Assembly: GCA_016235345.1 (NCBI GenBank)
Contig: JACRLG010000010.1
Coordinates: 1-64,000, forward strand
DNA length: 64,000 nucleotides
Source of the DNA: Deltaproteobacteria bacterium
Lineage (GTDB): Bacteria > Desulfobacterota > Desulfobacteria > Desulfobacterales > Desulfatibacillaceae
Direction of reading: 5' to 3'
Positions 1 to 64,000 of the stretch are shown one piece after another. Made by a program: the position numbers and the translations under genes. Below the pieces are notes generated by a model, which saw only the letters and a program-made list of their open reading frames with translations, ran no database searches and had not been told where the DNA came from. The first letter of the stretch is position 1. Each line of letters begins with the position of its first letter.

Positions 1-86
1 GGGCGCACGGTCCGCTACCTTGGAGTGTCTTATATCACAAACGGGGCAATCGAGTAAAGAGGATGGGGCAAGATGGAGGCAACAGC

Positions 87-449
87 TTATTTTCGCTTGA
101 AAAACCGCATGAGGCCCTTGCCTTGGGCGCCGGCCTGGGCCTGTTTTTCCAGTATGGGAAGAACTGATTCGCAATTCAGACGCACCATGGAGATCGGGGC
201 CACAAGACCCAGAAGCACGAGGATGAAACCGGTGGGGGCGCGGCGAACGAACAGGCGGCGCATCTCGAAAACCAGGGTGAACTCCTTGGCTTCGGGAAAG
301 GTGTTCAGCAATTGAGGCCAGTCAACGGAGTCAAGGGCCGGGTCAACATTTACGGTAAACTCGCGGAAGGCCACCTTGCCGTCCGACTCCACGAAGAGTA
401 CGCCGTAAACGTTTTCCACTCCCAGTATATCCTTGAAAATCTCTTTCAT
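87..449 (-). CDS. Roadblock/LC7-like small protein
   Basis: This 120-residue protein has no signal peptide. It opens with an ILGVENVYGVLFVESDGKV stretch that resembles the first helix and strand of Roadblock/LC7 (MglB-like) domains, which regulate small GTPases. The hydrophobic run around residues 75-88 (FILVLLGLVAPISM) fits the core strand and helix of that fold better than a membrane segment. It is followed by a basic tail. The next gene upstream on the same strand is a receiver-PATAN protein, and such proteins often accompany roadblock proteins. I see the fold resemblance only. The partner GTPase is not in the window, and assignment to the family is an inference. Confidence 0.55.
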   Translation of the reverse strand: MKEIFKDILGVENVYGVLFVESDGKVAFREFTVNVDPALDSVDWPQLLNTFPEAKEFTLVFEMRRLFVRRAPTGFILVLLGLVAPISMVRLNCESVLPILEKQAQAGAQGKGLMRFFKRK

Positions 450-504
450 GGCCGTCGTTTCTCAAAAAACAATGGAAGGTCCGGGAAATTTCAAAACATC
501 AGCA

Positions 505-1650
505 TCACGTTGACAGTACGTCCACCACCTTGTTCTTGGGACAGCGGGGTTTCAGTGTTACGACGGTAGTCTTGTCGCCGGGGATGAGGATGAGATCGCT
601 TTCCTTTTCGCTGTCGATATAACAGATTCGGAGTTTGCCGGCGGCGAACAGGTTTCCTATGCTTTCGGCCAGGCTCACGAACTCATCCCATCTGCCGTCG
701 TGGATAATGTCCTGAAGCCCGCACTTGTCGCCCAGCTCGCGGTCCAGCTTGTTGCGAACGAAATTTAAGGTGCTGATGGGTTCGACCTTGGCTTCGGCCT
801 CGGCTGCAGGAGTGGGCGGGGCCACCAGATCATCATCGGAAAGGTCTTCAAAACTGCCGAGACTGGCGTCTTCACCGGCTTCGAGGTCGCTGTCGGTGAG
901 GTCCTCCTCGTAGCCGCCCAGTTCCTCCTCCTGGTGGGCCTCGGCTTTTTTGGGCTTGCTTTCCTTGCCGCCTTCGTCCCGGCGGCGCATGGCCTCCAGA
1001 AGGACTGCCTGGGCGTTCATGAAAATTTTGGGTTCCTTGGGCGGGCAGCCATTCTGTATTGAAAGGCTTACAGCGTCCCAGGAGAAAATGATGTACGCCG
1101 CCTCAGGCCCCGAAAGGTCCCTCACCCTTGCGTCCAGAAGCTCGCCCTGGCGGAAAAAGAGCACCCCCAGGGAATTGGACGGCTCGTCCTCCATGCGGAT
1201 CACGCAGGAGCGCTCCTCCATCTCGATCATCTGGAGAAACATGCCGGGGCTGACTCCGCGCAGGGTTCCTGCGTCGCCCTCCTTGCGTATGGCTGCGCTG
1301 ATCTTGCGCCCCAGGTCGGTGAAGTTGAGCGGCTTTTCCAGAAAGGCGGCTGCGCCTTGTTTTTCAGCGAGTTTTTGTATATCGGCGGTTGCGGACTTGG
1401 AAGTCACGACGACGGTGATTTCGGGGTGGGCAACGGATACGTGGTCCAGCACGGAAAGGCCCAAGCCGCTTTCGGCGTTTTCGATGTTCACGACCAACAC
1501 CGAAACTGGCTTTTTTGCCAACTCCTGCCTGGCGTCGGCGTCATCCGTGGCGATCAGGACGCTGAACGTCTCGCCGAATGGCTCCAGCTTTTCAAGGGCC
1601 GTGGTAAGAAAGGCTTCGTCTTCGTCAACGATCAGAACGTCGCGTACCAT
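505..1650 (-). CDS. Receiver-like protein with PATAN (DUF4388-type) domain; acceptor Asp apparently missing
   Basis: The likely start is the ATG at 1650 (381 aa), which begins MVRDVLIVDEDEAF. A TTG at 1713 would add 21 residues without receiver homology. Residues 1-120 look like a CheY receiver: an acidic pocket (DEDE), a conserved Thr (VVVTSKS) and a Lys (FLEKPLN). The strand that should end in the phosphorylated Asp reads VLVVNIENAESG, so Asn sits at the acceptor position. A PATAN-like segment follows (GVSPGMFLQMIEMEERSCVIRM ... GVLFFRQGELLDARV). Next is an acidic low-complexity linker, and the C-terminal domain ends in strands resembling a roadblock partner protein. It probably works as a phosphorylation-independent scaffold with the roadblock-like gene downstream. 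The function is inferred. Confidence 0.7.
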   Translation of the reverse strand: MVRDVLIVDEDEAFLTTALEKLEPFGETFSVLIATDDADARQELAKKPVSVLVVNIENAESGLGLSVLDHVSVAHPEITVVVTSKSATADIQKLAEKQGAAAFLEKPLNFTDLGRKISAAIRKEGDAGTLRGVSPGMFLQMIEMEERSCVIRMEDEPSNSLGVLFFRQGELLDARVRDLSGPEAAYIIFSWDAVSLSIQNGCPPKEPKIFMNAQAVLLEAMRRRDEGGKESKPKKAEAHQEEELGGYEEDLTDSDLEAGEDASLGSFEDLSDDDLVAPPTPAAEAEAKVEPISTLNFVRNKLDRELGDKCGLQDIIHDGRWDEFVSLAESIGNLFAAGKLRICYIDSEKESDLILIPGDKTTVVTLKPRCPKNKVVDVLST

Positions 1651-1898
1651 CTGTTTTTCCGTGATGGGGGTTTCCGCGCCCTTTTGATGGTGGGCAGATC
1701 CCTTTTTCCCCAATCTACCTGTTCAAAGCCGATTTGTCAAAGGCAACAAAAGGGGAAGATGCAATTGACACAATAAGAACAGGCTGGAAAAGGGCTTTTT
1801 CCGAACCGGGCCGTTAAACACGGTCCGCCGCTCTATCGATTTGACGCCGACCCTCCCAGGGAAGGTCCGAGCCATTAGGACCGGGCATCAGGGACTCC

Positions 1899-1941
1899 AA
1901 AAACAAGGCCGTCCGGCGGGAAAACCCGGCCGGACGACCTT
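1899..1941 (-). terminator. Rho-independent terminator
   Basis: The arms at 1905-1920 and 1926-1941 form a near-perfect GC-rich stem with a short A-rich loop. On the minus strand the stem is followed by a T-rich run (CCTTGTTTTTGG). It lies about 50 bp beyond the stop codon of the zinc-ribbon/Cache/HAMP gene. Confidence 0.8.
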
Positions 1942-1947
1942 TATTCG

Positions 1948-1980
1948 CGAAACGGGCTTGGATGTGCAAAGCCCGTTTCG
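1948..1980 (-). other. Perfect 12-bp hairpin just after a stop codon
   Basis: CGAAACGGGCTT (1948-1959) pairs perfectly with AAGCCCGTTTCG (1969-1980) around a 9-nt loop. It lies between the stop codon at 1991 and the terminator at 1899-1941, so the transcript would end in two consecutive hairpins. It may stabilise the 3' end of the mRNA. Confidence 0.6.
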
Positions 1981-1990
1981 TTTGCCTCGC

Positions 1991-3136
1991 TTACCTGTTT
2001 CTGCGGCGCTTCAGGCGGTCTATGGAAAGGCGTATGCTTTCCTGCATACGTATAATGGCGTTGGCCAAGTCTCCGATTTCGTCGTCGGACTTCACCGTAA
2101 TCTGGGTTTCCATTTCGCCCGTGCTGATCCTGTCGGCGGCGTCGGTGAGGGCCTTCAACTTGCCGGTTATCACCGCGCCGTAGTAGGCGACTATTCCGCC
2201 TATGGCCAGTATGGTGATGAACAGGAAGATCAGAATGGCCCACCGGGTGCTGGACACCACGTTTTCGGTCCTGGTTTGGAGGCGCTTGACATCGCGGGTG
2301 AACTCGACGATGGGCGTTACGACCATGACTGCGTACTGACCGCCCTCAAGGCCTTCCACCGGCGTGCAGACCATGAAATTTTCGTGGATGTTGCCGTCCT
2401 TGTCCGTCCACGAATAGGAGCCGCGCGCAGACTTTCCTGTCGCCACAGCCGAAACGATCTTCCAGTAGTCGTCGAATCCCGCGCCCAGCAACTTTTTCAT
2501 CTCGGCGGCAAGATCGACGCCGACCAAATCGGGATCGACATGCGCCCACATGCGCCATACGTTGCCTGCATCCGGCAGGGCGTAAAGACAGGTGAAGCCG
2601 GTAAGGCCGACCTTCTGAACGGCCAGGAGCTTGAACTCGTGCTCCTTTTCGTTGAAGTCCTCCTTTTTCACGAACTGGTGGTCGGCAAGGTAACGACGCA
2701 CCTGTATGGCCGCCTGCCTGCTGTACTGGGCCATGAGCTCGCCGGAGATACGGGTCACCATGTCGGTACTGGTGTTTTTGACTATGCTGACCATGCGATT
2801 CAACTGCCAAACGTAAAAAATGCCCGCAACGGTCATGAGCACCAGGGGAACGGCAAGAAACAGCACGGCCATCTTGCCCCTGAGCCCCATGCGGCGTCCC
2901 ATTCCCGCGCTTGGCCTGCTTTCGTCCATGCCGGGGGACGGAGCGGGCGCCGCCTCCGGCGCAATATCCGGGGCCGACGCGGCAGCAGCAGGAGCATCGG
3001 AAGCCTCGGTCTGAATGAGATTGCCGCAGGAAGTGCAGAGCGTTATGCCGCCGCTTTCCGCGAGCGCATCAGCATCAATGGTGTTGGTTGTTCCGCACGC
3101 CTGGCAAGCGACCTTTAAGGTTTTGCTCTCAGCCAT
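1991..3136 (-). CDS. Zinc-ribbon / Cache / HAMP membrane protein without output domain
   Basis: This 381-residue protein begins with a cytoplasmic zinc ribbon (CQACGTTN near residue 11 and CTSCGNLI near residue 35). An Ala/Pro-rich linker follows. There are two membrane helices, around residues 90-112 and 300-322, which enclose a roughly 190-residue periplasmic region that looks like a Cache sensor. A HAMP linker (ALTDAADRISTGEMETQITV) follows, then about 35 residues with no methyl-accepting, kinase or cyclase domain. It resembles a chemoreceptor cut off after HAMP. The N-terminal zinc ribbon may therefore be the signalling or docking part. It belongs to the signalling group at 0-4 kb. The ligand is unknown. 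Confidence 0.75.
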   Translation of the reverse strand: MAESKTLKVACQACGTTNTIDADALAESGGITLCTSCGNLIQTEASDAPAAAASAPDIAPEAAPAPSPGMDESRPSAGMGRRMGLRGKMAVLFLAVPLVLMTVAGIFYVWQLNRMVSIVKNTSTDMVTRISGELMAQYSRQAAIQVRRYLADHQFVKKEDFNEKEHEFKLLAVQKVGLTGFTCLYALPDAGNVWRMWAHVDPDLVGVDLAAEMKKLLGAGFDDYWKIVSAVATGKSARGSYSWTDKDGNIHENFMVCTPVEGLEGGQYAVMVVTPIVEFTRDVKRLQTRTENVVSSTRWAILIFLFITILAIGGIVAYYGAVITGKLKALTDAADRISTGEMETQITVKSDDEIGDLANAIIRMQESIRLSIDRLKRRRNR

Positions 3137-3244
3137 GTCCGAACCCCTTCCCGTAAATGGTTTGAGACGGTTTGCCTGTCCGTCGGTTTTTCGATGATCC
3201 TAAAATAATTCAGGCAGCCCTTGGGCTTCGCCCAGGCGGCAAAA

Positions 3245-3718
3245 TCAGAGATAGCCCTTCTGGCGGATGCGGTTGACCATGTTCTGGCGGAACGTGTTTC
3301 GCCGGTCATCGCGCTGGATTTCCTGGGATATGTAATCGATGAGCTCGGCGGCCTGGTCAGCCGGGAAATTGTCCAGGCTGTGCCCCAGATCGGCAATGGC
3401 GTCTTCTATGACCACCTCGGCGATGGGGCCGATGGCCAGGGCGAGCTCCTTTTCCAGGGCTTCGAGGAAATCGGCCTCAATAACCTTCACCTGCTTCTTG
3501 ACCGGCAAAACGATCTTGAGCTGAAGAAGCTTGGCGATGATCCTTCGCATCGCCTCAAGGGAGATGCCGGTTTTTTCGGCTATGGTTCCCACGTTCTTGG
3601 AACCGTCCAGTTCAACCAGCACTCCGATCATCTGGCCGTCAAGGGAATATTCTCCCAGGCCGCCAGTCATGACCCTTTTAAAAATCATACGGGAGAAGTC
3701 ACCCGACAAGTCATCCAT
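3245..3718 (-). CDS. Conserved hypothetical, winged-helix-like N-terminus
   Basis: I start this at the ATG at 3718 (157 aa), which has GAGG 8 bp upstream. A start at 3820 would add 34 poorly conserved residues. Residues 15-65 (YSLDGQMIGVLVELDGSKNV, then a helix-turn-helix-like TIAEKTGISLEAMRRI) look like a winged helix. The remaining part is helical and acidic and ends with basic residues. Similar small proteins occur beside roadblock and PATAN genes, so a signalling-adaptor role in the same group is plausible. I do not recognise a named family with certainty. Confidence 0.6.
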   Translation of the reverse strand: MDDLSGDFSRMIFKRVMTGGLGEYSLDGQMIGVLVELDGSKNVGTIAEKTGISLEAMRRIIAKLLQLKIVLPVKKQVKVIEADFLEALEKELALAIGPIAEVVIEDAIADLGHSLDNFPADQAAELIDYISQEIQRDDRRNTFRQNMVNRIRQKGYL

Positions 3719-3969
3719 AATCAATTCCTCATACCCGCCTTGATGACCCGGAAAAAGGCCTGTTTTCAACCGGCTGGGAAAAGCCCCTGATATCCGGGGC
3801 GTAAAAGCTCCGTTGTTCAACCGGTTTGATTAAGCCTCACAGGACTTTTAAGGGTTCACCATATTTGATGAGTCCGAGCGAATGCCTTAAAGACGACCAA
3901 CAAAGGCAAATATCCGCTTGCGCTGCCGGGCGAACGTCCGATAAAAGGCCGCCCGCCCGCATTTTTTGG

Positions 3970-5391
3970 CTATTCCTCGATGACCAGGGGGTCCAGGCTC
4001 ACCGGGTTTTCCTCACGTGTCTGGATTACCTTCAGGCCGGGGACTTCGGACACAAGCTCGAAGAAGTCCCATTCACTCTTGGCCTTCTTGGGATTTTTAC
4101 CGCGTATGATGTAAACCGAGCTGATGCACTGGTGATCCCAGTTGCGCCATTGCTCCTCGCCCTTCAGAAGGGTGAACTTGTGGCCCTTGCCGCCTTCCTG
4201 GGCTCCTTCAAGGGCGTGGATTATCTTGTCGTCCGCAAAGGGGTCCTGGGCTCTTTTCACCGCTTCGGCCCACTGGTTTATCGCAACCCAGGCGCAGGCC
4301 GCCGAAACTCCGGGCGGACGGTTGTACTTGGCGCGGAAGGCCTCGACGAATTTCTTGGTTCCGGCGAAGGTGTCCTCAAGGGTCCAATCCCAAATCGCGG
4401 TGGAAATTACGCCCCTGAAGGCTTTTGCGCCGACTTCGTGGGCCATGTACATATCGACGATGGGCACCACGATCTGCATCTTGCTGTCGAGGCCCATTTC
4501 ATCGGCCTGTTTCAGAGCGGCCACCTGATCGGCTCCGAAAAGCACCAGGACCAGTATGTCCGGATCAAGCTTCTTGGCCTGCTTGAGCTGCTCGGTATAA
4601 TCCTTGGTTCCAAGGGGAACCGGGATTGCGTCGTAGGTGTCTGCGCCCTTGATTTCCAGGAACCTGCGCATGGACTCCTCGACCGAGTGACCCCAATTGT
4701 AGTCGGCTGTAATGTAAACATAACTCGAGCTCTTGCCGAATTCTTCCACGAGGTAGGGGGCCAGCGCATTGGCTGACATCCAGGCGTTAAGGAACCACCG
4801 GAAGGTATGGCGGCGGGCGGTCTGGACGGTGAAGCCGGCGGGCGTGACTGTGTGCCCGGTAGTGTCATTGGCGTGGGTGAGGCCGGTCATGAAAACAACG
4901 CCCTGCTTCTGGCATTCGTCGGCTATGGCCACCGCCTCGGCGGAACTGGAACCGCCGGAGATCATGCATGCGTTATGCTCCCAGATCATCTTGAGGGTGT
5001 TCTGCTGGGCGAGCTGGGGGTTGTTCTCGGTGTCCATTATGACGGCCTTGACCTTTTTTCCCAGAAGCCCGCCGCCCTTGTTGATCATGTCAACGGCCAG
5101 CTCGTAGGCCTTTTTCTGGTCCTCCCCCTGCTCCTTGTAGGGGCCTTTCAGGGGGATGTTGAGGCCGATGACTATTTCATCGGTTTCAGCAGCAATGTCG
5201 GCTGCCACAGGCGTTTCCGCGACCGGCTCGGCTCCGGCGGGCAGGACCAGCGCAGGATCAGCCTCAGCCGCAATGGCGGGCTCGGACGCGGGAAGCGCGT
5301 CTTCTGAAACACCCCGGGCCGGGGCGAAAAGGATGTAGCCCGAAACGGCCAGTAAAATCAGAATTACCGCCTTGGTGGCCACGGACTTCAT
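3970..5391 (-). CDS. Branched-chain amino acid type ABC substrate-binding protein
   Basis: The ATG at 5391 (473 aa) has an excellent ribosome binding site (GGGAGG). It is followed by an uncleaved-anchor or signal segment (residues 5-27, ATKAVILILLAVSGYILFAP) and an Ala/Glu-rich linker of about 45 residues. The body is a type I periplasmic binding protein of the LivK family: IVIGLNIPLKGPYKEQGEDQ opens lobe 1, with GGSSSAEAVAIADECQKQGV and YVYITADYNWGHSVEESMR further on. No permease or ATPase gene lies nearby. It may therefore feed a distant transporter or act as a sensor partner. The ligand cannot be told from sequence. Confidence 0.85.
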   Translation of the reverse strand: MKSVATKAVILILLAVSGYILFAPARGVSEDALPASEPAIAAEADPALVLPAGAEPVAETPVAADIAAETDEIVIGLNIPLKGPYKEQGEDQKKAYELAVDMINKGGGLLGKKVKAVIMDTENNPQLAQQNTLKMIWEHNACMISGGSSSAEAVAIADECQKQGVVFMTGLTHANDTTGHTVTPAGFTVQTARRHTFRWFLNAWMSANALAPYLVEEFGKSSSYVYITADYNWGHSVEESMRRFLEIKGADTYDAIPVPLGTKDYTEQLKQAKKLDPDILVLVLFGADQVAALKQADEMGLDSKMQIVVPIVDMYMAHEVGAKAFRGVISTAIWDWTLEDTFAGTKKFVEAFRAKYNRPPGVSAACAWVAINQWAEAVKRAQDPFADDKIIHALEGAQEGGKGHKFTLLKGEEQWRNWDHQCISSVYIIRGKNPKKAKSEWDFFELVSEVPGLKVIQTREENPVSLDPLVIEE

Positions 5392-5569
5392 TTTGGCACC
5401 TCCCTCGAAGGTTGCGGATTGGATGCGTGACGGCTTGGTCGGGCTGGCTCCGCGCCCGCTCTGGGACGACCGAAAACCTTGCCCGTCACAAGCCCTTATG
5501 AACGAGGCATGGAAACTGGCACAGCGCGGATCGGACAAAAGTTACCGCATGGAATAATCTTTGACCAAA

Positions 5570-5598
5570 TGGCTATTAAAAAACGTTCGTCTTGTCAA
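5570..5598 (-). promoter_or_regulatory. Sigma-70 type promoter for the substrate-binding protein
   Basis: On the minus strand a perfect TTGACA (5593-5598) is separated by 17 bp from TAGCCA (5570-5575). It lies about 180 bp upstream of the ATG at 5391. The -10 is a moderate match. Confidence 0.5.
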
Positions 5599-5632
5599 GG
5601 CGTTATTTTTACACAACTTTAAGGAAACGTCT

Positions 5633-7951
5633 CTATTTTTCCACAATCCGCCCCCTTTTTTCAAGACTTTCGAGCGCCCCGTCGACCCAGGCCATAACTT
5701 TTTTCACCTGTTCGGAAGCGCCCCTGATTTTCGCAATACTAAGAAATCCTTCCCTTTTTGTCTTGATTTCCATGAGAATGGCGGCGTCTATGGGCTCACC
5801 CACCCGGCCCACGCCCCTCACCACCACCTGCAGGAGGTGGAAAAGCCAAGCCATCTGATCCGGCCTTTCAACCATTCCATAAATGGCCGAGTCCGGGTTT
5901 CCGTATTCCCAGAGGGCGCTGCGGAGAACCGTCCGGGCAGCAGCCCCGCCCACCAGGGAAAAAAAGATGTAGGCCTCCCTTTCAAGCGTTAGAAGGTAGC
6001 CCAAGGGCATGGAATCGTGCCAGGTGTAAGGGTTCAAGGCCGCCGAAAGCTCCTTGTGGACGGAGCGGGTCTTGATGAAAAGATCGTCCATCCTGTCATC
6101 CAGAAAGCCTGCCGCAAAATCGGCGCTAGGCCTGTCCAGGCCGTCCTTCACCCGCAGGACCTCTTCCGGGGTCATGCGGATTTCCTTCAAAAGCTCCTTG
6201 TTGAACTTGCGCACCAGGATATTGGCCAGTATGAGGGCGTTGCGGTCGGAAAAATAGACCTTCTGGCCATCGGCGAGATATCCTTCCAGCAGAACCTTCA
6301 GGGCGTCTTCGGGATTTCTGATGCGATTGGCCAAAAGGGCCAGGGCGTTCAGAAGGGCGATGCGGTCCTCTTTGGCCACGTGCTCCTTCAGGTAATACCA
6401 CAGGAAACCGAAGACCTTTTTTTCATGGCGGCAAAATGCCGGAATGCTTCTTTCAAAGGCCTGGCGCAGAAAATGGCCGTCGGAATCGAAGCTGCCGGTC
6501 AGAAGCCCAACCAGTTCGGTGGCGTCCGTCACGCTGACTCCGAAATCCCTCGCAACAACCTCGTAATCCTTGTCATCGAAAACATCCGCGTGCCTCAAAA
6601 GGCTCTTCATTTTCCGGTTGGTGGCGCTCCTTTGCCTGAAAAACAGGACAAGATCGATAAGGCTCCGGTTGACGCACCTCTTTTCCTCGGCACAATCTTC
6701 CGCCCGGCCCGCAACGAACTCGCCTTCAACGGAAAGCATGTCGTAGACCTCGTCGGGCGTGTTCGCCAGGAACCGTTCCGCGATGGCCAGTATCCGGTCG
6801 TTGAAATCGTGGGGAAGGATGTCGGATGTGGCCGGGTTTTCCTCGGCCTCGGAAAATGCGATGGCGGAAGCGTCCAAAAGTTCGGAGAACAGGCCCAGGC
6901 GGTCCGCGAGCTGCCAGGAACTGTCGGCTCCGCCACCTCCTGCGGCCAGGCATCCGAGTATGCGGGCGGACTTGAACGAGGACGGCCCGAAATGGCGCGA
7001 CACCAGCCGGGCCGCAGCCGCCTTGTATATCCCAAGGTTTTCCGAATCATCAAAGGCCAGGAGCCACCGGACGTGGTTGACTTCGAGGGCCGGCCTTTTC
7101 AAAGCGCCCGTAATCTTTCTGAACGCGAAAACGGCCTCGTAGAGGCTGGTGAAATTGAGAAGGGGATCCCTGGCCCCCGCCCTTTTCATCATTTCCGAAA
7201 GTCGGTTCACAAGGACCTGGACCTCTCCCCTTCTGAGGCCGTTTGCAACTGCGAGAAGGGTGAAATTGGGGTCCGGTCTTCTGTACTCGTCGTTGATAAC
7301 CATGGGCGTGAGAGCGCCAGGGGCTGGGTCCGGCCCCGTGCCGGCGTGGCGGGCAATGGCCGCGAAACAGGCGCACAGGGCCCCGCCCGACACCTTCAGC
7401 CCGTAAGGATCGTCGGGCGTCCCCCTGGTTTCCTCGCCAAGGTTTAAAACGAGGCTGGTTATGCCTGAGCCAAAAAGGACGATGGCGGCTTTTTCGAATT
7501 CGGACGCAAGGGCCGGAGCCGTAGGGCCCAGGCGCTCTTCCAGGACCTTGACGCTTTCTGCGTCCAGGAAAAGCCTGTTCCAGGAAAGCACGTAATCGGT
7601 GTTCTGCGAGGCCGGGCCCGCCTTGGCGATCCCACGCCCACGGTGGCGTATGACCAAGCGTCCGCCCGGAAGGCCGTTTTCCGAAAGGCTTTGAATCAGG
7701 CCGGCTATCCTTGTGCAGGTCTCAAGCACGGCGTCGGGGTCGTTGGAGCAGGCCCGCCGCATGTAGAGGGCCAGGGTGCTGAACAGCCGGACAAGGGTGA
7801 GCCGCTGGGGGTCCAGGCGACCCTCCTGCTCGTGCAGGGTTTCTATGAGACCCGGAATGGAGGAGGATGCGGCCGGGGAGCCTGTTTCAATCTCTCCCAG
7901 GTCTTCGAAAAGCGAGTTGATTTTGTCTTCGTAGTTGTCCGAAAAATCCAT
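5633..7951 (-). CDS. Large soluble protein of unknown function
   Basis: I prefer the ATG at 7951 (772 aa) because AGGGGG stands 4-9 bp upstream. A GTG at 7999 or ATG at 7975 is possible. There is no signal peptide or convincing membrane helix. The N-terminal part is helical (DNYEDKINSLFEDLGEIETG). A mixed segment around residues 100-190 has a compact beta-rich patch (LVIRHRGRGI, IVLFGSGITSLVLNLGEE). The rest is a long alpha-helical, repeat-like region. No nucleotide-binding, metal or catalytic motif stands out. The next gene upstream is a GAF histidine kinase about 160 bp away on the same strand. I do not recognise the family. Confidence 0.75.
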   Translation of the reverse strand: MDFSDNYEDKINSLFEDLGEIETGSPAASSSIPGLIETLHEQEGRLDPQRLTLVRLFSTLALYMRRACSNDPDAVLETCTRIAGLIQSLSENGLPGGRLVIRHRGRGIAKAGPASQNTDYVLSWNRLFLDAESVKVLEERLGPTAPALASEFEKAAIVLFGSGITSLVLNLGEETRGTPDDPYGLKVSGGALCACFAAIARHAGTGPDPAPGALTPMVINDEYRRPDPNFTLLAVANGLRRGEVQVLVNRLSEMMKRAGARDPLLNFTSLYEAVFAFRKITGALKRPALEVNHVRWLLAFDDSENLGIYKAAAARLVSRHFGPSSFKSARILGCLAAGGGGADSSWQLADRLGLFSELLDASAIAFSEAEENPATSDILPHDFNDRILAIAERFLANTPDEVYDMLSVEGEFVAGRAEDCAEEKRCVNRSLIDLVLFFRQRSATNRKMKSLLRHADVFDDKDYEVVARDFGVSVTDATELVGLLTGSFDSDGHFLRQAFERSIPAFCRHEKKVFGFLWYYLKEHVAKEDRIALLNALALLANRIRNPEDALKVLLEGYLADGQKVYFSDRNALILANILVRKFNKELLKEIRMTPEEVLRVKDGLDRPSADFAAGFLDDRMDDLFIKTRSVHKELSAALNPYTWHDSMPLGYLLTLEREAYIFFSLVGGAAARTVLRSALWEYGNPDSAIYGMVERPDQMAWLFHLLQVVVRGVGRVGEPIDAAILMEIKTKREGFLSIAKIRGASEQVKKVMAWVDGALESLEKRGRIVEK

Positions 7952-8112
7952 CGCGCCCCCTGTGACGGCTTTCATAACTTCTTTATGAAAGTTTACCACG
8001 TAGCTGCGCCAAATGCAAGAAATCCCTTGGCATTTTCAGGGCGAGGACATTTGGACTCCGACAGCGGACGACTTGGGAACTCGGGCGGACCGGGGGCCTC
8101 GTAATCGCTGCT

Positions 8113-9351
8113 TTAACGGGATGATTTAAGGGGCAGGGTGAAAAAGAAGCGGGCTCCCACAGGGGCTGCGTCCTCAACCCTGATCCGGCCTCCGTGGGCG
8201 TCAACGGCCAGTTTGCAGAACGCGAGACCAAGGCCGGTGGAAAAGCTGCGCTCATCCCTTCGGCTTTCAACGCGCACGAACTTGTCAAATATCCTTTCCT
8301 TCAGTTCGTCCGGCACGCCTGGACCGTTGTCCTTAATGAAAAAGGCGATTTCACTGGCCGAAGGATATAGAAAGCCGGCCTCCACCCGGTCGCCCGGCGG
8401 GGAGTAACGTATTGCATTAGTTAGCAGGTTGGCCAGGACCCGGCGCAAAAGGGCCTTGTCCGCAGCAAGGGTTCCGACTCCGGCGCTGGCGAAGGGCTGG
8501 AAGGTGAAAACGATGTCCTTGACCCAGGCCAGGGCCGCCAAACCGGACAGGACCTCCTTCAAAAACGGACCGGGCGCTATAGGCTCCGGCTTGAGAGGAA
8601 GTTTTCCCTCCTCCAGCTGGACCACGTCCAGGAGGTTGGAAACCATCTGGGACAGCCCGCCGCATGCGGCCTGGGCGGCCCTCACCACCGTCTGGTTCTC
8701 GCCCCTCACCCCCTCGGACAGGATTCCGTGCAGGCACGTAAGCTCGGAGATGGGGCCTTTCAGGTCGTGAACCAGCATGTTGAAAAGGTCTTCCTTTACC
8801 CTTTCGAACTCCTTCAGCTTTTTGTTCTTCTCCCTAAGGTCGCGTTCGCGCTTGCGCAAAAGGTCGGCCATGCGCTCCATCTCAAGGGCGGTTATGAAGC
8901 GGGCGCACAACTCTATGGCGAGCTTTCTTTCGGCCTCGCTCAGGTGATCGTCGTTCTTTTTTTCGGTGATGTTCAAAACCCCGATCACGCGGTTTTTGAT
9001 CATGAGCGGCACGGAAAAAAAGGCCCGCTTGGTGTAGCGCGCCTCTTTGAGCGAGACATCGGCGGGGTTTTCCTCGTCAACGTAAAGAGGGGCCTTGTTT
9101 TTCACAACCCAGGCGGACGGGCTCTGGGAGTTCAGGGGGACCAGCACCCCCACTATCTCCGGGCGGGTGGACGCCCTTACCGCCAGATGCGCCCTGCCCT
9201 GCCTCATCATGATGGAAGCCTTGTCCACGTTAAGCGAGCGCACAATCTCTTTCAGCACAAGGTTCAGGCGCTTGTCCCAGGAGAGCTTGGTGTTGCGGCA
9301 GTGGCTGCTGAGAGCCGCAAGGGTGTCCAGAATGGTTGCGGGTGTTTCCAT
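8113..9351 (-). CDS. GAF-domain sensor histidine kinase
   Basis: This 412-residue soluble kinase has an N-terminal GAF domain (about residues 15-165; NVDKASIMMRQGRAHLAV and a later FFSVPLMIKNRVIGVLNI). A coiled coil follows (165-195), then HisKA with the phospho-acceptor in VHDLKGPI (His195). The HATPase_c domain shows an N box (LANLLTNAIRYSP), G1 (DNGPGVP) and G2 (GLGLAFCKL). It would autophosphorylate in response to a small ligand or redox cue bound by GAF. No membrane segment and no cognate receiver lie directly beside it. The ribosome binding site before the ATG is poor. The kinase call itself is secure. Confidence 0.93.
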   Translation of the reverse strand: METPATILDTLAALSSHCRNTKLSWDKRLNLVLKEIVRSLNVDKASIMMRQGRAHLAVRASTRPEIVGVLVPLNSQSPSAWVVKNKAPLYVDEENPADVSLKEARYTKRAFFSVPLMIKNRVIGVLNITEKKNDDHLSEAERKLAIELCARFITALEMERMADLLRKRERDLREKNKKLKEFERVKEDLFNMLVHDLKGPISELTCLHGILSEGVRGENQTVVRAAQAACGGLSQMVSNLLDVVQLEEGKLPLKPEPIAPGPFLKEVLSGLAALAWVKDIVFTFQPFASAGVGTLAADKALLRRVLANLLTNAIRYSPPGDRVEAGFLYPSASEIAFFIKDNGPGVPDELKERIFDKFVRVESRRDERSFSTGLGLAFCKLAVDAHGGRIRVEDAAPVGARFFFTLPLKSSR

Positions 9352-9506
9352 TGGGCAGTAAGCCTTTGGGCGGAGATTTCACTTTTTCTGCAAAAACAAT
9401 AATGGCCTCACCGGCTGGCGACCTTTACAAAAAAACGAGGGGAACGGCTGTCCGAGGCGCAGATCAGTATAAACCCTTGGAGAGGAATCTCAAGAATTAT
9501 GTTCGT

Positions 9507-9543
9507 ATTAAGCAGAGCATGGTTCTTTTCCTTTTTCATGGAA
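9507..9543 (-). repeat. Copy of a ribosome-binding-site/start segment shared with 25485-25522
   Basis: Read on the minus strand, this matches 25485-25522 in about 33 of 37 positions, including an identical GGAAAAGAACCATGCT. In the second copy that ATG starts a histidine kinase. Here it opens only a seven-codon frame (MLCLIRT), so this looks like a relic of a duplicated gene start. A palindromic element lies about 70-90 bp upstream of both copies. Confidence 0.6.
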
Positions 9544-9631
9544 AGCCCGATGCGGGAAGAAGCGCCCCGGTCTTCCACCTCCACTATTTTCTGTAAAGCG
9601 GAGAATGGAAATAAATTGCGCTCCCGGTAAT

Positions 9632-9758
9632 AACAGGCTGCCCTAAAACGCAAATCGCTTTGTCAGGCGTCACGGAAAAGTTGGTCACGTACAAAAGAGT
9701 ACGCTCCCTCCTTTTCCGCTCGCCTTCCTTGCGCTTCATCGTTTTTCATCAGCCTGTA
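9632..9758 (+). repeat. Palindromic repeat, copy A
   Basis: The ends are near-inverted repeats (AACAGGCTG at one end, CAGCCTGT at the other, each next to an A- or T-rich AAAACG block). The inner arms CGGAAAAG and CTTTTCCG are perfectly complementary. The apex is GTAC-AAAAGA-GTAC. The other full copies start at 33841, 42558, 47895, 60190 and 63085. Confidence 0.85.
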
Positions 9759-9907
9759 TGATTGGAGCTTTTCAACAGGCGGTAAAAATAATGGCCGGTT
9801 TTGATGATTCGGGATGAAACAGAACGAATCGCGCGGAAACCGAAATTGACGAAGGCCGGGGGCCGCCGGTTGAACAGGAAAAGCCCTTACCGGAATTTTG
9901 AGGGATG

Positions 9908-10900
9908 TCAGCGGGAGCCGGAGATTGAATCAAGATGCGATTTCAGGTTCTTCTTGCTCTTTTTCAGGCCCAGCTTGTTGCGAAGGCTGTCCCTGTGGAA
10001 TTCCACCGCCCTTTTGGAAACCTTGAGGAGCTTGGCGATGTCGCGGCTTGTAGCCCCGGTTCTCACCAGGTTGGCGACTTCAAGCTCCCTGGGAGTGAGC
10101 GACACTTTGCCTGAAACGAGCCTTTCCATGAACGGGGCCACGATTTCGTTAAGGTTGTCCTCAATCACGTTGATGAACACCAGAAGTTCCGGTTCCCTTA
10201 CAACTTCCCTCATCCGCCTCACGTAGGGCAGCACGAAATCCCCCACGTTGTCCACTATCCGCTTTTCCGCGTTCTTCCGGTCCTCCTTCATCTGGACGAC
10301 AATTCGGTGCAGGGCCTCGTTGGTCTCGGACAGTTCCTGGCTCTTCACCGAAAGCTCGACCTGGGTCCGCCTGAGCTGGCGTTCTATTTCGCGCCGTTCG
10401 GATATGTCAGTGTGAATGCCGATCAGGCCCTCGATGTTTCCCTTGATGTCTTTTATGGCGTCGGCCCGCAGGGAAACGGGGAAGACCCGACCGCAACAGG
10501 CCTTCATCTCGATTTCGCCGCACCAGGACCGGCCGCTCATAATGTTGTCGAAGACCTGCCTGAAGGTGTCGCCATCGTTGTAAATAGCCCTGGGGCCGCC
10601 GGCGGACATCAGTTCCTCGGCGGTGTATCCGAACATTTCGGCAAAGGCGGGATTCTGAAAATAATGAACGCCATTGGGGTCTGATATGCCTATGGCTTCG
10701 CTGGAGCTTACGAAGCCCTTCAGCACGGGCAGGGTCAAATCGTCGCCGTCTGCAAAATGGGCCAAAAATCTGACCGACATTTCCTCGGTTTTGATCCTCG
10801 CCCATTTTTCCGCTTCAAGACCCTGGCCGTTTTTCGCAGCATCCACGAGGGACTCGAACAAAAGATTTTTAAAGACCCCATAATTTGGGTTCTGTCCCAT
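9908..10900 (-). CDS. PAS-domain LuxR-type transcriptional regulator
   Basis: This 330-residue protein has GGAGG 7 bp before its ATG. A PAS domain covers about residues 65-170 (SSEAIGISDPNGVHYFQNPA, FGYTAEELMSAGG, then a PAC-like IEGLIGIHTDISERREIE). A coiled coil follows at 172-215. The C-terminal LuxR/GerE helix-turn-helix includes LTPRELEVANLVRTGATSRD and VSKRAVEFHRDSLRNKLGL. There is no receiver domain, so regulation probably comes through the PAS ligand or redox state. It stands alone, with spaces of several hundred bases on both sides. Its targets are unknown. Confidence 0.9.
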   Translation of the reverse strand: MGQNPNYGVFKNLLFESLVDAAKNGQGLEAEKWARIKTEEMSVRFLAHFADGDDLTLPVLKGFVSSSEAIGISDPNGVHYFQNPAFAEMFGYTAEELMSAGGPRAIYNDGDTFRQVFDNIMSGRSWCGEIEMKACCGRVFPVSLRADAIKDIKGNIEGLIGIHTDISERREIERQLRRTQVELSVKSQELSETNEALHRIVVQMKEDRKNAEKRIVDNVGDFVLPYVRRMREVVREPELLVFINVIEDNLNEIVAPFMERLVSGKVSLTPRELEVANLVRTGATSRDIAKLLKVSKRAVEFHRDSLRNKLGLKKSKKNLKSHLDSISGSR

Positions 10901-11311
10901 AAAACAACCTCCATTTTCTACAGCCGTGCGGCTGGCTCCGGGGCCGCCGTCCGATATTTATATATCATATAATACAAATACAACACTTTGCAAATCAAAT
11001 CATGCGTGAGTCTGCCCCTGCCCGAACAATTCCGGATGCGGCCTTGGCGGAATGTTCGTAAGCCCGGAAACATGGGCCTGATTCCCTCCCGGACCGGACC
11101 GCTTTTCGGGTGGAAGCAACGGCTTGTCCGGGATAAAAAGGCCAGCGAACACTCTTTGGAGGCGTTTACGCGGAACAATTTAAGAAATAGCATGAATGCG
11201 TAGGATTTTTCAAGAGAGATGATAAATAATTCTGTAAAAAACAGCTAGGGTATTTCCCAGTAATTTCACAACCCGCCCGGCGGCAAGGCCCGGAAAAGGA
11301 CGCCTGGGCCG
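10901..11311. other. Long intergenic region, promoter-like AT-rich segment
   Basis: No gene is supported. An AT-rich stretch at 10955-11000 lies 55-100 bp upstream of the PAS-LuxR gene and is a likely promoter region for it, though I could not fix a single -35/-10 pair. The remaining bases show no hairpin with a T-run and no RNA motif that I recognise. Confidence 0.4.
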
Positions 11312-12271
11312 TTACGGCCCATTTTTGCAGGAGGTGTTTACGGCGTTCCGACTCTCATCAACGCTCGCCCGGTTGGTGCCTTCCCTCTTGCTTTGATACA
11401 TCAGGCTGTCCACGCGCCTCAAAAGCGAATCGGGGCTGTCGTCGGCCAGGGCCAGGGTGGCCCCGATGGAGGCGGTCACCCCCACCGTGACGCGCCCTCC
11501 GTCGCCGGAGGCGATAACCCTGCATTGCTCCATGAGGCGGCGTATCTTGTCGGCTATGCGAAAAAGATTGTCCCCGTTGGTATTTTGGAGAACCACCAGG
11601 AATTCATCGCCTCCCCAGCGGCTCACGAAATCCGAAGAGCGAACATTGGCGGAAATGGTTTTCGCCACCGCCTTCAAAACCAGATCCCCGGTTTCGTGGC
11701 CGTAGGTGTCGTTGACCTCCTTGAATCGGTCCACGTCGCAAAAAAGAACCCCGAAGGGCCAGCCGTAACGCTTGAGCTCGTTGAGCCTGGCATCCAGGCG
11801 GGCCGTGGCGGCAAGGCGGTTGGCTATGCGGGTGACCGGATCCATGAGGGCCATTTTTTCCAGAAGCCGTGACTTTTCACGCTCCCGTTCTATGGGGCTC
11901 ATGTCCTGAAATGCTTCCATCACGCCGCAGATTTTCCCTGATTGATCCTTTACCGGTATGAATTTGGCCCAGGCCGGGGCCATGTGCCCTTCCTTGTGCC
12001 TGTAGGAAACCGGCATCTGCCTGATTTCACCGTCCTCCATGCTCAACTGGGCGGGGCAGCCGCCGGTTTCGCAAAGGCTGTGCCCCCACTTGTCCACGTA
12101 ATTGATGATGTTTTCGCAGCAGGTCCTTCCGACGACGTCTTCGGCGCTGTACCCGGTCAGACTGGCCGTGGCCGCGCTCCAGTACGTGATGACCCTCTGG
12201 CTGTCCACGAAATAGACTCCCTCGAAAAGGTTGTCCAGGATGTCGCGTTTAAAGGCGGATTCGTCCAGCAT
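11312..12271 (-). CDS. PAS-GGDEF diguanylate cyclase
   Basis: The start at 12271 (319 aa) has GGAGGA directly upstream; a start at 12334 is less likely. Residues 5-125 are a PAS domain (NLFEGVYFVDSQRVITYWS) with a PAC-like end (GVMEAFQDMSPIERERE). A GGDEF domain follows with an intact active site, SRWGGDEFLVV. An inhibitory site RxxD (RSSD) stands exactly five residues before GGDEF, so product feedback inhibition is expected. It would make cyclic di-GMP in response to a PAS signal. There is no membrane segment and no EAL or HD-GYP domain. Confidence 0.95.
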   Translation of the reverse strand: MLDESAFKRDILDNLFEGVYFVDSQRVITYWSAATASLTGYSAEDVVGRTCCENIINYVDKWGHSLCETGGCPAQLSMEDGEIRQMPVSYRHKEGHMAPAWAKFIPVKDQSGKICGVMEAFQDMSPIEREREKSRLLEKMALMDPVTRIANRLAATARLDARLNELKRYGWPFGVLFCDVDRFKEVNDTYGHETGDLVLKAVAKTISANVRSSDFVSRWGGDEFLVVLQNTNGDNLFRIADKIRRLMEQCRVIASGDGGRVTVGVTASIGATLALADDSPDSLLRRVDSLMYQSKREGTNRASVDESRNAVNTSCKNGP

Positions 12272-12464
12272 GGCTCCTCCGAAAGCGGATGGTGTCGATG
12301 GCGCGCCCAAAAGCCCAAGAGCCGACAGCGGCATGGGAGAGCGGCCCTCAATCCATAATCACGGTTTTGTGCAAGGCTCTTACAACAGGATTGCGCAATT
12401 TTCAAGAAGGCTCTTATGCATGCGGGAAGAAGGAAAGGAAATTCGATTCTCGGTGGATGCTGGT

Positions 12465-13472
12465 CTAATCTCCCTGCCCGGAAGCCCAGAGCGCCACCTC
12501 GTCCAGTATTCCGTCAATGCCAGTTTCGGCGCGGAAACCCAGGAGTTCGCGGGCCTTGGCCATATCCGCCGCCCGAAGCCTCACCTCCGCCGCAAGGGTG
12601 GGACCGGACTCGATCTGCATGGTTCTTCCGGGCGCGAGCCTTTGCCACAGCATCCCTGCCAGCTCCATGATGGAAACGGCCTGATCCGACGACAGGTTGA
12701 AGGCATGGCCCGATGCTTCAAGACGCTCCATCGCGAGCCGGATTCCCAGGGCCAAATCCCGCCCGTGGATGAAGGAGCGCACCTGGCTCCCGTCGCCCAA
12801 GATGTGAAGCGGGTTCCGGCCTCCCAGAATCTTTTGCGCAAGCTGGGGGATTACGTGGGTGCTGCGGCTGGCCGAGCGGGCGTAACGCTCTTCGGCGTCA
12901 TCCGGCCTCATGGACGCGACGACGCCGGCAACGTTGAAGGGGCGCACGATGGTGTAATCGAGGCCGTATTGCATAAAGGCGCTTTTTGCGTAGAATTCCG
13001 CGCACAACTTCTGAAGGCCGTAGGATGTTCCGGGCGCGGGGCAGGTTTCCGCCTGGCTTTCGGGGGTGGGTATGACCTGGGCGTTCTCGTAAACCGCGCT
13101 GGAGCTTATGAGCACCACGCGCTTTAGGGGATTCTCGCTTTGGACGGCGATGGCGGCGTCAAAGGCGGCCTTGGTGATCCGCTCGTTTTCGGCCAGTATG
13201 TCGTAGGGCCTCTGGGAAAGAAAGGGCACACCTCCGGTAAGTGCCGCGTTTATTATGAAATATTCGCATTCACTCAATAAGGACTTGAGCAGTTTTCTGT
13301 CCCCCGCGTCTCCGAAAACGAACCTGTAGCCCGGATGAGTGCCGAAGGCCGGGACGCCTGGGCCGTACTTGGAAAAATTGTCCAGGCCGACAACGCTGTA
13401 GCCGCGCGACAGAAGTTCTGCGGAAACGAAGGCCCCGACATATCCTTCAGAGCCGGTGACGAGTACCTTCAT
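12465..13472 (-). CDS. NAD-dependent epimerase/dehydratase (extended SDR)
   Basis: The start at 13472 (335 aa) places the Rossmann motif at the N-terminus (MKVLVTGSEGYVGAF). The extended-SDR catalytic elements are visible: SSSAVYEN and YGLQK (Tyr-x3-Lys), followed by RPFNVAG. The middle and C-terminal parts (HVIPQLAQKILGG, LGDGSQVRSFIHGRDLALG) are typical of nucleotide-sugar 4-epimerases and dehydratases. It follows the glycosyltransferase gene by about 120 bp on the same strand and probably supplies a sugar nucleotide for the same glycan. The exact substrate is not determined. Confidence 0.9.
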   Translation of the reverse strand: MKVLVTGSEGYVGAFVSAELLSRGYSVVGLDNFSKYGPGVPAFGTHPGYRFVFGDAGDRKLLKSLLSECEYFIINAALTGGVPFLSQRPYDILAENERITKAAFDAAIAVQSENPLKRVVLISSSAVYENAQVIPTPESQAETCPAPGTSYGLQKLCAEFYAKSAFMQYGLDYTIVRPFNVAGVVASMRPDDAEERYARSASRSTHVIPQLAQKILGGRNPLHILGDGSQVRSFIHGRDLALGIRLAMERLEASGHAFNLSSDQAVSIMELAGMLWQRLAPGRTMQIESGPTLAAEVRLRAADMAKARELLGFRAETGIDGILDEVALWASGQGD

Positions 13473-13590
13473 GAGGGAATTTTTCTCAATGACTTTGACT
13501 GCATGAAACGCGCTTCTCCGAAGGGTCCGGCCAGATCCGCCCACAGGGGCTTTCAAATGCCCGGCCCGATATATGCCAATATCGGTTTTT

Positions 13591-15225
13591 TCACAAGCCG
13601 GAACCTTTCTTCGCAGGCGGCTGGCCGTTTCTCCGCAGAAGGCGCACCGTCATGGAGCCTTCTGGATCGGGGCTCCACGACCTTAGCGGAAAATCTATCC
13701 TTCGCGTCCATACCGGGCTGTAGCCTTCGCGGCCTTCCATGAGACGCCCGAAAAAGGCGCACTGGACGGCGTACCCCGGATTTTTCCGGTATTTGCAGAA
13801 GTTTTTCAGGTAGGAATCCAGGACAAGGATATATTGCGGACGCCTTTCCATAACGGTTTTCGACGGACTTTGCGCCGCGTACCTCTGGTGAACCGCAAGG
13901 CCGCTGTTGGTGAGCAGCAATACATCGTCCCGGCCAAGGGGACGGCCCTGGCCTGAAAGCCTGAAAGCCTCGGCCAGGCCCTCGGCCTGGGCCTTTATGG
14001 TCTCGTTTATGCCCATTGCCGCCGCCGGATACTGGTAAAAGGAGACGGCCACCACAAGGGCCATTCCGACAAAAGCCGCGACCATGCCAGTTTTTCCGAA
14101 ACCCTCCCATATCCGCTTCCAGAAAAACACGCATCCGATGGAAATTACCGGTATGGCAGGAGTGAAGAGCCAGGCGGGGCGGATCAGGGTGACCCAGAGG
14201 GCCGCCAGGAGGTAGCAGGCTGAAGCGATTCCCCAAAGGGCCAGCACCCTTTTCGGGGCCGCAGAAAACATGAGGCCGACAAGCGCGGCCAGATAGTTGA
14301 GCGGTCCGGCTGCAAAGGGAAGGATGAGGCAAAGGCCGTAGCTGAACCTGCCGTAGGGAAAGGCGAAAAGCTCATCCACACCCCGAAAGGCCGAGGGGGC
14401 GTTCTCGAAATAGATGTCGATCTTGAATCTCTGGGCGCTGTATGCGGAAAGGTCGAAAATCCCCGGCCACATAAGGGCCGTGGAGGCCAGGGCGGCCAGA
14501 ATGAAAATTCCCGTGGCGGAGAGGCTCCTCCTGAAATCGATCCTGTCCCGCGCCAACCAGAGGGCGGCGGCCCAGACCAGCACCGGAAAGGGGTTGAACT
14601 TTACCGCTACGGTAAGCCCGGCGCAGACCCCCAATAGGGCGTGCCACCTGATTTGTTGGGGATCATCCGCCAGCCTTCCGCCGAAAAACAGGGACGCGCA
14701 TATGCCCAGAAGCAGCAGGGACTCTGTTTTGACGAAAATCGCCGAAAAAAACACCCCGGGGCTGAGAGCGAAAACCAGGGCGGCAAGAAAGGCCCAGGGC
14801 CGGGAAAGAAAGTTTCTGGATGCCAGGAAAAAGATGGCGATGTTTAATCCGTATAAGGCGAGGTTTATCGCGCGGGACACAACCCAGGGCGCGATAATGG
14901 GGTCTTTCGGAAGAAAGGGTGTGAAGATACTTGAGAAAAATGAAAAAAACAGGTGGGGAAAGCCGGGGTAAATGCCAGCCGAAGACGGCAGGCCCCTAGA
15001 GACGCTCCACTCCGGGCCGAAAATCACGTCTGCCTCATCGGGTTGCAAAGGCAGGGCGTTTATGGTGAAACGGAAGGCCAGATAGAGGGCCAGGGCAATT
15101 AGGCCCAGTAGGGCCGCCCATGTGAGGTATTTTCCGTGTGATTGCGGCACAGCATTTGGTTCTGCAATTTCCGGCACCTTGCCTCTTCCCTGGGATATCT
15201 TATCAACGGGCGAGGCCCGTAACAT
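13591..15225 (-). CDS. Membrane glycosyltransferase of the ArnT/PMT (GT39-like) type
   Basis: This 544-residue protein has about ten hydrophobic helices, the first at residues 33-52. The first outside loop carries an acidic motif (LQPDEADVIFG), as in GT-C transferases, where the Asp/Glu pair is catalytic. The later pattern (VSRAINLALYGLNIAIFFLA, PVLVWAAALWLARDRIDFRR) fits the PMT_2 family. Such enzymes move a sugar from a polyprenyl phosphate to an acceptor on the outer face of the inner membrane. Epimerase genes flank the group, which supports envelope glycan assembly. Donor and acceptor are unknown. Confidence 0.8.
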   Translation of the reverse strand: MLRASPVDKISQGRGKVPEIAEPNAVPQSHGKYLTWAALLGLIALALYLAFRFTINALPLQPDEADVIFGPEWSVSRGLPSSAGIYPGFPHLFFSFFSSIFTPFLPKDPIIAPWVVSRAINLALYGLNIAIFFLASRNFLSRPWAFLAALVFALSPGVFFSAIFVKTESLLLLGICASLFFGGRLADDPQQIRWHALLGVCAGLTVAVKFNPFPVLVWAAALWLARDRIDFRRSLSATGIFILAALASTALMWPGIFDLSAYSAQRFKIDIYFENAPSAFRGVDELFAFPYGRFSYGLCLILPFAAGPLNYLAALVGLMFSAAPKRVLALWGIASACYLLAALWVTLIRPAWLFTPAIPVISIGCVFFWKRIWEGFGKTGMVAAFVGMALVVAVSFYQYPAAAMGINETIKAQAEGLAEAFRLSGQGRPLGRDDVLLLTNSGLAVHQRYAAQSPSKTVMERRPQYILVLDSYLKNFCKYRKNPGYAVQCAFFGRLMEGREGYSPVWTRRIDFPLRSWSPDPEGSMTVRLLRRNGQPPAKKGSGL

Positions 15226-15247
15226 TGAGGATGGCTCCTCAAAATCG

Positions 15248-16816
15248 TCACGCAGCGATTCCGGTGGCCCTCATCATTCCGTCGGCGTCGCGCTTCCATT
15301 CACGATTCGAGTGAACGAGCCTTCCCTCCTTGAAGACCGCCGAAGGCTGCCTCGTGGCCGCCATGTCATCAAGCGGATTTTGGTTCAGGGCCACGATGTC
15401 GGCGCACTTGCCATCCTCGAGCGTTCCAAGGCGATCCTCCACACCCAGAATCTTCGCGTTGTTGATGGTGGCGCAGGCAAGAACCTCCGCCGGGGAAAAG
15501 CCTATCCTTTGCAGCATCTCCATCTCACGGTAAAGGCTGCCGAAATACGAGAAGGGGAGCCCAGCGTCCATGCCCACGCCTATCAGAACCCCGGCATCAC
15601 GCATTTTGCGAAGGTTCCTGACTCCCGTGATGGCGGTTCCGAAAAAGGCGTCGGGCCTGGCCAGATAGACCTTTTTTGCGGGCATGTCGCTCCATGCGTA
15701 TCGCTTGTAATCGGAAAGGCGGGCCATGTTTTGGGCGTGGATGACCGGGTCGCACTGGTATTCGGGAACTTCGCGCAGATACTCGCGCCGGAACAGAAGC
15801 TCCTTTTGCACGATCTCGACGTTATACTCAGGCGGCAGGACGTTGTACGCCTCCTCGATGAGGTAGGACTCGCCAAGGCTTATGGTGGGGACGACCGCCG
15901 TCTTTCTCCTGGCGATGTTCAACACCTGCCTGTCGGTCAGGACGGTATCGGAAACTATGTGTTCCAGGCTGTGGACGGGCCAGGAAGCCATGCGCTCCAG
16001 GCCCCACCCGGTGAGGCAGTGGCAGACAACCGGCATGTTCCGGTTTTCGGCGAAACCGAAAATGGCCTTTAAGTCATCGTCCGGATAGACCGGAATCTCG
16101 CCCTTGCCGCACAGAAGCGACTCCCTGTCAACGGTGAGCTTCACGAAATGCGCGTCGGTGGAGTTATTCGAAAGGGCGTAATCGCGCTCCTTTTTACCGC
16201 TGTAGTTGGTCATCGCCATGCCCATGTGGTAGGCAGTTATCCCGGCGAAAACGTTGACGTCCGTGGGTGGTATGTCCGGGTGCCCCCCGGCGACGTTCAA
16301 AATGGAGTTGCAGAAAACGATGCGCGGGCCGTTAAGTGCCCCTGATTCGATTTCCCTTATGAATTCGTGAAGGAGCCCCGGAAAGGCCCCCACGTCCCTT
16401 AAGGTAGTGACGCCGCTTGCGATGGACGCCTCGTACTGGCGGCGAAGCTGCCTGTAGTGGCGCCAGGCTTCCACGCTTTTTATGCCGTAGGCCGCCGACA
16501 TGGTGGAATGGCAGTGCGCGTCCATGAGGCCGGGAATCAGATACGCGCCTTCGGCGTCAAAAACGGTGAGCATGTCCGTGGGCTTGGGGGCCGGGCCGAA
16601 ATCCACCGAGACTATGCGCCCCTTCTCGATAAAAAGGGAGGCGTTTTCCAGAACCCTGCCCTTTACGACGTCCACCACGCGCCCGTTGATGATTGCAAGG
16701 GCCTTTCCCTTGGCAGACCGGGGCATGGCGTTTTTCGGGCCGCAGCCCGTCATTTCGGGAAAAGCCGCAAAAAAACCCGCAGCCACGCAAAGTTCAAGAA
16801 AGCGTCTTCTGTTCAT
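15248..16816 (-). CDS. Tat-exported amidohydrolase (imidazolonepropionase-like)
   Basis: The 522-residue protein begins with a twin-arginine signal (MNRRRFLELC followed by a hydrophobic stretch). The signal ends at EMTGC, which may be a lipobox. The amidohydrolase metal site is visible: HxH in MDAHCHSTM, Lys in FVKLTVD, His in VCHCLTG and HSLEHIV, and Asp in GVGMDAG. The family hydrolyses cyclic amides or peptides such as Xaa-Pro dipeptides. Export of a folded metalloenzyme through Tat is consistent. It sits between lipid/glycan genes, but its own start is 90 bp from the neighbouring gene and it may be unrelated to them. Confidence 0.88.
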   Translation of the reverse strand: MNRRRFLELCVAAGFFAAFPEMTGCGPKNAMPRSAKGKALAIINGRVVDVVKGRVLENASLFIEKGRIVSVDFGPAPKPTDMLTVFDAEGAYLIPGLMDAHCHSTMSAAYGIKSVEAWRHYRQLRRQYEASIASGVTTLRDVGAFPGLLHEFIREIESGALNGPRIVFCNSILNVAGGHPDIPPTDVNVFAGITAYHMGMAMTNYSGKKERDYALSNNSTDAHFVKLTVDRESLLCGKGEIPVYPDDDLKAIFGFAENRNMPVVCHCLTGWGLERMASWPVHSLEHIVSDTVLTDRQVLNIARRKTAVVPTISLGESYLIEEAYNVLPPEYNVEIVQKELLFRREYLREVPEYQCDPVIHAQNMARLSDYKRYAWSDMPAKKVYLARPDAFFGTAITGVRNLRKMRDAGVLIGVGMDAGLPFSYFGSLYREMEMLQRIGFSPAEVLACATINNAKILGVEDRLGTLEDGKCADIVALNQNPLDDMAATRQPSAVFKEGRLVHSNREWKRDADGMMRATGIAA

Positions 16817-16907
16817 TAAGTTGTTCCATCCGCTATAGGAAAGCCCGCGTCCTCATCTCCCCGCAAGTCCGGTTGCCCAGCACCTTCCGGGCTTTTCAGG
16901 ATCGCAG

Positions 16908-17915
16908 TTATAAAAAGGCGCGCTTCTTCATCTCCCGATAATGGGTGAAAATTTCCTCAAGGCTGCGTCTCGGCTTGAACCCGAAGGTGCGCGCGAATTT
17001 CCCGCCGTCTATAATGGTGGGATACTTGAAGTAGTTGATGAGGTAGCTGGGAAAGGACTTCCACCTGAAGGTCCGGCTGATTATGCGCGGAAGGGCCGGG
17101 GGAATGGACGGCATGGCCACCCCCTTTATCCCGCACCGGGCCAGAACGTCCTTGTAGGCCACCCAGTCTTCGGGGGCTATGTTGTAGACGCCGGGAACCT
17201 TTTTTTCGTAGGCCAGCACTATGGCCTCTGCTGCGTCCTTCACGTGGATGAACTGCATGACCGGGTTGAATCCCCACAGCACCGGAACAACCTTCCTGGA
17301 CAGGAGGCGGCCTATGTTGTTGCGCACCCCTGGGCCCGCTATATTACAGGGCCGAAGGATCGCCATGTGAAGGCCAGGATACTTGTACATGTAGATGTTG
17401 GAGAGGTTTTCCAGCTCCACGGAATCGATGAGGTCAAGGGTCAGGTCCGAGGCCTTCAGGGGGGTGTCCTCGTTCAGAAGGGCCGGGTTGTACGCGTTGG
17501 CCCCGTAAACGAAAAAGGATGAAAGGACGATAACCTGGTCCACCTTGTACTTTACGCACAGGTCGAAGAGCTTCTGGGTTCCGATGACGTTTCCGTTGTA
17601 GCGCAGAAACCCGCCCTGGGGGTTGGTCCCTATGCGTCCCAGATGGATGACGGCCTTTATGTCGTGCTTGCGGAAGATGTCTTCAAGGCCGCGCTTCAAA
17701 AAATCAACCTTGTAGCTGGGGATGTCGTCCCCGATCTCAACCGCCCGCCGAAAGTCGACGGCCACGATCCTGTATTTTTCGTGGAGCCTGGAAATGGTTT
17801 CCTGGGCAAGGACTCCTGCGGCCCCGGTGACCAGAATCTCGCCCTTGGGTTTTTCCGGCACACACTTGACGGCAGCAGCTTCCTGGTTCGCTTCGGATTT
17901 TTTCTTGCGCGGCAT
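16908..17915 (-). CDS. NAD-dependent epimerase-like SDR, divergent active site
   Basis: The 335-residue protein starts at an ATG overlapping the acyltransferase stop codon (TGATG), so the two are translationally coupled. A basic N-terminus of about 25 residues precedes the Rossmann motif ILVTGAAGVLAQ. RPCNIAGPG and FIHVKDAAEAI are normal for extended SDRs. The usual Tyr-x3-Lys pair is not evident where expected (VYGANAYN and IYMYKYPG are the nearest). It may bind NAD without standard catalysis or use a shifted pair. Coupling to a PlsC-like enzyme points to lipid or glycolipid modification. Confidence 0.82.
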   Translation of the reverse strand: MPRKKKSEANQEAAAVKCVPEKPKGEILVTGAAGVLAQETISRLHEKYRIVAVDFRRAVEIGDDIPSYKVDFLKRGLEDIFRKHDIKAVIHLGRIGTNPQGGFLRYNGNVIGTQKLFDLCVKYKVDQVIVLSSFFVYGANAYNPALLNEDTPLKASDLTLDLIDSVELENLSNIYMYKYPGLHMAILRPCNIAGPGVRNNIGRLLSRKVVPVLWGFNPVMQFIHVKDAAEAIVLAYEKKVPGVYNIAPEDWVAYKDVLARCGIKGVAMPSIPPALPRIISRTFRWKSFPSYLINYFKYPTIIDGGKFARTFGFKPRRSLEEIFTHYREMKKRAFL

Positions 17916-18730
17916 CAGAAAACTCCTTTTCTCTGGCTGAGTCCTTTTTCGATCAGTTTCCGAATGGCGTCCTTGACCATCTCCACCCTCTGGGTCACGC
18001 CCTCCTCGGAATCTATGTCGCCGGAAAATATCATGGGTTCGCCGAAGTTAAGAATGACCTTGGCCGGCAAGGGGAAGGGAACCGTGACAGGAACGTAGGG
18101 CACGGCCAGAAGATCGGCCAAAGGCTTGATATTGGCAAGGGATGGCATGGTTTCCTCGCAGCCCACTACTCCCACTGGCACTATGGGCGCGTGTTCGGTC
18201 ATGGCGATGTGCATGAAGCCGTTGCCGAAGCGCTGGAGTTGGTAACGTTTCTTGTAGAGCTTGCCGCTGCCGCGCACGCCTTCCGGAAACACGATGACCG
18301 CCTCTTCGCGCCGGATCATCCGGACGCAGTTCACCGGGTCACCGATAACGCCGCCCACCTCGTTCAGAAGATTTCCCAAAAAGGGAACCGTGGGGAAAAA
18401 ACGCTCGATCATGGCCCTGGCGGCCCTGGGTCCGCCGGGGTTGGTGGCCACGGCGGTGCCGATCAGCGCGCCGTCAAAGGGAATCTGGCCGCTGTGATTG
18501 GCGATGATTAGCACCCGGCCCTTGGGCGGTACGTGCTCCAGGCCGTAGGCCTCCACCCTGAAATAGTGGTCGTAGATTTTCTTGAAAAGGCCCAGGCCGA
18601 TCATGGCGCTGTCCCAGTTGAAGCCCCAGGGGTCGTAGCCGAAGGACCCGACGTCCTTGGGAATTTTCTGGAGAATGTCCTCCACGTCGGGCGTGACCAA
18701 CAGCTTTTTCAGCAAAGTCCTGATTTTCAT
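17915..18730 (-). CDS. PlsC-family acyltransferase
   Basis: The best start is the ATG at 18730 (271 aa), seven bases after AGAGG; an upstream ATG at 18736 overlaps that site. The LPLAT motif I is ANHSGQIPFDG, where the His and Asp are six residues apart rather than the usual four. Motif III FPEGVRGSGK and motif IV IVPVGVVG are present. These enzymes transfer fatty acyl groups from acyl-ACP or acyl-CoA to glycerolipids or related acceptors at the inner membrane. The gene is followed by, and overlaps, an SDR gene. The expanded motif I is typical of a sub-branch distinct from classical PlsC, so the acceptor is uncertain. Confidence 0.87.
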   Translation of the reverse strand: MKIRTLLKKLLVTPDVEDILQKIPKDVGSFGYDPWGFNWDSAMIGLGLFKKIYDHYFRVEAYGLEHVPPKGRVLIIANHSGQIPFDGALIGTAVATNPGGPRAARAMIERFFPTVPFLGNLLNEVGGVIGDPVNCVRMIRREEAVIVFPEGVRGSGKLYKKRYQLQRFGNGFMHIAMTEHAPIVPVGVVGCEETMPSLANIKPLADLLAVPYVPVTVPFPLPAKVILNFGEPMIFSGDIDSEEGVTQRVEMVKDAIRKLIEKGLSQRKGVF

Positions 18731-18869
18731 GGGCATCCTCTTGAAAAGGGAATGGGACGGCATGAAGAAACTGGAAACTTGAAAGGATCGGATGAAGTAT
18801 CCATATAACATAGTCGGAAGGCGGGGAAAACCCCAATCGCGGATTTTTTTGACTCAGGCCCCAGGCGAG

Positions 18870-19184
18870 TCAGTCTTTGATATTTTTTTTCACGTCAGGT
18901 ATGGTTTCCGGCCTGCCTTTCACCATGTAGCGGCTTTCGCCATTGCGGGCAGTCACGTTTTCGTAAACCCCGTCATCGCGTTTTACCAGCTTGGTGAAGC
19001 CCAAGTCCCGAAGCTCGGTGTCGCCCTTGGGGCGGTTGATGTTGGGGCGGGCCATGATGCGCCTCACCGGGCCTTCGCACTTGGGGCACTCGGTTATGGG
19101 GTCCGCGCTCATGGGCTGGGGAAAATCGAAAATCTCCCCGAAGGCGCAGGGCTCTTCAAGATGCTCGTAGGTGTAGATGGGCAT
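18870..19184 (-). CDS. FmdB-like zinc-ribbon protein with degenerate first Cys pair
   Basis: The ATG at 19184 gives 104 residues starting MPIYTYEH, the hallmark of the FmdB regulatory family (normally MPIYEYxCxxCG). The second metal-binding pair is present (CPKCEGPVRRI), but the first is reduced to a single Cys in EEPCAFGEIF. The C-terminal half is charged. Zinc binding is therefore doubtful. FmdB proteins are small and of unclear function. It is transcribed toward the acyltransferase gene, 140 bp upstream of it. Confidence 0.7.
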   Translation of the reverse strand: MPIYTYEHLEEPCAFGEIFDFPQPMSADPITECPKCEGPVRRIMARPNINRPKGDTELRDLGFTKLVKRDDGVYENVTARNGESRYMVKGRPETIPDVKKNIKD

Positions 19185-19504
19185 GTCTGGCAATCCCCGG
19201 ATTCAATGGACAAGCAACATTTATGAGGAAATAATTCATCCGCTTGAATTTTTTGTCAAGGGTATCCTGAAAAATGCCCGGAACAACGGCGGGTTACCAA
19301 AGTTTTACGCCAAGCGCCTTGACTATCCAGGCAATTGGGCTAAAGTCGGTTTCACGGCCCCTGAGGCCATACCCGAACCTCCGAAATTTTTCTCCGCCCG
19401 TTTTCCACTGATGCAAGGTGCGCCTCCCCCGAAATGCTTCACGCACTTTTTTTTAAAAGCTCCGGGCCATGATTTTCCACATTCAGGAACGAAAGAATCA
19501 TTAC

Positions 19505-20809
19505 ATGAAAAGGCTGTTGCTTGTTCTGCCCCGAAACGACCGAGGCTACTGGGGCAAGGTGTCCGCTTCGGGAAAAACCGGTTTCGTGCGCTTGAGCCTT
19601 CCCGTGCTGGCCGCTCTCACCCCGTCCGGCTGGGACGTTGAAATACTTGATTCCAGGGAGCGGCCGGTTGACTTTAACGCCAGGCCCGATCTCGTGGGGA
19701 TCACCGCCTTCACCGCCGAAGCTCCCAGCGCATACGAGATCGCCGACCGTTTCCGGGCAAAAGGCGTGCCGGTGGTTCTTGGCGGCATACACGTCTCCTT
19801 CATGACTGAGGAAGCCCTTCAACACGCAGACAGCGTGGTAAAAGGCGAGGCTGAAAACGTATGGAGGCAGGTTCTGGCCGACTGTGAAAAGGGGGAGATG
19901 AAACCCGTCTACCAGTCGGATAAAACCGTTGAAATGAAGAACATGCCTGCGGCCCGGCGCGACCTTTTAACCCGCAGCATGTACGTATCCTGTTTCAACA
20001 CCATCCAGGCGAGCCGGGGCTGTCCCAACGACTGCAGCTTCTGCGCGGTGACGGAGTTTTTCGGCAACAAGTACCGCACCCGCGACATCCCGGAGATAAT
20101 CGAGGAGATAAAGGGCTTCGACACCAGGGATTTTTTCTTTGTTGACGACAACATAATAGCCAAGGCCGACTACTCAAAAGAGCTTTTCACGAGGCTGATC
20201 CCTCTCAAAAAATCCTGGGGCGGGCAGGCCACCATAAAAATTGCGAAAAACCCGGAGCTCCTCTCACTTTACTCCAAAAGCGGCGGAAAATACGTTTTCA
20301 TCGGCTTTGAGAGCCTTAGCGGCCAGAACCTCAAAAGCATGAAAAAATCGTGGAACACGCCTGAAAAATATAAGGAAGCCATAAAAATAATCCACGACGC
20401 CGGGGTCAACATACTGGGCAGCTTCATCTTCGGGCTTGATAACGATGGGCCGGACGTTTTCAAAAAGACCGTTGATTTCATAATGGAAAGCGGCATCGAC
20501 GCAGCCCAGTTCAACATCCTCACCCCTTTTCCGGGCACAAGGCTTTACGGAGAGATGGACCGGGCGGGCAGGATAACGGACAGGGACTGGTCGAAATACC
20601 ACACGGGCGAGGTGATAATAACCCCCCAAAACATGACCGCAGACCAGTTGCAGCAAGGCTATTTCTGGGCCTTCCGCGAAATATATTCGGCGAAAAACAT
20701 CGCTAAAAGATGTTTGAGGCTTCACGGGAATCTGGCTTACCGCATAGGCATGAATGTCAGTTACCGCAAAAAGGCCATGAGGATGCCCAAGGCTTCCATG
20801 CCCGTATAA
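19505..20809 (+). CDS. B12-binding-domain radical SAM protein
   Basis: I start at the ATG at 19505 (434 aa), where MKRLLLVLPRN opens a cobalamin-binding Rossmann fold (residues 1-125; LVGITAFTAEAPSAYEIAD, VVLGGIHVSF). The radical SAM cluster is Cys173-x3-Cys177-x2-Cys180 (SRGCPNDCSFC), with FFVDDNI and IGFESLSGQNLKSM further on. The family includes hopanoid and lipid methylases and ring-forming enzymes in secondary metabolism; the product cannot be chosen from sequence. It is a single-gene unit followed by a likely terminator. The neighbouring genes run on the other strand. Confidence 0.92.
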   Translation: MKRLLLVLPRNDRGYWGKVSASGKTGFVRLSLPVLAALTPSGWDVEILDSRERPVDFNARPDLVGITAFTAEAPSAYEIADRFRAKGVPVVLGGIHVSFMTEEALQHADSVVKGEAENVWRQVLADCEKGEMKPVYQSDKTVEMKNMPAARRDLLTRSMYVSCFNTIQASRGCPNDCSFCAVTEFFGNKYRTRDIPEIIEEIKGFDTRDFFFVDDNIIAKADYSKELFTRLIPLKKSWGGQATIKIAKNPELLSLYSKSGGKYVFIGFESLSGQNLKSMKKSWNTPEKYKEAIKIIHDAGVNILGSFIFGLDNDGPDVFKKTVDFIMESGIDAAQFNILTPFPGTRLYGEMDRAGRITDRDWSKYHTGEVIITPQNMTADQLQQGYFWAFREIYSAKNIAKRCLRLHGNLAYRIGMNVSYRKKAMRMPKASMPV

Positions 20810-20840
20810 GGGCCTCTGATTCAACTGCTCAAAAACGCGC

Positions 20841-20899
20841 GAAGCAGTCCCGGACGCCGGTCGTAAAACACAACATCCTGGACTGCTTCATGTTTTTTT
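20841..20899 (+). terminator. Terminator of the radical SAM gene
   Basis: GAAGCAGTCC (20841-20850) and GGACTGCTTC (20880-20889) are perfectly complementary. They are followed by a T-run at 20892-20899. The loop is long (29 nt). It lies 31 bp after the stop codon. Confidence 0.6.
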
Positions 20900-20927
20900 A
20901 AAAACTTGAACCTTTGATTCAATTTCC

Positions 20928-21224
20928 TTACCTGGCCGACAACACCTCGTTCAAAACGCTGATTTCCGGCGCGCCCTCCAGAACCCCCAGGACCTTTCCC
21001 ATGAACTCGTTGAAATGCGGGGTTTCCGAGTGGGCCTTAAAAGCGGCCTTGTCAGCATAGCGCTCCATGAAAACCAGGGTGTCCGGGGATTTTTTATCAA
21101 TGCTCAAAGTGTAGAAAAGCGTGCCTTCCTCTTTGGCGACACCCGCCATCAGGGCTTTCACATCTTCCATAATTTCTTGGGCCTTGCCCTCTTTCAGGGG
21201 AATTTTTGCGATAACCGATATCAT
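20928..21224 (-). CDS. Antibiotic biosynthesis monooxygenase (ABM) fold protein
   Basis: The ATG at 21224 has AAGGAAGG 7 bp upstream and gives 98 residues. The sequence shows the ABM dimeric ferredoxin-like pattern: MISVIAKIPLKEGKAQEI, GTLFYTLSIDKKSPDTLVF, MERYADKAAFKAHSETPHF. Relatives are quinol or polyketide monooxygenases and heme-degrading enzymes. Many have no known substrate. The 3' terminator of the PhaR gene separates it from the PHA cluster upstream, so co-transcription with PHA genes is not supported. Confidence 0.87.
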   Translation of the reverse strand: MISVIAKIPLKEGKAQEIMEDVKALMAGVAKEEGTLFYTLSIDKKSPDTLVFMERYADKAAFKAHSETPHFNEFMGKVLGVLEGAPEISVLNEVLSAR

Positions 21225-21384
21225 GGCTTTCCTTCCTTTTCCTTTCAGGATGTCAACGGTTTGTTCGTCCGGGGTCAGGATTTTTGGCAGCTTACTTCGC
21301 GGCCCCCGCCGGGTCAAGAAATTCTGCGGACAGGGTGTCAAAGGCGCTGAGGTCTCATGCACTTGCAGAGGTCCGGCAAGCCTA

Positions 21385-21428
21385 AAGAAAAAGCCCCCTA
21401 CCTGCCTGGCACTGGCTGGTAGGGGGCT
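21385..21428 (-). terminator. phaR: Rho-independent terminator after phaR
   Basis: An 11-bp perfect stem (AGCCCCCTACC at 21392-21402 with GGTAGGGGGCT at 21418-21428) is followed on the minus strand by a T-run (GCTTTTTCTTT). It lies about 270 bp beyond the phaR stop codon. That intervening stretch (21429-21699) holds no supported gene. Confidence 0.85.
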
Positions 21429-21699
21429 GCGCCGGGGGGAGGCGCTATGTGGAGCAGGATTTCTCCTGCGGGGGTATGGCGTTTTAAAGAAGCGGTTTTG
21501 GCTTTTGCCTTCAATCTCCTTGACTGTCGGACAGTTTTACCTCCTGCCCGATATCATCAAATGCAAAATGTTTGCCAATCCGTGTTTCAGAATCGGGTAC
21601 GGGCTTGGCCCTTCTTTTCCGACCGGCTTTAGGCATTTCCCGAAAACCGTCGGCTTCTTCGCGTCAATCAATTTTACGATCCGCCAAAAAACGAGTGTT

Positions 21700-22290
21700 T
21701 CAGGCGTGAAAGCCCCTGCCGACTCCGCTGCCGTTGTTTTTTAAAGTTGATTCGAGTTCAGCCACCCTTTTTGACAGCTTTTCATTTTCGGAAATTATGT
21801 TTTCGATCTCGTCCCGCGTGGTCAGGTTCATCATGGTGAGAACCTCGCTCACCCTTTGATCGATTTTCTCGCTCATCCAGGTTTTCATATTGCCCACAAA
21901 GCTGATGAGATCGGTCTTGACCTTGAATCCGTCGGATTCGGACAACTCGTTGTTGCGAACCATCTTGCCAATTATCCGGTCAAGCTCGCCCTCGGCCATT
22001 GAAAAGGCGCTCTGCCACAAAGAGGCGTAACGCTTGGCGTAGGCTATGGTTCCCTGCACGGTGCCCTGCCCCTTTTGGAGAAGCTGCATCAGGACATTGG
22101 GCGGCACGCCCTTTTCGCGGGCAAGAAGCTGGGATATGGTGGTGGAGGTGATGTCTTCGCCCGTTTTGGAATCCACGATGTAAACATCCTCCCCCGACGA
22201 AACCAGTTCGGACACGCGGGAAAGCGAAATGTACTTTTTGTCCGTGGTATCGTAGAGTTTGCGGTTGCTGTACTTTTTTATTCTTCTCAT
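21700..22290 (-). CDS. phaR: Polyhydroxyalkanoate synthesis regulator PhaR
   Basis: This 196-residue protein begins MRRIKKYSNRKLYDTTDKKY, the unmistakable PHB/PHA accumulation regulator DNA-binding domain. A middle domain (about residues 65-150; QGTIAYAKRYASLWQSAF) looks phasin-like, and a C-terminal coiled coil follows. PhaR binds PHA granules and represses phasin genes until polymer appears. AGAGGATC precedes the start. It lies 85 bp downstream of the phasin gene on the same strand, so both are probably one transcript ended by the terminator at 21385. Confidence 0.92.
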   Translation of the reverse strand: MRRIKKYSNRKLYDTTDKKYISLSRVSELVSSGEDVYIVDSKTGEDITSTTISQLLAREKGVPPNVLMQLLQKGQGTVQGTIAYAKRYASLWQSAFSMAEGELDRIIGKMVRNNELSESDGFKVKTDLISFVGNMKTWMSEKIDQRVSEVLTMMNLTTRDEIENIISENEKLSKRVAELESTLKNNGSGVGRGFHA

Positions 22291-22375
22291 GGATGATCCT
22301 CTGGGCTTGGCCGCTTTGTGCTTATGAGAGGGCGCGGAAAACAGCGGCTTCCCGCGCCCCCCGAAAAGGAAAAGG

Positions 22376-23293
22376 CTATTTCTTTTCCTTCTTCTTGATT
22401 ATGCCTTCCAGCTTTGAGTTGAAGACCGTCATGGCGTCAACCAGCTTCTGGATGTCCTTCTTGGTGGGCAGGTTCACCTTGGATGAAACCGTTGCCACGC
22501 CCTGCTCAACCGCGCTCTGGATGCTCTCCAGGGCGGAAAGGTTCTTCACGAACTTCCGGCCTGTTTCGGTAAGGCTTCCCACCGTCATCATGGTGATGTT
22601 GCCGAGGTCCTGGGCAAGATCGGTTCCGTACTCCATGCCCTTCTTGAACTTTTCGTTGTAGCGCTTCATCACTGACTGGGTGTCGCCGGCGGCCTTCATT
22701 ACAACCGTGGTGACCATGAATTCGGCCTTTTTGGCGGGCTCGCCCATCTTCTTGATCAGGTTCTCTGCAACGTTCTTGCCGCCTTCGCTCTCCGCGATCC
22801 TGTTGGTAAGGGTGGAGACAAGGGGAATTTTCTCCATTAAGGTGCGCCCGTCCACCACGAAGCTCCCAAGGGCCTCCACCGTGCCCTTGCCCACGTCCTC
22901 GATGAATCCGGTGGCTGTTTCAACGGCCTTCTTGATGTTCTCGTTGTACTCGGAAAGCGCCGCGTTGCAGTTGTCGGCCATTTTCTGAATGGTGCGGATG
23001 ATGTAATATTCGGTGTCGGCATTTGCAGAATCATCACCGGCAGCAGCAGACTTGGCGGGCTTTGACGCCTTCCCGCCTTCGGCCTTCGCCTTTGGCGCGG
23101 CTTTCGCAACTGGCTTTTCGGCCTTGGCAGCCGGAGCCTTGGGAGCCGCCGCCTTTTTTGCCGGCGCCTTTACTGCGGCGGCCTTTTCGGCAGGAGCCTT
23201 TTTCGACTTTGGCTTAGTGACGGGCTTTTCCTTGGATTCCACAGTGGATTCGGGTTTTTCCCCGGCCTTTGCCTCTTTTCCCTTTTCTGCCAT
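22376..23293 (-). CDS. Phasin with histone H1-like N-terminal tail
   Basis: The ATG at 23293 has AGGAGGGGGG upstream; the protein is 305 residues. Residues 1-85 are a Lys/Ala/Pro-rich tail with repeats such as PAKKAAAPKAPAAK, as in histone H1. Residues 95-305 form an amphipathic helical phasin-like domain (MADNCNAALSEYNENIKKAV; YNEKFKKGMEYGTDLAQDL). Phasins coat PHA granules. In Pseudomonas PhaF the H1-like tail is C-terminal and ties granules to the nucleoid; here it is N-terminal. It forms an operon with phaR and has an operator-like site in its promoter. Confidence 0.85.
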   Translation of the reverse strand: MAEKGKEAKAGEKPESTVESKEKPVTKPKSKKAPAEKAAAVKAPAKKAAAPKAPAAKAEKPVAKAAPKAKAEGGKASKPAKSAAAGDDSANADTEYYIIRTIQKMADNCNAALSEYNENIKKAVETATGFIEDVGKGTVEALGSFVVDGRTLMEKIPLVSTLTNRIAESEGGKNVAENLIKKMGEPAKKAEFMVTTVVMKAAGDTQSVMKRYNEKFKKGMEYGTDLAQDLGNITMMTVGSLTETGRKFVKNLSALESIQSAVEQGVATVSSKVNLPTKKDIQKLVDAMTVFNSKLEGIIKKKEKK

Positions 23294-23347
23294 GCCCCCC
23301 TCCTTTGGTAGGTTGTGAACGGATAATCACCAAATTTGTTACACAAT

Positions 23348-23377
23348 ACTGTATGACGCGATGCGTCAATCTGTCAA
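23348..23377 (-). promoter_or_regulatory. Phasin promoter with operator-like palindrome between -35 and -10
   Basis: On the minus strand TTGACA (23372-23377) and TACAGT (23348-23353) are 18 bp apart. The spacer contains the palindrome TGACGC-N3-GCGTCA (23354-23368). A protein bound there would block RNA polymerase. The same palindrome, with a matching TGACA block 4 bp away, lies upstream of the acyl-CoA ligase gene at 49842. Confidence 0.65.
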
Positions 23378-23692
23378 CAATTTTTTTTCGGGTTTTTTGG
23401 AAGGCGAAATATTTCGGATTCAGGATAATTTTTTTGGCGAGTTACGTTGATCCAGCCGATCACCGAATTTTTGTGAAAGACGAGGTTGTTCAGCGGCCAA
23501 TTTTTTCCATGTCCGTTCGACTCAAGCACCAAGAGTTGCGACAGGGCGGATTCAAGCGAAGCCCTGCGACCATTTTCCCCCTTGCATCCGAGACGATAAC
23601 CGGTGTATACAAAAAGATACCTTTCGTAAATAAATCACCTGGGTACGGACGGAGCTATCCTTTTTCATCAATGTTAGACTGTACTTAATGCC
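23378..23692. other. Intergenic region, nothing further identified
   Basis: Between the phasin promoter and the AT-rich gene I see no gene, terminator-like hairpin or RNA motif. Base composition becomes more AT-rich toward 23690. Confidence 0.5.
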
Positions 23693-24163
23693 ATGACTTC
23701 ATTCAAAATAAAAATCCTGCCATTATCTGTCATAATTTTTTTTATAATATTACCTGTAATCGATGCAAGTATTCTTGCATCGGTAAACAATAAATATGGG
23801 TTAGTATTTTTTGATTTGAAAGAAAAATATTTTTCAAATGATAAAATTAAATTTTCAGTTAGTAATATTTCAAATGAACAATTGACATTTTATTGTTCTG
23901 TAGAAAAATTTATTGATAACAGGTGGCGCGAAATAGGTTCTATTAATAACCTTAAATGTAGCAAAGCTGTTAAATTGGACAAACTTGATCCTAAAAATGT
24001 TCTAAAGCAAGTTTGGGATCATAATCATAAATGTTTTAGCCACGTAGGAAGGCATGGAACTTTCAGGTTTGTCGTCTATATTTATTCAAATTCCGATCAC
24101 AAAATAATAGGAAAAATTTATTCCAAAGAGTTCATCATTTTTCCCTTTCCAAGTGAAAAGTAG
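23693..24163 (+). CDS. AT-rich, exported small protein of unknown function
   Basis: The 156-residue protein has an N-terminal signal peptide (residues 4-26, FKIKILPLSVIIFFIILPVI). The mature part is rich in beta strands with alternating hydrophobic residues (KIKFSVSNISNEQLTFYCS, HGTFRFVVYIYSNS). This resembles a single immunoglobulin-like domain such as BsuPI-type proteins. There are three Cys in the mature protein. The coding sequence is extremely AT-rich, with many AAA, ATT and TTT codons, unlike every neighbour, so recent horizontal acquisition is likely. No strong ribosome binding site precedes the ATG. The function is unknown. Confidence 0.7.
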   Translation: MTSFKIKILPLSVIIFFIILPVIDASILASVNNKYGLVFFDLKEKYFSNDKIKFSVSNISNEQLTFYCSVEKFIDNRWREIGSINNLKCSKAVKLDKLDPKNVLKQVWDHNHKCFSHVGRHGTFRFVVYIYSNSDHKIIGKIYSKEFIIFPFPSEK

Positions 24164-24415
24164 CTGCTGTTCGATCCTCTCGATTCATACCCGTTTTGTT
24201 TGCTTTGTTGCGTTTTTCATAATGGTAAACGAGCAGTTATAAGGCAGGGGGCTACACAGCCTCACCTCCCTCGTCTATTCGGATAGGGTTAGGTATAGAA
24301 TAGTACCCAAAATTGGCTCCTCCGCAAATTCCTCCAAACACATTATCCCGATTGTGAACACGTGCCGTTTGTGTTAAGACAGCTTGCCACGATGCGGAAG
24401 GCTCGCTGATAAACA

Positions 24416-24865
24416 ATGCGCAGAATCATTTCAAAACTGGTGGTGATCGACGCAAGCAATGAAAAAATCGCCTTCGGCTTCGCCATAGGCGTATTCATGG
24501 GCATTACCCCGTATTGGGGTTTCCATACGATGTTCGCCTTCCTTTTCGCCGCCCTGCTGCGGGGAAACGTAGTGGCCGCCATTCTCGGCGTTCATGTGGG
24601 CAACCCCCTTACCGCCCCGCTTTTATTCGCGTCAACCTACTGGGTCGGAAGCAAGTTCATCGACTCCGACCCGATCTGCTTCGCGTGGAAGGATTTTTCC
24701 CTCGACGCCGCCATAAGACTTTTCAGCGAAGCCCCTCACATCATAATGGTTCTGAGCATCGGAGCCCTGGTCATAGGACTGCCCCTTTCAGGCCTTGCCT
24801 ACTGGCTGGCAAAAATCGGAATGGCCGGGTACAGGGCGCGCAACACAGCCAAAGAAGGCGAATGA
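24416..24865 (+). CDS. DUF2062 membrane protein
   Basis: The 149-residue protein has GGAAGG about 15 bp before its ATG. It matches the DUF2062 pattern: IAFGFAIGVFMGITPYWGFH, then a hydrophobic helix, then a conserved NPLTAPLLF loop and two further helices (to about residue 140). The family is small, found in the inner membrane and of unknown function, sometimes linked to lipopolysaccharide or glycosyltransferase genes. Here it stands alone between two long intergenic regions. Confidence 0.88.
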   Translation: MRRIISKLVVIDASNEKIAFGFAIGVFMGITPYWGFHTMFAFLFAALLRGNVVAAILGVHVGNPLTAPLLFASTYWVGSKFIDSDPICFAWKDFSLDAAIRLFSEAPHIIMVLSIGALVIGLPLSGLAYWLAKIGMAGYRARNTAKEGE

Positions 24866-25508
24866 ACCCGAAGGCCCACGCTGCTAATACATAAGGCGTG
24901 GACATCAATTAGAGAAGAACCGTCCTGCCCCCCCCTCGCCTGTCCTGCAGTCGTAAAATTTGTTTCCCGCAAGCCCAAAAAATTGTATAATAAGCCAGAT
25001 ACACAAGTCTCCTTTTGAACCACCCGTTTCCCGACAAAGACATTGCCCGGCTTGAAGGGGCTGCCTGAGGCTGTTTTCAGCGCATGCTTCGCCTGTAAAA
25101 GGTCCGGCTCCTCATCAAAACCCCATACACAAGCTGGCGGACAGCCGTTTTGGGCCCGCCGGGGCCAAATGAAGAAAAGCCCCCGAAGCGCCACCATGAA
25201 TGAGCCGGTGACGATGGGGCACTTGACCCGAATATTTCTGGGAGCAGGGTTTAGGGGCTGTTTCCAAAAAAACTTTTACAACCGGTTGCGTCTTCATCCC
25301 TTCCGACTGTGTTGCGCTCCTTGCGGAATAGCTCGCTATTCCTCAGTCACGCGCCTTGTCGGCAGGGCGAATACGCTTGCCTTACGTGTGACAATTTTTT
25401 TTCGGAAACAGCCCCTGATTCCATTTTTCGAACTCCCAAAAACGTTGGAGAAATAGGCTTGTAGTATTTCTCCCCTCGGCCAGATTCCCTTGAAAACGGA
25501 AAAGAACC
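24866..25508. other. Long intergenic region with a large inverted-repeat element
   Basis: No gene is supported. The main object is the 162-bp element at 25254-25415. Part of a duplicated gene-start segment (25485-25522) lies at the right end. The remaining bases (24866-25253) show no coding pattern, promoter or terminator that I can defend. Confidence 0.5.
25254..25415. repeat. Large imperfect palindrome with terminal inverted repeats (MITE-like)
   Basis: The ends are GGGGCTGTTTCC followed by an A-run and, inverted, a T-run followed by CGGAAACAGCCCC. The centre is a hairpin GGAATAGC-TC-GCTATTCC. Interior blocks also pair partly. It encodes nothing. The length and terminal repeats fit a miniature inverted-repeat element; it is the only copy in this window and differs in sequence from the GTAC-apex palindromes. 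Confidence 0.65.
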
Positions 25509-25522
25509 ATGCTCCGCTTAAT
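25485..25522 (+). repeat. Ribosome-binding-site/start segment shared with 9507-9543
   Basis: This segment contains GGAAAAGAACC and the ATG of the histidine kinase. It recurs in inverted orientation at 9507-9543 with about 33 of 37 positions the same. Confidence 0.6.
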
Positions 25523-27209
25523 GCCCGTGAGCCGGTTTTCCTTGTTTGTTTGCTCCTTTTTGGCGTTCGTTTTCTGCTCAATGCCCCATTCTGCCTGGGC
25601 GGAAAGCGTTTCCATCAGGGTGGGCACCTATGAAAACGCCCCCAAGGTCTTTACCGACGAATCCGGGCGGTCGGCGGGCATTTTTATCGATATTCTTTCG
25701 CACATCGCCAAGGCCGAGGGCTGGCGGGTGAGCTATGTTCCGGGCACCTGGGCCGAGGGGCTGGACCGCCTGGAAAAAGGCGAAATCGACCTGATGCCCG
25801 ACATGGCCTACACGCCGGACCGGAGTAAAATTTTCTCCTTTCACAAGGTTCCGGTTTTATCCTCCTGGTTTCAGGTCTACGCCCGGAAAGGCAGCGGAAT
25901 CAGCACGGTCCTGGACTTGAACGGCAAGAGCATAGCGGTTCTGGATCGATCCATTCAGCAACAGGAGCTCGTGAAGCTGATCGGCACATTCGGTTTGAGC
26001 GCAAACATCGTTTCCGCCCCCGATTATAAAACCACCTTTGAAATGGTCGCAAAACGAAAGGCGGACGCGGCGGCCACCAACCGGTTTTTCGGCATGATGC
26101 ACGCCAAAAAATACGGCCTGGAGGACACGGCCGTCATTTTCAATCCTTCCGATCTTTTCTTCGCGGCTCCGAAAATGGGCCGGGGACGATTTTTGCAGAT
26201 CATCGACGCCCATCTTTCAAAACTCAAAAAAGACTCACGGTCCGTTTATTACGAGTCCATGAAACGCTGGACATCAGAGGAGGTCCATTTCAAGCTGCCT
26301 CAATGGGTGAAAATTCTCGGCCTTGTGGTGGGCGCAATTTTACTGACAAGCATTGCCGGAGCTTCTGTGCTGAAGCATCAGGTGAATGTCCGCACAAGGG
26401 AGCTGAAAGAGGTCAACCTTGAAATGGAGGAGCGCATAAAAAGGCGCACCGCCGAACTGGCCGAGGCAATGGAAAAGGCCAGGGCCGCAGACCGGATCAA
26501 ATCCGCCTTTCTGGCCACCATGTCGCACGAATTGCGTACGCCGCTCAATTCCATAATAGGATTCACGGGCATAATGCTCCAGGGTCTCACCGGGCCTTTG
26601 AACGATGAGCAGAAAAAACAGATGACCATGGTTCAGACCAGTTCCCGCCATCTTCTGGCCCTTATCAACGACGTATTGGACATATCCAAAATCGAGGCCG
26701 GTCAGCTTGAGCTTGCCGTAGAGCCCTTCGAGCTTCGCCCGTCCATAGAAAAGGTGGTCAGGCTTGTCGCCCCCCTGGCCGAAAAAAAGGGGCTGGAACT
26801 TACGCTGGAAGCCGACGCCGACCTGGGAGCCGCCACCACTGATCAGCGCCGCCTGGAGCAGATTCTCTTGAACCTCCTGAATAACGCCATCAAATTCACC
26901 GAAAAAGGCCGGGTTGCCGTCTCGTGCAAAAGTGAAAACGGCGATTATCTTTTATCGGTTTCGGACACCGGCATAGGCATGAAACCCGAAGAGCTGCCGA
27001 ACCTTTTTCAGCCCTTTCACCAGCTGGACAGCGGCCTTACCCGCAAACACGAGGGAACGGGCCTTGGGCTTTCCATCTGCAGGAAAATCATCGAAATGAT
27101 GGGCGGGTCCATTTTCGTGGAAAGCCGGTTGGGCCAGGGAAGCGTTTTCACCATCAGGTTTCCGAAACACACGGAGAAGCCCCATGAAAAAAACTCTCCT
27201 GATCATTGA
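25509..27209 (+). CDS. Histidine kinase with periplasmic SBP_bac_3 sensor domain
   Basis: This is a 566-residue membrane kinase. A signal peptide (residues 5-28) is followed by a type 3 solute-binding domain (about 30-250; IRVGTYENAPKVFTDESGRS, EGLDRLEKGEIDLMPDMAY). A membrane helix covers about 260-282. A coiled coil leads to HisKA with His340 in TMSHELRTPLNSIIGF, then HATPase_c (LNLLNNAIKF, DTGIGMKPEEL, GTGLGLSICRKI). A periplasmic small molecule probably sets kinase activity. The receiver gene downstream overlaps its end by 26 bp, which supports a direct phosphotransfer pair. Confidence 0.95.
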   Translation: MLRLMPVSRFSLFVCSFLAFVFCSMPHSAWAESVSIRVGTYENAPKVFTDESGRSAGIFIDILSHIAKAEGWRVSYVPGTWAEGLDRLEKGEIDLMPDMAYTPDRSKIFSFHKVPVLSSWFQVYARKGSGISTVLDLNGKSIAVLDRSIQQQELVKLIGTFGLSANIVSAPDYKTTFEMVAKRKADAAATNRFFGMMHAKKYGLEDTAVIFNPSDLFFAAPKMGRGRFLQIIDAHLSKLKKDSRSVYYESMKRWTSEEVHFKLPQWVKILGLVVGAILLTSIAGASVLKHQVNVRTRELKEVNLEMEERIKRRTAELAEAMEKARAADRIKSAFLATMSHELRTPLNSIIGFTGIMLQGLTGPLNDEQKKQMTMVQTSSRHLLALINDVLDISKIEAGQLELAVEPFELRPSIEKVVRLVAPLAEKKGLELTLEADADLGAATTDQRRLEQILLNLLNNAIKFTEKGRVAVSCKSENGDYLLSVSDTGIGMKPEELPNLFQPFHQLDSGLTRKHEGTGLGLSICRKIIEMMGGSIFVESRLGQGSVFTIRFPKHTEKPHEKNSPDH

Positions 27210-27561
27210 AGATAACGAGCAGAATTTTTATCTCATGCGTTTTCTGCTGGAAAAGAGCGGCTTTTCCGTGATGGGCGCATCAACCGGCAGGGAGGGCATT
27301 GAAATGGCCCTTGCGCTCAAGCCGAGCGCCATTTTGCTCGATATCCAGCTTCCGGAAATGGACGGGTACGCTGTTGCCGCCGAGCTGAAAAAGCATGAGG
27401 AACTTGCGGGCACGCCCATCATCGCCGTCACGTCATACGCCATGGTGGGGGACCGGGAAAAGATTCTGGCCGCCGGCTCCACCGGCTACATCGAAAAGCC
27501 CATCGACCCGGAAACCTTTGTTGACGACATCGCCCGGCACCTTCCCGACAACAGGGAGTGA
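27184..27561 (+). CDS. Single-domain response regulator (DivK/CheY-like)
   Basis: The 125-residue protein is one receiver domain. The acidic pocket is in LLIIEDNEQNFYLM, the acceptor is Asp53 (ILLDIQLPEMDGY), Thr/Ser is in AVTSYAM and Lys in YIEKPIDPETF. The ATG lies inside the 3' end of the kinase gene with GGAG before it. It has no output domain, so it probably relays phosphate between the two kinases that flank it or acts by protein contact. Confidence 0.95.
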   Translation: MKKTLLIIEDNEQNFYLMRFLLEKSGFSVMGASTGREGIEMALALKPSAILLDIQLPEMDGYAVAAELKKHEELAGTPIIAVTSYAMVGDREKILAAGSTGYIEKPIDPETFVDDIARHLPDNRE

Positions 27562-27565
27562 TGTA

Positions 27566-30001
27566 ATGAACATCCTCATTGTGGACGACAACAAGGAAAA
27601 CCGCTATCTGCTGTCGGCCCTGCTCAGGGGCAGCGGGCACCTGGTGGCTGAGTCCGAAAACGGCGCGGATGCAATGGAAAAGCTGCGAACAGGCGGCTTC
27701 GACCTTTTGATCAGCGACATCCTGATGCCGGTCATGGACGGATTCCAGTTGATCCAAACCTTGAAGTCGGATGAAGCCCTTCGCCAGACCCCGGTAATAG
27801 TTTACACGGCCACCTATACCGGGCCGGAAGACGAGGCCTTCGCATTGAAGATCGGCGCTGACCGTTTCATTCAGAAGCCGTGCGAACCGGAAGTGTTCAT
27901 GGATGCGCTGAATGAGGTCATGGCCGGCGCCGGAGGCAGGGCGGTTCCGGCCTTGCCTTTACCCGAAGAGGAAGTTTTCAAACTTTACAACGAAAGGCTC
28001 ATACGGAAACTTGAGCAGAAGATGTTTCAGCTGGAACAAGAGGGCCTGTTGAGGCAGGAGGCCGCCCAAGCCCTTCAGATATCGGAAAAAAAGTACAGGA
28101 AACTCCATGAAAGCATGATGGACGGCTTTGTCCGGGTCGACATGCAGGGAACCATCATGGAGAGCAACGAGTCTTACCAGAGGATGGTGGGCTATGACGC
28201 TGCGGAGCTTTCCGGCCTCACCTATACCGATCTCACCCCGGAAAAATGGCGCGACTACGAAAAGACCATAGTGGCCACGCAAATACTTCCACGGGGTTAT
28301 TCGGATGTCTATGAAAAGGAATACCGAAAAAAGGACGGATCCATATTCCCCGTCGAACTGCGTACTTTTCTGATACGGAACGACAGCGGCGAACATGAGG
28401 GAATGTGGGCCATTGTGCGGGACATAACGGCCAGGAAACAGGCCGATGAGGCCTTGAGGCTCGCCAACGACATAATCGTCCGCTCTCCGGCGGTGGCCTT
28501 TGTCTGGAAAAACAAAAGGGGCTGGCCGGTCGAATACGCCTCCGAAAACGTACGCCGTCTTTTTGGCTGGGCGGCTGAAGATTTCATTTCGGGCGCAATT
28601 CCATACGCGGATGTCATCCACCCGCATGACCTTGACCGCGTGGCCGACGAGGTCAGGCGATCAAGCGCCGACCCTGAGGCGGAAAACATTTCGCACACGC
28701 CCTACCGAATCGTCGACCGCGCAGGGGCGGTCAAATGGGTGGAGGATCTGACCGCAATCAGGCGCAACGAAAGCCGTAAAATCGTCGCCTACGAAGGACT
28801 TCTGATAGACGTCACCGAGCGCATGGCTCTTGAACATTCGCGCCAGCTTTTAAGGGAACAGCTCGCCCAGGCCCAGAAGATGGAATCCGTGGGCCGCTTG
28901 GCCGGAGGGGTGGCCCATGACTTCAACAACCTTTTGTCAGTCATCATGGGTTATGGCGAAATGATGAAGATGGATATCAAAAAGGACAACCCCCATCACG
29001 AAATGCTGGACGAAATACTACAGGCGGCAATAAGGGCGAAAGACCTTACCCGGCAGCTTCTTGCCTTCAGCCGCAAGCAGGTTCTTGAAACGAACGCGGT
29101 TGATGTTTCCGGGGTGGTGACGGGATTTGAAAAACTGATCAGGCGGCTCATAGGAGAGGACATCAAGCTGGAATTGTCCCTTTTTGCGGCCCCGCTCGTG
29201 GTGAGGGCCGACACCGCCCAGTTGGAGCAGGTGCTGATGAACCTGGCTGTGAACGCTAGGGACGCCATGCCGGACGGCGGGCACTTGACCATAGAAACCG
29301 CTTCGGTGGAGCTTGATGAAACATACGCGGAAACCAGCCCGGACATATCGCCCGGAATGTACGCAATGATAGGGGTCAGCGATACCGGCCAGGGCATGGA
29401 CCGGGAAACCCAGGCCCGCATTTTCGAGCCTTTTTTCACCACCAAGAGCAAGGAAAGCGGCACGGGCCTGGGCCTTGCGACATCCTACGGCATAATAAAG
29501 CAGCACGGGGGAAATATTCTGGTCTACAGCGAGCCCGAAAAAGGCTCCACCTTTAAAATTTACCTGCCGATCGTTTCGGAGAAGGCGGATAAAAAGGCGG
29601 AAGCGCCACGGGCCGAGCCCATGCCCGCCGGTGATGCAACCATAATGGTCATCGAGGATGAAAAGGCCGTGCGCAACCTGGTGTGCAGAATGCTCGGCAA
29701 CCAAGGATATACGGTGATCGAATCGCATTCGGTCATGGACGCCATCGCCAGGGCCGAAGCGTTTAAAGGCCCCATCCACCTGGTGTTAGCCGATGTGGTG
29801 ATGCCGGAGATGAAGGGACCTGAGGTTTTCGAAAAAATCAGCATACATCACCCGGAATCAAAGGTCCTCTACGTGTCCGGCTATACGGACAACGTGATCG
29901 TTCGTCACGGCATGTTGGCGGATGGCGTTCAGTTTCTCCAGAAGCCGTTTACGATAAAAGCCTTGCTTTCAAGGGTGGCTCACGTGCTGGAAAAGGGATA
30001 G
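27566..30001 (+). CDS. Hybrid histidine kinase REC-PAS-PAS-HisKA-HATPase-REC
   Basis: The ATG at 27566 follows GGGAGTG, four bases after the stop of the receiver gene; longer frames upstream are noise. The protein has 811 residues. Domain order: receiver 1 (Asp51 in LLISDILMP), a coiled coil, PAS (about 180-300) and PAS (about 300-425), HisKA with His451 ([17 protein letters not shown]), HATPase_c ([26 protein letters not shown]) and receiver 2 (Asp743 in [13 protein letters not shown]). It is soluble. With the kinase and single receiver upstream it forms a phosphorelay cassette. The final output is not encoded next to it, unless it is the NarL-type regulator at 31.0 kb. Confidence 0.95.
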
Positions 30002-30118
30002 CGTCTGCGCAAAAAAAATGTTAAGCAAAAAACACAGCCCAAAAAGGTCTCCTTCAGGGGAAAACCCGATTCCCCAACCAGGCAAAAATATTGATTTCCG
30101 GCTAGCGGAAGGGAAAAA

Positions 30119-30883
30119 ATGCGCAGAGTCATTTTCAACCAAAAAGGCGGAGTGGGCAAGTCCACCATAACCGTTAACCTGGCTGCCCTTTGCGCCCAGG
30201 AGGGCAAAAAAACCCTGGTGGTGGACCTGGATCCGCAAGGCAACGCCTCCCAGTATGTCCTGGGAGCGGGAAAGCATCTTCCGCCCTGGACCCTGGCGGA
30301 TTTCTTCGGGGATACCTTAAAGTTCAGCTTGAGAAAAAGGGGCCTGCAAGACTACATAACATCCACGCCCTTTCCGGGCCTGCATCTTCTTCCCGCCCAC
30401 CCCGAAATGGCCGACCTCGCGGGCAAGCTGGAGGCCAAGTACAAGATTTACAAGCTGAAGGAAGCCCTGGATTCGGCTGGCGATTTCGACGCCGTATTCA
30501 TGGACACCCCCCCTGCCCTTTCCTTCTATACCCTTTCGGCCCTGATCGCGGCGGACACCTGCCTCATCCCCTTTGACTGCGACGAGTTTTCCCGAAGGGC
30601 CATTCACAGCCTTATCGGTTCGGTCCACGAGATAAGGGAGGACCACAACCCAACCCTGGTGGTTGAGGGCATCATCGTGAACCAGTATCAGTCAAGGGCG
30701 AACCTGCCGAAAAAAATGGTGGAGGACTTGAAGGCGGAGGGGCTTCCCGTGTTCGACTCGTTTCTTTCATCTTCCGTGAAAATCAGGGAAAGCCACGAAA
30801 AGGCCCTGCCCCTTATCCACATGGACCCGACGCACAAGATAACCCAGGAATTCGCAGCGCTCTACAGGGAGCTTCTGGGCTGA
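30119..30883 (+). CDS. ParA/Soj-family ATPase, orphan
   Basis: The 254-residue protein begins with a deviant Walker A of the ParA class (FNQKGGVGKSTITVNLA). VVDLDPQGNASQ and VFMDTPPALSF (Walker B region) follow. GGAAGGG precedes the ATG. There is no parB or parS-like site beside it, so it is probably not the chromosome partition pair. Orphan ParA proteins commonly position protein complexes. Its place after a phosphorelay cassette suggests a role in placing a signalling complex, which is an inference. The next gene converges on it with 63 bp between. Confidence 0.9.
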   Translation: MRRVIFNQKGGVGKSTITVNLAALCAQEGKKTLVVDLDPQGNASQYVLGAGKHLPPWTLADFFGDTLKFSLRKRGLQDYITSTPFPGLHLLPAHPEMADLAGKLEAKYKIYKLKEALDSAGDFDAVFMDTPPALSFYTLSALIAADTCLIPFDCDEFSRRAIHSLIGSVHEIREDHNPTLVVEGIIVNQYQSRANLPKKMVEDLKAEGLPVFDSFLSSSVKIRESHEKALPLIHMDPTHKITQEFAALYRELLG

Positions 30884-30946
30884 CCGGACCGACGCTTTTG
30901 CGCGTGAGCTTTCAGCGCCGGGCGAGGGGACGAAAGGACGGAATTC

Positions 30947-31597
30947 TTATAAGGAGATCAGCTTTTTCCGTAAGGCCAGCTTTACCAGGTCGGATACGGA
31001 GCGGAGCTTCAACTTGGCCATTATGTTGTACTTGTGGGATTCCACTGTTTTGGGGCTTATCGAGAGGCGTCCGGCTATCTCCCTTACCGAGAAACCCTCT
31101 GCCAGAAGTTTGAAAACCTCCAGTTCCCTGGGGCTCATGCTTTCGTATTCACCCTTTTTGCCCTTGCCGTCTTCCAGGTCTGAAATCTGATCCAGAAGGA
31201 TGGACGGGGCCTTGGAGGAAAAATACGTTCCGCCCCCGCTCACGGCCCGGATCGCCATTGTGAGGTCAGTAACGGGGTCCTCCTTTCTCACATACGCCAG
31301 GATTCCGGCCCGGAAAAGGCTAAGCACGTAATCCCGCCCGTCATTGACCGTAAACGCTATGATCCTGGTGTCAGGGCAGAGGGCCCTTATGCGCTTTGCC
31401 ACCTCCACCCCGTCCATTCCGGGCAGGGCGACATCCATGATAACTATGTGAGGCGGGTTTTTGGCGCAAAAATCTATGGCTCTATCACCGGAATCGGCCA
31501 CGCCGCCGATTTCGAACTCGGACATGTCCGAAATGACAGAGCGTATGCCCTCGGCAACCATCGGGTGATCGTCAACAATCAGTATGGTCTTTTTCAT
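30947..31597 (-). CDS. NarL/FixJ-type response regulator
   Basis: The ATG at 31597 gives 216 residues; longer frames add a non-homologous tail. The receiver domain has a DD pocket (ILIVDDHPMVAEG), acceptor Asp55 (VIMDVALPGMDG), and Lys in AYVRKEDPV. The C-terminal GerE helix-turn-helix includes MSPRELEVFKLLAEGFSVRE and ISPKTVESHKYNIMAKL. It probably activates or represses genes after phosphorylation by a kinase, perhaps from the adjacent cassette. A perfect inverted repeat lies 130 bp upstream of it. It stands alone on its strand. Confidence 0.94.
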   Translation of the reverse strand: MKKTILIVDDHPMVAEGIRSVISDMSEFEIGGVADSGDRAIDFCAKNPPHIVIMDVALPGMDGVEVAKRIRALCPDTRIIAFTVNDGRDYVLSLFRAGILAYVRKEDPVTDLTMAIRAVSGGGTYFSSKAPSILLDQISDLEDGKGKKGEYESMSPRELEVFKLLAEGFSVREIAGRLSISPKTVESHKYNIMAKLKLRSVSDLVKLALRKKLISL

Positions 31598-31727
31598 AAT
31601 CTTAAAACTTACCTGTCGGTTTCTTTTTCCGCCTGACTTGTCACCACTCCCTGCGGCTTGAAAACTTTTCCGAAAGGGCAAGCGCCGCGTTCAAATGCCT
31701 TCTGTCCTCTGAGATATATTAATGCTA

Positions 31728-31751
31728 ACAATTCTTATATGCAAGAATTGT
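31728..31751. promoter_or_regulatory. Inverted repeat upstream of the NarL-type regulator
   Basis: ACAATTCT (31728-31735) and AGAATTGT (31744-31751) are perfectly complementary with 8 bp between. The surroundings are AT-rich. It may be an operator for the minus-strand regulator gene, possibly for autoregulation. Confidence 0.45.
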
Positions 31752-32163
31752 GGCGTTTTATAACAGCCTGATGGGGTCTCCGTGATGATAGCTTCAAAAG
31801 GCCAGTTCCCCAGTGCGGACTGCGTCATGAAAACGCCTGCAAGGAAGCGCCGTCCTGACCCTCTGATATCCATTGAAATAAATCCCGGCGGCAATGAGAG
31901 GGTGATAATCTCTTATGGCCATTTATGACGTGCCTTGTCAAGAATGATCTCAGTTAGTAACAGGATAAAAATGTCGATACGGAATGGCCGCCTTGCATCT
32001 GTTCGATTTTGTAATATATTTAAGGGAATCCTGATCGAGGCGGGCTGAACTGCCGTCAAATTTTTTTACAGGCAGGAAACAAATCGGACAGATATTCGCC
32101 ATTGTTTTTCCGGATTTTTTTCTTTTTGCGCGAAATCAGCCGATCGCAACTCATGACGCAATG

Positions 32164-32178
32164 TGGCACAAGGCTTGC
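32164..32178 (+). promoter_or_regulatory. Sigma-54 (-24/-12) promoter
   Basis: TGGCAC at 32164-32169, five bases, then TTGC at 32175-32178 and a following T give a perfect match to the RpoN consensus (TGGCAC-N5-TTGC). It points toward the glycogen-binding-like and universal stress genes. The expected start of transcription is near 32190, which leaves a leader of about 145 nt. Confidence 0.85.
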
Positions 32179-32239
32179 TGTTTGAATATATTTTAGAGTC
32201 TGCTTCGGCCTTAAAGCTAATTTCCGACAAGAGGTTCAG

Positions 32240-32272
32240 AAAACGGCGTTACGCTTAAAACAGCCGTTTTTT
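32240..32272 (+). terminator. Terminator-like hairpin in the leader of the sigma-54 transcript
   Basis: AAAACGGC (32240-32247) pairs with GCCGTTTT (32263-32270), and the second arm runs into a six-base T-run. It lies between the sigma-54 promoter and the first gene, so it could act as an attenuator. It could equally end a short upstream transcript. Confidence 0.5.
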
Positions 32273-32335
32273 GCGAATATTTCAAACCGGGGCTTCGGCC
32301 CCCTGGGTAAAGACATCAGGAAAAAGGAGGGTGCC

Positions 32336-32644
32336 ATGAGCATCCAAAAAGAGTATCTGAAAAAAAAGCCCTTGTGCAAGGTAACCTTCTGCCTGCCTGC
32401 CGAACGCATGGAAAACGCGAACTCCGTTCACGTGGTGGGGGAGTTCAACGGCTGGGATCCTTTGGCCACCCCCATGACGCGCGGCAAAGCCGGAGGATTC
32501 AAGGCCACCCTGAACCTTGAGCCGGGGCGCGAATACCAGTTCCGCTACCTGGTGGACGAATCCGTGTGGGAAAACGACTGGGAGGCCGACAAATACGTTC
32601 CCAACCCATTCGGAAACAGCGAAAACTGCGTGGTGGTGATTTAA
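32336..32644 (+). CDS. Glycogen-binding (CBM48/AMPK-beta-like) domain protein
   Basis: The 102-residue protein has AAGGAGGG before the ATG. It is one early-set domain: VTFCLPAERMENANSVHVVG, then EFNGWDPLATPM with the glycan-contact Trp, and YQFRYLVDESVWENDWEAD. Such domains bind alpha-glucans in branching enzymes and AMPK beta subunits; free-standing versions are common in Desulfobacterota and their job is unclear. It is the first gene after the sigma-54 promoter and is followed by two universal stress proteins. Confidence 0.9.
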   Translation: MSIQKEYLKKKPLCKVTFCLPAERMENANSVHVVGEFNGWDPLATPMTRGKAGGFKATLNLEPGREYQFRYLVDESVWENDWEADKYVPNPFGNSENCVVVI

Positions 32645-32743
32645 CGGCCCGGCGCTTGATGTCCGAATTTTGAAGCCCCTGGTTTCGGGCCTCACACGCG
32701 GTCTTTTTAAGGGCTTTACGCGAGGCGGGAGGAAATTATCTCA

Positions 32744-33163
32744 ATGTATGAAAATATCCTGGTGCCGGTGGATTTTTCCCCGGGCAATTCCAAGGCTCTT
32801 GAAACAGCGATAAAACTCGCGCCTTCGAAAAAAGGCGTCATCACCCTTTTTCATGTCATCGAGTCCATAAACGACACCGATTACATGGAAATAAAGGATT
32901 TTTACCTAAAGCTCGAAAAAAAGGCCCATGACGAGCTTGCCCGCCTGGCCGGGCTCTTTTCGGACTCAGGAGTAAAAATCCGCTTGAAGACCGAAATCGG
33001 CGAAAGGGCTGGAAGCATCCTCAAATACGCGGCTGAAAGGAAGTGCGACCTTATAGTGATGAACTCGCACCGCATAAAACCAGACGACGGAGCAGCCGGG
33101 TGGGGAACCATAAGCTACAAGGTGGGAATTTTGTCCCAGTGCCCGGTCATGCTGGTAAAATAA
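32744..33163 (+). CDS. Universal stress protein (UspA family)
   Basis: The 139-residue protein has the USP fold: MYENILVPVDFSPGNSKALE, a helical middle, then IVMNSHRIK and VGILSQCPVMLVK. The ATP-binding loop (G-x2-G-x9-G-S/T) is replaced by NSHRIKPDDGAAGWGTISYK, so nucleotide binding may be altered. GGAGG precedes the ATG. The second USP gene begins 17 bp later, so the two are co-transcribed. Confidence 0.92.
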   Translation: MYENILVPVDFSPGNSKALETAIKLAPSKKGVITLFHVIESINDTDYMEIKDFYLKLEKKAHDELARLAGLFSDSGVKIRLKTEIGERAGSILKYAAERKCDLIVMNSHRIKPDDGAAGWGTISYKVGILSQCPVMLVK

Positions 33164-33180
33164 GGAGGAAAGGCGGACCT

Positions 33181-33651
33181 ATGAGCGCGTTTGAAAAGAT
33201 ACTGTTTCCTGTCGATCTGTCACCTTCTTCGCCCAAACTGGCTTTTCACGTGAAAAACATGGTGGAAAAGCCGAACGCGGTTCTGCACCTTTTGTTCGTG
33301 GCCCGCGACCTTTCCCATTTCGGGGGCATGAACGTGCCTTTTGCCGCCATAAACAATCTGAACGAGGCCCTGGCCAAGGGGGCCGAGGTCAACCTGGAGA
33401 AATTCCGGGACAGACATTTTCCGGGCATGAACGTCATTGTCGCGGTGCGTTCCGGCGACATTGCCGAGCAGGTCCTGGACTACGCCAGGGAAAACGGCGT
33501 CGACCTCATCGTCATGGGGACCCACGGACGCAAAGGCATGGAGAAGGTTCTCTTAGGCTCGGTGGCGGAAAGGGTGATTAAGGGCGCGTCAGTTCCGGTG
33601 ATGGTGGTGAACCCTCACCGCATCCCGAAGCAATCCCCCGTGGCCTCGTAA
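33181..33651 (+). CDS. Universal stress protein (UspA family), ATP-binding type
   Basis: The start is the ATG at 33181 (156 aa), MSAFEKILFPVDLSPSSPKL, behind AGGAGG. The ATP loop is intact: IVMGTHGRKGMEKVLLGSVA, ending in VPVMVVNP. It differs from the USP just upstream, whose loop is unusual, so the pair may form a heterodimer with one active site. A strong terminator follows. Confidence 0.94.
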   Translation: MSAFEKILFPVDLSPSSPKLAFHVKNMVEKPNAVLHLLFVARDLSHFGGMNVPFAAINNLNEALAKGAEVNLEKFRDRHFPGMNVIVAVRSGDIAEQVLDYARENGVDLIVMGTHGRKGMEKVLLGSVAERVIKGASVPVMVVNPHRIPKQSPVAS

Positions 33652-33677
33652 AACTTAACATTTCAAAAACAAAAAAT

Positions 33678-33719
33678 CCGGGGCCGTCCCTTACAAAAGG
33701 AACCGCCCCGGCATTTTTT
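33678..33719 (+). terminator. Rho-independent terminator of the stress unit
   Basis: CCGGGGC (33678-33684) pairs with GCCCCGG (33705-33711), extended by inner pairs, and is followed by ATTTTTT. It lies 26 bp after the second USP stop codon. Confidence 0.88.
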
Positions 33720-33840
33720 CGTGTTATGGCTCCGGCGCAGCAGTCCACGCCCCCATGATACGCCTTTGTCCTTTATTTTCCTGTATCGCTGGCGCGGGAC
33801 CAGTGCGTCGGTTACTGCTGTCTTTTCAGCACGGCACCGG

Positions 33841-33965
33841 CAGGCCGATCAAAAACGATGAAATGCAAGGATGGCGAGGAGGACGGGAAGGACGCGTACT
33901 AAAAGTACGCGACGCGCCGTCCGACGACGCCTGACACAGCAGTTCGCGTTTTTGGACGGCCTGCC
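33841..33965 (-). repeat. Palindromic repeat, copy B, abutting a stop codon
   Basis: Read on the minus strand it starts at GGCAGGCCGTCC, which overlaps the stop codon of the acyl-CoA dehydrogenase, and continues AAAAACGCGAACTGCTGTGT. The apex is GTAC-TTTTA-GTAC. The other end (ATCGTTTTTGATCGGCCTG) is the inverted counterpart. The inner arms are GC-rich and differ from the other copies, yet still pair. Confidence 0.85.
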
Positions 33966-35113
33966 TAGCAGCCGATGTAGCGTGATATGACTATTCGCTG
34001 TATCTCGGATGTTCCTTCCCCAATCGTAAGCAGCTTCTGATCCCTGTAGAAGCGCTCCACCTTGTATTCCTTCATCAGCCCGTATCCGCCGTGGATCTGG
34101 ACCGCGTGGTCGGCCACCCTGCCCATGACCTCGGAGCAGTAGAGCTTTCCCATGGCGGCCTCCTTCTCAAAGGGGCGGTGGTGGTCTTTCAGCCAGCAGG
34201 CCTTGTAGAGCAGGTTTCTGGCGCACTCGATTTCCATGGCGCAATCACTGAGCTTGAAGGCAACCGCCTGGAACTTGCTGATGGATTGCCCGAACTGGCG
34301 GCGTTTTTTGGCGTAGGAAAGGGCCAGCTCGTAGGCCCCCTGTGCGCCGCCTAAGCCCATCGCGCCTATGGAGAGGCGTCCGCCGTCCAGAGTTTTCAGC
34401 ATCTGGCGGAATCCGTCCCCCTGGTTTCCAAGAAGATTTTCGTAAGGCACACGGCAGTCGTCGAAATAAAGCTCCGCCGTGTTGGAGGCCCGCCACATGA
34501 GCTTCTTGTGCATGGGCTTGGCGGTGAAGCCCTTGGTGCCGTGCTCGACGAGGATACAGGAGTATTCGGGCTTTCCGTCCGGGCGGTGCCCGGTGATGGC
34601 CTGGACCGTGACGCCAAGGCTTATGGGAGAGGCCGCATTGGTGATGAAAATTTTGGATCCGTTGATCACCCACTCGTTTCCGTCGCGCACTGCGGTGGTC
34701 TGGGTTCCGCCAGCGTCGCTTCCCGCAGCAGGCTCGGTGAGGCCAAAGCCCCAGAGGTATTTTCCGGTGGAGAGCTTGGGCAGGTATTTTTTCTTCTGGT
34801 CTTCCGAGCCGAAGTAGTAGATGGGGCCTATTCCCAGTGAGTTGCCGGCAGCCACGGTTGCGGCGTGGGAGCCGTCTATGCGGGCCACCTCCTCCACGGC
34901 GATGGCGTAAGAGATGTAATCCAGCTCCTGTCCGCCGTACTTTTCCGGGACAAACATGCCGAAAAGGCCGATTTCTCCCATGCGCCGGGTGAGTTCCGGT
35001 GAAAACTCCTCGTTTTCGTCCAAATCCAGGATAAGGGGGGCGATTTCCTTTTCCGCGAAATTGCGCACCGCATCCCGGATCATCTCCTGCTCTTTGTTAA
35101 GATCAAAATCCAA
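33965..35113 (-). CDS. Acyl-CoA dehydrogenase
   Basis: The start is a TTG at 35113 (382 aa), clearly marked by AAGGAGGCGGAT. The product is a complete FAD-dependent acyl-CoA dehydrogenase: FGLTEPAAGSDAGGTQTTA for flavin and substrate contacts, and ITNAASPISLGVTVQA. The C-terminal QIHGGYGLMKEYKVERFYRD is present, and the catalytic Glu lies in GEGTSEIQRIVI. It oxidises acyl-CoA to enoyl-CoA in beta-oxidation or branched-chain/aromatic degradation and passes electrons to ETF. No ETF or hydratase genes are adjacent. The chain-length preference cannot be told. Confidence 0.95.
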   Translation of the reverse strand: MDFDLNKEQEMIRDAVRNFAEKEIAPLILDLDENEEFSPELTRRMGEIGLFGMFVPEKYGGQELDYISYAIAVEEVARIDGSHAATVAAGNSLGIGPIYYFGSEDQKKKYLPKLSTGKYLWGFGLTEPAAGSDAGGTQTTAVRDGNEWVINGSKIFITNAASPISLGVTVQAITGHRPDGKPEYSCILVEHGTKGFTAKPMHKKLMWRASNTAELYFDDCRVPYENLLGNQGDGFRQMLKTLDGGRLSIGAMGLGGAQGAYELALSYAKKRRQFGQSISKFQAVAFKLSDCAMEIECARNLLYKACWLKDHHRPFEKEAAMGKLYCSEVMGRVADHAVQIHGGYGLMKEYKVERFYRDQKLLTIGEGTSEIQRIVISRYIGC

Positions 35114-35429
35114 AATCCGCCTCCTTGATACAAAAGGGGTTTAAAGGGCTTCAAGCGTTCATGAAAAAATATTTATTTGGCGGTGACATAGCATTACGCG
35201 GCCATGTTATAAACAGAAAAGTTCAAAATCCGTATGCCGGATCGAACTTATTTGGTAAAATGGCCCTGTTTCCTTCCGGTATGCTGCAAACCCCGGCAAA
35301 CTTCTGCAAGCCTCCAGCTTTACGGTTGACAAAATCCCACGGCAATGAGCTAAATATGAATCCCTTTTAGCCAATTGCAGTGAAATCGAAAACCGCTTAA
35401 AACCAATCCTCGTGCGAGGTAATCCTTTC
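35114..35429. other. Divergent intergenic region with a possible selA promoter
   Basis: This spans the divergent starts of the acyl-CoA dehydrogenase and selA. A perfect TTGACA at 35326-35331 is followed 18-19 bp later by TAAATAT (35351-35357), a possible plus-strand promoter about 70 bp before selA. I see no hairpin or operator. Confidence 0.4.
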
Positions 35430-36917
35430 GTGAATCAGCACCAGGCCGCCATGCTCCGCAATCTTCCTTCGGTGGAAAGGCTCTTGACGCTTTTATCGTC
35501 GCTTAATCCACAGGGTGTTCATCCTCAAAAATTTTTGAAGGACAATGCCGCGCGGGAGCCGTACGCCAAGGCGCGGGTTCCCAGGAGCGTGCTCCTTCTG
35601 GCCTCGCGGGATGCCGTGGAGGAATTCAGAAAGCTCATCCTCTCAGGGCGGATTGCCCCCGAAGACAAGGCGGAAACGGAGGGCGCGGTTTTGGCCCTGG
35701 CACTCGATAAGGCCCGGAAAGCCCTTTCGCCCAGCCTCATACCCGTGGTGAACGGCACCGGGGTGGTGGTTCACACCAACCTCGGGCGCTCGATCCTGGC
35801 CGACGAGGCCCTGGCCCACGCCATGCGCGTCTCCGGGGGCTATTCCAACCTGGAATACGATCTCTCTGAGGGCCGACGAGGCTCCCGCTTCGTGCACGTG
35901 GAGGAGCTTTTGAAGGAACTCACCGGGGCCGAGGCCGCCTTTGTAGTTAACAACAACGCGGCTGCAGTACTGTTGTGCATAGACACGGTGGCCAGGGGGA
36001 AAAAGGTCATCGTAAGCCGTGGAGAGCTGGTGGAAATCGGCGGCTCCTTCCGTATTCCCGAAGTCATGGCCAAGGGCGGGGCCGATCTTTGCGAGGTTGG
36101 CACCACCAACCGGACGCATCCTGCGGATTACGAGAGAGCCATAGACGCCGACACCGGGCTTTTGTTGAAGGCCCACACGTCAAATTTCGCAGTTGTGGGC
36201 TTTACGGCCTCGGTGAGTCTGGCGGACCTGTGCCGCATGGGGCGCGAACGCGGAATACCGGTTATGGAGGACCTGGGAAGCGGAAGCCTCTTGGACCTTT
36301 CGGTCTACGGCCTTTCCAGGGAGCCCACGGTGGGCGACTCGGTGGCCACGGGGGCGGACCTCGTCACCTTTTCGGGCGACAAGATGCTGGGAGGCCCCCA
36401 GGCCGGCATCATCGTGGGAAAGAAGGAAGTGGTTGACCAGTGCAAAAAAAATCCCCTGGCCCGCGCTCTGCGCATTGACAAGATGACCCTGGCGGCCCTG
36501 GAATCGACACTCAGGCTATACCGCGACCCTGAAACCGCCGTGGCCGTCATCCCCACCTTAAGGCTCATCGCCGCCGACCCCGCAGCGCTGGCCAGACGGG
36601 CGCGCAGGCTTTCCGCTTCCATTAACAAACTCGCCCCCGGAACGGTTACCGCAAGGGTCGTCAAAACCGGCTCCCGCGTGGGCGGGGGGGCGCTTCCCCT
36701 GGAGACCCTTCCGAGCTATGGGGTGGAGATTTCAGTTTCCGGCCTTTCGCCCAACGCCCTGGAAAAACTGATGAGGGGGGCCGATACGCCTGTAATCGGA
36801 CGCATTGAAAACGATTCCTTTCTTCTCGACGTGCGCACTGTGGCCGACCGTGAGCTTTCCCTCGTAACCGGCGCAATTTCATCCTTCTTATCAAAACCGT
36901 CTTCGGAGACCGCTTGA
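35430..36917 (+). CDS. selA: L-seryl-tRNA(Sec) selenium transferase
   Basis: I use the GTG at 35430 (495 aa), which has GAGG about 10 bp upstream; another GTG at 35412 is possible. The N-terminus matches SelA (LRNLPSVERLLTLLSSLN). The PLP-enzyme body is complete: PVVNGTGVVVHTNLGRSILA, GCIDTVARGKKVIVSRGELV-like segment and the PLP lysine at residue 318 in FSGDKMLGGPQAG. It makes Sec-tRNA from Ser-tRNA and selenophosphate, so the organism has selenoproteins. selB and selC are not seen nearby. The next gene overlaps its stop codon. Confidence 0.95.
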   Translation: MNQHQAAMLRNLPSVERLLTLLSSLNPQGVHPQKFLKDNAAREPYAKARVPRSVLLLASRDAVEEFRKLILSGRIAPEDKAETEGAVLALALDKARKALSPSLIPVVNGTGVVVHTNLGRSILADEALAHAMRVSGGYSNLEYDLSEGRRGSRFVHVEELLKELTGAEAAFVVNNNAAAVLLCIDTVARGKKVIVSRGELVEIGGSFRIPEVMAKGGADLCEVGTTNRTHPADYERAIDADTGLLLKAHTSNFAVVGFTASVSLADLCRMGRERGIPVMEDLGSGSLLDLSVYGLSREPTVGDSVATGADLVTFSGDKMLGGPQAGIIVGKKEVVDQCKKNPLARALRIDKMTLAALESTLRLYRDPETAVAVIPTLRLIAADPAALARRARRLSASINKLAPGTVTARVVKTGSRVGGGALPLETLPSYGVEISVSGLSPNALEKLMRGADTPVIGRIENDSFLLDVRTVADRELSLVTGAISSFLSKPSSETA

Positions 36918-38227
36918 TGACCGCAAAGGATCCCAAGGTTTTTTCCGACCGCCGCACCAGCGGCGCCTTTTTCATAGCAGATTCCGGCGAATGGCCCAAG
37001 GAGCCCCTTGTAAGGCCCGAAGAGCTCGACGCCCCGCCCTCCCCTTCGCGCGACACCCCCCATGAAATTATGGAACCGGCGGGATTTTTCGAAAAGGCCC
37101 TGGCCCGGCTCGAAGGATCTTCGCGCTTCGCCGCCCTTGGGATCAGGCCCGGACCGGCCAGGGACGATGCATCCCCGGCCATACAGATTTCAGCCATCGC
37201 CTCCGCTTCGGCTCTTCTGGCCAACCGGCTGGAGGGCTTCGCAGGTTTTTCGGATAGCCTCACGGTCAGCATCATTCTGCCGGGAAAAGGCCCGGAGGAG
37301 GCGATGGGGGCCGCTGACGAGCTTTTAAGGGCGCTTGCCGACACGGGTTCTTCCAACGTTTTTCTTGGGGCCGCCGTTTTCCCCCAGGGGGTTTTCACGA
37401 AAAGCCAGGCACTCAAAAACGTGGAAAAGGCCCTGGACCACGCGCTTTTCCACGGTGGGGGCAACCTGGTTTTTCTGGACGCGGTGAGCCTCAACGTTGC
37501 GGCGGACAAGCTCTACCAGGCTGGCGACATGGATGGCGCTGTCAGGGAGCTTCTACACGCTCTGGTGCTGGACCCCGAAAACATCAACGTCCTAAACAGC
37601 CTTGGCGTCTGCCACGCGGTGTCGGGCAGGAACGCCGAGGCCCTTGCCCGCTTCACCCAGGCGGGGGGGCTAGCGCCTGCCGATATCATGCCGGTTTACA
37701 ACGTCGGCCTCATTCACCTTACCGAAAACCGCCCGGAAGAGGCTCTTGCGCATTTTGAAAAGGCCCTGGCCCTGGAGCCTGAGGTCTTCGAGGTGCTTTT
37801 CCAGGCCGGACGGGCATCGATGGACCTTGGCAGAACGGACGAGGCCATCAGTTTTTTTGAAAAGGCCGCTACCGCCAAGCCGGAGTCCTTCGCGGCCCAG
37901 AAGATGCTGGGAAAAGCCCTGGCCGACGCCGACCGCGCCAAAGACGCGGTGAAGGTTTACGAAAAGGCCCTAAGGATCGTGGGCAACGACGCTGAAAGCC
38001 TTTCCATGATCTCCCTATTGTACGTGAAACTTGAGACCAACACCGAAATTGCCGTGTCCTTCGCCCGCCAGAGCGTGGAACTGGAGCCTTCAAACGGCCT
38101 TTTCCACTTTCGGCTGGCTCGCATCCTGGAGCAGGTGGCCGACCGGCAGGAGGCCCTGGCCCACTACGAGGAGGCCATGAGGCTGGGGTATCCGGTGTCC
38201 GAGCATTTATCCCGCCAAGGGGGCTGA
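36917..38227 (+). CDS. TPR protein with a GGDEF-like degenerate N-terminal domain
   Basis: The ATG at 36917 overlaps the selA stop (TGATG). The protein has 436 residues. Residues 45-190 look like a nucleotidyl-cyclase-type domain without GGDEF (VSIILPGKGPEEAMGAADEL, FLGAAVFPQG, LKNVEKALDHAL). Residues 200-430 are about six tetratricopeptide repeats (GDMDGAVRELLHALVLDPEN, RPEEALAHFEKALALEPEV). It is soluble and probably a protein-interaction scaffold. Translational coupling with selA is notable, but I know of no link between this family and selenium. Confidence 0.85.
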   Translation: MTAKDPKVFSDRRTSGAFFIADSGEWPKEPLVRPEELDAPPSPSRDTPHEIMEPAGFFEKALARLEGSSRFAALGIRPGPARDDASPAIQISAIASASALLANRLEGFAGFSDSLTVSIILPGKGPEEAMGAADELLRALADTGSSNVFLGAAVFPQGVFTKSQALKNVEKALDHALFHGGGNLVFLDAVSLNVAADKLYQAGDMDGAVRELLHALVLDPENINVLNSLGVCHAVSGRNAEALARFTQAGGLAPADIMPVYNVGLIHLTENRPEEALAHFEKALALEPEVFEVLFQAGRASMDLGRTDEAISFFEKAATAKPESFAAQKMLGKALADADRAKDAVKVYEKALRIVGNDAESLSMISLLYVKLETNTEIAVSFARQSVELEPSNGLFHFRLARILEQVADRQEALAHYEEAMRLGYPVSEHLSRQGG

Positions 38228-38323
38228 CTTAAAGGATTTTTCTTTTGGAAGGGGCAAAGAACAATCTGTCATGACGGGTTCTAAATTTGGCATTTTGACC
38301 TATGCGCAGAATGTTAAGGAACC

Positions 38324-38914
38324 ATGAAAAAAGTTTTACTGCTTTTGTGCGAAGGTTTTGAATTGTATATAGCAGCCGCGTTCCATGATGTCCTGGGCTG
38401 GTCGGGGGCTTATGGTTCAGAAAAGGTGGAGGTTGTAACTGTCGGCTTGCAGGATGAAGTTGATGGAACTTTTGGAATCAGGCTTATCCCTGACGCAGAA
38501 TTGTCGGATATAGAAGCGGATGATTTTGACGCCTTGGCCATTCCGGGCGGTTTTGAAGCCTATGGCTTTTACGGGGAAGCCTATTCCGAGCCTGTTGCCA
38601 ATATTATCCGCCGCTTTAATGAGCTGATGAAGCCTATTGCCTCAATTTGCGTGGGCGCGCTTCCACTTGCGCATAGCGGAGTTTTGGAAGGACGCCCCGC
38701 GACGACCTATCATCTTGGAGACGGCTTGCGCCGAAAGCAGCTTGCCGGGTTCGGTGCTGATGTCGTCGATCAACCGGTTGTCTGCGACAAAAATATTATT
38801 ACTTCCACCTCCCCGGCTACCGCGATAAGTGTTGCGTTCGAACTCTTGGCGCGACTGACGGGGGATGAAAACGCCCATCGGATTCGTGTTTTGATGGGCT
38901 TCAAAAAACTGTAA
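38324..38914 (+). CDS. DJ-1/PfpI family protein
   Basis: The 196-residue protein has the DJ-1/PfpI flavodoxin-like fold: KVLLLLCEGFELYIAAAFHD, DFDALAIPGGFEAYGF, and the nucleophile elbow Cys in IASICVGALPLAHSG. C-terminal ITSTSPATAISVAFELLARL is typical. Family members include glyoxalases, deglycase-like enzymes and stress chaperones. AAGGA precedes the ATG. The codon composition is visibly less GC-rich than that of selA and gmhA beside it, so it may have been acquired separately. Confidence 0.9.
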   Translation: MKKVLLLLCEGFELYIAAAFHDVLGWSGAYGSEKVEVVTVGLQDEVDGTFGIRLIPDAELSDIEADDFDALAIPGGFEAYGFYGEAYSEPVANIIRRFNELMKPIASICVGALPLAHSGVLEGRPATTYHLGDGLRRKQLAGFGADVVDQPVVCDKNIITSTSPATAISVAFELLARLTGDENAHRIRVLMGFKKL

Positions 38915-39001
38915 GCTTACCGGCGACGGCATGGCTTGCCCGCAAGGTGACAATACCGGAACGTTATTTCAGTAATCCGGCCTGTGGAGGCTTTTATTTA
39001 T

Positions 39002-39589
39002 ATGGAAGACGTAGTCAGAGAACTTGCTGCGGACAGCGTTCGGGTTATGGAGTCCTTTCTTTCCGCAAACACCGCCCTTGCTGTTTCGGCGGCCACCATG
39101 GTTGCGGAGTCCTTTTGCGCCGGAAAAAAAATCCTCTTTTTCGGAAACGGCGGCTCGGCAGCCGACGCCCAGCATCTGGCTGCGGAATTCGTCAACCGGT
39201 TCCGGCTGGAACGCCGGGCGCTTCCAGCCCTGGCCCTCACAACGGACACGTCGGTCTTAACCGCCATAGGAAACGACTACAGCTTTGAGGACGTTTTCGC
39301 GCGCCAGGTCCAGGCCGTGGGCAGGACGGGCGACATCGCCTGGGGCATCTCCACTTCCGGCAGGTCCAAGAACGTGATTCTCGCCATGGAGGCGGCCCGG
39401 AGCCTGGGAATGCGCACAGTAGGATTTTCCGGAAACGGCGGCGGAGAGCTGGCTGAGCTTTCGGACTTCGCCTTCGTGGTCCAGAGCAGGAAAACGCCCC
39501 GAATCCAGGAGTCCCACATGGCGATAGGTCACATACTGTGCGACCTTGTGGAGCGGATATTGTTTCCGCTTCTTTCAAGCGAAGCGTGA
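39002..39589 (+). CDS. gmhA: Phosphoheptose isomerase (SIS domain)
   Basis: The ATG at 39002 (195 aa) follows TGGAGG. The SIS signature is complete: FFGNGGSAADAQHLAAEF (phosphosugar loop and catalytic Glu), NDYSFEDVFARQVQA, WGISTSGRSKNVILA. The terminal QESHMAIGHILCDLVE holds the catalytic His. It converts sedoheptulose 7-phosphate to heptose 7-phosphate, the first step of ADP-heptose synthesis for lipopolysaccharide core. A fragment of the palindromic repeat follows its stop codon immediately. The unusual gene at 39621 starts 31 bp later. Confidence 0.9.
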   Translation: MEDVVRELAADSVRVMESFLSANTALAVSAATMVAESFCAGKKILFFGNGGSAADAQHLAAEFVNRFRLERRALPALALTTDTSVLTAIGNDYSFEDVFARQVQAVGRTGDIAWGISTSGRSKNVILAMEAARSLGMRTVGFSGNGGGELAELSDFAFVVQSRKTPRIQESHMAIGHILCDLVERILFPLLSSEA

Positions 39590-39612
39590 GCGCCTGTCTA
39601 AAAAAACGAATC
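39590..39612 (+). repeat. 5' fragment of the palindromic repeat, abutting a stop codon
   Basis: Directly after the gmhA stop codon, GCGCCTGTCTAAAAAAACG matches the left end of copy E at 63085 (GCGCCTGTCTAAAAACG), which also directly follows a stop codon. The rest of the element is missing. Confidence 0.6.
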
Positions 39613-39620
39613 GAAAGCCC

Positions 39621-40571
39621 ATGAGCGAAAAAATAAAGCCCCTCGACAACACCGGCCTTAAAACCACAAGCCTTTTTACGCGGAAAAGCCTTGTGGACGT
39701 GGCCGACTTCGGGCGGGCCTTTGCCCCGGGCGGGGGCTTTTCGCAGTTTCTGGAGAGCCTTCCCAATATTCTTGCCGGGCGCGACCTAAGGCTCGCCGCA
39801 AGCGCCATCGCCCGCGCCAAAAGGGAAGGCAAAACCCTAATCTGGGCCATGGGCGCTCACCTTATTAAAGTGGGGCTTCAACCGGTGCTGGCAAGGCTTC
39901 TGGAGGAGGGAGTCATAAGCCTTCTAGCCGTCAACGGAGCCGCCGCCATTCACGACGTTGAAATCGCCCTTTGCGGAAAAACGTCTGAAGACGTCTCCGA
40001 AAACCTGAAAAACCGCACCTACGGCATGACCGGGGAAACCGCCGACTTTCTTTCACAGGTCCTTGAGCGATGCAAAACCGGCGGCATGGGCCTGGGGGAG
40101 GCCGTGGGGCTTGCCATCCGCGAGGCCGGGCTGCCATTCGCCGGGCACAGCCTTTTTGCCGAAGCTCACCGCATTGGGGTTCCGGTCACGGTTCACGTGG
40201 CCCTTGGAACCGACGTCTGGCACGTTCATCCGGGCTTTGACCCAGGAGCGGCGGGCGAGGCTTCACACAGGGACTTTCTGCTTTTTTCGGGGGCGGTGGC
40301 CGGTCTCTCCGGCGGAGTGCACGTGAACGCGGGATCGGCGGTCATAATGCCGGAAGTGTTCCTGAAGGCCCTTGCCCTGGCGGGAAATCTCGGGCACGAC
40401 ATGAAGGATTTCACGGCGATAAACATCGACTTCGCCTTGCAATACCGCCCCCAGACCAACGTGGTGAGCCGACCCGTGGAAAAAGGGGGGCTGGGCATAA
40501 ACCTCACCGGTTGCCACGAGGTTCTGGTCCCCCTTCTGGCCGCAGCGGTGCTGGAGGAGCTTCATTCCTGA
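39621..40571 (+). CDS. Deoxyhypusine-synthase-like protein of unknown function
   Basis: The 316-residue protein begins MSEKIKPLDNTGLKT. The segment LIWAMGAHLIKVGLQPVLAR, followed by EEGVISLLAVNGAAAIHD, resembles the Rossmann core of deoxyhypusine synthase-type proteins, with nucleotide-binding glycines. Later motifs are GTDVWHVHPGFDPGA and NVVSRPVEKGG. Bacteria lack eIF5A hypusination, so the role must differ; some bacterial homologues make other amine conjugates. It follows gmhA by 31 bp and is probably co-transcribed. The family assignment is tentative, and no substrate is suggested. Confidence 0.6.
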   Translation: MSEKIKPLDNTGLKTTSLFTRKSLVDVADFGRAFAPGGGFSQFLESLPNILAGRDLRLAASAIARAKREGKTLIWAMGAHLIKVGLQPVLARLLEEGVISLLAVNGAAAIHDVEIALCGKTSEDVSENLKNRTYGMTGETADFLSQVLERCKTGGMGLGEAVGLAIREAGLPFAGHSLFAEAHRIGVPVTVHVALGTDVWHVHPGFDPGAAGEASHRDFLLFSGAVAGLSGGVHVNAGSAVIMPEVFLKALALAGNLGHDMKDFTAINIDFALQYRPQTNVVSRPVEKGGLGINLTGCHEVLVPLLAAAVLEELHS

Positions 40572-40635
40572 CGCGGGCGAATGGCGGGGAGCCGCCCGTA
40601 AGCCCGGAAACGCTTTTTTGAGGAGATATATTTCC

Positions 40636-40851
40636 TTGACCTGCCGATACCATCCCGACCGCGAAGCCCGCGTTCGCTGCGAAAAAATGATAGTGGGGTA
40701 CTGCGAGGAATGCCTGGAAAGCTGCGAAGCCTGCACCGACCCATGCGGCTACTGCAAGTTCCGCTCCTCGTGCGTGATCTGGGAGACGTGCAGGAAAAGC
40801 GCAAAAAGACACAGGCTGGAAGAGGAGGCCAAGGGAGTCGTGCAGTCTTGA
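40636..40851 (+). CDS. Cysteine-rich, B-box-like zinc-binding mini-protein
   Basis: I favour a TTG at 40636 (71 aa), 10 bp after GAGGAG; a TTG at 40618 is possible. The sequence MTCRYHPDREARVRCEKM has the C-x2-H-P start of B-box zinc fingers, followed by GYCEECLESCEACTDPCGYC, FRSSC and WETC. That gives ten or more Cys, enough for at least two zinc sites. The tail is basic. Such fingers often fold as a domain of larger proteins; here it stands alone in a run of closely spaced genes. The function is unknown. Confidence 0.7.
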   Translation: MTCRYHPDREARVRCEKMIVGYCEECLESCEACTDPCGYCKFRSSCVIWETCRKSAKRHRLEEEAKGVVQS

Positions 40852-40889
40852 AGGCTTTTTCCCAAGGGATTTTTTAGCGAGGCAAAATC

Positions 40890-41336
40890 ATGGCGATTTC
40901 GTCACAAGCCGACCCGTTCCTGAAAATGAAGCTGGCCCTGGTCAAAACCATTCTGGCCGAGCAGAACCCAAGCCTGGATTTTCTGGAACAGACCTTTGTG
41001 GAGGAGTTCGGCTCCCCGCCCTCCGCCGACCTGGTGGCCCTGTTTGAAAACGAGCTGAAAAAAAGGCTCGTCGATCCGGGCTCAAGGCGCATTCATCTCA
41101 AATTGAACCTCATCAGGGAGTACGCCAAGGCAAAGGCCGACGAATACATAAAGCGAGAGTGCGAGGCCCTTGGCGGAAAATGCCTTCCCCTTGCGCTGGA
41201 CAAGGACATCCTGATCACCCTGGACCGCCTTCAAAGCGTTTTCAGCACCAACGACCACCAGGAGGTAATCGTTCTGGCCTTAAAACTTCTGGAGCAGAAG
41301 GCCAAGAAGCTCTCGCCGGAGTCGTTCCGAAACTGA
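40890..41336 (+). CDS. Conserved hypothetical helical protein
   Basis: The 148-residue soluble protein has GAGG before the ATG. It appears all-alpha: FLKMKLALVKTILAEQNPS, FLEQTFVEEFGSP, LVALFENELKKRL, LNLIREYAKAKADEYIKREC. No known motif. It follows the zinc-binding mini-protein by 38 bp and may share its transcript. The rsmI gene converges on it with only 6 bp between the stop codons. Confidence 0.65.
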   Translation: MAISSQADPFLKMKLALVKTILAEQNPSLDFLEQTFVEEFGSPPSADLVALFENELKKRLVDPGSRRIHLKLNLIREYAKAKADEYIKRECEALGGKCLPLALDKDILITLDRLQSVFSTNDHQEVIVLALKLLEQKAKKLSPESFRN

Positions 41337-41342
41337 TCGCCC

Positions 41343-42233
41343 TCACTCCTCTTCACCGGCTTCGTCGAGCTCCCTCTTCATTTCCAGCGCCTTTGCGTAA
41401 ACGTCCCGACGGCCAAGACCCAAGCGCCTTGCGACCCGCTCAGCCAGCCGCGACAGGGATTCATCCCCTTTCATGAGCCCCTCACGCAAAGCCTCTTCGA
41501 CGGTTTCATCCCCGGGCGCGTCCTCCGCCCCGCTCCGGCCCTCCACCAAAAGGGTGCACTCGCCCTTTATCTCGCCGCGCCGGGCAAGGTTTTCCGCCAT
41601 TTCCGAGAGGCTCGCCCGAAAAAACTCCTCGTGGACCTTGGTGAGCTCCCTTGCCAGAACCGCCCGCCGGTCCCCAAAAATTTCCAAAAGCTCCGCGCAA
41701 AGCCTCGCCACCCGGTGGGGCGATTCGTAAAAAATGAGGGTTGCGGCCACCGGTGATAGGGCCTCCAGGCGCTGCCTGCGCTGCCCGCTCTTTCTGGGCA
41801 GAAAGCCCTCGAAATAATGGGAGTCAGTGGGAAGCCCCGAAGCGGAAAGCGCGGCGACGGCGGCGCAGGCTCCCGGAATCGGAACCACCCGGAAGCCCGC
41901 CTGGGCCGCCTGCCCGACAAGGCGGTATCCGGGGTCGGAAACCGTGGGGGTTCCGGCGTCGCTCACCAGGGCGAGGTTTTTCCCCTCCCCCAAAAGGGCG
42001 AGAATCTGCCCGGCCCGCTCGGACTCGTTAAACTGGTGGCAGGAAATGAGGTGCGCGGAAATTTCGTGCCGGGTAAGGAGCTTCCGCGTGTGGCGGGTGT
42101 CCTCGGCCACTATGAAATCGGCCTCCGACAGAATCCTGAGAGCGCGCAGGGTGATGTCCTCGAGGTTTCCCAGGGGGGTCGCCACCACGTACAGGACGCC
42201 GCAGTCTTTTCCTTCAACAAGTTCTCGAACCAT
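41343..42233 (-). CDS. rsmI: 16S rRNA (cytidine1402-2'-O)-methyltransferase
   Basis: The 296-residue protein matches RsmI throughout: LYVVATPLGNLEDITLRAL, VAEDTRHTRKLL, ALVSDAGTPTVSDPGYRLV (SAM site), IPGACAAVAALSASGLP, EGFLPRKSGQRRQRLE and LIFYESPHRV. It methylates the 2'-O of C1402 of 16S rRNA in the decoding centre, using S-adenosylmethionine. The family is normally about 280-290 residues. It is a single gene. Confidence 0.95.
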   Translation of the reverse strand: MVRELVEGKDCGVLYVVATPLGNLEDITLRALRILSEADFIVAEDTRHTRKLLTRHEISAHLISCHQFNESERAGQILALLGEGKNLALVSDAGTPTVSDPGYRLVGQAAQAGFRVVPIPGACAAVAALSASGLPTDSHYFEGFLPRKSGQRRQRLEALSPVAATLIFYESPHRVARLCAELLEIFGDRRAVLARELTKVHEEFFRASLSEMAENLARRGEIKGECTLLVEGRSGAEDAPGDETVEEALREGLMKGDESLSRLAERVARRLGLGRRDVYAKALEMKRELDEAGEEE

Positions 42234-42423
42234 GTTTTACGGCCTTCAAAAACCTGAGTGTACCCTTTGCCGCCTTTTCCATATTTTGCGTCGCAATCTC
42301 ACGGAAATCTTCGATACACGTTTTTTCTCTTTCCGTCCATGATCCTTTGTGGCCGTATTTTGATTCATGCAAAAAAAGCCCCGTAGTAATAAAGATTTTT
42401 TTCCCTGAAATCCCGGTTTTGTT

Positions 42424-42453
42424 TTGACTCGGAAGTCCCGACGGGTGTATTTA
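42424..42453 (+). promoter_or_regulatory. Possible sigma-70 promoter upstream of the sigma-like operon
   Basis: TTGACT (42424-42429) and TATTTA (42448-42453) are 18 bp apart. The repeat lies between it and the first gene, so a transcript from here would carry the repeat hairpin in its leader. Confidence 0.4.
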
Positions 42454-42557
42454 TGATGGATTCGTAAAAAAAATGCAGCCAAGGGGGCTTGGGTGCATAA
42501 GGCTCAAGACAGGCCGCTCCTTTCCTGAGGGGGTCATCGCTCCCCTTTCCCGTTCAT

Positions 42558-42687
42558 AACAGGCTGTCGAAAAACGCGATCCGGCAGTGTTCTGCTTTAA
42601 AGCCAATTCCGTCACGTACATTAAGTACGCTTGACTCATTGGCTTTTCGCACCGCCTTCACGGCTCATCGTTTTTCATCAGCCTGTA
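42558..42687 (+). repeat. Palindromic repeat, copy C
   Basis: It starts AACAGGCTGTCGAAAAACG and ends ATCGTTTTTCATCAGCCTGT, which are inverted counterparts. The inner arms AAAGCCAATT and ATTGGCTTTT pair perfectly, and the apex is GTAC-ATTAA-GTAC. No gene end adjoins it. Confidence 0.88.
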
Positions 42688-42746
42688 TAATTCGAGTAAC
42701 AGACTATTATAATATCCTAAATTGATTTTTTGAGGACCAAAAAGGC

Positions 42747-43415
42747 ATGAACGGACCGGATCATAAAAAGGACGGATGGCCCAAAAGCCTTATCGACGGC
42801 GATCCGGGCAAAAAACAGGCAGCCATTCGACGCCTTTACGAGAGCTATCACCCGGTTCTGTGGGCCCTGGGCCGGACCCGCACCGATGACCCGGTCTTTC
42901 TCAAGGACGTTCTCTGCCGGTTCTGGCAGAACATGGCAAACGGCGTCCTTCGCCCTTCAACGGACGACACCAGGAGCCCCCTGGTTTTTCTTCTGGCCTC
43001 CTTTCACCGGTTTCTCGCCGAAATGAAGCGGGATAAGGGCGTGATCGACACCCCCGCCCTCACCGATAAGGACATCGAAGAAATTTACTCGGGAAAACTG
43101 ACTCCTGAGCAGAGGGAGCAAAAACAGGAACGCCGCCAGGTTCTTGGCCGGGCCCTGGCCATTCTGGGCGAGATCGCCCCCCTGGACGCCCAGCTTTCCT
43201 TTCATTACCTTTCAGGAGCCGACATCAAAAAAATTTCCTCCCGGCTTTCCGGAACCCGGCCACTTGAAGACGAGACCCAGGGCGACGAGGAAATGGCCCT
43301 CCAAAAAAGGCTTCTCGATACCCACAAAGGCGCACTGGCCCGGCTGAAAATTCTGCTGGACCGTTTTCATTCACGCCCCCCCGAAACGCCGCCAACAAGC
43401 CCCGACGCGCCATGA
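42747..43415 (+). CDS. Divergent ECF sigma-factor-like protein
   Basis: The 222-residue protein has GAGG before its ATG. Residues 10-85 fit sigma-70 region 2 (AIRRLYESYHPVLWALGRTR, FLKDVLCRFWQNMANG). Residues 125-165 resemble a weakened region 4 (LAILGEIAPLDAQLSFHYLS, GADIKKISSRLSG). The helix-turn-helix is poorer than usual and the C-terminus is Pro-rich. Supporting context: the third gene of the operon encodes a membrane protein with an anti-sigma zinc motif. I infer a sigma factor or a sigma-derived regulator; it might have lost promoter binding. Confidence 0.55.
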   Translation: MNGPDHKKDGWPKSLIDGDPGKKQAAIRRLYESYHPVLWALGRTRTDDPVFLKDVLCRFWQNMANGVLRPSTDDTRSPLVFLLASFHRFLAEMKRDKGVIDTPALTDKDIEEIYSGKLTPEQREQKQERRQVLGRALAILGEIAPLDAQLSFHYLSGADIKKISSRLSGTRPLEDETQGDEEMALQKRLLDTHKGALARLKILLDRFHSRPPETPPTSPDAP

Positions 43416-43432
43416 ACACGCCATGAACACGC
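43411..43432 (+). repeat. 11-bp tandem duplication over a start codon
   Basis: CATGAACACGC occurs twice in a row (43411-43421 and 43422-43432). The first ATG (43412) overlaps the TGA of the upstream gene but reaches a stop after four codons. The second (43423) opens the long frame. Confidence 0.85.
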
Positions 43433-44190
43433 CTCACCGCCGCCGTCTTTCCGTGCCTCTGGTTCCCGGCGACAATGCCCGGCCCGATACTGCGGAAAAG
43501 ATTGAGATCATCCTTTTCTACAAGGATGAAAAGTTAAAGAGCCACGCGGTAAAGCACCTCACCAACATGGGCGAATCGGAAACCACCTGGAAAGGCCTCT
43601 CATCCGATGAACGGGCAGTTATTACCCGCACCATAGGCAAGCTCCAGGACCTGGGCTGCCCGCATTTTCTTATCCCCACAACCGTCCCCCCCTGCGAATA
43701 CGGCGTGTCCTCGTGCAGGCATTATCCCCGCTGCGCGGAAGTGACTGCGGAACTTGAGGAAATCTACCTTAGGGCGGTTTCCCAGGTCATTTTCGAGAGC
43801 GTGCAAAAGCCGCGCTGGGCGAGTTTCTTTTCGGACCGGGACGGCAACGCCTCGCTGGTCTTCATGCCTGACCGCCCGGTGGTGGCCAAGGCCTCGCTTC
43901 TGGAAGAGAACGTGTACAACCTTCTCACCTGCTACGGCGCGGTGGGCCAGAGCTTCCAGGAAATGCGCGATCTCCAGATGGAGATGATAAGAAACGAGGC
44001 CAGGGGGCGCAGCATAAATCTCCACGATGAAAACACCTGGGGCCTTATGGATGACGACCCCACGGATGACGAGGAACAGGAAGCGCACGAAATTGACGCA
44101 GTGGGAAAGATTGCCAGAAAAAAAAGCAGGGCCGGAAGGTTTCGGGGCGGCGGCGCGCACTGGCGGAGGTTTTTGGATGAGCACGAATGA
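43423..44190 (+). CDS. Conserved hypothetical, middle gene of the sigma-like operon
   Basis: The 255-residue soluble protein starts 8 bp after the sigma-like gene and overlaps the next gene by 14 bp. Four Cys lie between residues 80 and 107 (LGCPHFLIP, PPCEYGVSSCRHYPRC), which could bind a metal. The C-terminal third is acidic then basic (DDDPTDDEEQEAHEID, ARKKSRAGRFRGG). I do not recognise the family. Its position between sigma-like and anti-sigma-like genes suggests a third partner in that switch. Confidence 0.6.
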   Translation: MNTPHRRRLSVPLVPGDNARPDTAEKIEIILFYKDEKLKSHAVKHLTNMGESETTWKGLSSDERAVITRTIGKLQDLGCPHFLIPTTVPPCEYGVSSCRHYPRCAEVTAELEEIYLRAVSQVIFESVQKPRWASFFSDRDGNASLVFMPDRPVVAKASLLEENVYNLLTCYGAVGQSFQEMRDLQMEMIRNEARGRSINLHDENTWGLMDDDPTDDEEQEAHEIDAVGKIARKKSRAGRFRGGGAHWRRFLDEHE

Positions 44191-45766
44191 ACGATGGGAG
44201 GACCTCTTCGCAAGGTCCACCGAGGATATATCCAACTTCCTGTGGGCGGCTGAGTCTCTTTTGAAGCCCCCGCCGGGATACGAACCGGACCACCTTCTAG
44301 TGGTGGCCCTGTTGAGCAGGTTCCGCGCCCGCACGGCTCTCGCCCTGTTGCCGGACGCGCCAGCCGACGAATATCAAGCCTTGATGCTCAAACTCCTGAA
44401 GCTTAAGGACAAGGCCGAAGCAGCCCTGGCCCGTTTCGCCAGGGCGACCGCCATGGACGTGAGGGGCATAGAGGCCAGGATTGACCTCCTTGGCGAGAGC
44501 CTGAAACGCATCAAGGACATGACCGAGGACTCGATCCTTTTCGGAGCGCCGCCCGAAGCCGAAAACGAGTCAAAAGATATGATCCACGCCTTCCTTCTGC
44601 GCTTCAACGCCCTGTCCATTGCCGTGGGCGAGCTTTCGGCCCCGCCCTTTTCAGAACTTGACCTGGGCAACCTGCCGGAGAGGCTCAACGAGCTTGAAAA
44701 CGATTTCAGGATGAACTCCCACTGCCTTGGGGCCGTTTCCGACCTTTTGCCCCGAATGGCCGAAAGGGAGTACAACCGCGCGCCTTGGTGGCTCACCCCG
44801 CCTAAAAATCCGGCCCCGTTTCCTGAAGACGTGGCATCATCCCCATTTGCCCCCTATGCGGACGAGCTGCGCCAGGAAGGGGCCGAAGCCGCGCGGGACT
44901 GCCCCCAGGCGGGCCGGGTGATAGCCCTGGCCCTGGGCGAGGCCGCCCCCGGCGAGGAAGCCTCAACAAGGGAGCACGTGGTGGTCTGCCACGGATGCCG
45001 CAGGCTCTTTCTTGACGTCATGGCTCTTTCCGGAGCCGCCCCCTCAGAGCCTGCGCCCGACATCTGGGCCGAAGCCTGGCCGGAGGCGCGGAAAAAACCC
45101 CGGCTCCCGCTCTTGCCAGCCATCCCCATGAGGCCGGTAAGGGGCCTTTCATCGGCAAGGTGGCCGTTTGCCGCGCTCTTCCTGCTGGTTTCGGCCATAA
45201 CCATAATATCTGCCATTTTCGGTCGATCGCTCCTGCCGGTGGGCCGTCCCACGGCCCCGGCGGTAAAGCCGGAAACCGCCCAGGTTCCCTACGCCGCCTC
45301 TCAGGCTGCTGGCAGGGTTTTCGAGCCCGGCCCGCGCGAGCTTGCAATAAAGGTGATGGGGAAAAGGCGCAAGGGCGTGGCCATGGGCGGCCTCATCGCC
45401 GGATACACCGAATTTGCAGCGTCGCCCGGGCAGGTGATGAAATCCCGCGACGGTTTCCGCATATCCTTCGTGACAAACAAGGCATCGCACGCCTATGTCT
45501 TTTTCTGGGGAAGCGCCGGGGACATCCGCCCTCTGATGAGGGGCAGTTTCGACGCGAACCATGCGGTTACGATTCCGGGAGGGGACGGCTGGTATTATCT
45601 GGATGATCACGCAGGCCTTGAAACCATCTGGATATTCCTTTCGGAAAAGGAGATACCCGACTTCGACCAAAGGCTCCTTTCGCTGGAAAAGGCGGACCCG
45701 AATAGCATTTCCACCCTTTTTCCGGAAGCCCAGCCCTTTTCCTTCAGCATACGGCATGAGGCCTGA
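44177..45766 (+). CDS. Membrane protein with anti-sigma zinc motif and DUF4384-like domain
   Basis: The ATG at 44177 (529 aa) has GGAGG upstream. Residues 1-260 are soluble and helical. A zinc-binding anti-sigma motif H-x3-C-x2-C is present at His267, Cys271, Cys274 (EHVVVCHGCRRLF). A single membrane helix spans about 329-349 (WPFAALFLLVSAITIISAIF). The outer part ends with a DUF4384-like beta domain (SFVTNKASHAYVFFWGSAGD, WYYLDDHAGLETIWIFLSEK). Together these fit a transmembrane anti-sigma factor whose periplasmic domain senses a signal. The partner would be the sigma-like protein two genes upstream. Confidence 0.7.
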   Translation: MSTNERWEDLFARSTEDISNFLWAAESLLKPPPGYEPDHLLVVALLSRFRARTALALLPDAPADEYQALMLKLLKLKDKAEAALARFARATAMDVRGIEARIDLLGESLKRIKDMTEDSILFGAPPEAENESKDMIHAFLLRFNALSIAVGELSAPPFSELDLGNLPERLNELENDFRMNSHCLGAVSDLLPRMAEREYNRAPWWLTPPKNPAPFPEDVASSPFAPYADELRQEGAEAARDCPQAGRVIALALGEAAPGEEASTREHVVVCHGCRRLFLDVMALSGAAPSEPAPDIWAEAWPEARKKPRLPLLPAIPMRPVRGLSSARWPFAALFLLVSAITIISAIFGRSLLPVGRPTAPAVKPETAQVPYAASQAAGRVFEPGPRELAIKVMGKRRKGVAMGGLIAGYTEFAASPGQVMKSRDGFRISFVTNKASHAYVFFWGSAGDIRPLMRGSFDANHAVTIPGGDGWYYLDDHAGLETIWIFLSEKEIPDFDQRLLSLEKADPNSISTLFPEAQPFSFSIRHEA

Positions 45767-45784
45767 GGCGCAAGGAAGCTGGAA

Positions 45785-47083
45785 TCACCAGACTTCCCGA
45801 ATCTTCAAAAAGGCGTCCAGGGCGTGCTGAACGCAGTCGATGCGGATGAAGCCGTCGTTGTCCCTTACCCGGATGGCCCCCACGGCGCTCCTCTGGTTGG
45901 ATTTGAGCCTCAAGGGCTCCTTTTTGTATTGGAGGCTTGACAGGTTCTGGACCGCCAGGGTTATGGCCCGGCGAAACATTTTTTCACGCACCTCGTCCTT
46001 TTTCTCGATGGCCAATTTAAGGGCGTAGGCCAGAGATTCGGTATACACCCCGTCCGAGGATGAGTGGGTGCCTCCGTAGCGCTCCATGTCCGGGTTGGTG
46101 AAGCGCCCAGGGTTTCCCCGGGTTTCCTGAATTTCAAGAATTTTTTCGTTCAAAATGAAAATAGCCGACGCATAGCGCTCGTTTTTGGTTATGCGGTAAA
46201 GAGACGAAAGGGCCAGGGTCTGCCAGGGAACGCTTGCAGGATAGTAATTCGGCAGAACCGGCGGGACATAGAGCGACAGGTAGAAATCCTGGGCGCTTAC
46301 CGCAACGTCGAGAAAACGTTTTTCACCGGTTTTTTCGTAGTATTCGACAAGGGCCAGAGTCGCCTCCCCGGAATAGAAGGCCATGGTGTAGGCCCAGTCA
46401 AAGGGCTGCTCTGGAAATATGAAGTAGGGATTGAAACTGCCGTCGTTCTTCTGGGTCGAGCAGATTCCGTCAGCCAGTTTCCGGGCCTTTTCCGAGTATT
46501 GGGCAAAAAAGGGGCTCGCAACCAGGGCTCGCAGGGCCATCGCGTTCGACCCCAGTTCGGACCGGTAGTCCTCCAGCATGAAGCCCAGGCCCTGTTCGTC
46601 TTCACGATACCAGCGGTTCATGACTGCCGACAGGTTGGTCTTGTGAAGATCCAGAAGCGACGCGTCGTTTTTAGCCATTATGCCTAAAAGCCTTGTGGCC
46701 ATAAGCTGGCGCAACACGCTCTGCCCCTTGGGATATGCCCCGGCAGCCGGGTCGTAAAGATATACGAAAAGCCCGTTATCGAGCACCTGGTTTACGAACC
46801 ACGCAGCGGCCAGGTCGGCGGTCTCCTTCACCAGGGCCGGAACGTCAGCCGTCTGAACCGAAGGCTCCCTGTCGCCGGGGAAAAGATAGGCGTCCGCGTT
46901 GTCCATTGCCGCGAAGGCGGACTGGCACGCAATGAGGAAGAACAGGAAGACGGCGGCCAAAACCAGGGACAGGCCCCGGTCATAAGAGCCTGCCGGAAAC
47001 GCAGGTTTTGTGCGGAAGGCGGACGAATATTCATATAATTGTTTTCCGTCGGCGGCTCTCACTGTATAATGCCTTGTCATCAT
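45785..47083 (-). CDS. Exported alpha/alpha-toroid (glycoside-hydrolase-like) protein
   Basis: I start at the ATG at 47083 (432 aa); the exact start is unsure. A hydrophobic segment (about residues 38-58, LVLAAVFLFFLIACQSAFA) ends in a signal-peptidase I site. The rest consists of paired helices with aromatic and acidic residues (GICSTQKNDGSFNPYFIF, GEATLALVEYYEKTGEKRFL). This pattern is typical of six-hairpin glycosidases and related toroids such as AGE or LanC. It converges on the sigma-like operon with 18 bp between. No catalytic pair can be assigned with confidence. Confidence 0.7.
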   Translation of the reverse strand: MMTRHYTVRAADGKQLYEYSSAFRTKPAFPAGSYDRGLSLVLAAVFLFFLIACQSAFAAMDNADAYLFPGDREPSVQTADVPALVKETADLAAAWFVNQVLDNGLFVYLYDPAAGAYPKGQSVLRQLMATRLLGIMAKNDASLLDLHKTNLSAVMNRWYREDEQGLGFMLEDYRSELGSNAMALRALVASPFFAQYSEKARKLADGICSTQKNDGSFNPYFIFPEQPFDWAYTMAFYSGEATLALVEYYEKTGEKRFLDVAVSAQDFYLSLYVPPVLPNYYPASVPWQTLALSSLYRITKNERYASAIFILNEKILEIQETRGNPGRFTNPDMERYGGTHSSSDGVYTESLAYALKLAIEKKDEVREKMFRRAITLAVQNLSSLQYKKEPLRLKSNQRSAVGAIRVRDNDGFIRIDCVQHALDAFLKIREVW

Positions 47084-47127
47084 ATTTTCAGCACCAGCCC
47101 CATAACCCCCCAATCCAAGGAGGCGAC

Positions 47128-47592
47128 ATGGCCATCTCTGTAGCCGTTGACATGACCAGAAATTTTTCAGTACCCGCTGATTGCGACAAGGTCTTTTCCG
47201 TGCTTTCGGACGTACCCGTTTCAGCGGGCCACTTTCCCAAGGTGGACAAGCTCACCGACCTGGGCGGCAACGCCTTCCGCTGGGAAATGGAAAAGGTCGG
47301 TATAGACAAATACAGCATTCAGACCATTTATGCCAGCAGATATGTTTCGGACAAAAAAGCCGGGACCGTTTCCTGGACCCCGGTGGCGGGCGAGGGAAAC
47401 GCAAGCGTGGAAGGGTCCTGGACCATCAAAAGCCAGGGAAGCGGCACATCCATTCAGTTAAGGGTCAAGGGGACCCTCACCGTTCCGCTTCCGGCTCTGG
47501 CGAAGATAGTGGTGGCCCCGGTGGCCAGGAGGGAATTCGAGAGCATGGTGGACAAGTACGTGGAAAATCTGAAAAAGACCTTCGCCTCGTAA
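47128..47592 (+). CDS. SRPBCC/START-like protein
   Basis: The ATG at 47128 (154 aa) has AAGGAGG six bases upstream. The sequence follows the Bet v1/START helix-grip fold: an N-terminal strand and helix (VPADCDKVFSVLSDVPVSAG), the beta sheet (TVSWTPVAGEGNASVEGSW, SIQLRVKGTLTVPLP) and a long C-terminal helix (FESMVDKYVENLKKTF). These proteins bind hydrophobic ligands such as lipids. It diverges from the gene on its left. The ligand is unknown. Confidence 0.85.
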   Translation: MAISVAVDMTRNFSVPADCDKVFSVLSDVPVSAGHFPKVDKLTDLGGNAFRWEMEKVGIDKYSIQTIYASRYVSDKKAGTVSWTPVAGEGNASVEGSWTIKSQGSGTSIQLRVKGTLTVPLPALAKIVVAPVARREFESMVDKYVENLKKTFAS

Positions 47593-47646
47593 CCGGCTCC
47601 CCCGAAAATCATGCGTCCCCCTGAAGGCGGCCCCTTCCGGGGGGCG

Positions 47647-47847
47647 TCATCCCGCGTCCTTTTCCTCTCTCTCCTTCCTGCACATCTCGCAGCGTGCGTC
47701 AGCGCAAATGGCGCATTCGGCGCAGTCCGGGCAGTGGTGCTTCCTGCCCGCAACCCTGAAATCCGGCACGAAAACAAGCCCTATGTCAGTGCGCCTGAAC
47801 TTGAGGCCGTCTTTCACAACCAGTTCTTCCCCGGCCTTTTCCGCCAT
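47647..47847 (-). CDS. Small Cys-rich putative metal-binding protein
   Basis: An ATG at 47847 preceded by GAAGGG opens a 66-residue frame. Its C-terminal half contains HHCPDCAECAICADARCEMC, with six Cys and two His that suit one or two zinc or iron-sulfur sites. The N-terminus (EKAGEELVVKDGLKFRRTDI) forms a short beta sheet. It is separated from the acyl-CoA ligase only by a palindromic repeat and lies on the same strand. It is easily missed because of its size and a longer frame upstream. Confidence 0.55.
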   Translation of the reverse strand: MAEKAGEELVVKDGLKFRRTDIGLVFVPDFRVAGRKHHCPDCAECAICADARCEMCRKEREEKDAG

Positions 47848-47894
47848 GCCCTTCGGCCCCCGAATTGTCAACCATTTGAGAAGGCCCGATGCGC

Positions 47895-48000
47895 AGCCTG
47901 GATAAAACGATAAAAGGGGAAGCACGAGCCGGAGGGGTAAAGGAGTACCTGTTCCCTCCCGGCTCGCGCCTGATACAGCAGTTCGCGTTTGGACGGCCTT
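47895..48000 (-). repeat. Palindromic repeat, copy F (degenerate), abutting a stop codon
   Basis: On the minus strand it begins two bases after the acyl-CoA ligase stop codon: AAGGCCGTCCAAACGCGAAC, then TGCTGTATCAGGC as in copies B and E. The inner arms GCGAGCCGG and CCGGCTCGTGC pair. The apex is altered (GGTACTCC instead of paired GTAC blocks). Confidence 0.75.
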
Positions 48001-48002
48001 CG

Positions 48003-49664
48003 TTACGGCTGGTAGATGTCCTTGTACTGCTCCCTTATGACCTTCTTGTCGAACTTGCCCACGCTGGTCTTGGGAACTGCGTCCACGAAAAGCACCGCTT
48101 CGGGAAGCTGCCACTTGGCGAATTTTTTCGCAAGGTGTGCGATGATGTCTTCCTTCGTTACGGTGTCCTTGTGTTCGGGACGCGCCACAACGAGGGCTAT
48201 AGGCCGCTCCTCCCACTTGGGATGCGCCACTCCCGTCACAGACGCCTCCAGCACAGCCGGGTGGGCCATGATTTCGTTTTCCATGTCAACGGATGATATC
48301 CACTCGCCGCCGCTCTTGATGAGGTCTTTCACCCGGTCGGTGATCTTAACGTAGCCTTCGGCGTCCATGGTCCCGGCGTCGCCGCTCTTCCAGTAGCCGT
48401 TTTCCGTGAACTGTGCCTCGCTTCCGGGGGCGTTGTAATAGCTTCCCGTGATCCAGGGTCCACGAATGAGTATCTCCCCGGGGCTCTTGCCGTCCTGGGG
48501 AACCCGGTTGCCGACGCCGTCCACCACCTTCACGTCAAGGCCCACCACCGGGTAGCCCTGCTTGCGCTTGAGGTCGAGCTGCTCCTCGGCGGTAAGCTCC
48601 TTGGCCTGCCAGGGTTTCAGACGGTTGATGGTGACGATGGGCGATGTCTCGGTGGCGCCGTAGGCGTGGTAGAAGGTGGCTCCGGTGAGTTCCATGAAGC
48701 CCTTCATGAGGGTAAGCGAAGGTTCGGTCGCCCCTGAAAGGAAGCGCGCGGTGGAAAGGTTCGGTTTCACGTCGAGTTTCTTGATGTACTCCAGCATGGG
48801 CATGAAGAGCGCCGGAGCGCCCGCCGCCACGGTGACTCCCTCGGAGACCAGGGGCTCGGCGAGGCTCCCCAGGTCCATGATGTTGTACATTCCGGGCAGG
48901 ACGTATTTTGCGCCCATCATCACAGCCGCGTGGGGAGTGCCCCAGCCCATTGCGTGGAACATGGGCACGAGCTGGTAGAAGCAGTCGTCGCTGTTCAGCT
49001 GGCTTGCGGCGGAAATGGCCATGCCGTGCAGATAGATGTCACGGTGGGAGTAATAGACCCCCTTGGGGCGGCCTGTGGTGCCTGTGGTGTAGCAGGCGGC
49101 GGCGGCGCTCGTCTCGTCCATAACCGGCCACTTGATGTCTTCGCCCGCCTCGGCCAGAAGCTCCTCGTATCCGTAGAGGGGGGCCAGGGTGGTGCTGATT
49201 TCCGAAGCCTTCTTGTCGCTCATCATCACGAAGGCCTTCACGTTGGGACAGTCGGCGGCTATGGCCTGGACCAGTGGATAGAGGGTGTCTGAAACGAAGA
49301 TGACGGACGCGCCCGAATGGTTCACCACGTAGCCCAAGTCAACCGGGGAGAGCCGCAGGTTAAGGAGCAGGAGAACCGCGCCCACTCCGGGGATGGCGTA
49401 GTAGCTCTCGAAGTGCCGGTGGGTGTTCCAGTCCATTACGCCCACGCGGTCGCCTGGCTTTACGCCCAGTTTTTTGAGCGCGTTGCCCAGTTTTTTTATG
49501 CGGGTGTAGGAGTCCTTGAATGAAAAGCGCAGCTTGCCCGCAGGGGTTACGGAAACGATCTCCTGCCTTCCGAAGGATACGACCGCCTGCCGGAAGATGT
49601 TGATGACGTTCAGTTGATAATCGTTCTGGGACGTGGAGGGAAAACCTTGGATGATGTCGGCCAT
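48003..49664 (-). CDS. Long/medium-chain fatty acyl-CoA ligase (AMP-binding)
   Basis: The ATG at 49664 (553 aa) has AAGGAGC upstream. It is a full adenylate-forming enzyme: P-loop YTTGTTGRPKGVYYSHRD, YGATETSPIV, adenylation contact and hinge SGDAGTMDAEGYVKITDR, and the C-terminal Lys in PKTSVGKFDKKVIREQY. It activates a fatty or related acid with ATP and CoA. It is most like the medium/long-chain group of FadD-type ligases. The same operator-like palindrome as in the phasin promoter lies upstream, which suggests shared control of acyl-CoA supply and PHA. Confidence 0.93.
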   Translation of the reverse strand: MADIIQGFPSTSQNDYQLNVINIFRQAVVSFGRQEIVSVTPAGKLRFSFKDSYTRIKKLGNALKKLGVKPGDRVGVMDWNTHRHFESYYAIPGVGAVLLLLNLRLSPVDLGYVVNHSGASVIFVSDTLYPLVQAIAADCPNVKAFVMMSDKKASEISTTLAPLYGYEELLAEAGEDIKWPVMDETSAAAACYTTGTTGRPKGVYYSHRDIYLHGMAISAASQLNSDDCFYQLVPMFHAMGWGTPHAAVMMGAKYVLPGMYNIMDLGSLAEPLVSEGVTVAAGAPALFMPMLEYIKKLDVKPNLSTARFLSGATEPSLTLMKGFMELTGATFYHAYGATETSPIVTINRLKPWQAKELTAEEQLDLKRKQGYPVVGLDVKVVDGVGNRVPQDGKSPGEILIRGPWITGSYYNAPGSEAQFTENGYWKSGDAGTMDAEGYVKITDRVKDLIKSGGEWISSVDMENEIMAHPAVLEASVTGVAHPKWEERPIALVVARPEHKDTVTKEDIIAHLAKKFAKWQLPEAVLFVDAVPKTSVGKFDKKVIREQYKDIYQP

Positions 49665-50119
49665 TTTTGCTCCTTTCCATAGGGGCGGTGGGGTGATTAA
49701 AAGCGGCGGCCTTGCGGCACAGACCCGCATGATCATCTTTTTAGTATAATTAATCGGCGTCCTCATCGTCCACAAAAATATAAACGGCGATGGAGAAAGT
49801 GTTTGATCGGAGGAAACAAGGCTTGCATGGATGCTTCTTATTGACGCAGTGCGTCATTATGTCATGGGGCCGGACAAGTCGTTTTACAGTTGAATTGATC
49901 AAAATGTAATGAATTTCCATTCATTTTTAAAGCATTGTGCACCTCATCAATTTTCATCATGTTTTCGCAATATGCCTTGCGGAATTTCCGAAAGATACGA
50001 TCTGCCCAGATGATTCCGGCCTCATGGAAAGGTCCCGCTCGTCATTTCTTGACCAAGGGCGTCCGTGGCGCTATACCGTATAAGCTGATATTTATCCTCA
50101 AAGCCAAGGACGGAACAAT
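49665..50119. other. Divergent regulatory region between acyl-CoA ligase and hisD
   Basis: This 455-bp gap holds the palindrome at 49842-49856 and a TATACT (49743-49748, minus strand) that could be the -10 of a ligase promoter. No gene or RNA motif is evident. The hisD promoter could not be fixed. Confidence 0.5.
49842..49865 (-). promoter_or_regulatory. Operator-like palindrome matching the phasin promoter
   Basis: TGACGC-AGT-GCGTCA (49842-49856) has the same half-sites and spacing as 23354-23368. On the minus strand ATGACA (49860-49865) stands 4 bp away, at the position of the TTGACA -35 in the phasin promoter. The half-site geometry suits a dimeric repressor such as a TetR-family protein. 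Confidence 0.65.
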
Positions 50120-51421
50120 ATGCAGATATTCAATTATCCCTCCCAGAGCGCTTTAAAAAAGCTCGATTCCATAGCCGGGCGCGGAGTCTCCTTTTCCGCC
50201 AGGGACGTACGGGCCGTAACCGTCATTTTGACCGACGTGCGTAAAAACGGTGACCGGGCCTTGATCGCCTACGCCAACAGGTTCGACTCCCCCGGTCTTG
50301 CGGTTGAAGGAATCAGGGTCACCGACCAAGAATTCCGGGAGGCCGAAAAGGCCCTGACCCCTGATTTCGCCAAGGCCATGAAAAGGAGCTCCGAAAACAT
50401 CAGGGCCTTTCACAGGCTCCAGGCCCCGCGTTCGTTCGTCACCACCGGGCGGCCCGGAACGGTCCTGGGGCAGATGGTCCACCCGGTGGACGCAGCTGGC
50501 GTATACGTTCCGGGAGGCAAGGGAGGCAACACCCCTCTGGTTTCCTCGGTTCTGATGGGGGCCATTCCGGCCAAAATCGCCGGGGTGAAAAGAATCGTGA
50601 TGACGACCCCCGCCCGAAGCGACGGCACGGTTCACCCCTACCTTCTGGCGGCGGCCCTGGAAGCGGGCGTGGACGAGGTTTACAAGGTGGGCTCGGCCTG
50701 GGCGGTTGCGGCCCTGGCCTTCGGCACCCCAACCATTGACAAGGTGGACGTGATAGTGGGGCCGGGCAACATCTTCGTCACCATCGCAAAAAAGCTGGTG
50801 GCCGGAATCGTGGGCATAGATATGATTGCCGGGCCAAGCGAAGTCCTGGTGATAGCCGATGAATCCGCCGATCCCGAATGCGTGGCGGCTGACCTTTTAA
50901 GCCAGGCGGAGCATGATCCTTTGGCCGCCTGCATTCTCGTCACCACCAAAAGGAGCCTTGCCCTTGCCGCCAAAAAGGCCCTTTTCCTTCGCATGGAGCT
51001 TCTTTCGAGAAAGGAAATCGCCAGGGCCTCCATAAGCCGGAGCGGAATGGCCTTTGTGGTGAAGGACCTGGAAACAGCAGCAGACTTGGCCAACAGGGTG
51101 GCCCCGGAGCACCTTGAACTCCTGGTGGCCGACCCCTTCGCCCTTTTTCCGAAAATACGTCACGCCGGGGCCATGTTCCTTGGGCACTTCACCCCGGAGC
51201 CTGTGGGCGACTACACCGCAGGCCCCAACCACGTCCTGCCCACAGCCGGAACCGCGCGTTTCTCCTCCGCCCTGGGGGTGGAGAACTTCGTCAAAAGAAC
51301 CAGCCTTCTTTCCTACTCCCGCGAAGCCTTCATGGAAGAGGCTTCCGACATCATGCTCATGGCCGAGACCGAGGGTCTTGGCGCCCACGCCGAATCGGTG
51401 AGGGTGAGGCTCGGCAAATAG
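50120..51421 (+). CDS. hisD: Histidinol dehydrogenase
   Basis: The 433-residue protein matches HisD along its length: GGKGGNTPLVSSVLMGAIPA, VDVIVGPGNIFVTIAKK, DMIAGPSEVLVIADESADPE, DLLSQAEHDPLAACILV and HAGAMFLGHFTPEPVGDYTA with the catalytic His. It oxidises L-histidinol to L-histidine in two NAD-dependent steps with a Zn2+ ion. No other his gene is near, so histidine genes are scattered in this genome. The ribosome binding site is weak (AAGGACGG). Confidence 0.96.
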   Translation: MQIFNYPSQSALKKLDSIAGRGVSFSARDVRAVTVILTDVRKNGDRALIAYANRFDSPGLAVEGIRVTDQEFREAEKALTPDFAKAMKRSSENIRAFHRLQAPRSFVTTGRPGTVLGQMVHPVDAAGVYVPGGKGGNTPLVSSVLMGAIPAKIAGVKRIVMTTPARSDGTVHPYLLAAALEAGVDEVYKVGSAWAVAALAFGTPTIDKVDVIVGPGNIFVTIAKKLVAGIVGIDMIAGPSEVLVIADESADPECVAADLLSQAEHDPLAACILVTTKRSLALAAKKALFLRMELLSRKEIARASISRSGMAFVVKDLETAADLANRVAPEHLELLVADPFALFPKIRHAGAMFLGHFTPEPVGDYTAGPNHVLPTAGTARFSSALGVENFVKRTSLLSYSREAFMEEASDIMLMAETEGLGAHAESVRVRLGK

Positions 51422-51566
51422 ACTATTTTTTCTCTGCCATCATATGCAGCTTGAAGGCGGCGATATTTTTTGCTAATCATTATCGTCTGGACCTAAGCCC
51501 CTGTGCTTGAAGGGGTTTGCCCGCGTTGTCTTAACTTTCCGACAGGCCCTTTGGAAAGGACCTTTA

Positions 51567-52979
51567 ATGGCAAATCAACCCGATTCGCCAAAGCCTGAAA
51601 AATCTTTTTCCGTAATCGATTTTCTGGCTTCGGTAAAACTCTCCACAATCCTTCTTCTGCTTGTGGCCGTGCTGGCCACGGTGGGCACCCTGATTCCCCA
51701 GGGCCCGCCAAGCCACGAGATGATCGAGCAATGGGGCGGGGGGAGAGTGAACTTCCTTTCGGCCCTGGGCCTTTTAGACGTATTTCATTCCTGGTGGTTC
51801 CTGGCCGTATTGGCGGCGCTTGGCCTTAATCTGTCGGTGTGCACGTTAAAGCGTTTTCCGCCGTTATGGAAGCTGGTTACGGCCAAAGGCGCGGGCTTCA
51901 TCCCCGGAAGGTTCGAAAAGCTTGCCCAAGCCTCAAAATTTGAAGTCGATCTTCCCGAAATGGACCCGGCAAGGGCGGAATCCCTGGTGACAAAGGCCGT
52001 GGGCCGCACCTTCCGAAGGGTAGAGGTTAAAAGCGATTCAGGCGGATTCACCTTTTACGCGGAATCCGGCAGATGGACCCGACTGGGATATATGGTTGTC
52101 CATGTCGGTTTCCTCCTGGTTCTGGCGGGCGGCATGGCGGGTTCCATCTGGGGCTGGACCGGCCACATGAACGTGCCCGAAGGCGGATCAAACAACGTCG
52201 TGGAGCGCGAAAGAAAGGGAGATTCGGTGGAGCTTCCCTTTTCCCTTCGCTGCGACAAATTTTCGATCACCTATTACAAGGACGAACACGGCCACGATGA
52301 GACGCCCAGCGAGTACAAGTCGAACGTGACCGTTCTGGAAAACGGCAAGCCGGTTCACACAGCCGATATTATAGTGAACTCGCCGCTTACCTACAGGGGC
52401 CTCACCTTTTACCAGTCCAATTACGGCAAGGCCCCGCCGGAGAAGGTGGACATGGTGTTCACCGACGCCGCCTCCGACGTTTCGGTGACCGTCAGCGCTC
52501 CCATGCACAAGCGCATGGCCCTTCCCATGGGCCAGGGGGAGTTCGAGGTCACGTACTTTGAGTCCAATTTCAGCCAGATGGGGATGGACCTGGGGCCGAT
52601 TTTCGTGGCGGAGCTTCACAGGCCGGGCAAGAAGCCGGAAGAGGTGCTGATTCCGGCCAATTATCCCGGTTTCGACAAGATGCGCAAGGACACCGTCATC
52701 ATATCTGCGGGAAAGTATGAATCAGGGTATTTCACAGGGCTCCAGGTCACCCGCGATCCGGGCGTGCCCCTGGTTTACGCCGGGTTCCTGTTCATCATAG
52801 CGGGCCTTGTGGCGGCTTTTTTCCTTTCCCACCGCCAGCTATACGGCAGGATTTCGTCCCGGCCCAGGGGCGGCATGAAACTCACAATAACCGGAACCTC
52901 CACCAAAAACCCGTACGGACTTCAATCCCGCCTGCGCATTGTGGCGCGCCGCGTGGAAACGGGTTCGGGAGAATCTTAA
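51567..52979 (+). CDS. resB: Cytochrome c biogenesis protein ResB
   Basis: The ATG at 51567 (470 aa) has AAAGGACC upstream. The first membrane helix (FLASVKLSTILLLLVAVLAT) is followed by GTLIPQGPPSHEMIEQWG, a ResB hallmark, then helix 2 (VFHSWWFLAVLAALGLNLSV). Helix 3 lies near residue 170 and a large periplasmic domain follows (VNSPLTYRGLTFYQSNYGKA). The last helix (GFLFIIAGLVAAFF) is near the C-terminus. With CcsA it forms the System II synthase that exports heme and attaches it to cytochromes c. The stop codon overlaps the ccsA start (TAATG). Confidence 0.95.
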   Translation: MANQPDSPKPEKSFSVIDFLASVKLSTILLLLVAVLATVGTLIPQGPPSHEMIEQWGGGRVNFLSALGLLDVFHSWWFLAVLAALGLNLSVCTLKRFPPLWKLVTAKGAGFIPGRFEKLAQASKFEVDLPEMDPARAESLVTKAVGRTFRRVEVKSDSGGFTFYAESGRWTRLGYMVVHVGFLLVLAGGMAGSIWGWTGHMNVPEGGSNNVVERERKGDSVELPFSLRCDKFSITYYKDEHGHDETPSEYKSNVTVLENGKPVHTADIIVNSPLTYRGLTFYQSNYGKAPPEKVDMVFTDAASDVSVTVSAPMHKRMALPMGQGEFEVTYFESNFSQMGMDLGPIFVAELHRPGKKPEEVLIPANYPGFDKMRKDTVIISAGKYESGYFTGLQVTRDPGVPLVYAGFLFIIAGLVAAFFLSHRQLYGRISSRPRGGMKLTITGTSTKNPYGLQSRLRIVARRVETGSGES

Positions 52980-53809
52980 TGACAAGTTCCCTGGTGCTTT
53001 CGATAGTCACCTTTCTTTACGCGGCCTCCATGACAGCCTACTGGGGGGCCTGGATATTCCGCCGGGACGCCTTCGGGCGGGCGGCCACGGCACTCGGCGC
53101 GGCGGGCCTTTTGGGCAACCTTGCCGGTTTCGTCATGCGCTGGGTGGAGTCCTACCAGATGGGCGTGGGGCACGTGCCCCTGTCCAACATGTATGAGAGC
53201 CTCATATTCTTCTCCATGATGAGCATGGCGGTCTACCTTGTTATGGAGCGCCAGTACGGCCTGAAGGTGCTGGGCGCCTTCGTGGCCCCGCTTTGCTTTC
53301 TGGCCATGGCCTATGCCTCGCTCATAAAAGATTCAGGCATACGGCCATTGGTTCCGGCCCTTAAAAGCAACTGGCTCACGGCCCACGTTTTCACCTGCTT
53401 TCTGGGATACGCGGCCTTTGCCCTGGCCTTCGGACTGGGGATAATCTATCTCGTGAAAACAAGGAAGCCCGACTCGCCACATCCCCTCATGAAGGCTCTG
53501 CCGGAAATGGGCGTAATAGATGAGTTGATGTACCAGAACGTGCTTTTCGGCTTCCTGTTTCTCACCCTGGGCATCATAACCGGCGCGGTCTGGGCCAACA
53601 CCGCCTGGGGGCGCTACTGGAGTTGGGACAACAAGGAGACCTGGAGCCTCATCACCTGGCTCATTTACGCGGCCCTGATCCATTCGAGGCACGTTAGGGG
53701 CTGGGAGGGAAAGAGGCTGGCCTGGTTTTCCATAGGGGGCTTCGCGGCGGTTTTGTTCACCTGGTTCGGGGTCAATCTTTTCCTGTCGGGCCTGCACAGC
53801 TATACGTGA
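52979..53809 (+). CDS. ccsA: Cytochrome c biogenesis protein CcsA/ResC
   Basis: The 276-residue membrane protein has about eight helices. Hallmarks: the periplasmic His segment GVGHVPLSNMYESLIFF, and the tryptophan-rich WWD-type heme-handling loop WGRYWSWDNKETWSLITW. Later His residues (IHSRHVRGWEGKR) are also typical. It overlaps resB by one base, so the pair is translationally coupled. Together they form the System II heme handling and ligation machine. A fragment of the palindromic repeat begins at the base after its stop codon. Confidence 0.95.
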   Translation: MTSSLVLSIVTFLYAASMTAYWGAWIFRRDAFGRAATALGAAGLLGNLAGFVMRWVESYQMGVGHVPLSNMYESLIFFSMMSMAVYLVMERQYGLKVLGAFVAPLCFLAMAYASLIKDSGIRPLVPALKSNWLTAHVFTCFLGYAAFALAFGLGIIYLVKTRKPDSPHPLMKALPEMGVIDELMYQNVLFGFLFLTLGIITGAVWANTAWGRYWSWDNKETWSLITWLIYAALIHSRHVRGWEGKRLAWFSIGGFAAVLFTWFGVNLFLSGLHSYT

Positions 53810-53845
53810 CGCCTGCCTGAAAACGCGAAATTAAGTGTCGGAGCA
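53810..53845 (+). repeat. 5' fragment of the palindromic repeat, abutting a stop codon
   Basis: Immediately after the ccsA stop, CGCCTGCCTGAAAACGCGAA followed by a TGTCGG-like end matches the left arm of copy E. The right half is absent. Confidence 0.55.
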
Positions 53846-53859
53846 AAACGGCGCTGGAC

Positions 53860-55542
53860 CTACCCCGCCAAAAGCTCCCTTGCGTGTTTTAGGGCTGTTT
53901 CCGTAACGTTGCCGCCCGCCAGCATCCGGGCGATTTCCAAAACCCTTTCCTCCTTTGAAAGAAGGCGGATGCGGCTTTTGGTGCGGCCCTTTTCCTCGCC
54001 CTTTTCGATATAGAAATGATGGCTGGCAAGCCGTGCGATCTGGGCAAGATGGGTGATGACGATCACTTGGTGGGTATTTGAAAGCTCCCGGAGTTTCTCG
54101 CCCACCGAGTCCGCCACGGCCCCGCCGATTCCGGCGTCCACCTCGTCGAAAACCACGGTTTCCACGGCGTCGGCGCGGGCGAGTATGGCCTTTAGCGACA
54201 GCACCACGCGGGAGAGTTCGCCGCCGGATGCGATGTCCTTTAAAGGAGCCACCGACTCGCCCGGATTGGGTGCTATGAGAAAGGCCGCCCGCTCGCGCCC
54301 TGTGGCTTCGATGCCCGAAAGGACTCCCCCTTCCGGGCTGGCTGGAACGGGAGTCAGGGCCGCCTCAAATCTCGCCTTGGGCATTCCGAGGCTTTTCAAC
54401 TCCGCAGCCACCCTCTTTGAAAAATTCTCCGACGCCTTCTTCCGCCCAAGGCTCAAGGCGTCGGCGGCCCGGTCAAGCTCCGCTTTCAGGCCGTCTATGC
54501 GCTTTTCGGCCTTTTCGATTTCCTCCGAGAGATTCTCCAGGCTTTTCAGTTTTTCCGAAATTTCTTCGGCGTAGGCGGACACATCGGCCAGGGTCTTTCC
54601 GTACTTTTTCTTGAGCCTCGAAAGCTGATAGAGGCGCTCCTCCACAAGGGCCAGCCTTTCGTCGTCGAGCCTTAGGCCGTCGCGATACCGGGCAAGGTCG
54701 CGGGCCGCATCCTCCACTTTAAAAAGCGCCTCGGAGACCGAGCCCGCAATATCAGTCAGTTCCGGATCCCTGGCCGAAGCCGCCTCAAGCTGTTTTCTGG
54801 CTTCGGAGAGCCTCTCTGCTGCGCTTTGGTCGGCGTCGTAAAGAAGGGATTCTGCGGCAGAAACGGCTTCCAGCAGAAACCTTGCGTTAACCAGCCTGTT
54901 GCGCTCGATGGCCAGTTCCTCGTCCTCGCCGGACGAAAAGGCGGCCCTTTCGATCTCGTCCTTTTGAAAGGCGAAAAGCTCGCGTTCGGTGGCATCCTTT
55001 TTCTGAAGGCCGAAAAGCCCGTCAAGGGCGCGCAAGGCTTCCAGGCACTGCCGGTAAAGGGCGGCGGTTTTCTCGCGGGCGTCCGTAAGTCCTGCGGCCC
55101 GGTCCAGGTAGCCAAGATGCTGTTCCGCCTTCAAAAGCCCCTGGTGGGCGTGCTGGCCTGAGATTCCCGCGAGCGACGAGGTGACCGCCGAAAGCATGGC
55201 GGATGTTACCGGCCTGCCATTTATGGAGGCCCTGTGCCGGTCGTTGGCGGCGATTATCCGGCGCACCACGAGGCCCTCGGAAATATCGTGTTCTTCCTCG
55301 GAAAGCCTTCCATAAAGTTCGCTTTTTTCATCCACGAAAAACTGGGCCGAAAGCTCGGCGAACTCCGCCCCGGACCTCACCATGCGTCCGGTGGCCCTTG
55401 CGCCCAGCAAAAGGGAAAGCGCGTTCACCAGGATGCTCTTTCCAGCGCCGGTCTCTCCGGTGATCACCGAAAAGCCGTCGGAAAAGCTGATGGAAACGTC
55501 ATCGATTATGGCGAAGTTTTTTATGGAAAGTTCTGCGAGCAT
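53860..55542 (-). CDS. recN: DNA repair protein RecN
   Basis: The ATG at 55542 (560 aa) starts MLAELSIKNFAIIDDVSISF. It has Walker A (GETGAGKSILVNAL), a coiled-coil middle, the ABC signature ASGGELSRVVLSLKAI and Walker B VVFDEVDAGIGG. It is an SMC-like ATPase that helps to pair DNA ends in recombinational repair of double-strand breaks. The start lies just after the stop of the MerR-family gene upstream on this strand, so the two genes are probably co-transcribed. Confidence 0.96.
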   Translation of the reverse strand: MLAELSIKNFAIIDDVSISFSDGFSVITGETGAGKSILVNALSLLLGARATGRMVRSGAEFAELSAQFFVDEKSELYGRLSEEEHDISEGLVVRRIIAANDRHRASINGRPVTSAMLSAVTSSLAGISGQHAHQGLLKAEQHLGYLDRAAGLTDAREKTAALYRQCLEALRALDGLFGLQKKDATERELFAFQKDEIERAAFSSGEDEELAIERNRLVNARFLLEAVSAAESLLYDADQSAAERLSEARKQLEAASARDPELTDIAGSVSEALFKVEDAARDLARYRDGLRLDDERLALVEERLYQLSRLKKKYGKTLADVSAYAEEISEKLKSLENLSEEIEKAEKRIDGLKAELDRAADALSLGRKKASENFSKRVAAELKSLGMPKARFEAALTPVPASPEGGVLSGIEATGRERAAFLIAPNPGESVAPLKDIASGGELSRVVLSLKAILARADAVETVVFDEVDAGIGGAVADSVGEKLRELSNTHQVIVITHLAQIARLASHHFYIEKGEEKGRTKSRIRLLSKEERVLEIARMLAGGNVTETALKHARELLAG

Positions 55543-55543
55543 A

Positions 55544-55987
55544 TCAAACAAGCATCCGGCGGATGTCTGTGAGGGTGGCCACAATCTCCGCGCGATCAAT
55601 GGAGGACAAGCCAGCCTCCGATAGCTGCGCGGCTGCTTCGGGAGCCTTTATGACGGCGGGTGGTGAAACGGAAGCCACGGTCTTTGATTGGGCCGCAACG
55701 GACGGGGACAGGCTCGGAGCCTTTTTCGCCTCATCCTTCAAAATATTGCGTGCGCCGGGAATGGTGAAGCGCCTATCGTAGAGAAGCTCTTTGATCCTCA
55801 TGATGAGGGCCGCATCCTCGGCCCGGTAGACCCGCTGGCCAGAAAGGGTGCGCTTGGGGCGTATCTGGGGGAACTCCCCCTCCCAGAACCGCAGGACTGA
55901 CGGGGCCACACCGGCCAAGGCCGCCATTTCGCTGATCTTGTAGAAACGCTTTTCCAGTGCGGGGCTCCCCCGGCCTTCGATTACCAT
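55544..55987 (-). CDS. MerR-family transcriptional regulator
   Basis: The 147-residue protein has GGAGGGGG before its ATG. The N-terminal winged helix-turn-helix is classical MerR (RFYKISEMAALAGVAPSVLR, FWEGEFPQIRPKRTLSGQRV, YRAEDAALIMRIKELLYDRR). The C-terminal part is Ala/Pro-rich with no Cys pair, so a metal ligand is unlikely. It follows pheT by 60 bp in the direction of transcription, a place where MerR or IHF genes are often found in Proteobacteria. Its target is unknown. Confidence 0.92.
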   Translation of the reverse strand: MVIEGRGSPALEKRFYKISEMAALAGVAPSVLRFWEGEFPQIRPKRTLSGQRVYRAEDAALIMRIKELLYDRRFTIPGARNILKDEAKKAPSLSPSVAAQSKTVASVSPPAVIKAPEAAAQLSEAGLSSIDRAEIVATLTDIRRMLV

Positions 55988-56047
55988 TAGCCGCCCCCTC
56001 CAAACAATCGCTTAACAGCCTGTTACGAAGCTCTTTTTGTAGTGCCC

Positions 56048-58453
56048 TTACATGGCGGCGTTGAAAGCATCCAAAAGTGCGCTGGTGATCCTTTCCTGCT
56101 CCGCGTTGACGAAGGCGTCGGTGAGGGTCCTGTCGCTGGCCCTGTAGACCAGCCTGAGGGACAGGCTCTTTTTTCCTTCGGGATTCGGTTTTTTCTCGTA
56201 AACCGCAACCACTTCAACGGATTCCACCCACTGGGAGGAAAGCTCGCGGGCCTTTTGGCAGACGGTTACGGATTCGATCTCACGCGACATTATAAGGGTT
56301 ACGTCGCGGCTGGTCGAGGGAAATTTCGGAAGCGCGGAACTGGCCGCAACTCCGGGGAGAGCCTCAAAAAGCGCCTTTAGATCGAACTCGGCCAGAAACA
56401 CCGATTGCTTCACGCCGAAGCGGGCCAGGACGTCCGCCCTCGCCTCCCCCACTGTTCCCAGAACCGCGCCCCTGGCCGTTATTCTGGCCGTGCGCCCGGG
56501 GCGGTAATAGAAGGTTTCGGAGGCGGGGACTTTCGTGAACACCGCGTCGTTTATCCGCAGGGACGCCAGAAGCCCCTGGGCCGCGCCCTTTATGTCGTAG
56601 AAATCGCATGGCGCTTCCTTTGCCTTCCACGAGCGGGCCATAACCCCGGTTAAGGCCATCACGAGCATTTCAGGCTCTTCTGGAAGAGGCTCGCCGCTTA
56701 CTGTCCAGAAGACCTTGCCTGTCTCGAAAAGCCGAAGGTCCCTGTTCTGGCGGGAAAGATTCAAGGCCACTGTGTTCAAAATACCCGGAACCAGGCTGGT
56801 GCGCATGACCGCCTGATCCTCGGCCAGGGGGTTGGCCACGGGAAGAATCCGGCGGCGCGGGTCGTTTTCCGGGATGTTCAGGTTTTCCGGGGCGTTTTGC
56901 GCCATGAAGCTGAAGTTGACCGCTTCGAAAAAGCCCATGCCCCCGGATATCCACCTCAAATCGGAGCACATGGCCGAGAAGGGGTCGGGCACCGGCGCTT
57001 CCATGGCGAACATGGGGGCGGTTGTGGGAATATTGTCGTAGCCGAAAAGCCTCGCCACTTCCTCCACTATGTCTTCGCTTCTGGTGATGTCGGGCCGGAA
57101 ACCGGGTGCAGTCGCCACGACCGTGTCGCCGTCGCCGTCCTCGCAGGGTATGTCTATGGAATCAAGGAGGGCCTTGATTTCATCCCGGCTTATGGAAATG
57201 CCGATGTTCCGCCCTGCTGTTGCAGCGGAAAGGCTGACCCTGCGGGGCTCGTAGGGGAGAGGATAAGCGTCAACGGCTCCTTCGGTCCCTATTCCGCCCG
57301 CCACGTCCAGCATCAAGACAGCCGCCCTTGCGCAGGCGAAGGGAGCCACGTCCGGGTCGGTGCCGCGCTCGAAGCGGTGCGAGGCGTCGGTGTGGTAGCC
57401 AAGGCGCTTGGCGGTCTTTCTTATGCTCATGGGGTTGAAGTGGGCGGACTCGATGAGCACGTTTTTGGTGTCAGCCGAAATTTCCGAATAAAGCCCGCCC
57501 ATCACGCCCGCGAGGGCCACCGGCTTTTCGCCGTCGCAGATCATGAGGTTTTCGCCCGTAAGCTTCACCGTTTTTCCGTCCAGGGTGGTGAAGTCCTCCC
57601 CGTCAGACCCGGTGCGAACCACTATGCGGTGTTCGGCAAGGGTGTAGAAGTCGAAGGCGTGAAGGGGCTGGCCGGTTTCCATCATCACGAAGTTGGTGAC
57701 GTCAACGATATTGTTGATGGGACGAAGGCCCACCGAGCGAAGGCGGTCTGCAAGCCAGAAGGGCGAGGGGCCGATTTTGACGTTGTAGAGGAGACGGGCC
57801 ACGTACCTTGGGCAGAGTTCCGGCGAAAGAATCGTGACCGAGGTTCGCTCGGAAACCTTTATGGATTCCGGCATCAGCTCGGCTTTCGGCCTCTTGAGAG
57901 CGGTCTTGCACAGGACGGCGGCCTCACGGGCGATTCCTATCATGGACAGGCAGTCGGGCCGGTTGGGGGTGACGTTGATCTCGAAAACCCAGTCGGAAAG
58001 GCCAAGCACTTTGTTGAGGGGCGTTCCGACGGCCGTGTCCGCCGGAAGCTCCATGACGCCGGACGCGTCAGCCCCAACGCCGAGTTCGGCGGCGGAGCAG
58101 AGCATGGCCTGGGACGCAATTCCGTGAACGTTTCCGGCCTCCACCTCTGTTCCGTCGGCAAGAACGGTTCCGGGAAGGGCAAGGGCGGAGATCATGCCGG
58201 CCCTAACGTTGGAAGCGCCGCAGACGACAGTAACTTCTGTCTCGCCGACGGACACCTTGCACACGGAAATTCCGGGGGCCGTGGGATGAGGGGCGGCCTC
58301 AATAACGCGGGCGGCAAGCACCGTGGAAAGAGAAGCAAAGCGGTCCTCCACCTTTTCCACTTCCAACCCCGCCATGGTGAGGCCGTGGGCCAGTTCCGAA
58401 GCGGAAAGTGTGAGATCGACGTATTGTGAGAGCCAGCTTAGACTTGCTTTCAT
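56048..58453 (-). CDS. pheT: Phenylalanyl-tRNA synthetase beta subunit
   Basis: The 801-residue protein starts MKASLSWLSQYVDLTLSASE, as in bacterial PheT. The tRNA-binding EMAP-like domain (residues 40-150; TVVCGASNVRAGMISALALP), B3/B4 editing domain, B5 (FRPDITRSEDIVEEVARLFG) and the anticodon-binding ferredoxin-like FDX-ACB end (FPSTSRDVTLIMSREIESV) are all present. With PheS it forms the alpha2-beta2 enzyme that charges tRNA(Phe). It follows pheS by 64 bp in the direction of transcription. Confidence 0.97.
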   Translation of the reverse strand: MKASLSWLSQYVDLTLSASELAHGLTMAGLEVEKVEDRFASLSTVLAARVIEAAPHPTAPGISVCKVSVGETEVTVVCGASNVRAGMISALALPGTVLADGTEVEAGNVHGIASQAMLCSAAELGVGADASGVMELPADTAVGTPLNKVLGLSDWVFEINVTPNRPDCLSMIGIAREAAVLCKTALKRPKAELMPESIKVSERTSVTILSPELCPRYVARLLYNVKIGPSPFWLADRLRSVGLRPINNIVDVTNFVMMETGQPLHAFDFYTLAEHRIVVRTGSDGEDFTTLDGKTVKLTGENLMICDGEKPVALAGVMGGLYSEISADTKNVLIESAHFNPMSIRKTAKRLGYHTDASHRFERGTDPDVAPFACARAAVLMLDVAGGIGTEGAVDAYPLPYEPRRVSLSAATAGRNIGISISRDEIKALLDSIDIPCEDGDGDTVVATAPGFRPDITRSEDIVEEVARLFGYDNIPTTAPMFAMEAPVPDPFSAMCSDLRWISGGMGFFEAVNFSFMAQNAPENLNIPENDPRRRILPVANPLAEDQAVMRTSLVPGILNTVALNLSRQNRDLRLFETGKVFWTVSGEPLPEEPEMLVMALTGVMARSWKAKEAPCDFYDIKGAAQGLLASLRINDAVFTKVPASETFYYRPGRTARITARGAVLGTVGEARADVLARFGVKQSVFLAEFDLKALFEALPGVAASSALPKFPSTSRDVTLIMSREIESVTVCQKARELSSQWVESVEVVAVYEKKPNPEGKKSLSLRLVYRASDRTLTDAFVNAEQERITSALLDAFNAAM

Positions 58454-58517
58454 TTAAAACCCTGATCGAATTATGAATTTGATTCCACACAAAAGAGCCG
58501 TGCAATAAAACCAGGCA

Positions 58518-59528
58518 TCAGAATTGGGCCAGAAACCTCACGTCGTTTTCGAAAAACCGGCGCAGGTCGTCAATGCCGTATTTCAGCATGGCCATGCGCT
58601 CGACGCCCATTCCGAAGGCAAATCCCGTGTAAACGCTTGTGTCGTAGCCCACGTTCTCGAAGACAGCCGGGTGGACCATGCCGCTTCCCAGAATCTCCAG
58701 CCAGCCGGTGTCCTTGCACACCCTGCATCCCTTGCCGCCGCACATGACGCAGCCCATGTCCACCTCAGCCGAAGGCTCGGTGAAGGGGAAAAAGCTGGGC
58801 CGGAAGCGAAGGGGAACCTTTGGGCCGAACATCTGCTTGATGAAGGCCGAAAGGCAGCCCTTGAGATCGGAGAACCCTATGCCCTTGTCCACCACGAGCC
58901 CCTCCACCTGGTGGAACATGGGGGTGTGGGTGTTGTCGGAGTCGCACCTGTAGACCTTGCCCGGCGCGATTACCCGCACGGGCGGGGCGGTCTTTTCCAT
59001 GGTGCGCACCTGCAGGGGCGAGGTATGGGTGCGAAGGACCACCTTTTCGGAGATGAAGAAGGTGTCCTGCATGTCCCGTGCCGGGTGGTCGGGCGGGAAA
59101 TTGAGAGCCTCGAAATTGTACCAGTCAAGCTCCACCTCCGGCCCCTTGGCCACGCCGAAACCCATGCGGATAAAGGCGTCGCAGATTTCATCCAGGACCT
59201 GGGTCAATGGGTGCATACGCCCGACCGGAAAGGCCGCGCCGGGCAGGGTAACGTCGAGGGCGTCTTCGGGGTTTTCCTGCTCAAGCGTAAGAAGGCGCTT
59301 TTCAGCCTCGTCGAATTCCTTCGTGAGTGAATCCGAAAGGGCGTTCACCATCTGTCCGGCGTCGCGCCGCTCTTCGGGCGGAAGCGATCCCAAGCCGCGC
59401 AGAAGGGCGGTAACCTTGCCCTTCCGGCCAAGGTACTCCACCGAAAGCTCCTTTAGGGCCTTTACGCCCGAAGCCTCCGCAAGCGCCGCGCGGGCGGCTT
59501 TTTCGATTTCTTCTATTCTGGATTTCAC
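58518..59528 (-). CDS. pheS: Phenylalanyl-tRNA synthetase alpha subunit
   Basis: The start is a GTG at 59528 (336 aa). The N-terminal coiled coil (residues 1-90) is followed by the class II aminoacyl-tRNA synthetase core: [58 protein letters not shown] and [19 protein letters not shown] four-Cys knuckle ([12 protein letters not shown]) is inserted before the third motif and looks like a zinc site. A terminator-like structure between rplT and this gene suggests attenuation. Confidence 0.97.
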
Positions 59529-59685
59529 GTGCGTGTCCGAAAGGAAGGCTTTTAAGGCTTAAATTTGACGGTCTTGAAAAAACCCGGCGAACCCCGGCGG
59601 AGCTGCCCGGAATGTTCCATAACAGGCATCAAGGCGATTTGAAGACCTTGCGGGACCTTTTACGGGATCGTCAAATTTGAACCGG

Positions 59686-59748
59686 TAAAAAAATCCCGGC
59701 CCCCTTCATTTGCCGGCGCCGGAGCGCCATGTTCAGATGAAGGGGGCC
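59686..59748 (-). terminator. Terminator/attenuator between rplT and pheS
   Basis: On the minus strand GGCCCCCTTCAT (59737-59748) pairs perfectly with ATGAAGGGGGCC (59698-59709), and the second arm is followed by GGGATTTTTTT. It lies between rplT and pheS. About 100 bp further (59576-59610) another GC-rich hairpin-like sequence runs into a T-run. Either may be an attenuator for pheST or just a terminator of the upstream ribosomal genes. The remaining bases of 59529-59799 hold no gene. Confidence 0.75.
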
Positions 59749-59799
59749 AAAGGGTTTTTCGACATGCCGGAACCGGATTCCGGCCAGGACCCGAATTTG

Positions 59800-60150
59800 T
59801 CAGGCCGAGGGAGTGGCCAGGGCCGCGATTTTGGCGAATCCTGCGGGATCGCTTATGGCGAGCTCGGCCAGAACCTTGCGGTCCAGTTCCACGTCGGCGT
59901 TTTTGAGCCCATTGATGAAGCGGCTGTAGGAAAGGCCGTTCATGCGGACCGCCGCGTTGATGCGGGCTATCCACAGCGTACGGAAATCGCGCTTCTTCAG
60001 GCGGCGGTCGCGGTACGCGTAGGAAAGGGCCTTGTCAACGGCGTCGGAAGCCGTGCGGATGAGGCGTCCACGGCCAAGATGGAAGCCCTTGGCCAGCTTG
60101 AGTACCTTCTTGCGGCGATGAAGCGCCTTGAAACCACGTTTGATGCGCAT
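59800..60150 (-). CDS. rplT: 50S ribosomal protein L20
   Basis: The ATG at 60150 gives 116 residues starting [20 protein letters not shown]. The basic N-terminal tail and the conserved [20 protein letters not shown] and [20 protein letters not shown] are typical of L20. It binds 23S rRNA early in 50S assembly. It often represses the infC-rpmI-rplT operon through its leader or the rpmI region. A palindromic repeat separates it from rpmI here. Confidence 0.97.
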
Positions 60151-60189
60151 TGAACACTCCTTTGGCAACTTTACGAAAAGGCTGCAAGT

Positions 60190-60309
60190 GAAGGCTGACG
60201 AAAAACGATGAACACGGAACCAAAAACCAATGAGCAAGCGTACTAAATGTACGTGGCGGAATTGGCTTTGACGCGCGACAAAGCAGTTCGCGTTTTTCGA
60301 CGGCCTGTT
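60190..60309 (-). repeat. Palindromic repeat, copy D, inside the rpmI-rplT gap
   Basis: On the minus strand it opens TAACAGGCCGTCGAAAAACG, so the TAA stop codon of rpmI is part of the element. The apex is GTAC-ATTTA-GTAC. The inner arms AAAGCCAATT and CATTGGTTTTT nearly pair, close to copy C. It lies between rpmI and rplT, so both would be read through it on one transcript. Confidence 0.85.
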
Positions 60310-60505
60310 ACATATAGGGCAGAAGGCGGCGTATTGCCTTCATGTTGGTTTTGTCGATCACGTTCAGCTTACGAAGGCTGCGCTTCCTCTTACGGGTCTT
60401 GGTGACCAGGATGTGTCCTCCGAAGGCCTTGGAATAGAGGACTTTTCCCGTGCCGGTCTTCTTGAAACGCTTGGCTGCGGACCGGTTGGACTTTAATTTC
60501 GGCAT
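60308..60505 (-). CDS. rpmI: 50S ribosomal protein L35
   Basis: The ATG at 60505 (65 aa) starts [20 protein letters not shown], and the family motif [11 protein letters not shown] is present. It lies between infC and rplT as in most bacteria. The stop codon is embedded in palindromic repeat copy D. Confidence 0.96.
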
Positions 60506-60661
60506 TTCTTTTCTCCCAGGCGCAATTGATACCCGCCCATGCATGGTTTTGATTTAGCCGGAAAACGGACCTTGTGAATATCCCTCTTCCGGCTTGGGGC
60601 ATATGTAAAAAGGCTTTTTAACCGATAATCTCATGCCTTCAATGGCATACAGACACTGAAA

Positions 60662-60710
60662 CCCGCAAGACATAGCCTTGCGGGCGACGAAAAAACCGGC
60701 AAGAGCCGTT
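60662..60710 (-). promoter_or_regulatory. Leader hairpins between infC and rpmI
   Basis: Two hairpins follow infC on the minus strand: first CGGC-TCTT-GCCG (60697-60708), directly followed by a T-run (GGTTTTTTCG), then CTTGCGGG/CCCGCAAG (60662-60684 in plus coordinates) with a 7-nt loop. The first may end or attenuate transcription, the second may be a translational site such as an L20 target. I cannot show which. Confidence 0.55.
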
Positions 60711-60774
60711 TCGTTTTTTCACGCCACTCGTTTAGTCCTACCCCCTGCCTACGGCAAAGGTGGCTTTACGCGGA

Positions 60775-61284
60775 TCACTTGGGAGCCAGGATCATCACCA
60801 GGGTGCGGCCCTCGAATCGCGGGGCCTGCTCGATGACGGCCATTTCCTCGATGGCCTTCTGGACCTTCAGGAGCATCTGCATTCCCCTTTCGGAGAAGGC
60901 GATCTCGCGGCCCCGGAACATGACGGTAACCTTGACCTTGTCGCGGTCCTCGGTGAGGAACCGCTTGATGTGCGTGATCTTGGTTTCCAGGTCGTGGTCG
61001 CCGGTCTTGGGCCGGACCTTGATCTCCTTGACGGTGAAAGTGGCCGCCTTCTTCTTGGCCTCCTGGAGCTTCTTGGTCTGCTGGTACTTGTACTTCCCGT
61101 AGTCCATGATCTTGCAGACCGGAGGCTTGGCCGTGGGCGACACCTCCACCAGATCGAGCCCTGCTGCGTCCGCAATGGCCTGGGCCTGATGGATGGGCAG
61201 AACTCCCAATTGCCCTCCCTCGGCGTCGATAAGGCGGACTTCCCTCGCCTTGATCATCTTGTTGATGTTGACCCGCTTCTCTAT
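60775..61284 (-). CDS. infC: Translation initiation factor IF-3, probable AUA start
   Basis: IF-3 homologues begin x-x-x-x-NINxxIRxxEVR. The conserved NIN is encoded upstream of the first ATG (61257). The coding frame extends back to an ATA at 61282-61284, seven bases after a perfect AAGGAGGT (61291-61298). The extended product (169 aa) reads EKRVNINKMIKAREVRLID after the initiator. Both IF-3 domains are complete (GLDLVEVSPTAKPPVCKIMD, RFLTEDRDKVKVTVMFRGRE, KAIEEMAVIEQAPRFEGRTL). infC uses a rare start in other bacteria (AUU in E. coli) so that IF-3 can repress itself. The rpmI and rplT genes follow. Confidence 0.93.
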   Translation of the reverse strand: MEKRVNINKMIKAREVRLIDAEGGQLGVLPIHQAQAIADAAGLDLVEVSPTAKPPVCKIMDYGKYKYQQTKKLQEAKKKAATFTVKEIKVRPKTGDHDLETKITHIKRFLTEDRDKVKVTVMFRGREIAFSERGMQMLLKVQKAIEEMAVIEQAPRFEGRTLVMILAPK

Positions 61285-61317
61285 GTGCCCACCTCCTTGT
61301 GTCGTTATTGGCCAGGG

Positions 61318-61336
61318 CCGCAGTATTGGGCTGCGG
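61318..61336 (-). promoter_or_regulatory. Hairpin upstream of the infC ribosome binding site
   Basis: CCGCAG and CTGCGG pair perfectly around a 7-nt loop, about 20 bp before the Shine-Dalgarno of infC. It may affect start-site access or be part of the leader. Confidence 0.4.
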
Positions 61337-61528
61337 ATTCGTACCGTACCATAAACCTAAGCTGTATTCGCACTTGCCTCTAATTGCAAGCATAAAATTG
61401 ACTCACTCGCGGCATCAGGCGCGATCTTTCCGACTTGCGTACCAACCGGGCTTTGATGTTGCTCTTTTACAGCTTTTCCGTATAAATTGAAACAACAAAC
61501 TACCATCCTCAGCCCGAAGGAATTTTTT

Positions 61529-62290
61529 TTGAAAAAGTTCATCTCATGGAACGTGAACGGCATAAGGGCCGTGGAGAAAAAGGGACTGGCCGCCATGATC
61601 GCCGGATCGGGGGCCGACATCTACGCGCTCCAGGAAACCAAGGCCCAGCCTGACCAGCTAACGGACGAGCTGAAAAACATAACCGGCTATACTTCCTTTT
61701 TCGCAAGCGCCGTGCGCCGGGGTTACTCCGGGGTGGCTGTTTACGTCAAAGAAAATCCCATAAGCGTCACAACCGGCCTTCAAGAGCCCGATTTCGACAA
61801 CGAGGGCCGAGTGCTGACCCTTGAATATGACGATTTTTTTTTCGTGAACTGCTACTTTCCCAATGCGCAGGACAAGCTAACCCGGATCGATTACAAGATC
61901 GCCTTCAACGAAAGGCTTCTCGCCCATGTTTCGGAGCTTGCGGCAAAAAAGACCGTGGTCGTAACGGGTGATTTCAACGTGGCCCACAAGCCCATTGATC
62001 TCGCCAACCCCAGGCAGAACGAGGGCAACCCCGGCTATTCGCCCAGGGAGAGGGCCTGGATGGACAGATTCATAAGCAGCGGATGGGTGGACACCTTCCG
62101 CTTGTTCGACGACAGGCCGGGCCAATACACCTGGTGGAGCTACCGGTTCAAGGCCCGCGAAAAGAACATAGGATGGAGAATCGACTATTTCTGCGTGGAT
62201 GGAAAAAGCAGGTCGAGGGTAAAGTCCGCTTCCATTTTAAGCGACGTCATGGGTTCGGACCATTGCCCGGTAAGCGTCGAAATAGAGTGA
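61529..62290 (+). CDS. xth: Exodeoxyribonuclease III
   Basis: The likely start is TTG at 61529 (253 aa): GAAGGA lies 8 bp upstream and the next residues match the family N-terminus (KKFISWNVNGIRA). A TTG at 61487 would add 14 residues without homology. Catalytic motifs of the AP endonuclease family are intact: YALQETKAQ (metal Glu), TGDFNVAHKPIDL (Asp/Asn), WRIDYFC and GSDHCPVSVEI (Asp-His). It removes 3' blocks and cleaves at abasic sites. It diverges from infC. Confidence 0.95.
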   Translation: MKKFISWNVNGIRAVEKKGLAAMIAGSGADIYALQETKAQPDQLTDELKNITGYTSFFASAVRRGYSGVAVYVKENPISVTTGLQEPDFDNEGRVLTLEYDDFFFVNCYFPNAQDKLTRIDYKIAFNERLLAHVSELAAKKTVVVTGDFNVAHKPIDLANPRQNEGNPGYSPRERAWMDRFISSGWVDTFRLFDDRPGQYTWWSYRFKAREKNIGWRIDYFCVDGKSRSRVKSASILSDVMGSDHCPVSVEIE

Positions 62291-62310
62291 AAAACCGCAC
62301 GGGAGAGAAC

Positions 62311-63084
62311 ATGCGCACACGTCATCTTGCTGTATTGGCCTTTTTTTCGCTGGCCATGGCGCTCACGATTTTCATAGTCATTCCAAAGGCCCCCGCCAAA
62401 GAGCTTTCCGCCCAGGAAATACTGGATTACGTGGACGACCTTTACCGGGGAAAATCCTCCCAGGGCAGGATGACCATGACAATAGTGACGGCCCAGTGGA
62501 AAAGAAGCCTTTCCATCGAGTTCTGGGCCAAGGGCAAGGAAAACTCCCTGATGCGCATAACGGCCCCCGCCAAGGAAAAGGGCACCGCAACCTTGCGTGT
62601 GGGAAACGACATGTACAACTACCTCCCCAAGGTCAAGCGCACCATAAAACTGCCGTCCTCCATGATGAGCGCATCCTGGATGGGCTCGCATTTCACCAAC
62701 GACGATCTGGTGAAGGAAAGCCGCTTTACGGACGACTTCACCTTTAAAATCACGGGCCGCAGCACCGAGGGCGGAGCCCCCGTAGCCGAGATCACCTGCA
62801 TCCCCAAGCCGGACGCGGCTGTGGTCTGGGGCAAGGTTGTGGTTTACGCCAGGATCAGCGACTACATTCCCCTGCGAAGCCTTTATTACGACGAGGACGG
62901 CAAGCTCGCCCGCACCATGGCCTTTTCCGAACTGGGCAAGACCGGCGACCGGATGATCCCCAAGGTTCTCACAATAACCCCCCAGGACAAGCCCAAGGAA
63001 ATGACCGTGGTGCGCTACGACGACATCCGTTACGACGTGAAACTTGCGGATGATCTGTTCTCCCTGCGAACCTTGGAGAAATAA
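62311..63084 (+). CDS. LolA-like outer-membrane lipoprotein-sorting protein
   Basis: The ATG at 62311 (257 aa) has GGGAGAG upstream. A signal peptide (residues 5-27, HLAVLAFFSLAMALTIFIVI) precedes a LolA-like half-barrel domain: DDLYRGKSSQGRMTMTIVTA, WAKGKENSLMRITAPAKEKG, DMYNYLPKVKRTIKLPSSMM. These LolA-like proteins often accompany RND or ABC exporters that move lipids or lipoproteins. The next gene is an ABC permease in the same direction, 163 bp downstream. A copy of the palindromic repeat begins at the base after its stop codon. Confidence 0.88.
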   Translation: MRTRHLAVLAFFSLAMALTIFIVIPKAPAKELSAQEILDYVDDLYRGKSSQGRMTMTIVTAQWKRSLSIEFWAKGKENSLMRITAPAKEKGTATLRVGNDMYNYLPKVKRTIKLPSSMMSASWMGSHFTNDDLVKESRFTDDFTFKITGRSTEGGAPVAEITCIPKPDAAVVWGKVVVYARISDYIPLRSLYYDEDGKLARTMAFSELGKTGDRMIPKVLTITPQDKPKEMTVVRYDDIRYDVKLADDLFSLRTLEK

Positions 63085-63210
63085 GCGCCTGTCTAAAAAC
63101 GCGAACTGCTGTGTCAGGCATCACCAAAAAGTCGGTCACGTACAAAAGAGTACGCTCCCTCCTTTTGGGCTCGCCAACCTTAGCATTTCATCGTTTTTTT
63201 CCAGGCTTTG
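63085..63210 (+). repeat. Palindromic repeat, copy E, abutting a stop codon
   Basis: It starts immediately after the TAA of the LolA-like gene with GCGCCTGTCTAAAAACGCG and AACTGCTGTGTCAGGC. The inner arms CCAAAAAG and CCTTTTGGG pair, and the apex is GTAC-AAAAGA-GTAC as in copy A. The far end carries CATCGTTTTTTTCCAGGC. Confidence 0.85.
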
Positions 63211-63247
63211 TTCGTTGCCCCTTGAAACTGTCTGTCTAAGGAACCAT

Positions 63248-64000
63248 ATGCCCGTCTTCCGTCACGCCTGGCGCAACCTCTGGCGCAACAGCCGCCGAAC
63301 CATGATAACACTTGCGGCGGTCATGTTCACCACGGCCATCCTCATCGCCAGCTACAGCCTCATGCAGGGGATGATAGTCCACGCGGTGCAGAACGCCACC
63401 AACCTCGTCATGGGCGAGGTACAGGTTCACGCGCCGGACTACAGGTTCAGGCGCGAGCTGCACCAGCTCATAGACAGGCCCGAAACCATCATGGACAGGA
63501 TAAAGGCCAGGGGGGTCCACGCGGCGGCCCGCACCTACGGCTACGGCCTTGCCGCCTGCGGCTCCAAAAGCTCAGGGGCCATGTTCTGGGGCGTGAACCC
63601 AAAGGATGAAATTTCCGCCTTCGATCTTTGCAGGTTTCTGGAAACCGGGAAATACCTCGATCAAACGCCGATGCGTGGGGTGGTGCTGGGGAAAAAGCTG
63701 GCCAAGAGCCTGAAAGCAAGGGTGGGAAGCGAAATAGTGGTGGTGGTGCAGGCCGCCGACGGATCAATGGGCAACGACCTCTACACCGTGACGGGAATTC
63801 TGAAATCCGCAGGGGATTCCATAGACCGGGACGCGGCCATAATTCACCGCTCAGATTTCGCAGAACTCTTCGTTTTGCCCGAAGGCGCGCACGAGATAGC
63901 CGTCAACTCGCGCGGCGGCAAGACCCTGGAGGAAACTGTGCAACTGGCCATCACGGCCGCTCCGGGCATGGAGACCGCCTCCTGGCGGGTTCTGGTTCCG
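63248..64000 (+). CDS. ABC transporter permease (MacB/LolC-like), incomplete at window end
   Basis: From the ATG at 63248 the frame stays open to the end of the window (251 residues so far). It starts MPVFRHAWRNLWRNSRRTMI, followed by the first membrane helix (LAAVMFTTAILIASYSLMQG). The segment NATNLVMGEVQVHAPDYRF begins a periplasmic MacB-type core domain. LolC/E and MacB permeases have this layout, with three more helices at the C-terminus beyond the window. The LolA-like gene upstream suggests lipoprotein or lipid export. An ATPase gene should follow. Confidence 0.88.
   Translation, partial: MPVFRHAWRNLWRNSRRTMITLAAVMFTTAILIASYSLMQGMIVHAVQNATNLVMGEVQVHAPDYRFRRELHQLIDRPETIMDRIKARGVHAAARTYGYGLAACGSKSSGAMFWGVNPKDEISAFDLCRFLETGKYLDQTPMRGVVLGKKLAKSLKARVGSEIVVVVQAADGSMGNDLYTVTGILKSAGDSIDRDAAIIHRSDFAELFVLPEGAHEIAVNSRGGKTLEETVQLAITAAPGMETASWRVLVP

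Follow-up and report, generated by a model that had tools for sequence, protein, structure and literature searches.

A dispersed ERIC-like hairpin element that frequently abuts stop codons in Deltaproteobacteria

Copies of the element in the window

The window, i.e., the whole stretch of 64,000 nucleotides analysed here (positions 1 to 64,000 of contig JACRLG010000010.1, Deltaproteobacteria bacterium, assembly GCA_016235345.1, a genome referred to below as G000), contains five intact copies (A, B, C, E, and F) and one decayed copy (D) of a palindromic element (Table 1). The intact copies are matched by R1, a covariance model of 127 positions built from an alignment of 33 copies from three genomes, at E-values between 1.4e-19 and 1.9e-37. 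Copies B, D, E, and F abut stop codons; A and C do not. An earlier note on this DNA had counted six full copies; all six sites are real, but D is decayed rather than full. At the site of D, R1 gives only a 44-base match on the opposite strand (E 0.44), and the best local score of D against any of 106 other copies is 317 (maximum of 30 shuffles, 175); it is a real copy, though too decayed for R1. The GTAC apices that the note described in five copies were confirmed and belong to A, B, C, E, and F. The middle arms are, as it stated, self-complementary in each copy, but two arm pairs had been assigned to the wrong copies: CCAAAAAG/CTTTTGG belongs to F instead of E, and GCGAGCCGG/CCGGCTCGTGC belongs to D instead of F. 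Neither the stop-codon placement nor the resemblance to ERIC was noticed in the note. A search of the window with Rfam gave no match at the gathering score, and a permissive search of copy B and four distant loci gave three weak, unrelated matches.

Table 1. Copies of the element and adjoining genes in the window
Feature	Coordinates	Strand	Basis	Context
Copy A	9631..9757	+	R1, 108 bits	Intergenic, away from stop codon; right-hand repeat tail follows at about 9758-9784
Copy B	33840..33966	-	R1, 139 bits, E 1.9e-37	Left end overlaps TAG stop codon (33965-33967) of acyl-CoA dehydrogenase gene
Acyl-CoA dehydrogenase family gene	33965..35113	-	Pfam	Upstream of copy B
Copy C	42557..42686	+	R1, 103.1 bits	Intergenic, away from stop codon
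Copy D (decayed)	about 47895..48002	-	Local alignment; no R1 match as copy	Starts a few bases past TAA stop codon (48003-48005) of AMP-binding enzyme gene
AMP-binding enzyme gene	48003-49664	-	Pfam	Upstream of copy D
rplT, ribosomal protein L20	59800..60150	-	Pfam PF00453	Downstream of copy E
Copy E	60190..60310	-	R1, 76.2 bits	Between rpmI and rplT; starts with TAA stop codon (60308-60310) of rpmI
rpmI, ribosomal protein L35	60308..60505	-	Pfam PF01632	Upstream of copy E
infC, initiation factor IF-3	60775..61257	-	Pfam PF00707 and PF05198	Upstream of rpmI
LolA-like gene	62356-63084	+	Pfam	Upstream of copy F
Copy F	63082..63209	+	R1, 105 bits	Starts with TAA stop codon (63082-63084) of LolA-like gene

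The infC-rpmI-rplT operon is controlled by L20 in other bacteria, and copy E splits an operon of this type (59800-61257) between its second and third genes. The window also holds another dispersed inverted pair (9507-9561 and 25468-25522, 80% complementary), which may represent a second repeat family; a close match to it, GGAAAAGAACCATGCTCCGCTTAAT, lies beside an element near C28:149414 (C2 and C28 are contigs of G000; G- and L-numbers denote genomes and loci). A different long hairpin, CCTGGGAGCGCGGGCGTCCCGCC..., is found at G000 gene ends (L095:19127-19194 and C28 near 373385), and a hairpin-like repeat, GTTGGGTG..., near C28:192711 and C28:303388.

Anatomy of the element

From its left end, the element consists of positions 1-3, which are often a stop codon, followed by an outer stem of about 16-18 bp. 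Inward of this stem are a junction (CGCGA / TCATCG) and a 6-bp step with one mismatch, then a second junction (GTGTC or GCGTT / CCTT), a 4-bp step, and a short junction (TC / CTCG); innermost are a variable stem of 5-12 bp, GTCA / GCTCC, and the apex CGTAC-N4-GTACG. A unit of about 127 bp that forms a single long hairpin is seen both in the copies folded and in the model. Well-kept copies continue for ~30 nt past the right arm and terminate with the outer arm repeated once more in inverted form, TTTTTCAACAGGCTGTTA; with this right-hand repeat included, the intact unit is about 160 nt long and has inverted ends. TA is often found at the left end and TTA past well-kept right repeats (by eye), and the flank upstream of the element carries no conserved motif. 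In many more-distant genomes, the left end reads TTGACGGCTTCGTAAAAAG and the layout is the same.

Some copies have an extra 40-nt hairpin in the apex and others are 61-nt deletion forms. The apex cassette reads AGCCCAAGAACTCTGCGATTTCTTGGG (e.g., L085:12498-12665, L068:6678-6843, and others), and it resembles the internal insertions known from ERIC and YPAL. Small size, terminal inverted repeats, and many dispersed copies are the features of a MITE.

Family size and spread

Copies are dispersed across the genome and many relatives, and the possibility that they occur only in this window, which the earlier note had raised against itself, can be set aside. In G000, 150 of 2222 R1 candidates were scored, every one of which passed, with E-values no worse than 5.3e-22. 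Within the 829,182 bases formed by C28, C2, and the window, about a fifth of G000, 157 matches correspond to 119 distinct sites once the same sites on the opposite strand are removed, although at least two of these (C2:279127 and C2:301509) resemble other hairpins matched by structure. There is thus about one site per 7 kb, and the whole of G000 would hold near 575 copies if this density were even. In the counts below, the set of 118 copies omits one copy shorter than 55 nt, and the sets of 106, 95, and 91 are copies of given lengths.

Counting the own genome in each case, the element is present in seven of nine genomes at the family level (E 1e-6), in 88 of 194 at the order level (1e-8, with stricter filters and at most 17 candidates scored per genome), and in 111 of 297 at the phylum level (1e-6, at most 11 scored per genome). 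Copy number varies: there are at least 142 copies in G006 and two in G005. From 232 matches in relatives, 186 were kept (171 of G001), with opposite-strand repeats and cut-off and short forms omitted. A strict pattern run over the genomes of named species found 118 stretches, namely 108 in the MAG Deltaproteobacteria WY2.bin34, nine in OS_PC_MetaG.mb.90, and one in a MAG labelled Woesearchaeota; the named carriers are Deltaproteobacteria and 'Proteobacteria' MAGs.

Two further locations deserve mention. A contig binned as Woesearchaeota (L141) has two copies among ORFs that look bacterial by eye, and it is probably misbinned. Another copy (L220:4165-4292) is found in the viral contig IMGVR_UViG_3300005145_000110 among ORFs that look phage-like by eye, and phages may carry the element.

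Placement at stop codons

Genes were called by a simple codon model, which is not a standard gene finder. By these calls, 88 of the 118 G000 copies follow a gene of the same orientation, the gene upstream of another 29 runs the opposite way, and one copy is inside a predicted gene. Relative to the left end, the nearest sense stop codon is at -15..+5 for 76 of the 118 copies; for 63 it is at -6..+2, and for 33 it coincides exactly with positions 1-3. When positions were drawn at random in intergenic DNA (300 placements), the corresponding means were 4.2, 1.8, and 0.2, and the maxima 11, 7, and 2. The right end behaves differently with respect to antisense stops, with one of 118 within -15..+5 and ten at +15..+45, where the intact tail would end. 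Stop codons used at copies (n=63) comprise 23 TAA, 20 TAG, and 20 TGA, and those of 666 genes comprise 161, 134, and 371, respectively. The 20 TGA stops lack TA; thus, TA targeting alone cannot explain the exact placement.

The same register is found outside G000. Among 171 copies of G001, from loci chosen for holding an element, an open frame of at least 90 codons ends within -15..+5 of the left end in 116 and exactly in 50, as compared with 19 and one, respectively, when the right end is examined on the opposite strand. For the 40 copies taken from 33 other genomes, stop placement was found 23 times vs. four for the control. At these distant copies, 16 of the 23 stops occupy -4 or -15 and so belong to the end of the element, and therefore the element may itself supply the stop there; element ends offer an in-frame TAA or TGA. 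An origin of the right arm as inverted host coding sequence was considered but dropped, as the arms of the '-15' class look alike across genes (by eye). In the sampled contigs, 289 gene ends have at least 100 nt downstream, and 81 of them, about a quarter, carry an element at the stop (within -18..+20 of it); gene ends with an element elsewhere in the gap were placed in neither group.

Covariation and the pairing of arms

Pairing was analysed in a structure-blind alignment of 55 copies (eight from G000, five from G001, two from G007, and 40 from 33 other genomes). Both sides vary in 29 of 34 pairs, and the covariation score is 0.491, as compared with 0.139 for shuffles and at most 0.126 for slid structures. 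Standard pairs occupy 95.2% of 1851 cells (shuffled, 75.2%; slid, 32-46%), so the middle arms of further copies are complementary, as the earlier note had required of its hairpin. Its statement that compensatory change reveals a structure that is kept holds as far as the covariation is concerned, which is real and strong, but selection is not the sole possible cause, given how scarce G-U pairs are. In 95 copies of G000 they account for 48 of 3528 standard pairs (1.4%), and in 167 copies of G001 for 113 of 6464 (1.7%); the proportion is higher in the 40 copies from other genomes (72/1640, 4.4%), and five tRNAs from the same contigs, a small control, gave 7/104. Such scarcity suggests that copying between arms at the DNA level may contribute.

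Template switching has been described as a one-step, DNA-level correction of palindrome arms and stems (in the text available of PMC8794818). In 303 close pairs of G000 copies, double Watson-Crick changes number 899, steps between Watson-Crick and G-U pairs 141, and steps to a mismatch 1134. The low G-U content and the excess of double changes fit template switching as well as selection. Modules also reassort: the inner module is shared and the outer arms differ in nine of 4095 copy pairs, and the reverse is seen in ten. Selection on structure, arm-to-arm template switching, and internal gene conversion can all contribute, and they have no firm ranking. Copies at stops and those elsewhere are paired about equally well (mismatch, 9.7% vs. 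12.8%; G-U, 1.3% vs. 1.4%), which does not point to extra selection at stops.

Mobility and age

Presence and absence at orthologous gene ends in genomes of the same genus demonstrate the mobility expected of a MITE. For 23 gene ends that have an element in G001 (22) or G007 (one) and an ortholog on the G000 contigs, the element is also present in G000 at nine and absent at 14. Together with the 127-nt palindrome and the outer inverted repeats, this bears out the earlier note's assignment to a MITE-type family. Protein ends were compared at ten sites that are empty in G000, where the proteins are 65% or more identical and the stop of the counterpart gene is touched by an element: eight proteins end at the same residue, one differs by one residue, and one by nine. 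Three of the ten empty sites (C28:137342, C28:372698, and C28:44735) hold remnants (by eye), which means that some absence is loss; without them, six of seven proteins end alike. The elements thus come and go beside stops that look native, at least between G000 and G001 or G007. Alignment of the empty sites is too loose to show a TA duplication.

The state of the right-hand repeat offers a proxy for age. Copies with the best-kept repeat are at stops in seven of 26 cases, and the most decayed in 24 of 27 (p 7e-7); we take this trend to mean that copies insert widely and are then retained at stops. Support from a second age proxy is weak and no more than suggestive (p 0.08), and the tail score may reflect subfamily instead of age.

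Likeness to ERIC and to other repeats

The element and ERIC are both intergenic, 127 bp long, and folded as a single long hairpin. Both also have a 5-bp apex stem with a 4-nt loop, TCAC and GCTC flanks, and a CCTTCC..GCA junction (by eye). TA stands at the ends of ERIC and, by eye, often at the left end of this element, and neither has a mover shown (for ERIC, in the sections available of PMC2229807, which add target duplications and, among bacterial MITEs, relate only RUP to an IS). Copy numbers of ERIC range from 30 to 711 per genome (available text of PMC10969869).

Loci with seven real ERICs from six genera (12.2 kb in all) were searched with R1 with filters off. The Rahnella ERIC is the best match, covered over its full length on the right strand (E 0.0007); the remaining ERICs have E-values of 0.044, 0.16, 0.32, 1.5, 2.0, and 3.7 and ranks 2, 4, 5, 11, 12, and 14 of 27, and the best non-ERIC match in the same loci has an E-value of 0.095. 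With default filters, R1 missed the E. coli ERIC, and nhmmer with five profiles found two of the seven (3.0 and 3.5 bits), with one profile only. In a decoy test with 15 copies per set and 60 decoys that keep each ERIC's pairs and composition, six of the seven ERICs beat all decoys against the distant set and against G001, and three of seven did so against G000; reverse strands scored lower. A comparison with dinucleotide shuffles was also favourable, but it used top-scoring copies, and the decoy test was relied on instead.

Homology to ERIC therefore seems likely from these comparisons, though it is not proven. A minority possibility to be taken seriously is that two unrelated hairpins with similar junctions have converged, which concerns origin only and is compatible with the functional reading given below. 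The weak E-values of single ERICs (0.0007 to 3.7), the nhmmer failure and the default-filter miss, and the distance between phyla all speak for convergence. However, all seven ERIC sites were recovered among 27 matches on the right strand, four end to end and three in part, and this, the decoy results in two of three sets, and the same length class and apex layout argue against it.

Differences from ERIC are also evident. The outer stems of the present element are far more variable, its end sequences are unrelated, and it has an extra right-hand repeat. Its left end stands in stop-codon register, which is not reported for ERIC in the portions available of PMC2229807 and PMC10969869. ERIC is known from Enterobacteriaceae and Vibrionaceae (the same portions of PMC10969869), whereas this element is found in another phylum, in Deltaproteobacteria and 'Proteobacteria' MAGs; because of its hosts, we call it an ERIC-like MITE, a variant of the ERIC type, and not ERIC itself.

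Some REP/BIME sequences lie near stop codons, and they are, like this element, extragenic palindromes. REPs are 20-40 bp long, have an unpaired GTAG or CGTC tag at one end, and often form dimers (available text of PMC3733652); this element is 127 nt long, lacks either tag, and does not form REP-type dimers. RUP, NEMIS/Correia, YPAL/RU-2, and others are small and have terminal inverted repeats, mostly TA ends, and transcribed hairpins (PMC2229807, as available); compared by description only, this element is likewise a small MITE with terminal inverted repeats. RUP differs in its proposed IS630 partner. For the multicopy sequences of Geobacter metallireducens, class 4 of which is built on CCYTC repeats (accessible text of PMC2700814), no link to the element was made. 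attC sites were considered as a further possible likeness, given the hairpin that follows a stop codon. In its main text, as far as available, a survey of bacterial stem-loop families lists ERIC in E. coli, Vibrio, and Yersinia and names no Desulfo- or Geobacter genome (PMC2267715). The titles and abstract openings listed from the open literature, a weak basis because most subscription papers, the main ERIC papers among them, are outside this scope, yielded no report of this family, of ERIC relatives in Deltaproteobacteria, or of repeats in register with stop codons.

Function and alternative explanations

On balance, it seems probable that the element is an ERIC-like MITE of which those copies are preferentially retained that form a hairpin in the 3' UTR next to a stop codon, with a putative function there. 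A transposase acting in trans would move the element, perhaps into TA, and copies would tend to persist where the hairpin adjoins a stop and opens the transcribed 3' UTR; the right-hand terminal repeat, which serves movement alone, would then decay. The hairpin might act on the mRNA by protecting or processing its 3' end, being opened or closed by the terminating ribosome, and would not be a terminator; its paired arms would be kept alike by selection, by DNA-level copying from arm to arm, or by both. Given that copy E separates rplT from the preceding genes infC and rpmI, it is very likely to be transcribed through. A role in mRNA is left as our best guess, in keeping with Yersinia, in which ERIC affects mRNA via an RNase E site (available text of PMC10969869) and, at gene 3' ends, ribosomes are held to open that site (PMC2229807 and PMC10969869, as available).

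A rather unlikely alternative is a plain MITE with no host role: template switching and gene conversion among copies would keep its arms complementary, and insertion chemistry or element-borne stops would account for its exact placement. In its favour, G-U pairs are scarce and outnumbered, as steps, by double changes; a one-step correction of stems has been described (PMC8794818, text as available); modules are exchanged between copies in the way expected of internal gene conversion; and the element's ends can provide a stop in frame. However, arm copying should erase the asymmetric unpaired junctions, which are conserved. Moreover, eight of ten protein ends are unchanged beside the element, i.e., the stops look native in these two genomes, and the best-kept right repeats are mostly away from stops, which speaks against targeted insertion.

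It is very improbable that the element is an intrinsic transcription terminator spread by copying. Its position at gene 3' ends in the sense orientation would suit a terminator, as would several of the other empty orthologous sites, which carry an apparent ordinary terminator instead (GC hairpin and T-run, by eye). However, the hairpin is directly followed by a T-run at one of the 81 gene ends at -8 kcal/mol and at four at -6, and copy E separates rpmI from rplT. Classical terminators downstream were found at 13 of the 81 ends with an element (13 of 58 among those with at least 60 bases left to search) and at 62 of 208 without, proportions that are not clearly different.

Least probable of all is a long REP moved by a RAYT (a single-strand Y1 transposase), the other type that the earlier note had suggested: the element is an extragenic hairpin in high copy number, and G000 has one Y1 match, but its size and tag are not those of a REP, no copy was found near that match or in 14 other Y1 loci, G001 gave no Y1 match (at 83% completeness, a miss is possible), and G005 has 21 Y1 matches and two elements, i.e., Y1 number does not follow element number.

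Search for a mover

The transposase search covered the Y1 and DDE_3 families. The 16 Y1 loci searched contain two matches to the element, both in L225 of G006 (2557-2818), where two adjacent copies lie ~700 bases from a Y1 transposase gene. This one loose linkage could favour a RAYT; it is either chance in a many-copy genome or a lead. An IS630-type (DDE_3) gene is present in one of nine genomes, and its locus holds no copy. RAYT and IS630 were rejected as movers on the Y1 loci, the rarity of DDE_3, and the DDE_3 locus lacking a copy.

A strict scan for arms in the 829 kb, which misses most arms, gave 27 matches and no transposon-like pair; five of the 27 are outside elements, and four of those five are tails of known copies. 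Arm pairs in G077 (L297 and L298) were considered as an autonomous element, and each proved to consist of separate full elements. An arm pair in G011 (L299) flanks an ORF that looks CoA-transferase-like by eye and contains no full element; ORFs were listed for L297 and L299 only. No mover was identified by the Y1 and DDE_3 searches or by the arm scans.

Implications

A bolder proposal, possible but doubtful at present, is that ERIC is one branch of an ancient mobile-hairpin superfamily spanning at least two phyla, which in Deltaproteobacteria serves as a portable 3'-UTR module. Set in register with the stop codon, the outer stem would be covered by the terminating ribosome, and about a quarter of long gene ends (81/289) would thereby gain a translation-gated mRNA end. 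More generally, the family would give ERIC, described in 1990-91 and with its mover not known, relatives in another phylum, and the element would be a mobile element that stands in stop-codon register dozens of times in the sampled fifth of a genome. Whether compensatory change is caused by selection or by template switching is a question raised in PMC8794818 (in the text available). With many paralogous hairpins per genome in more than 100 genomes, this family would provide a data set for separating RNA-level selection from DNA template switching.
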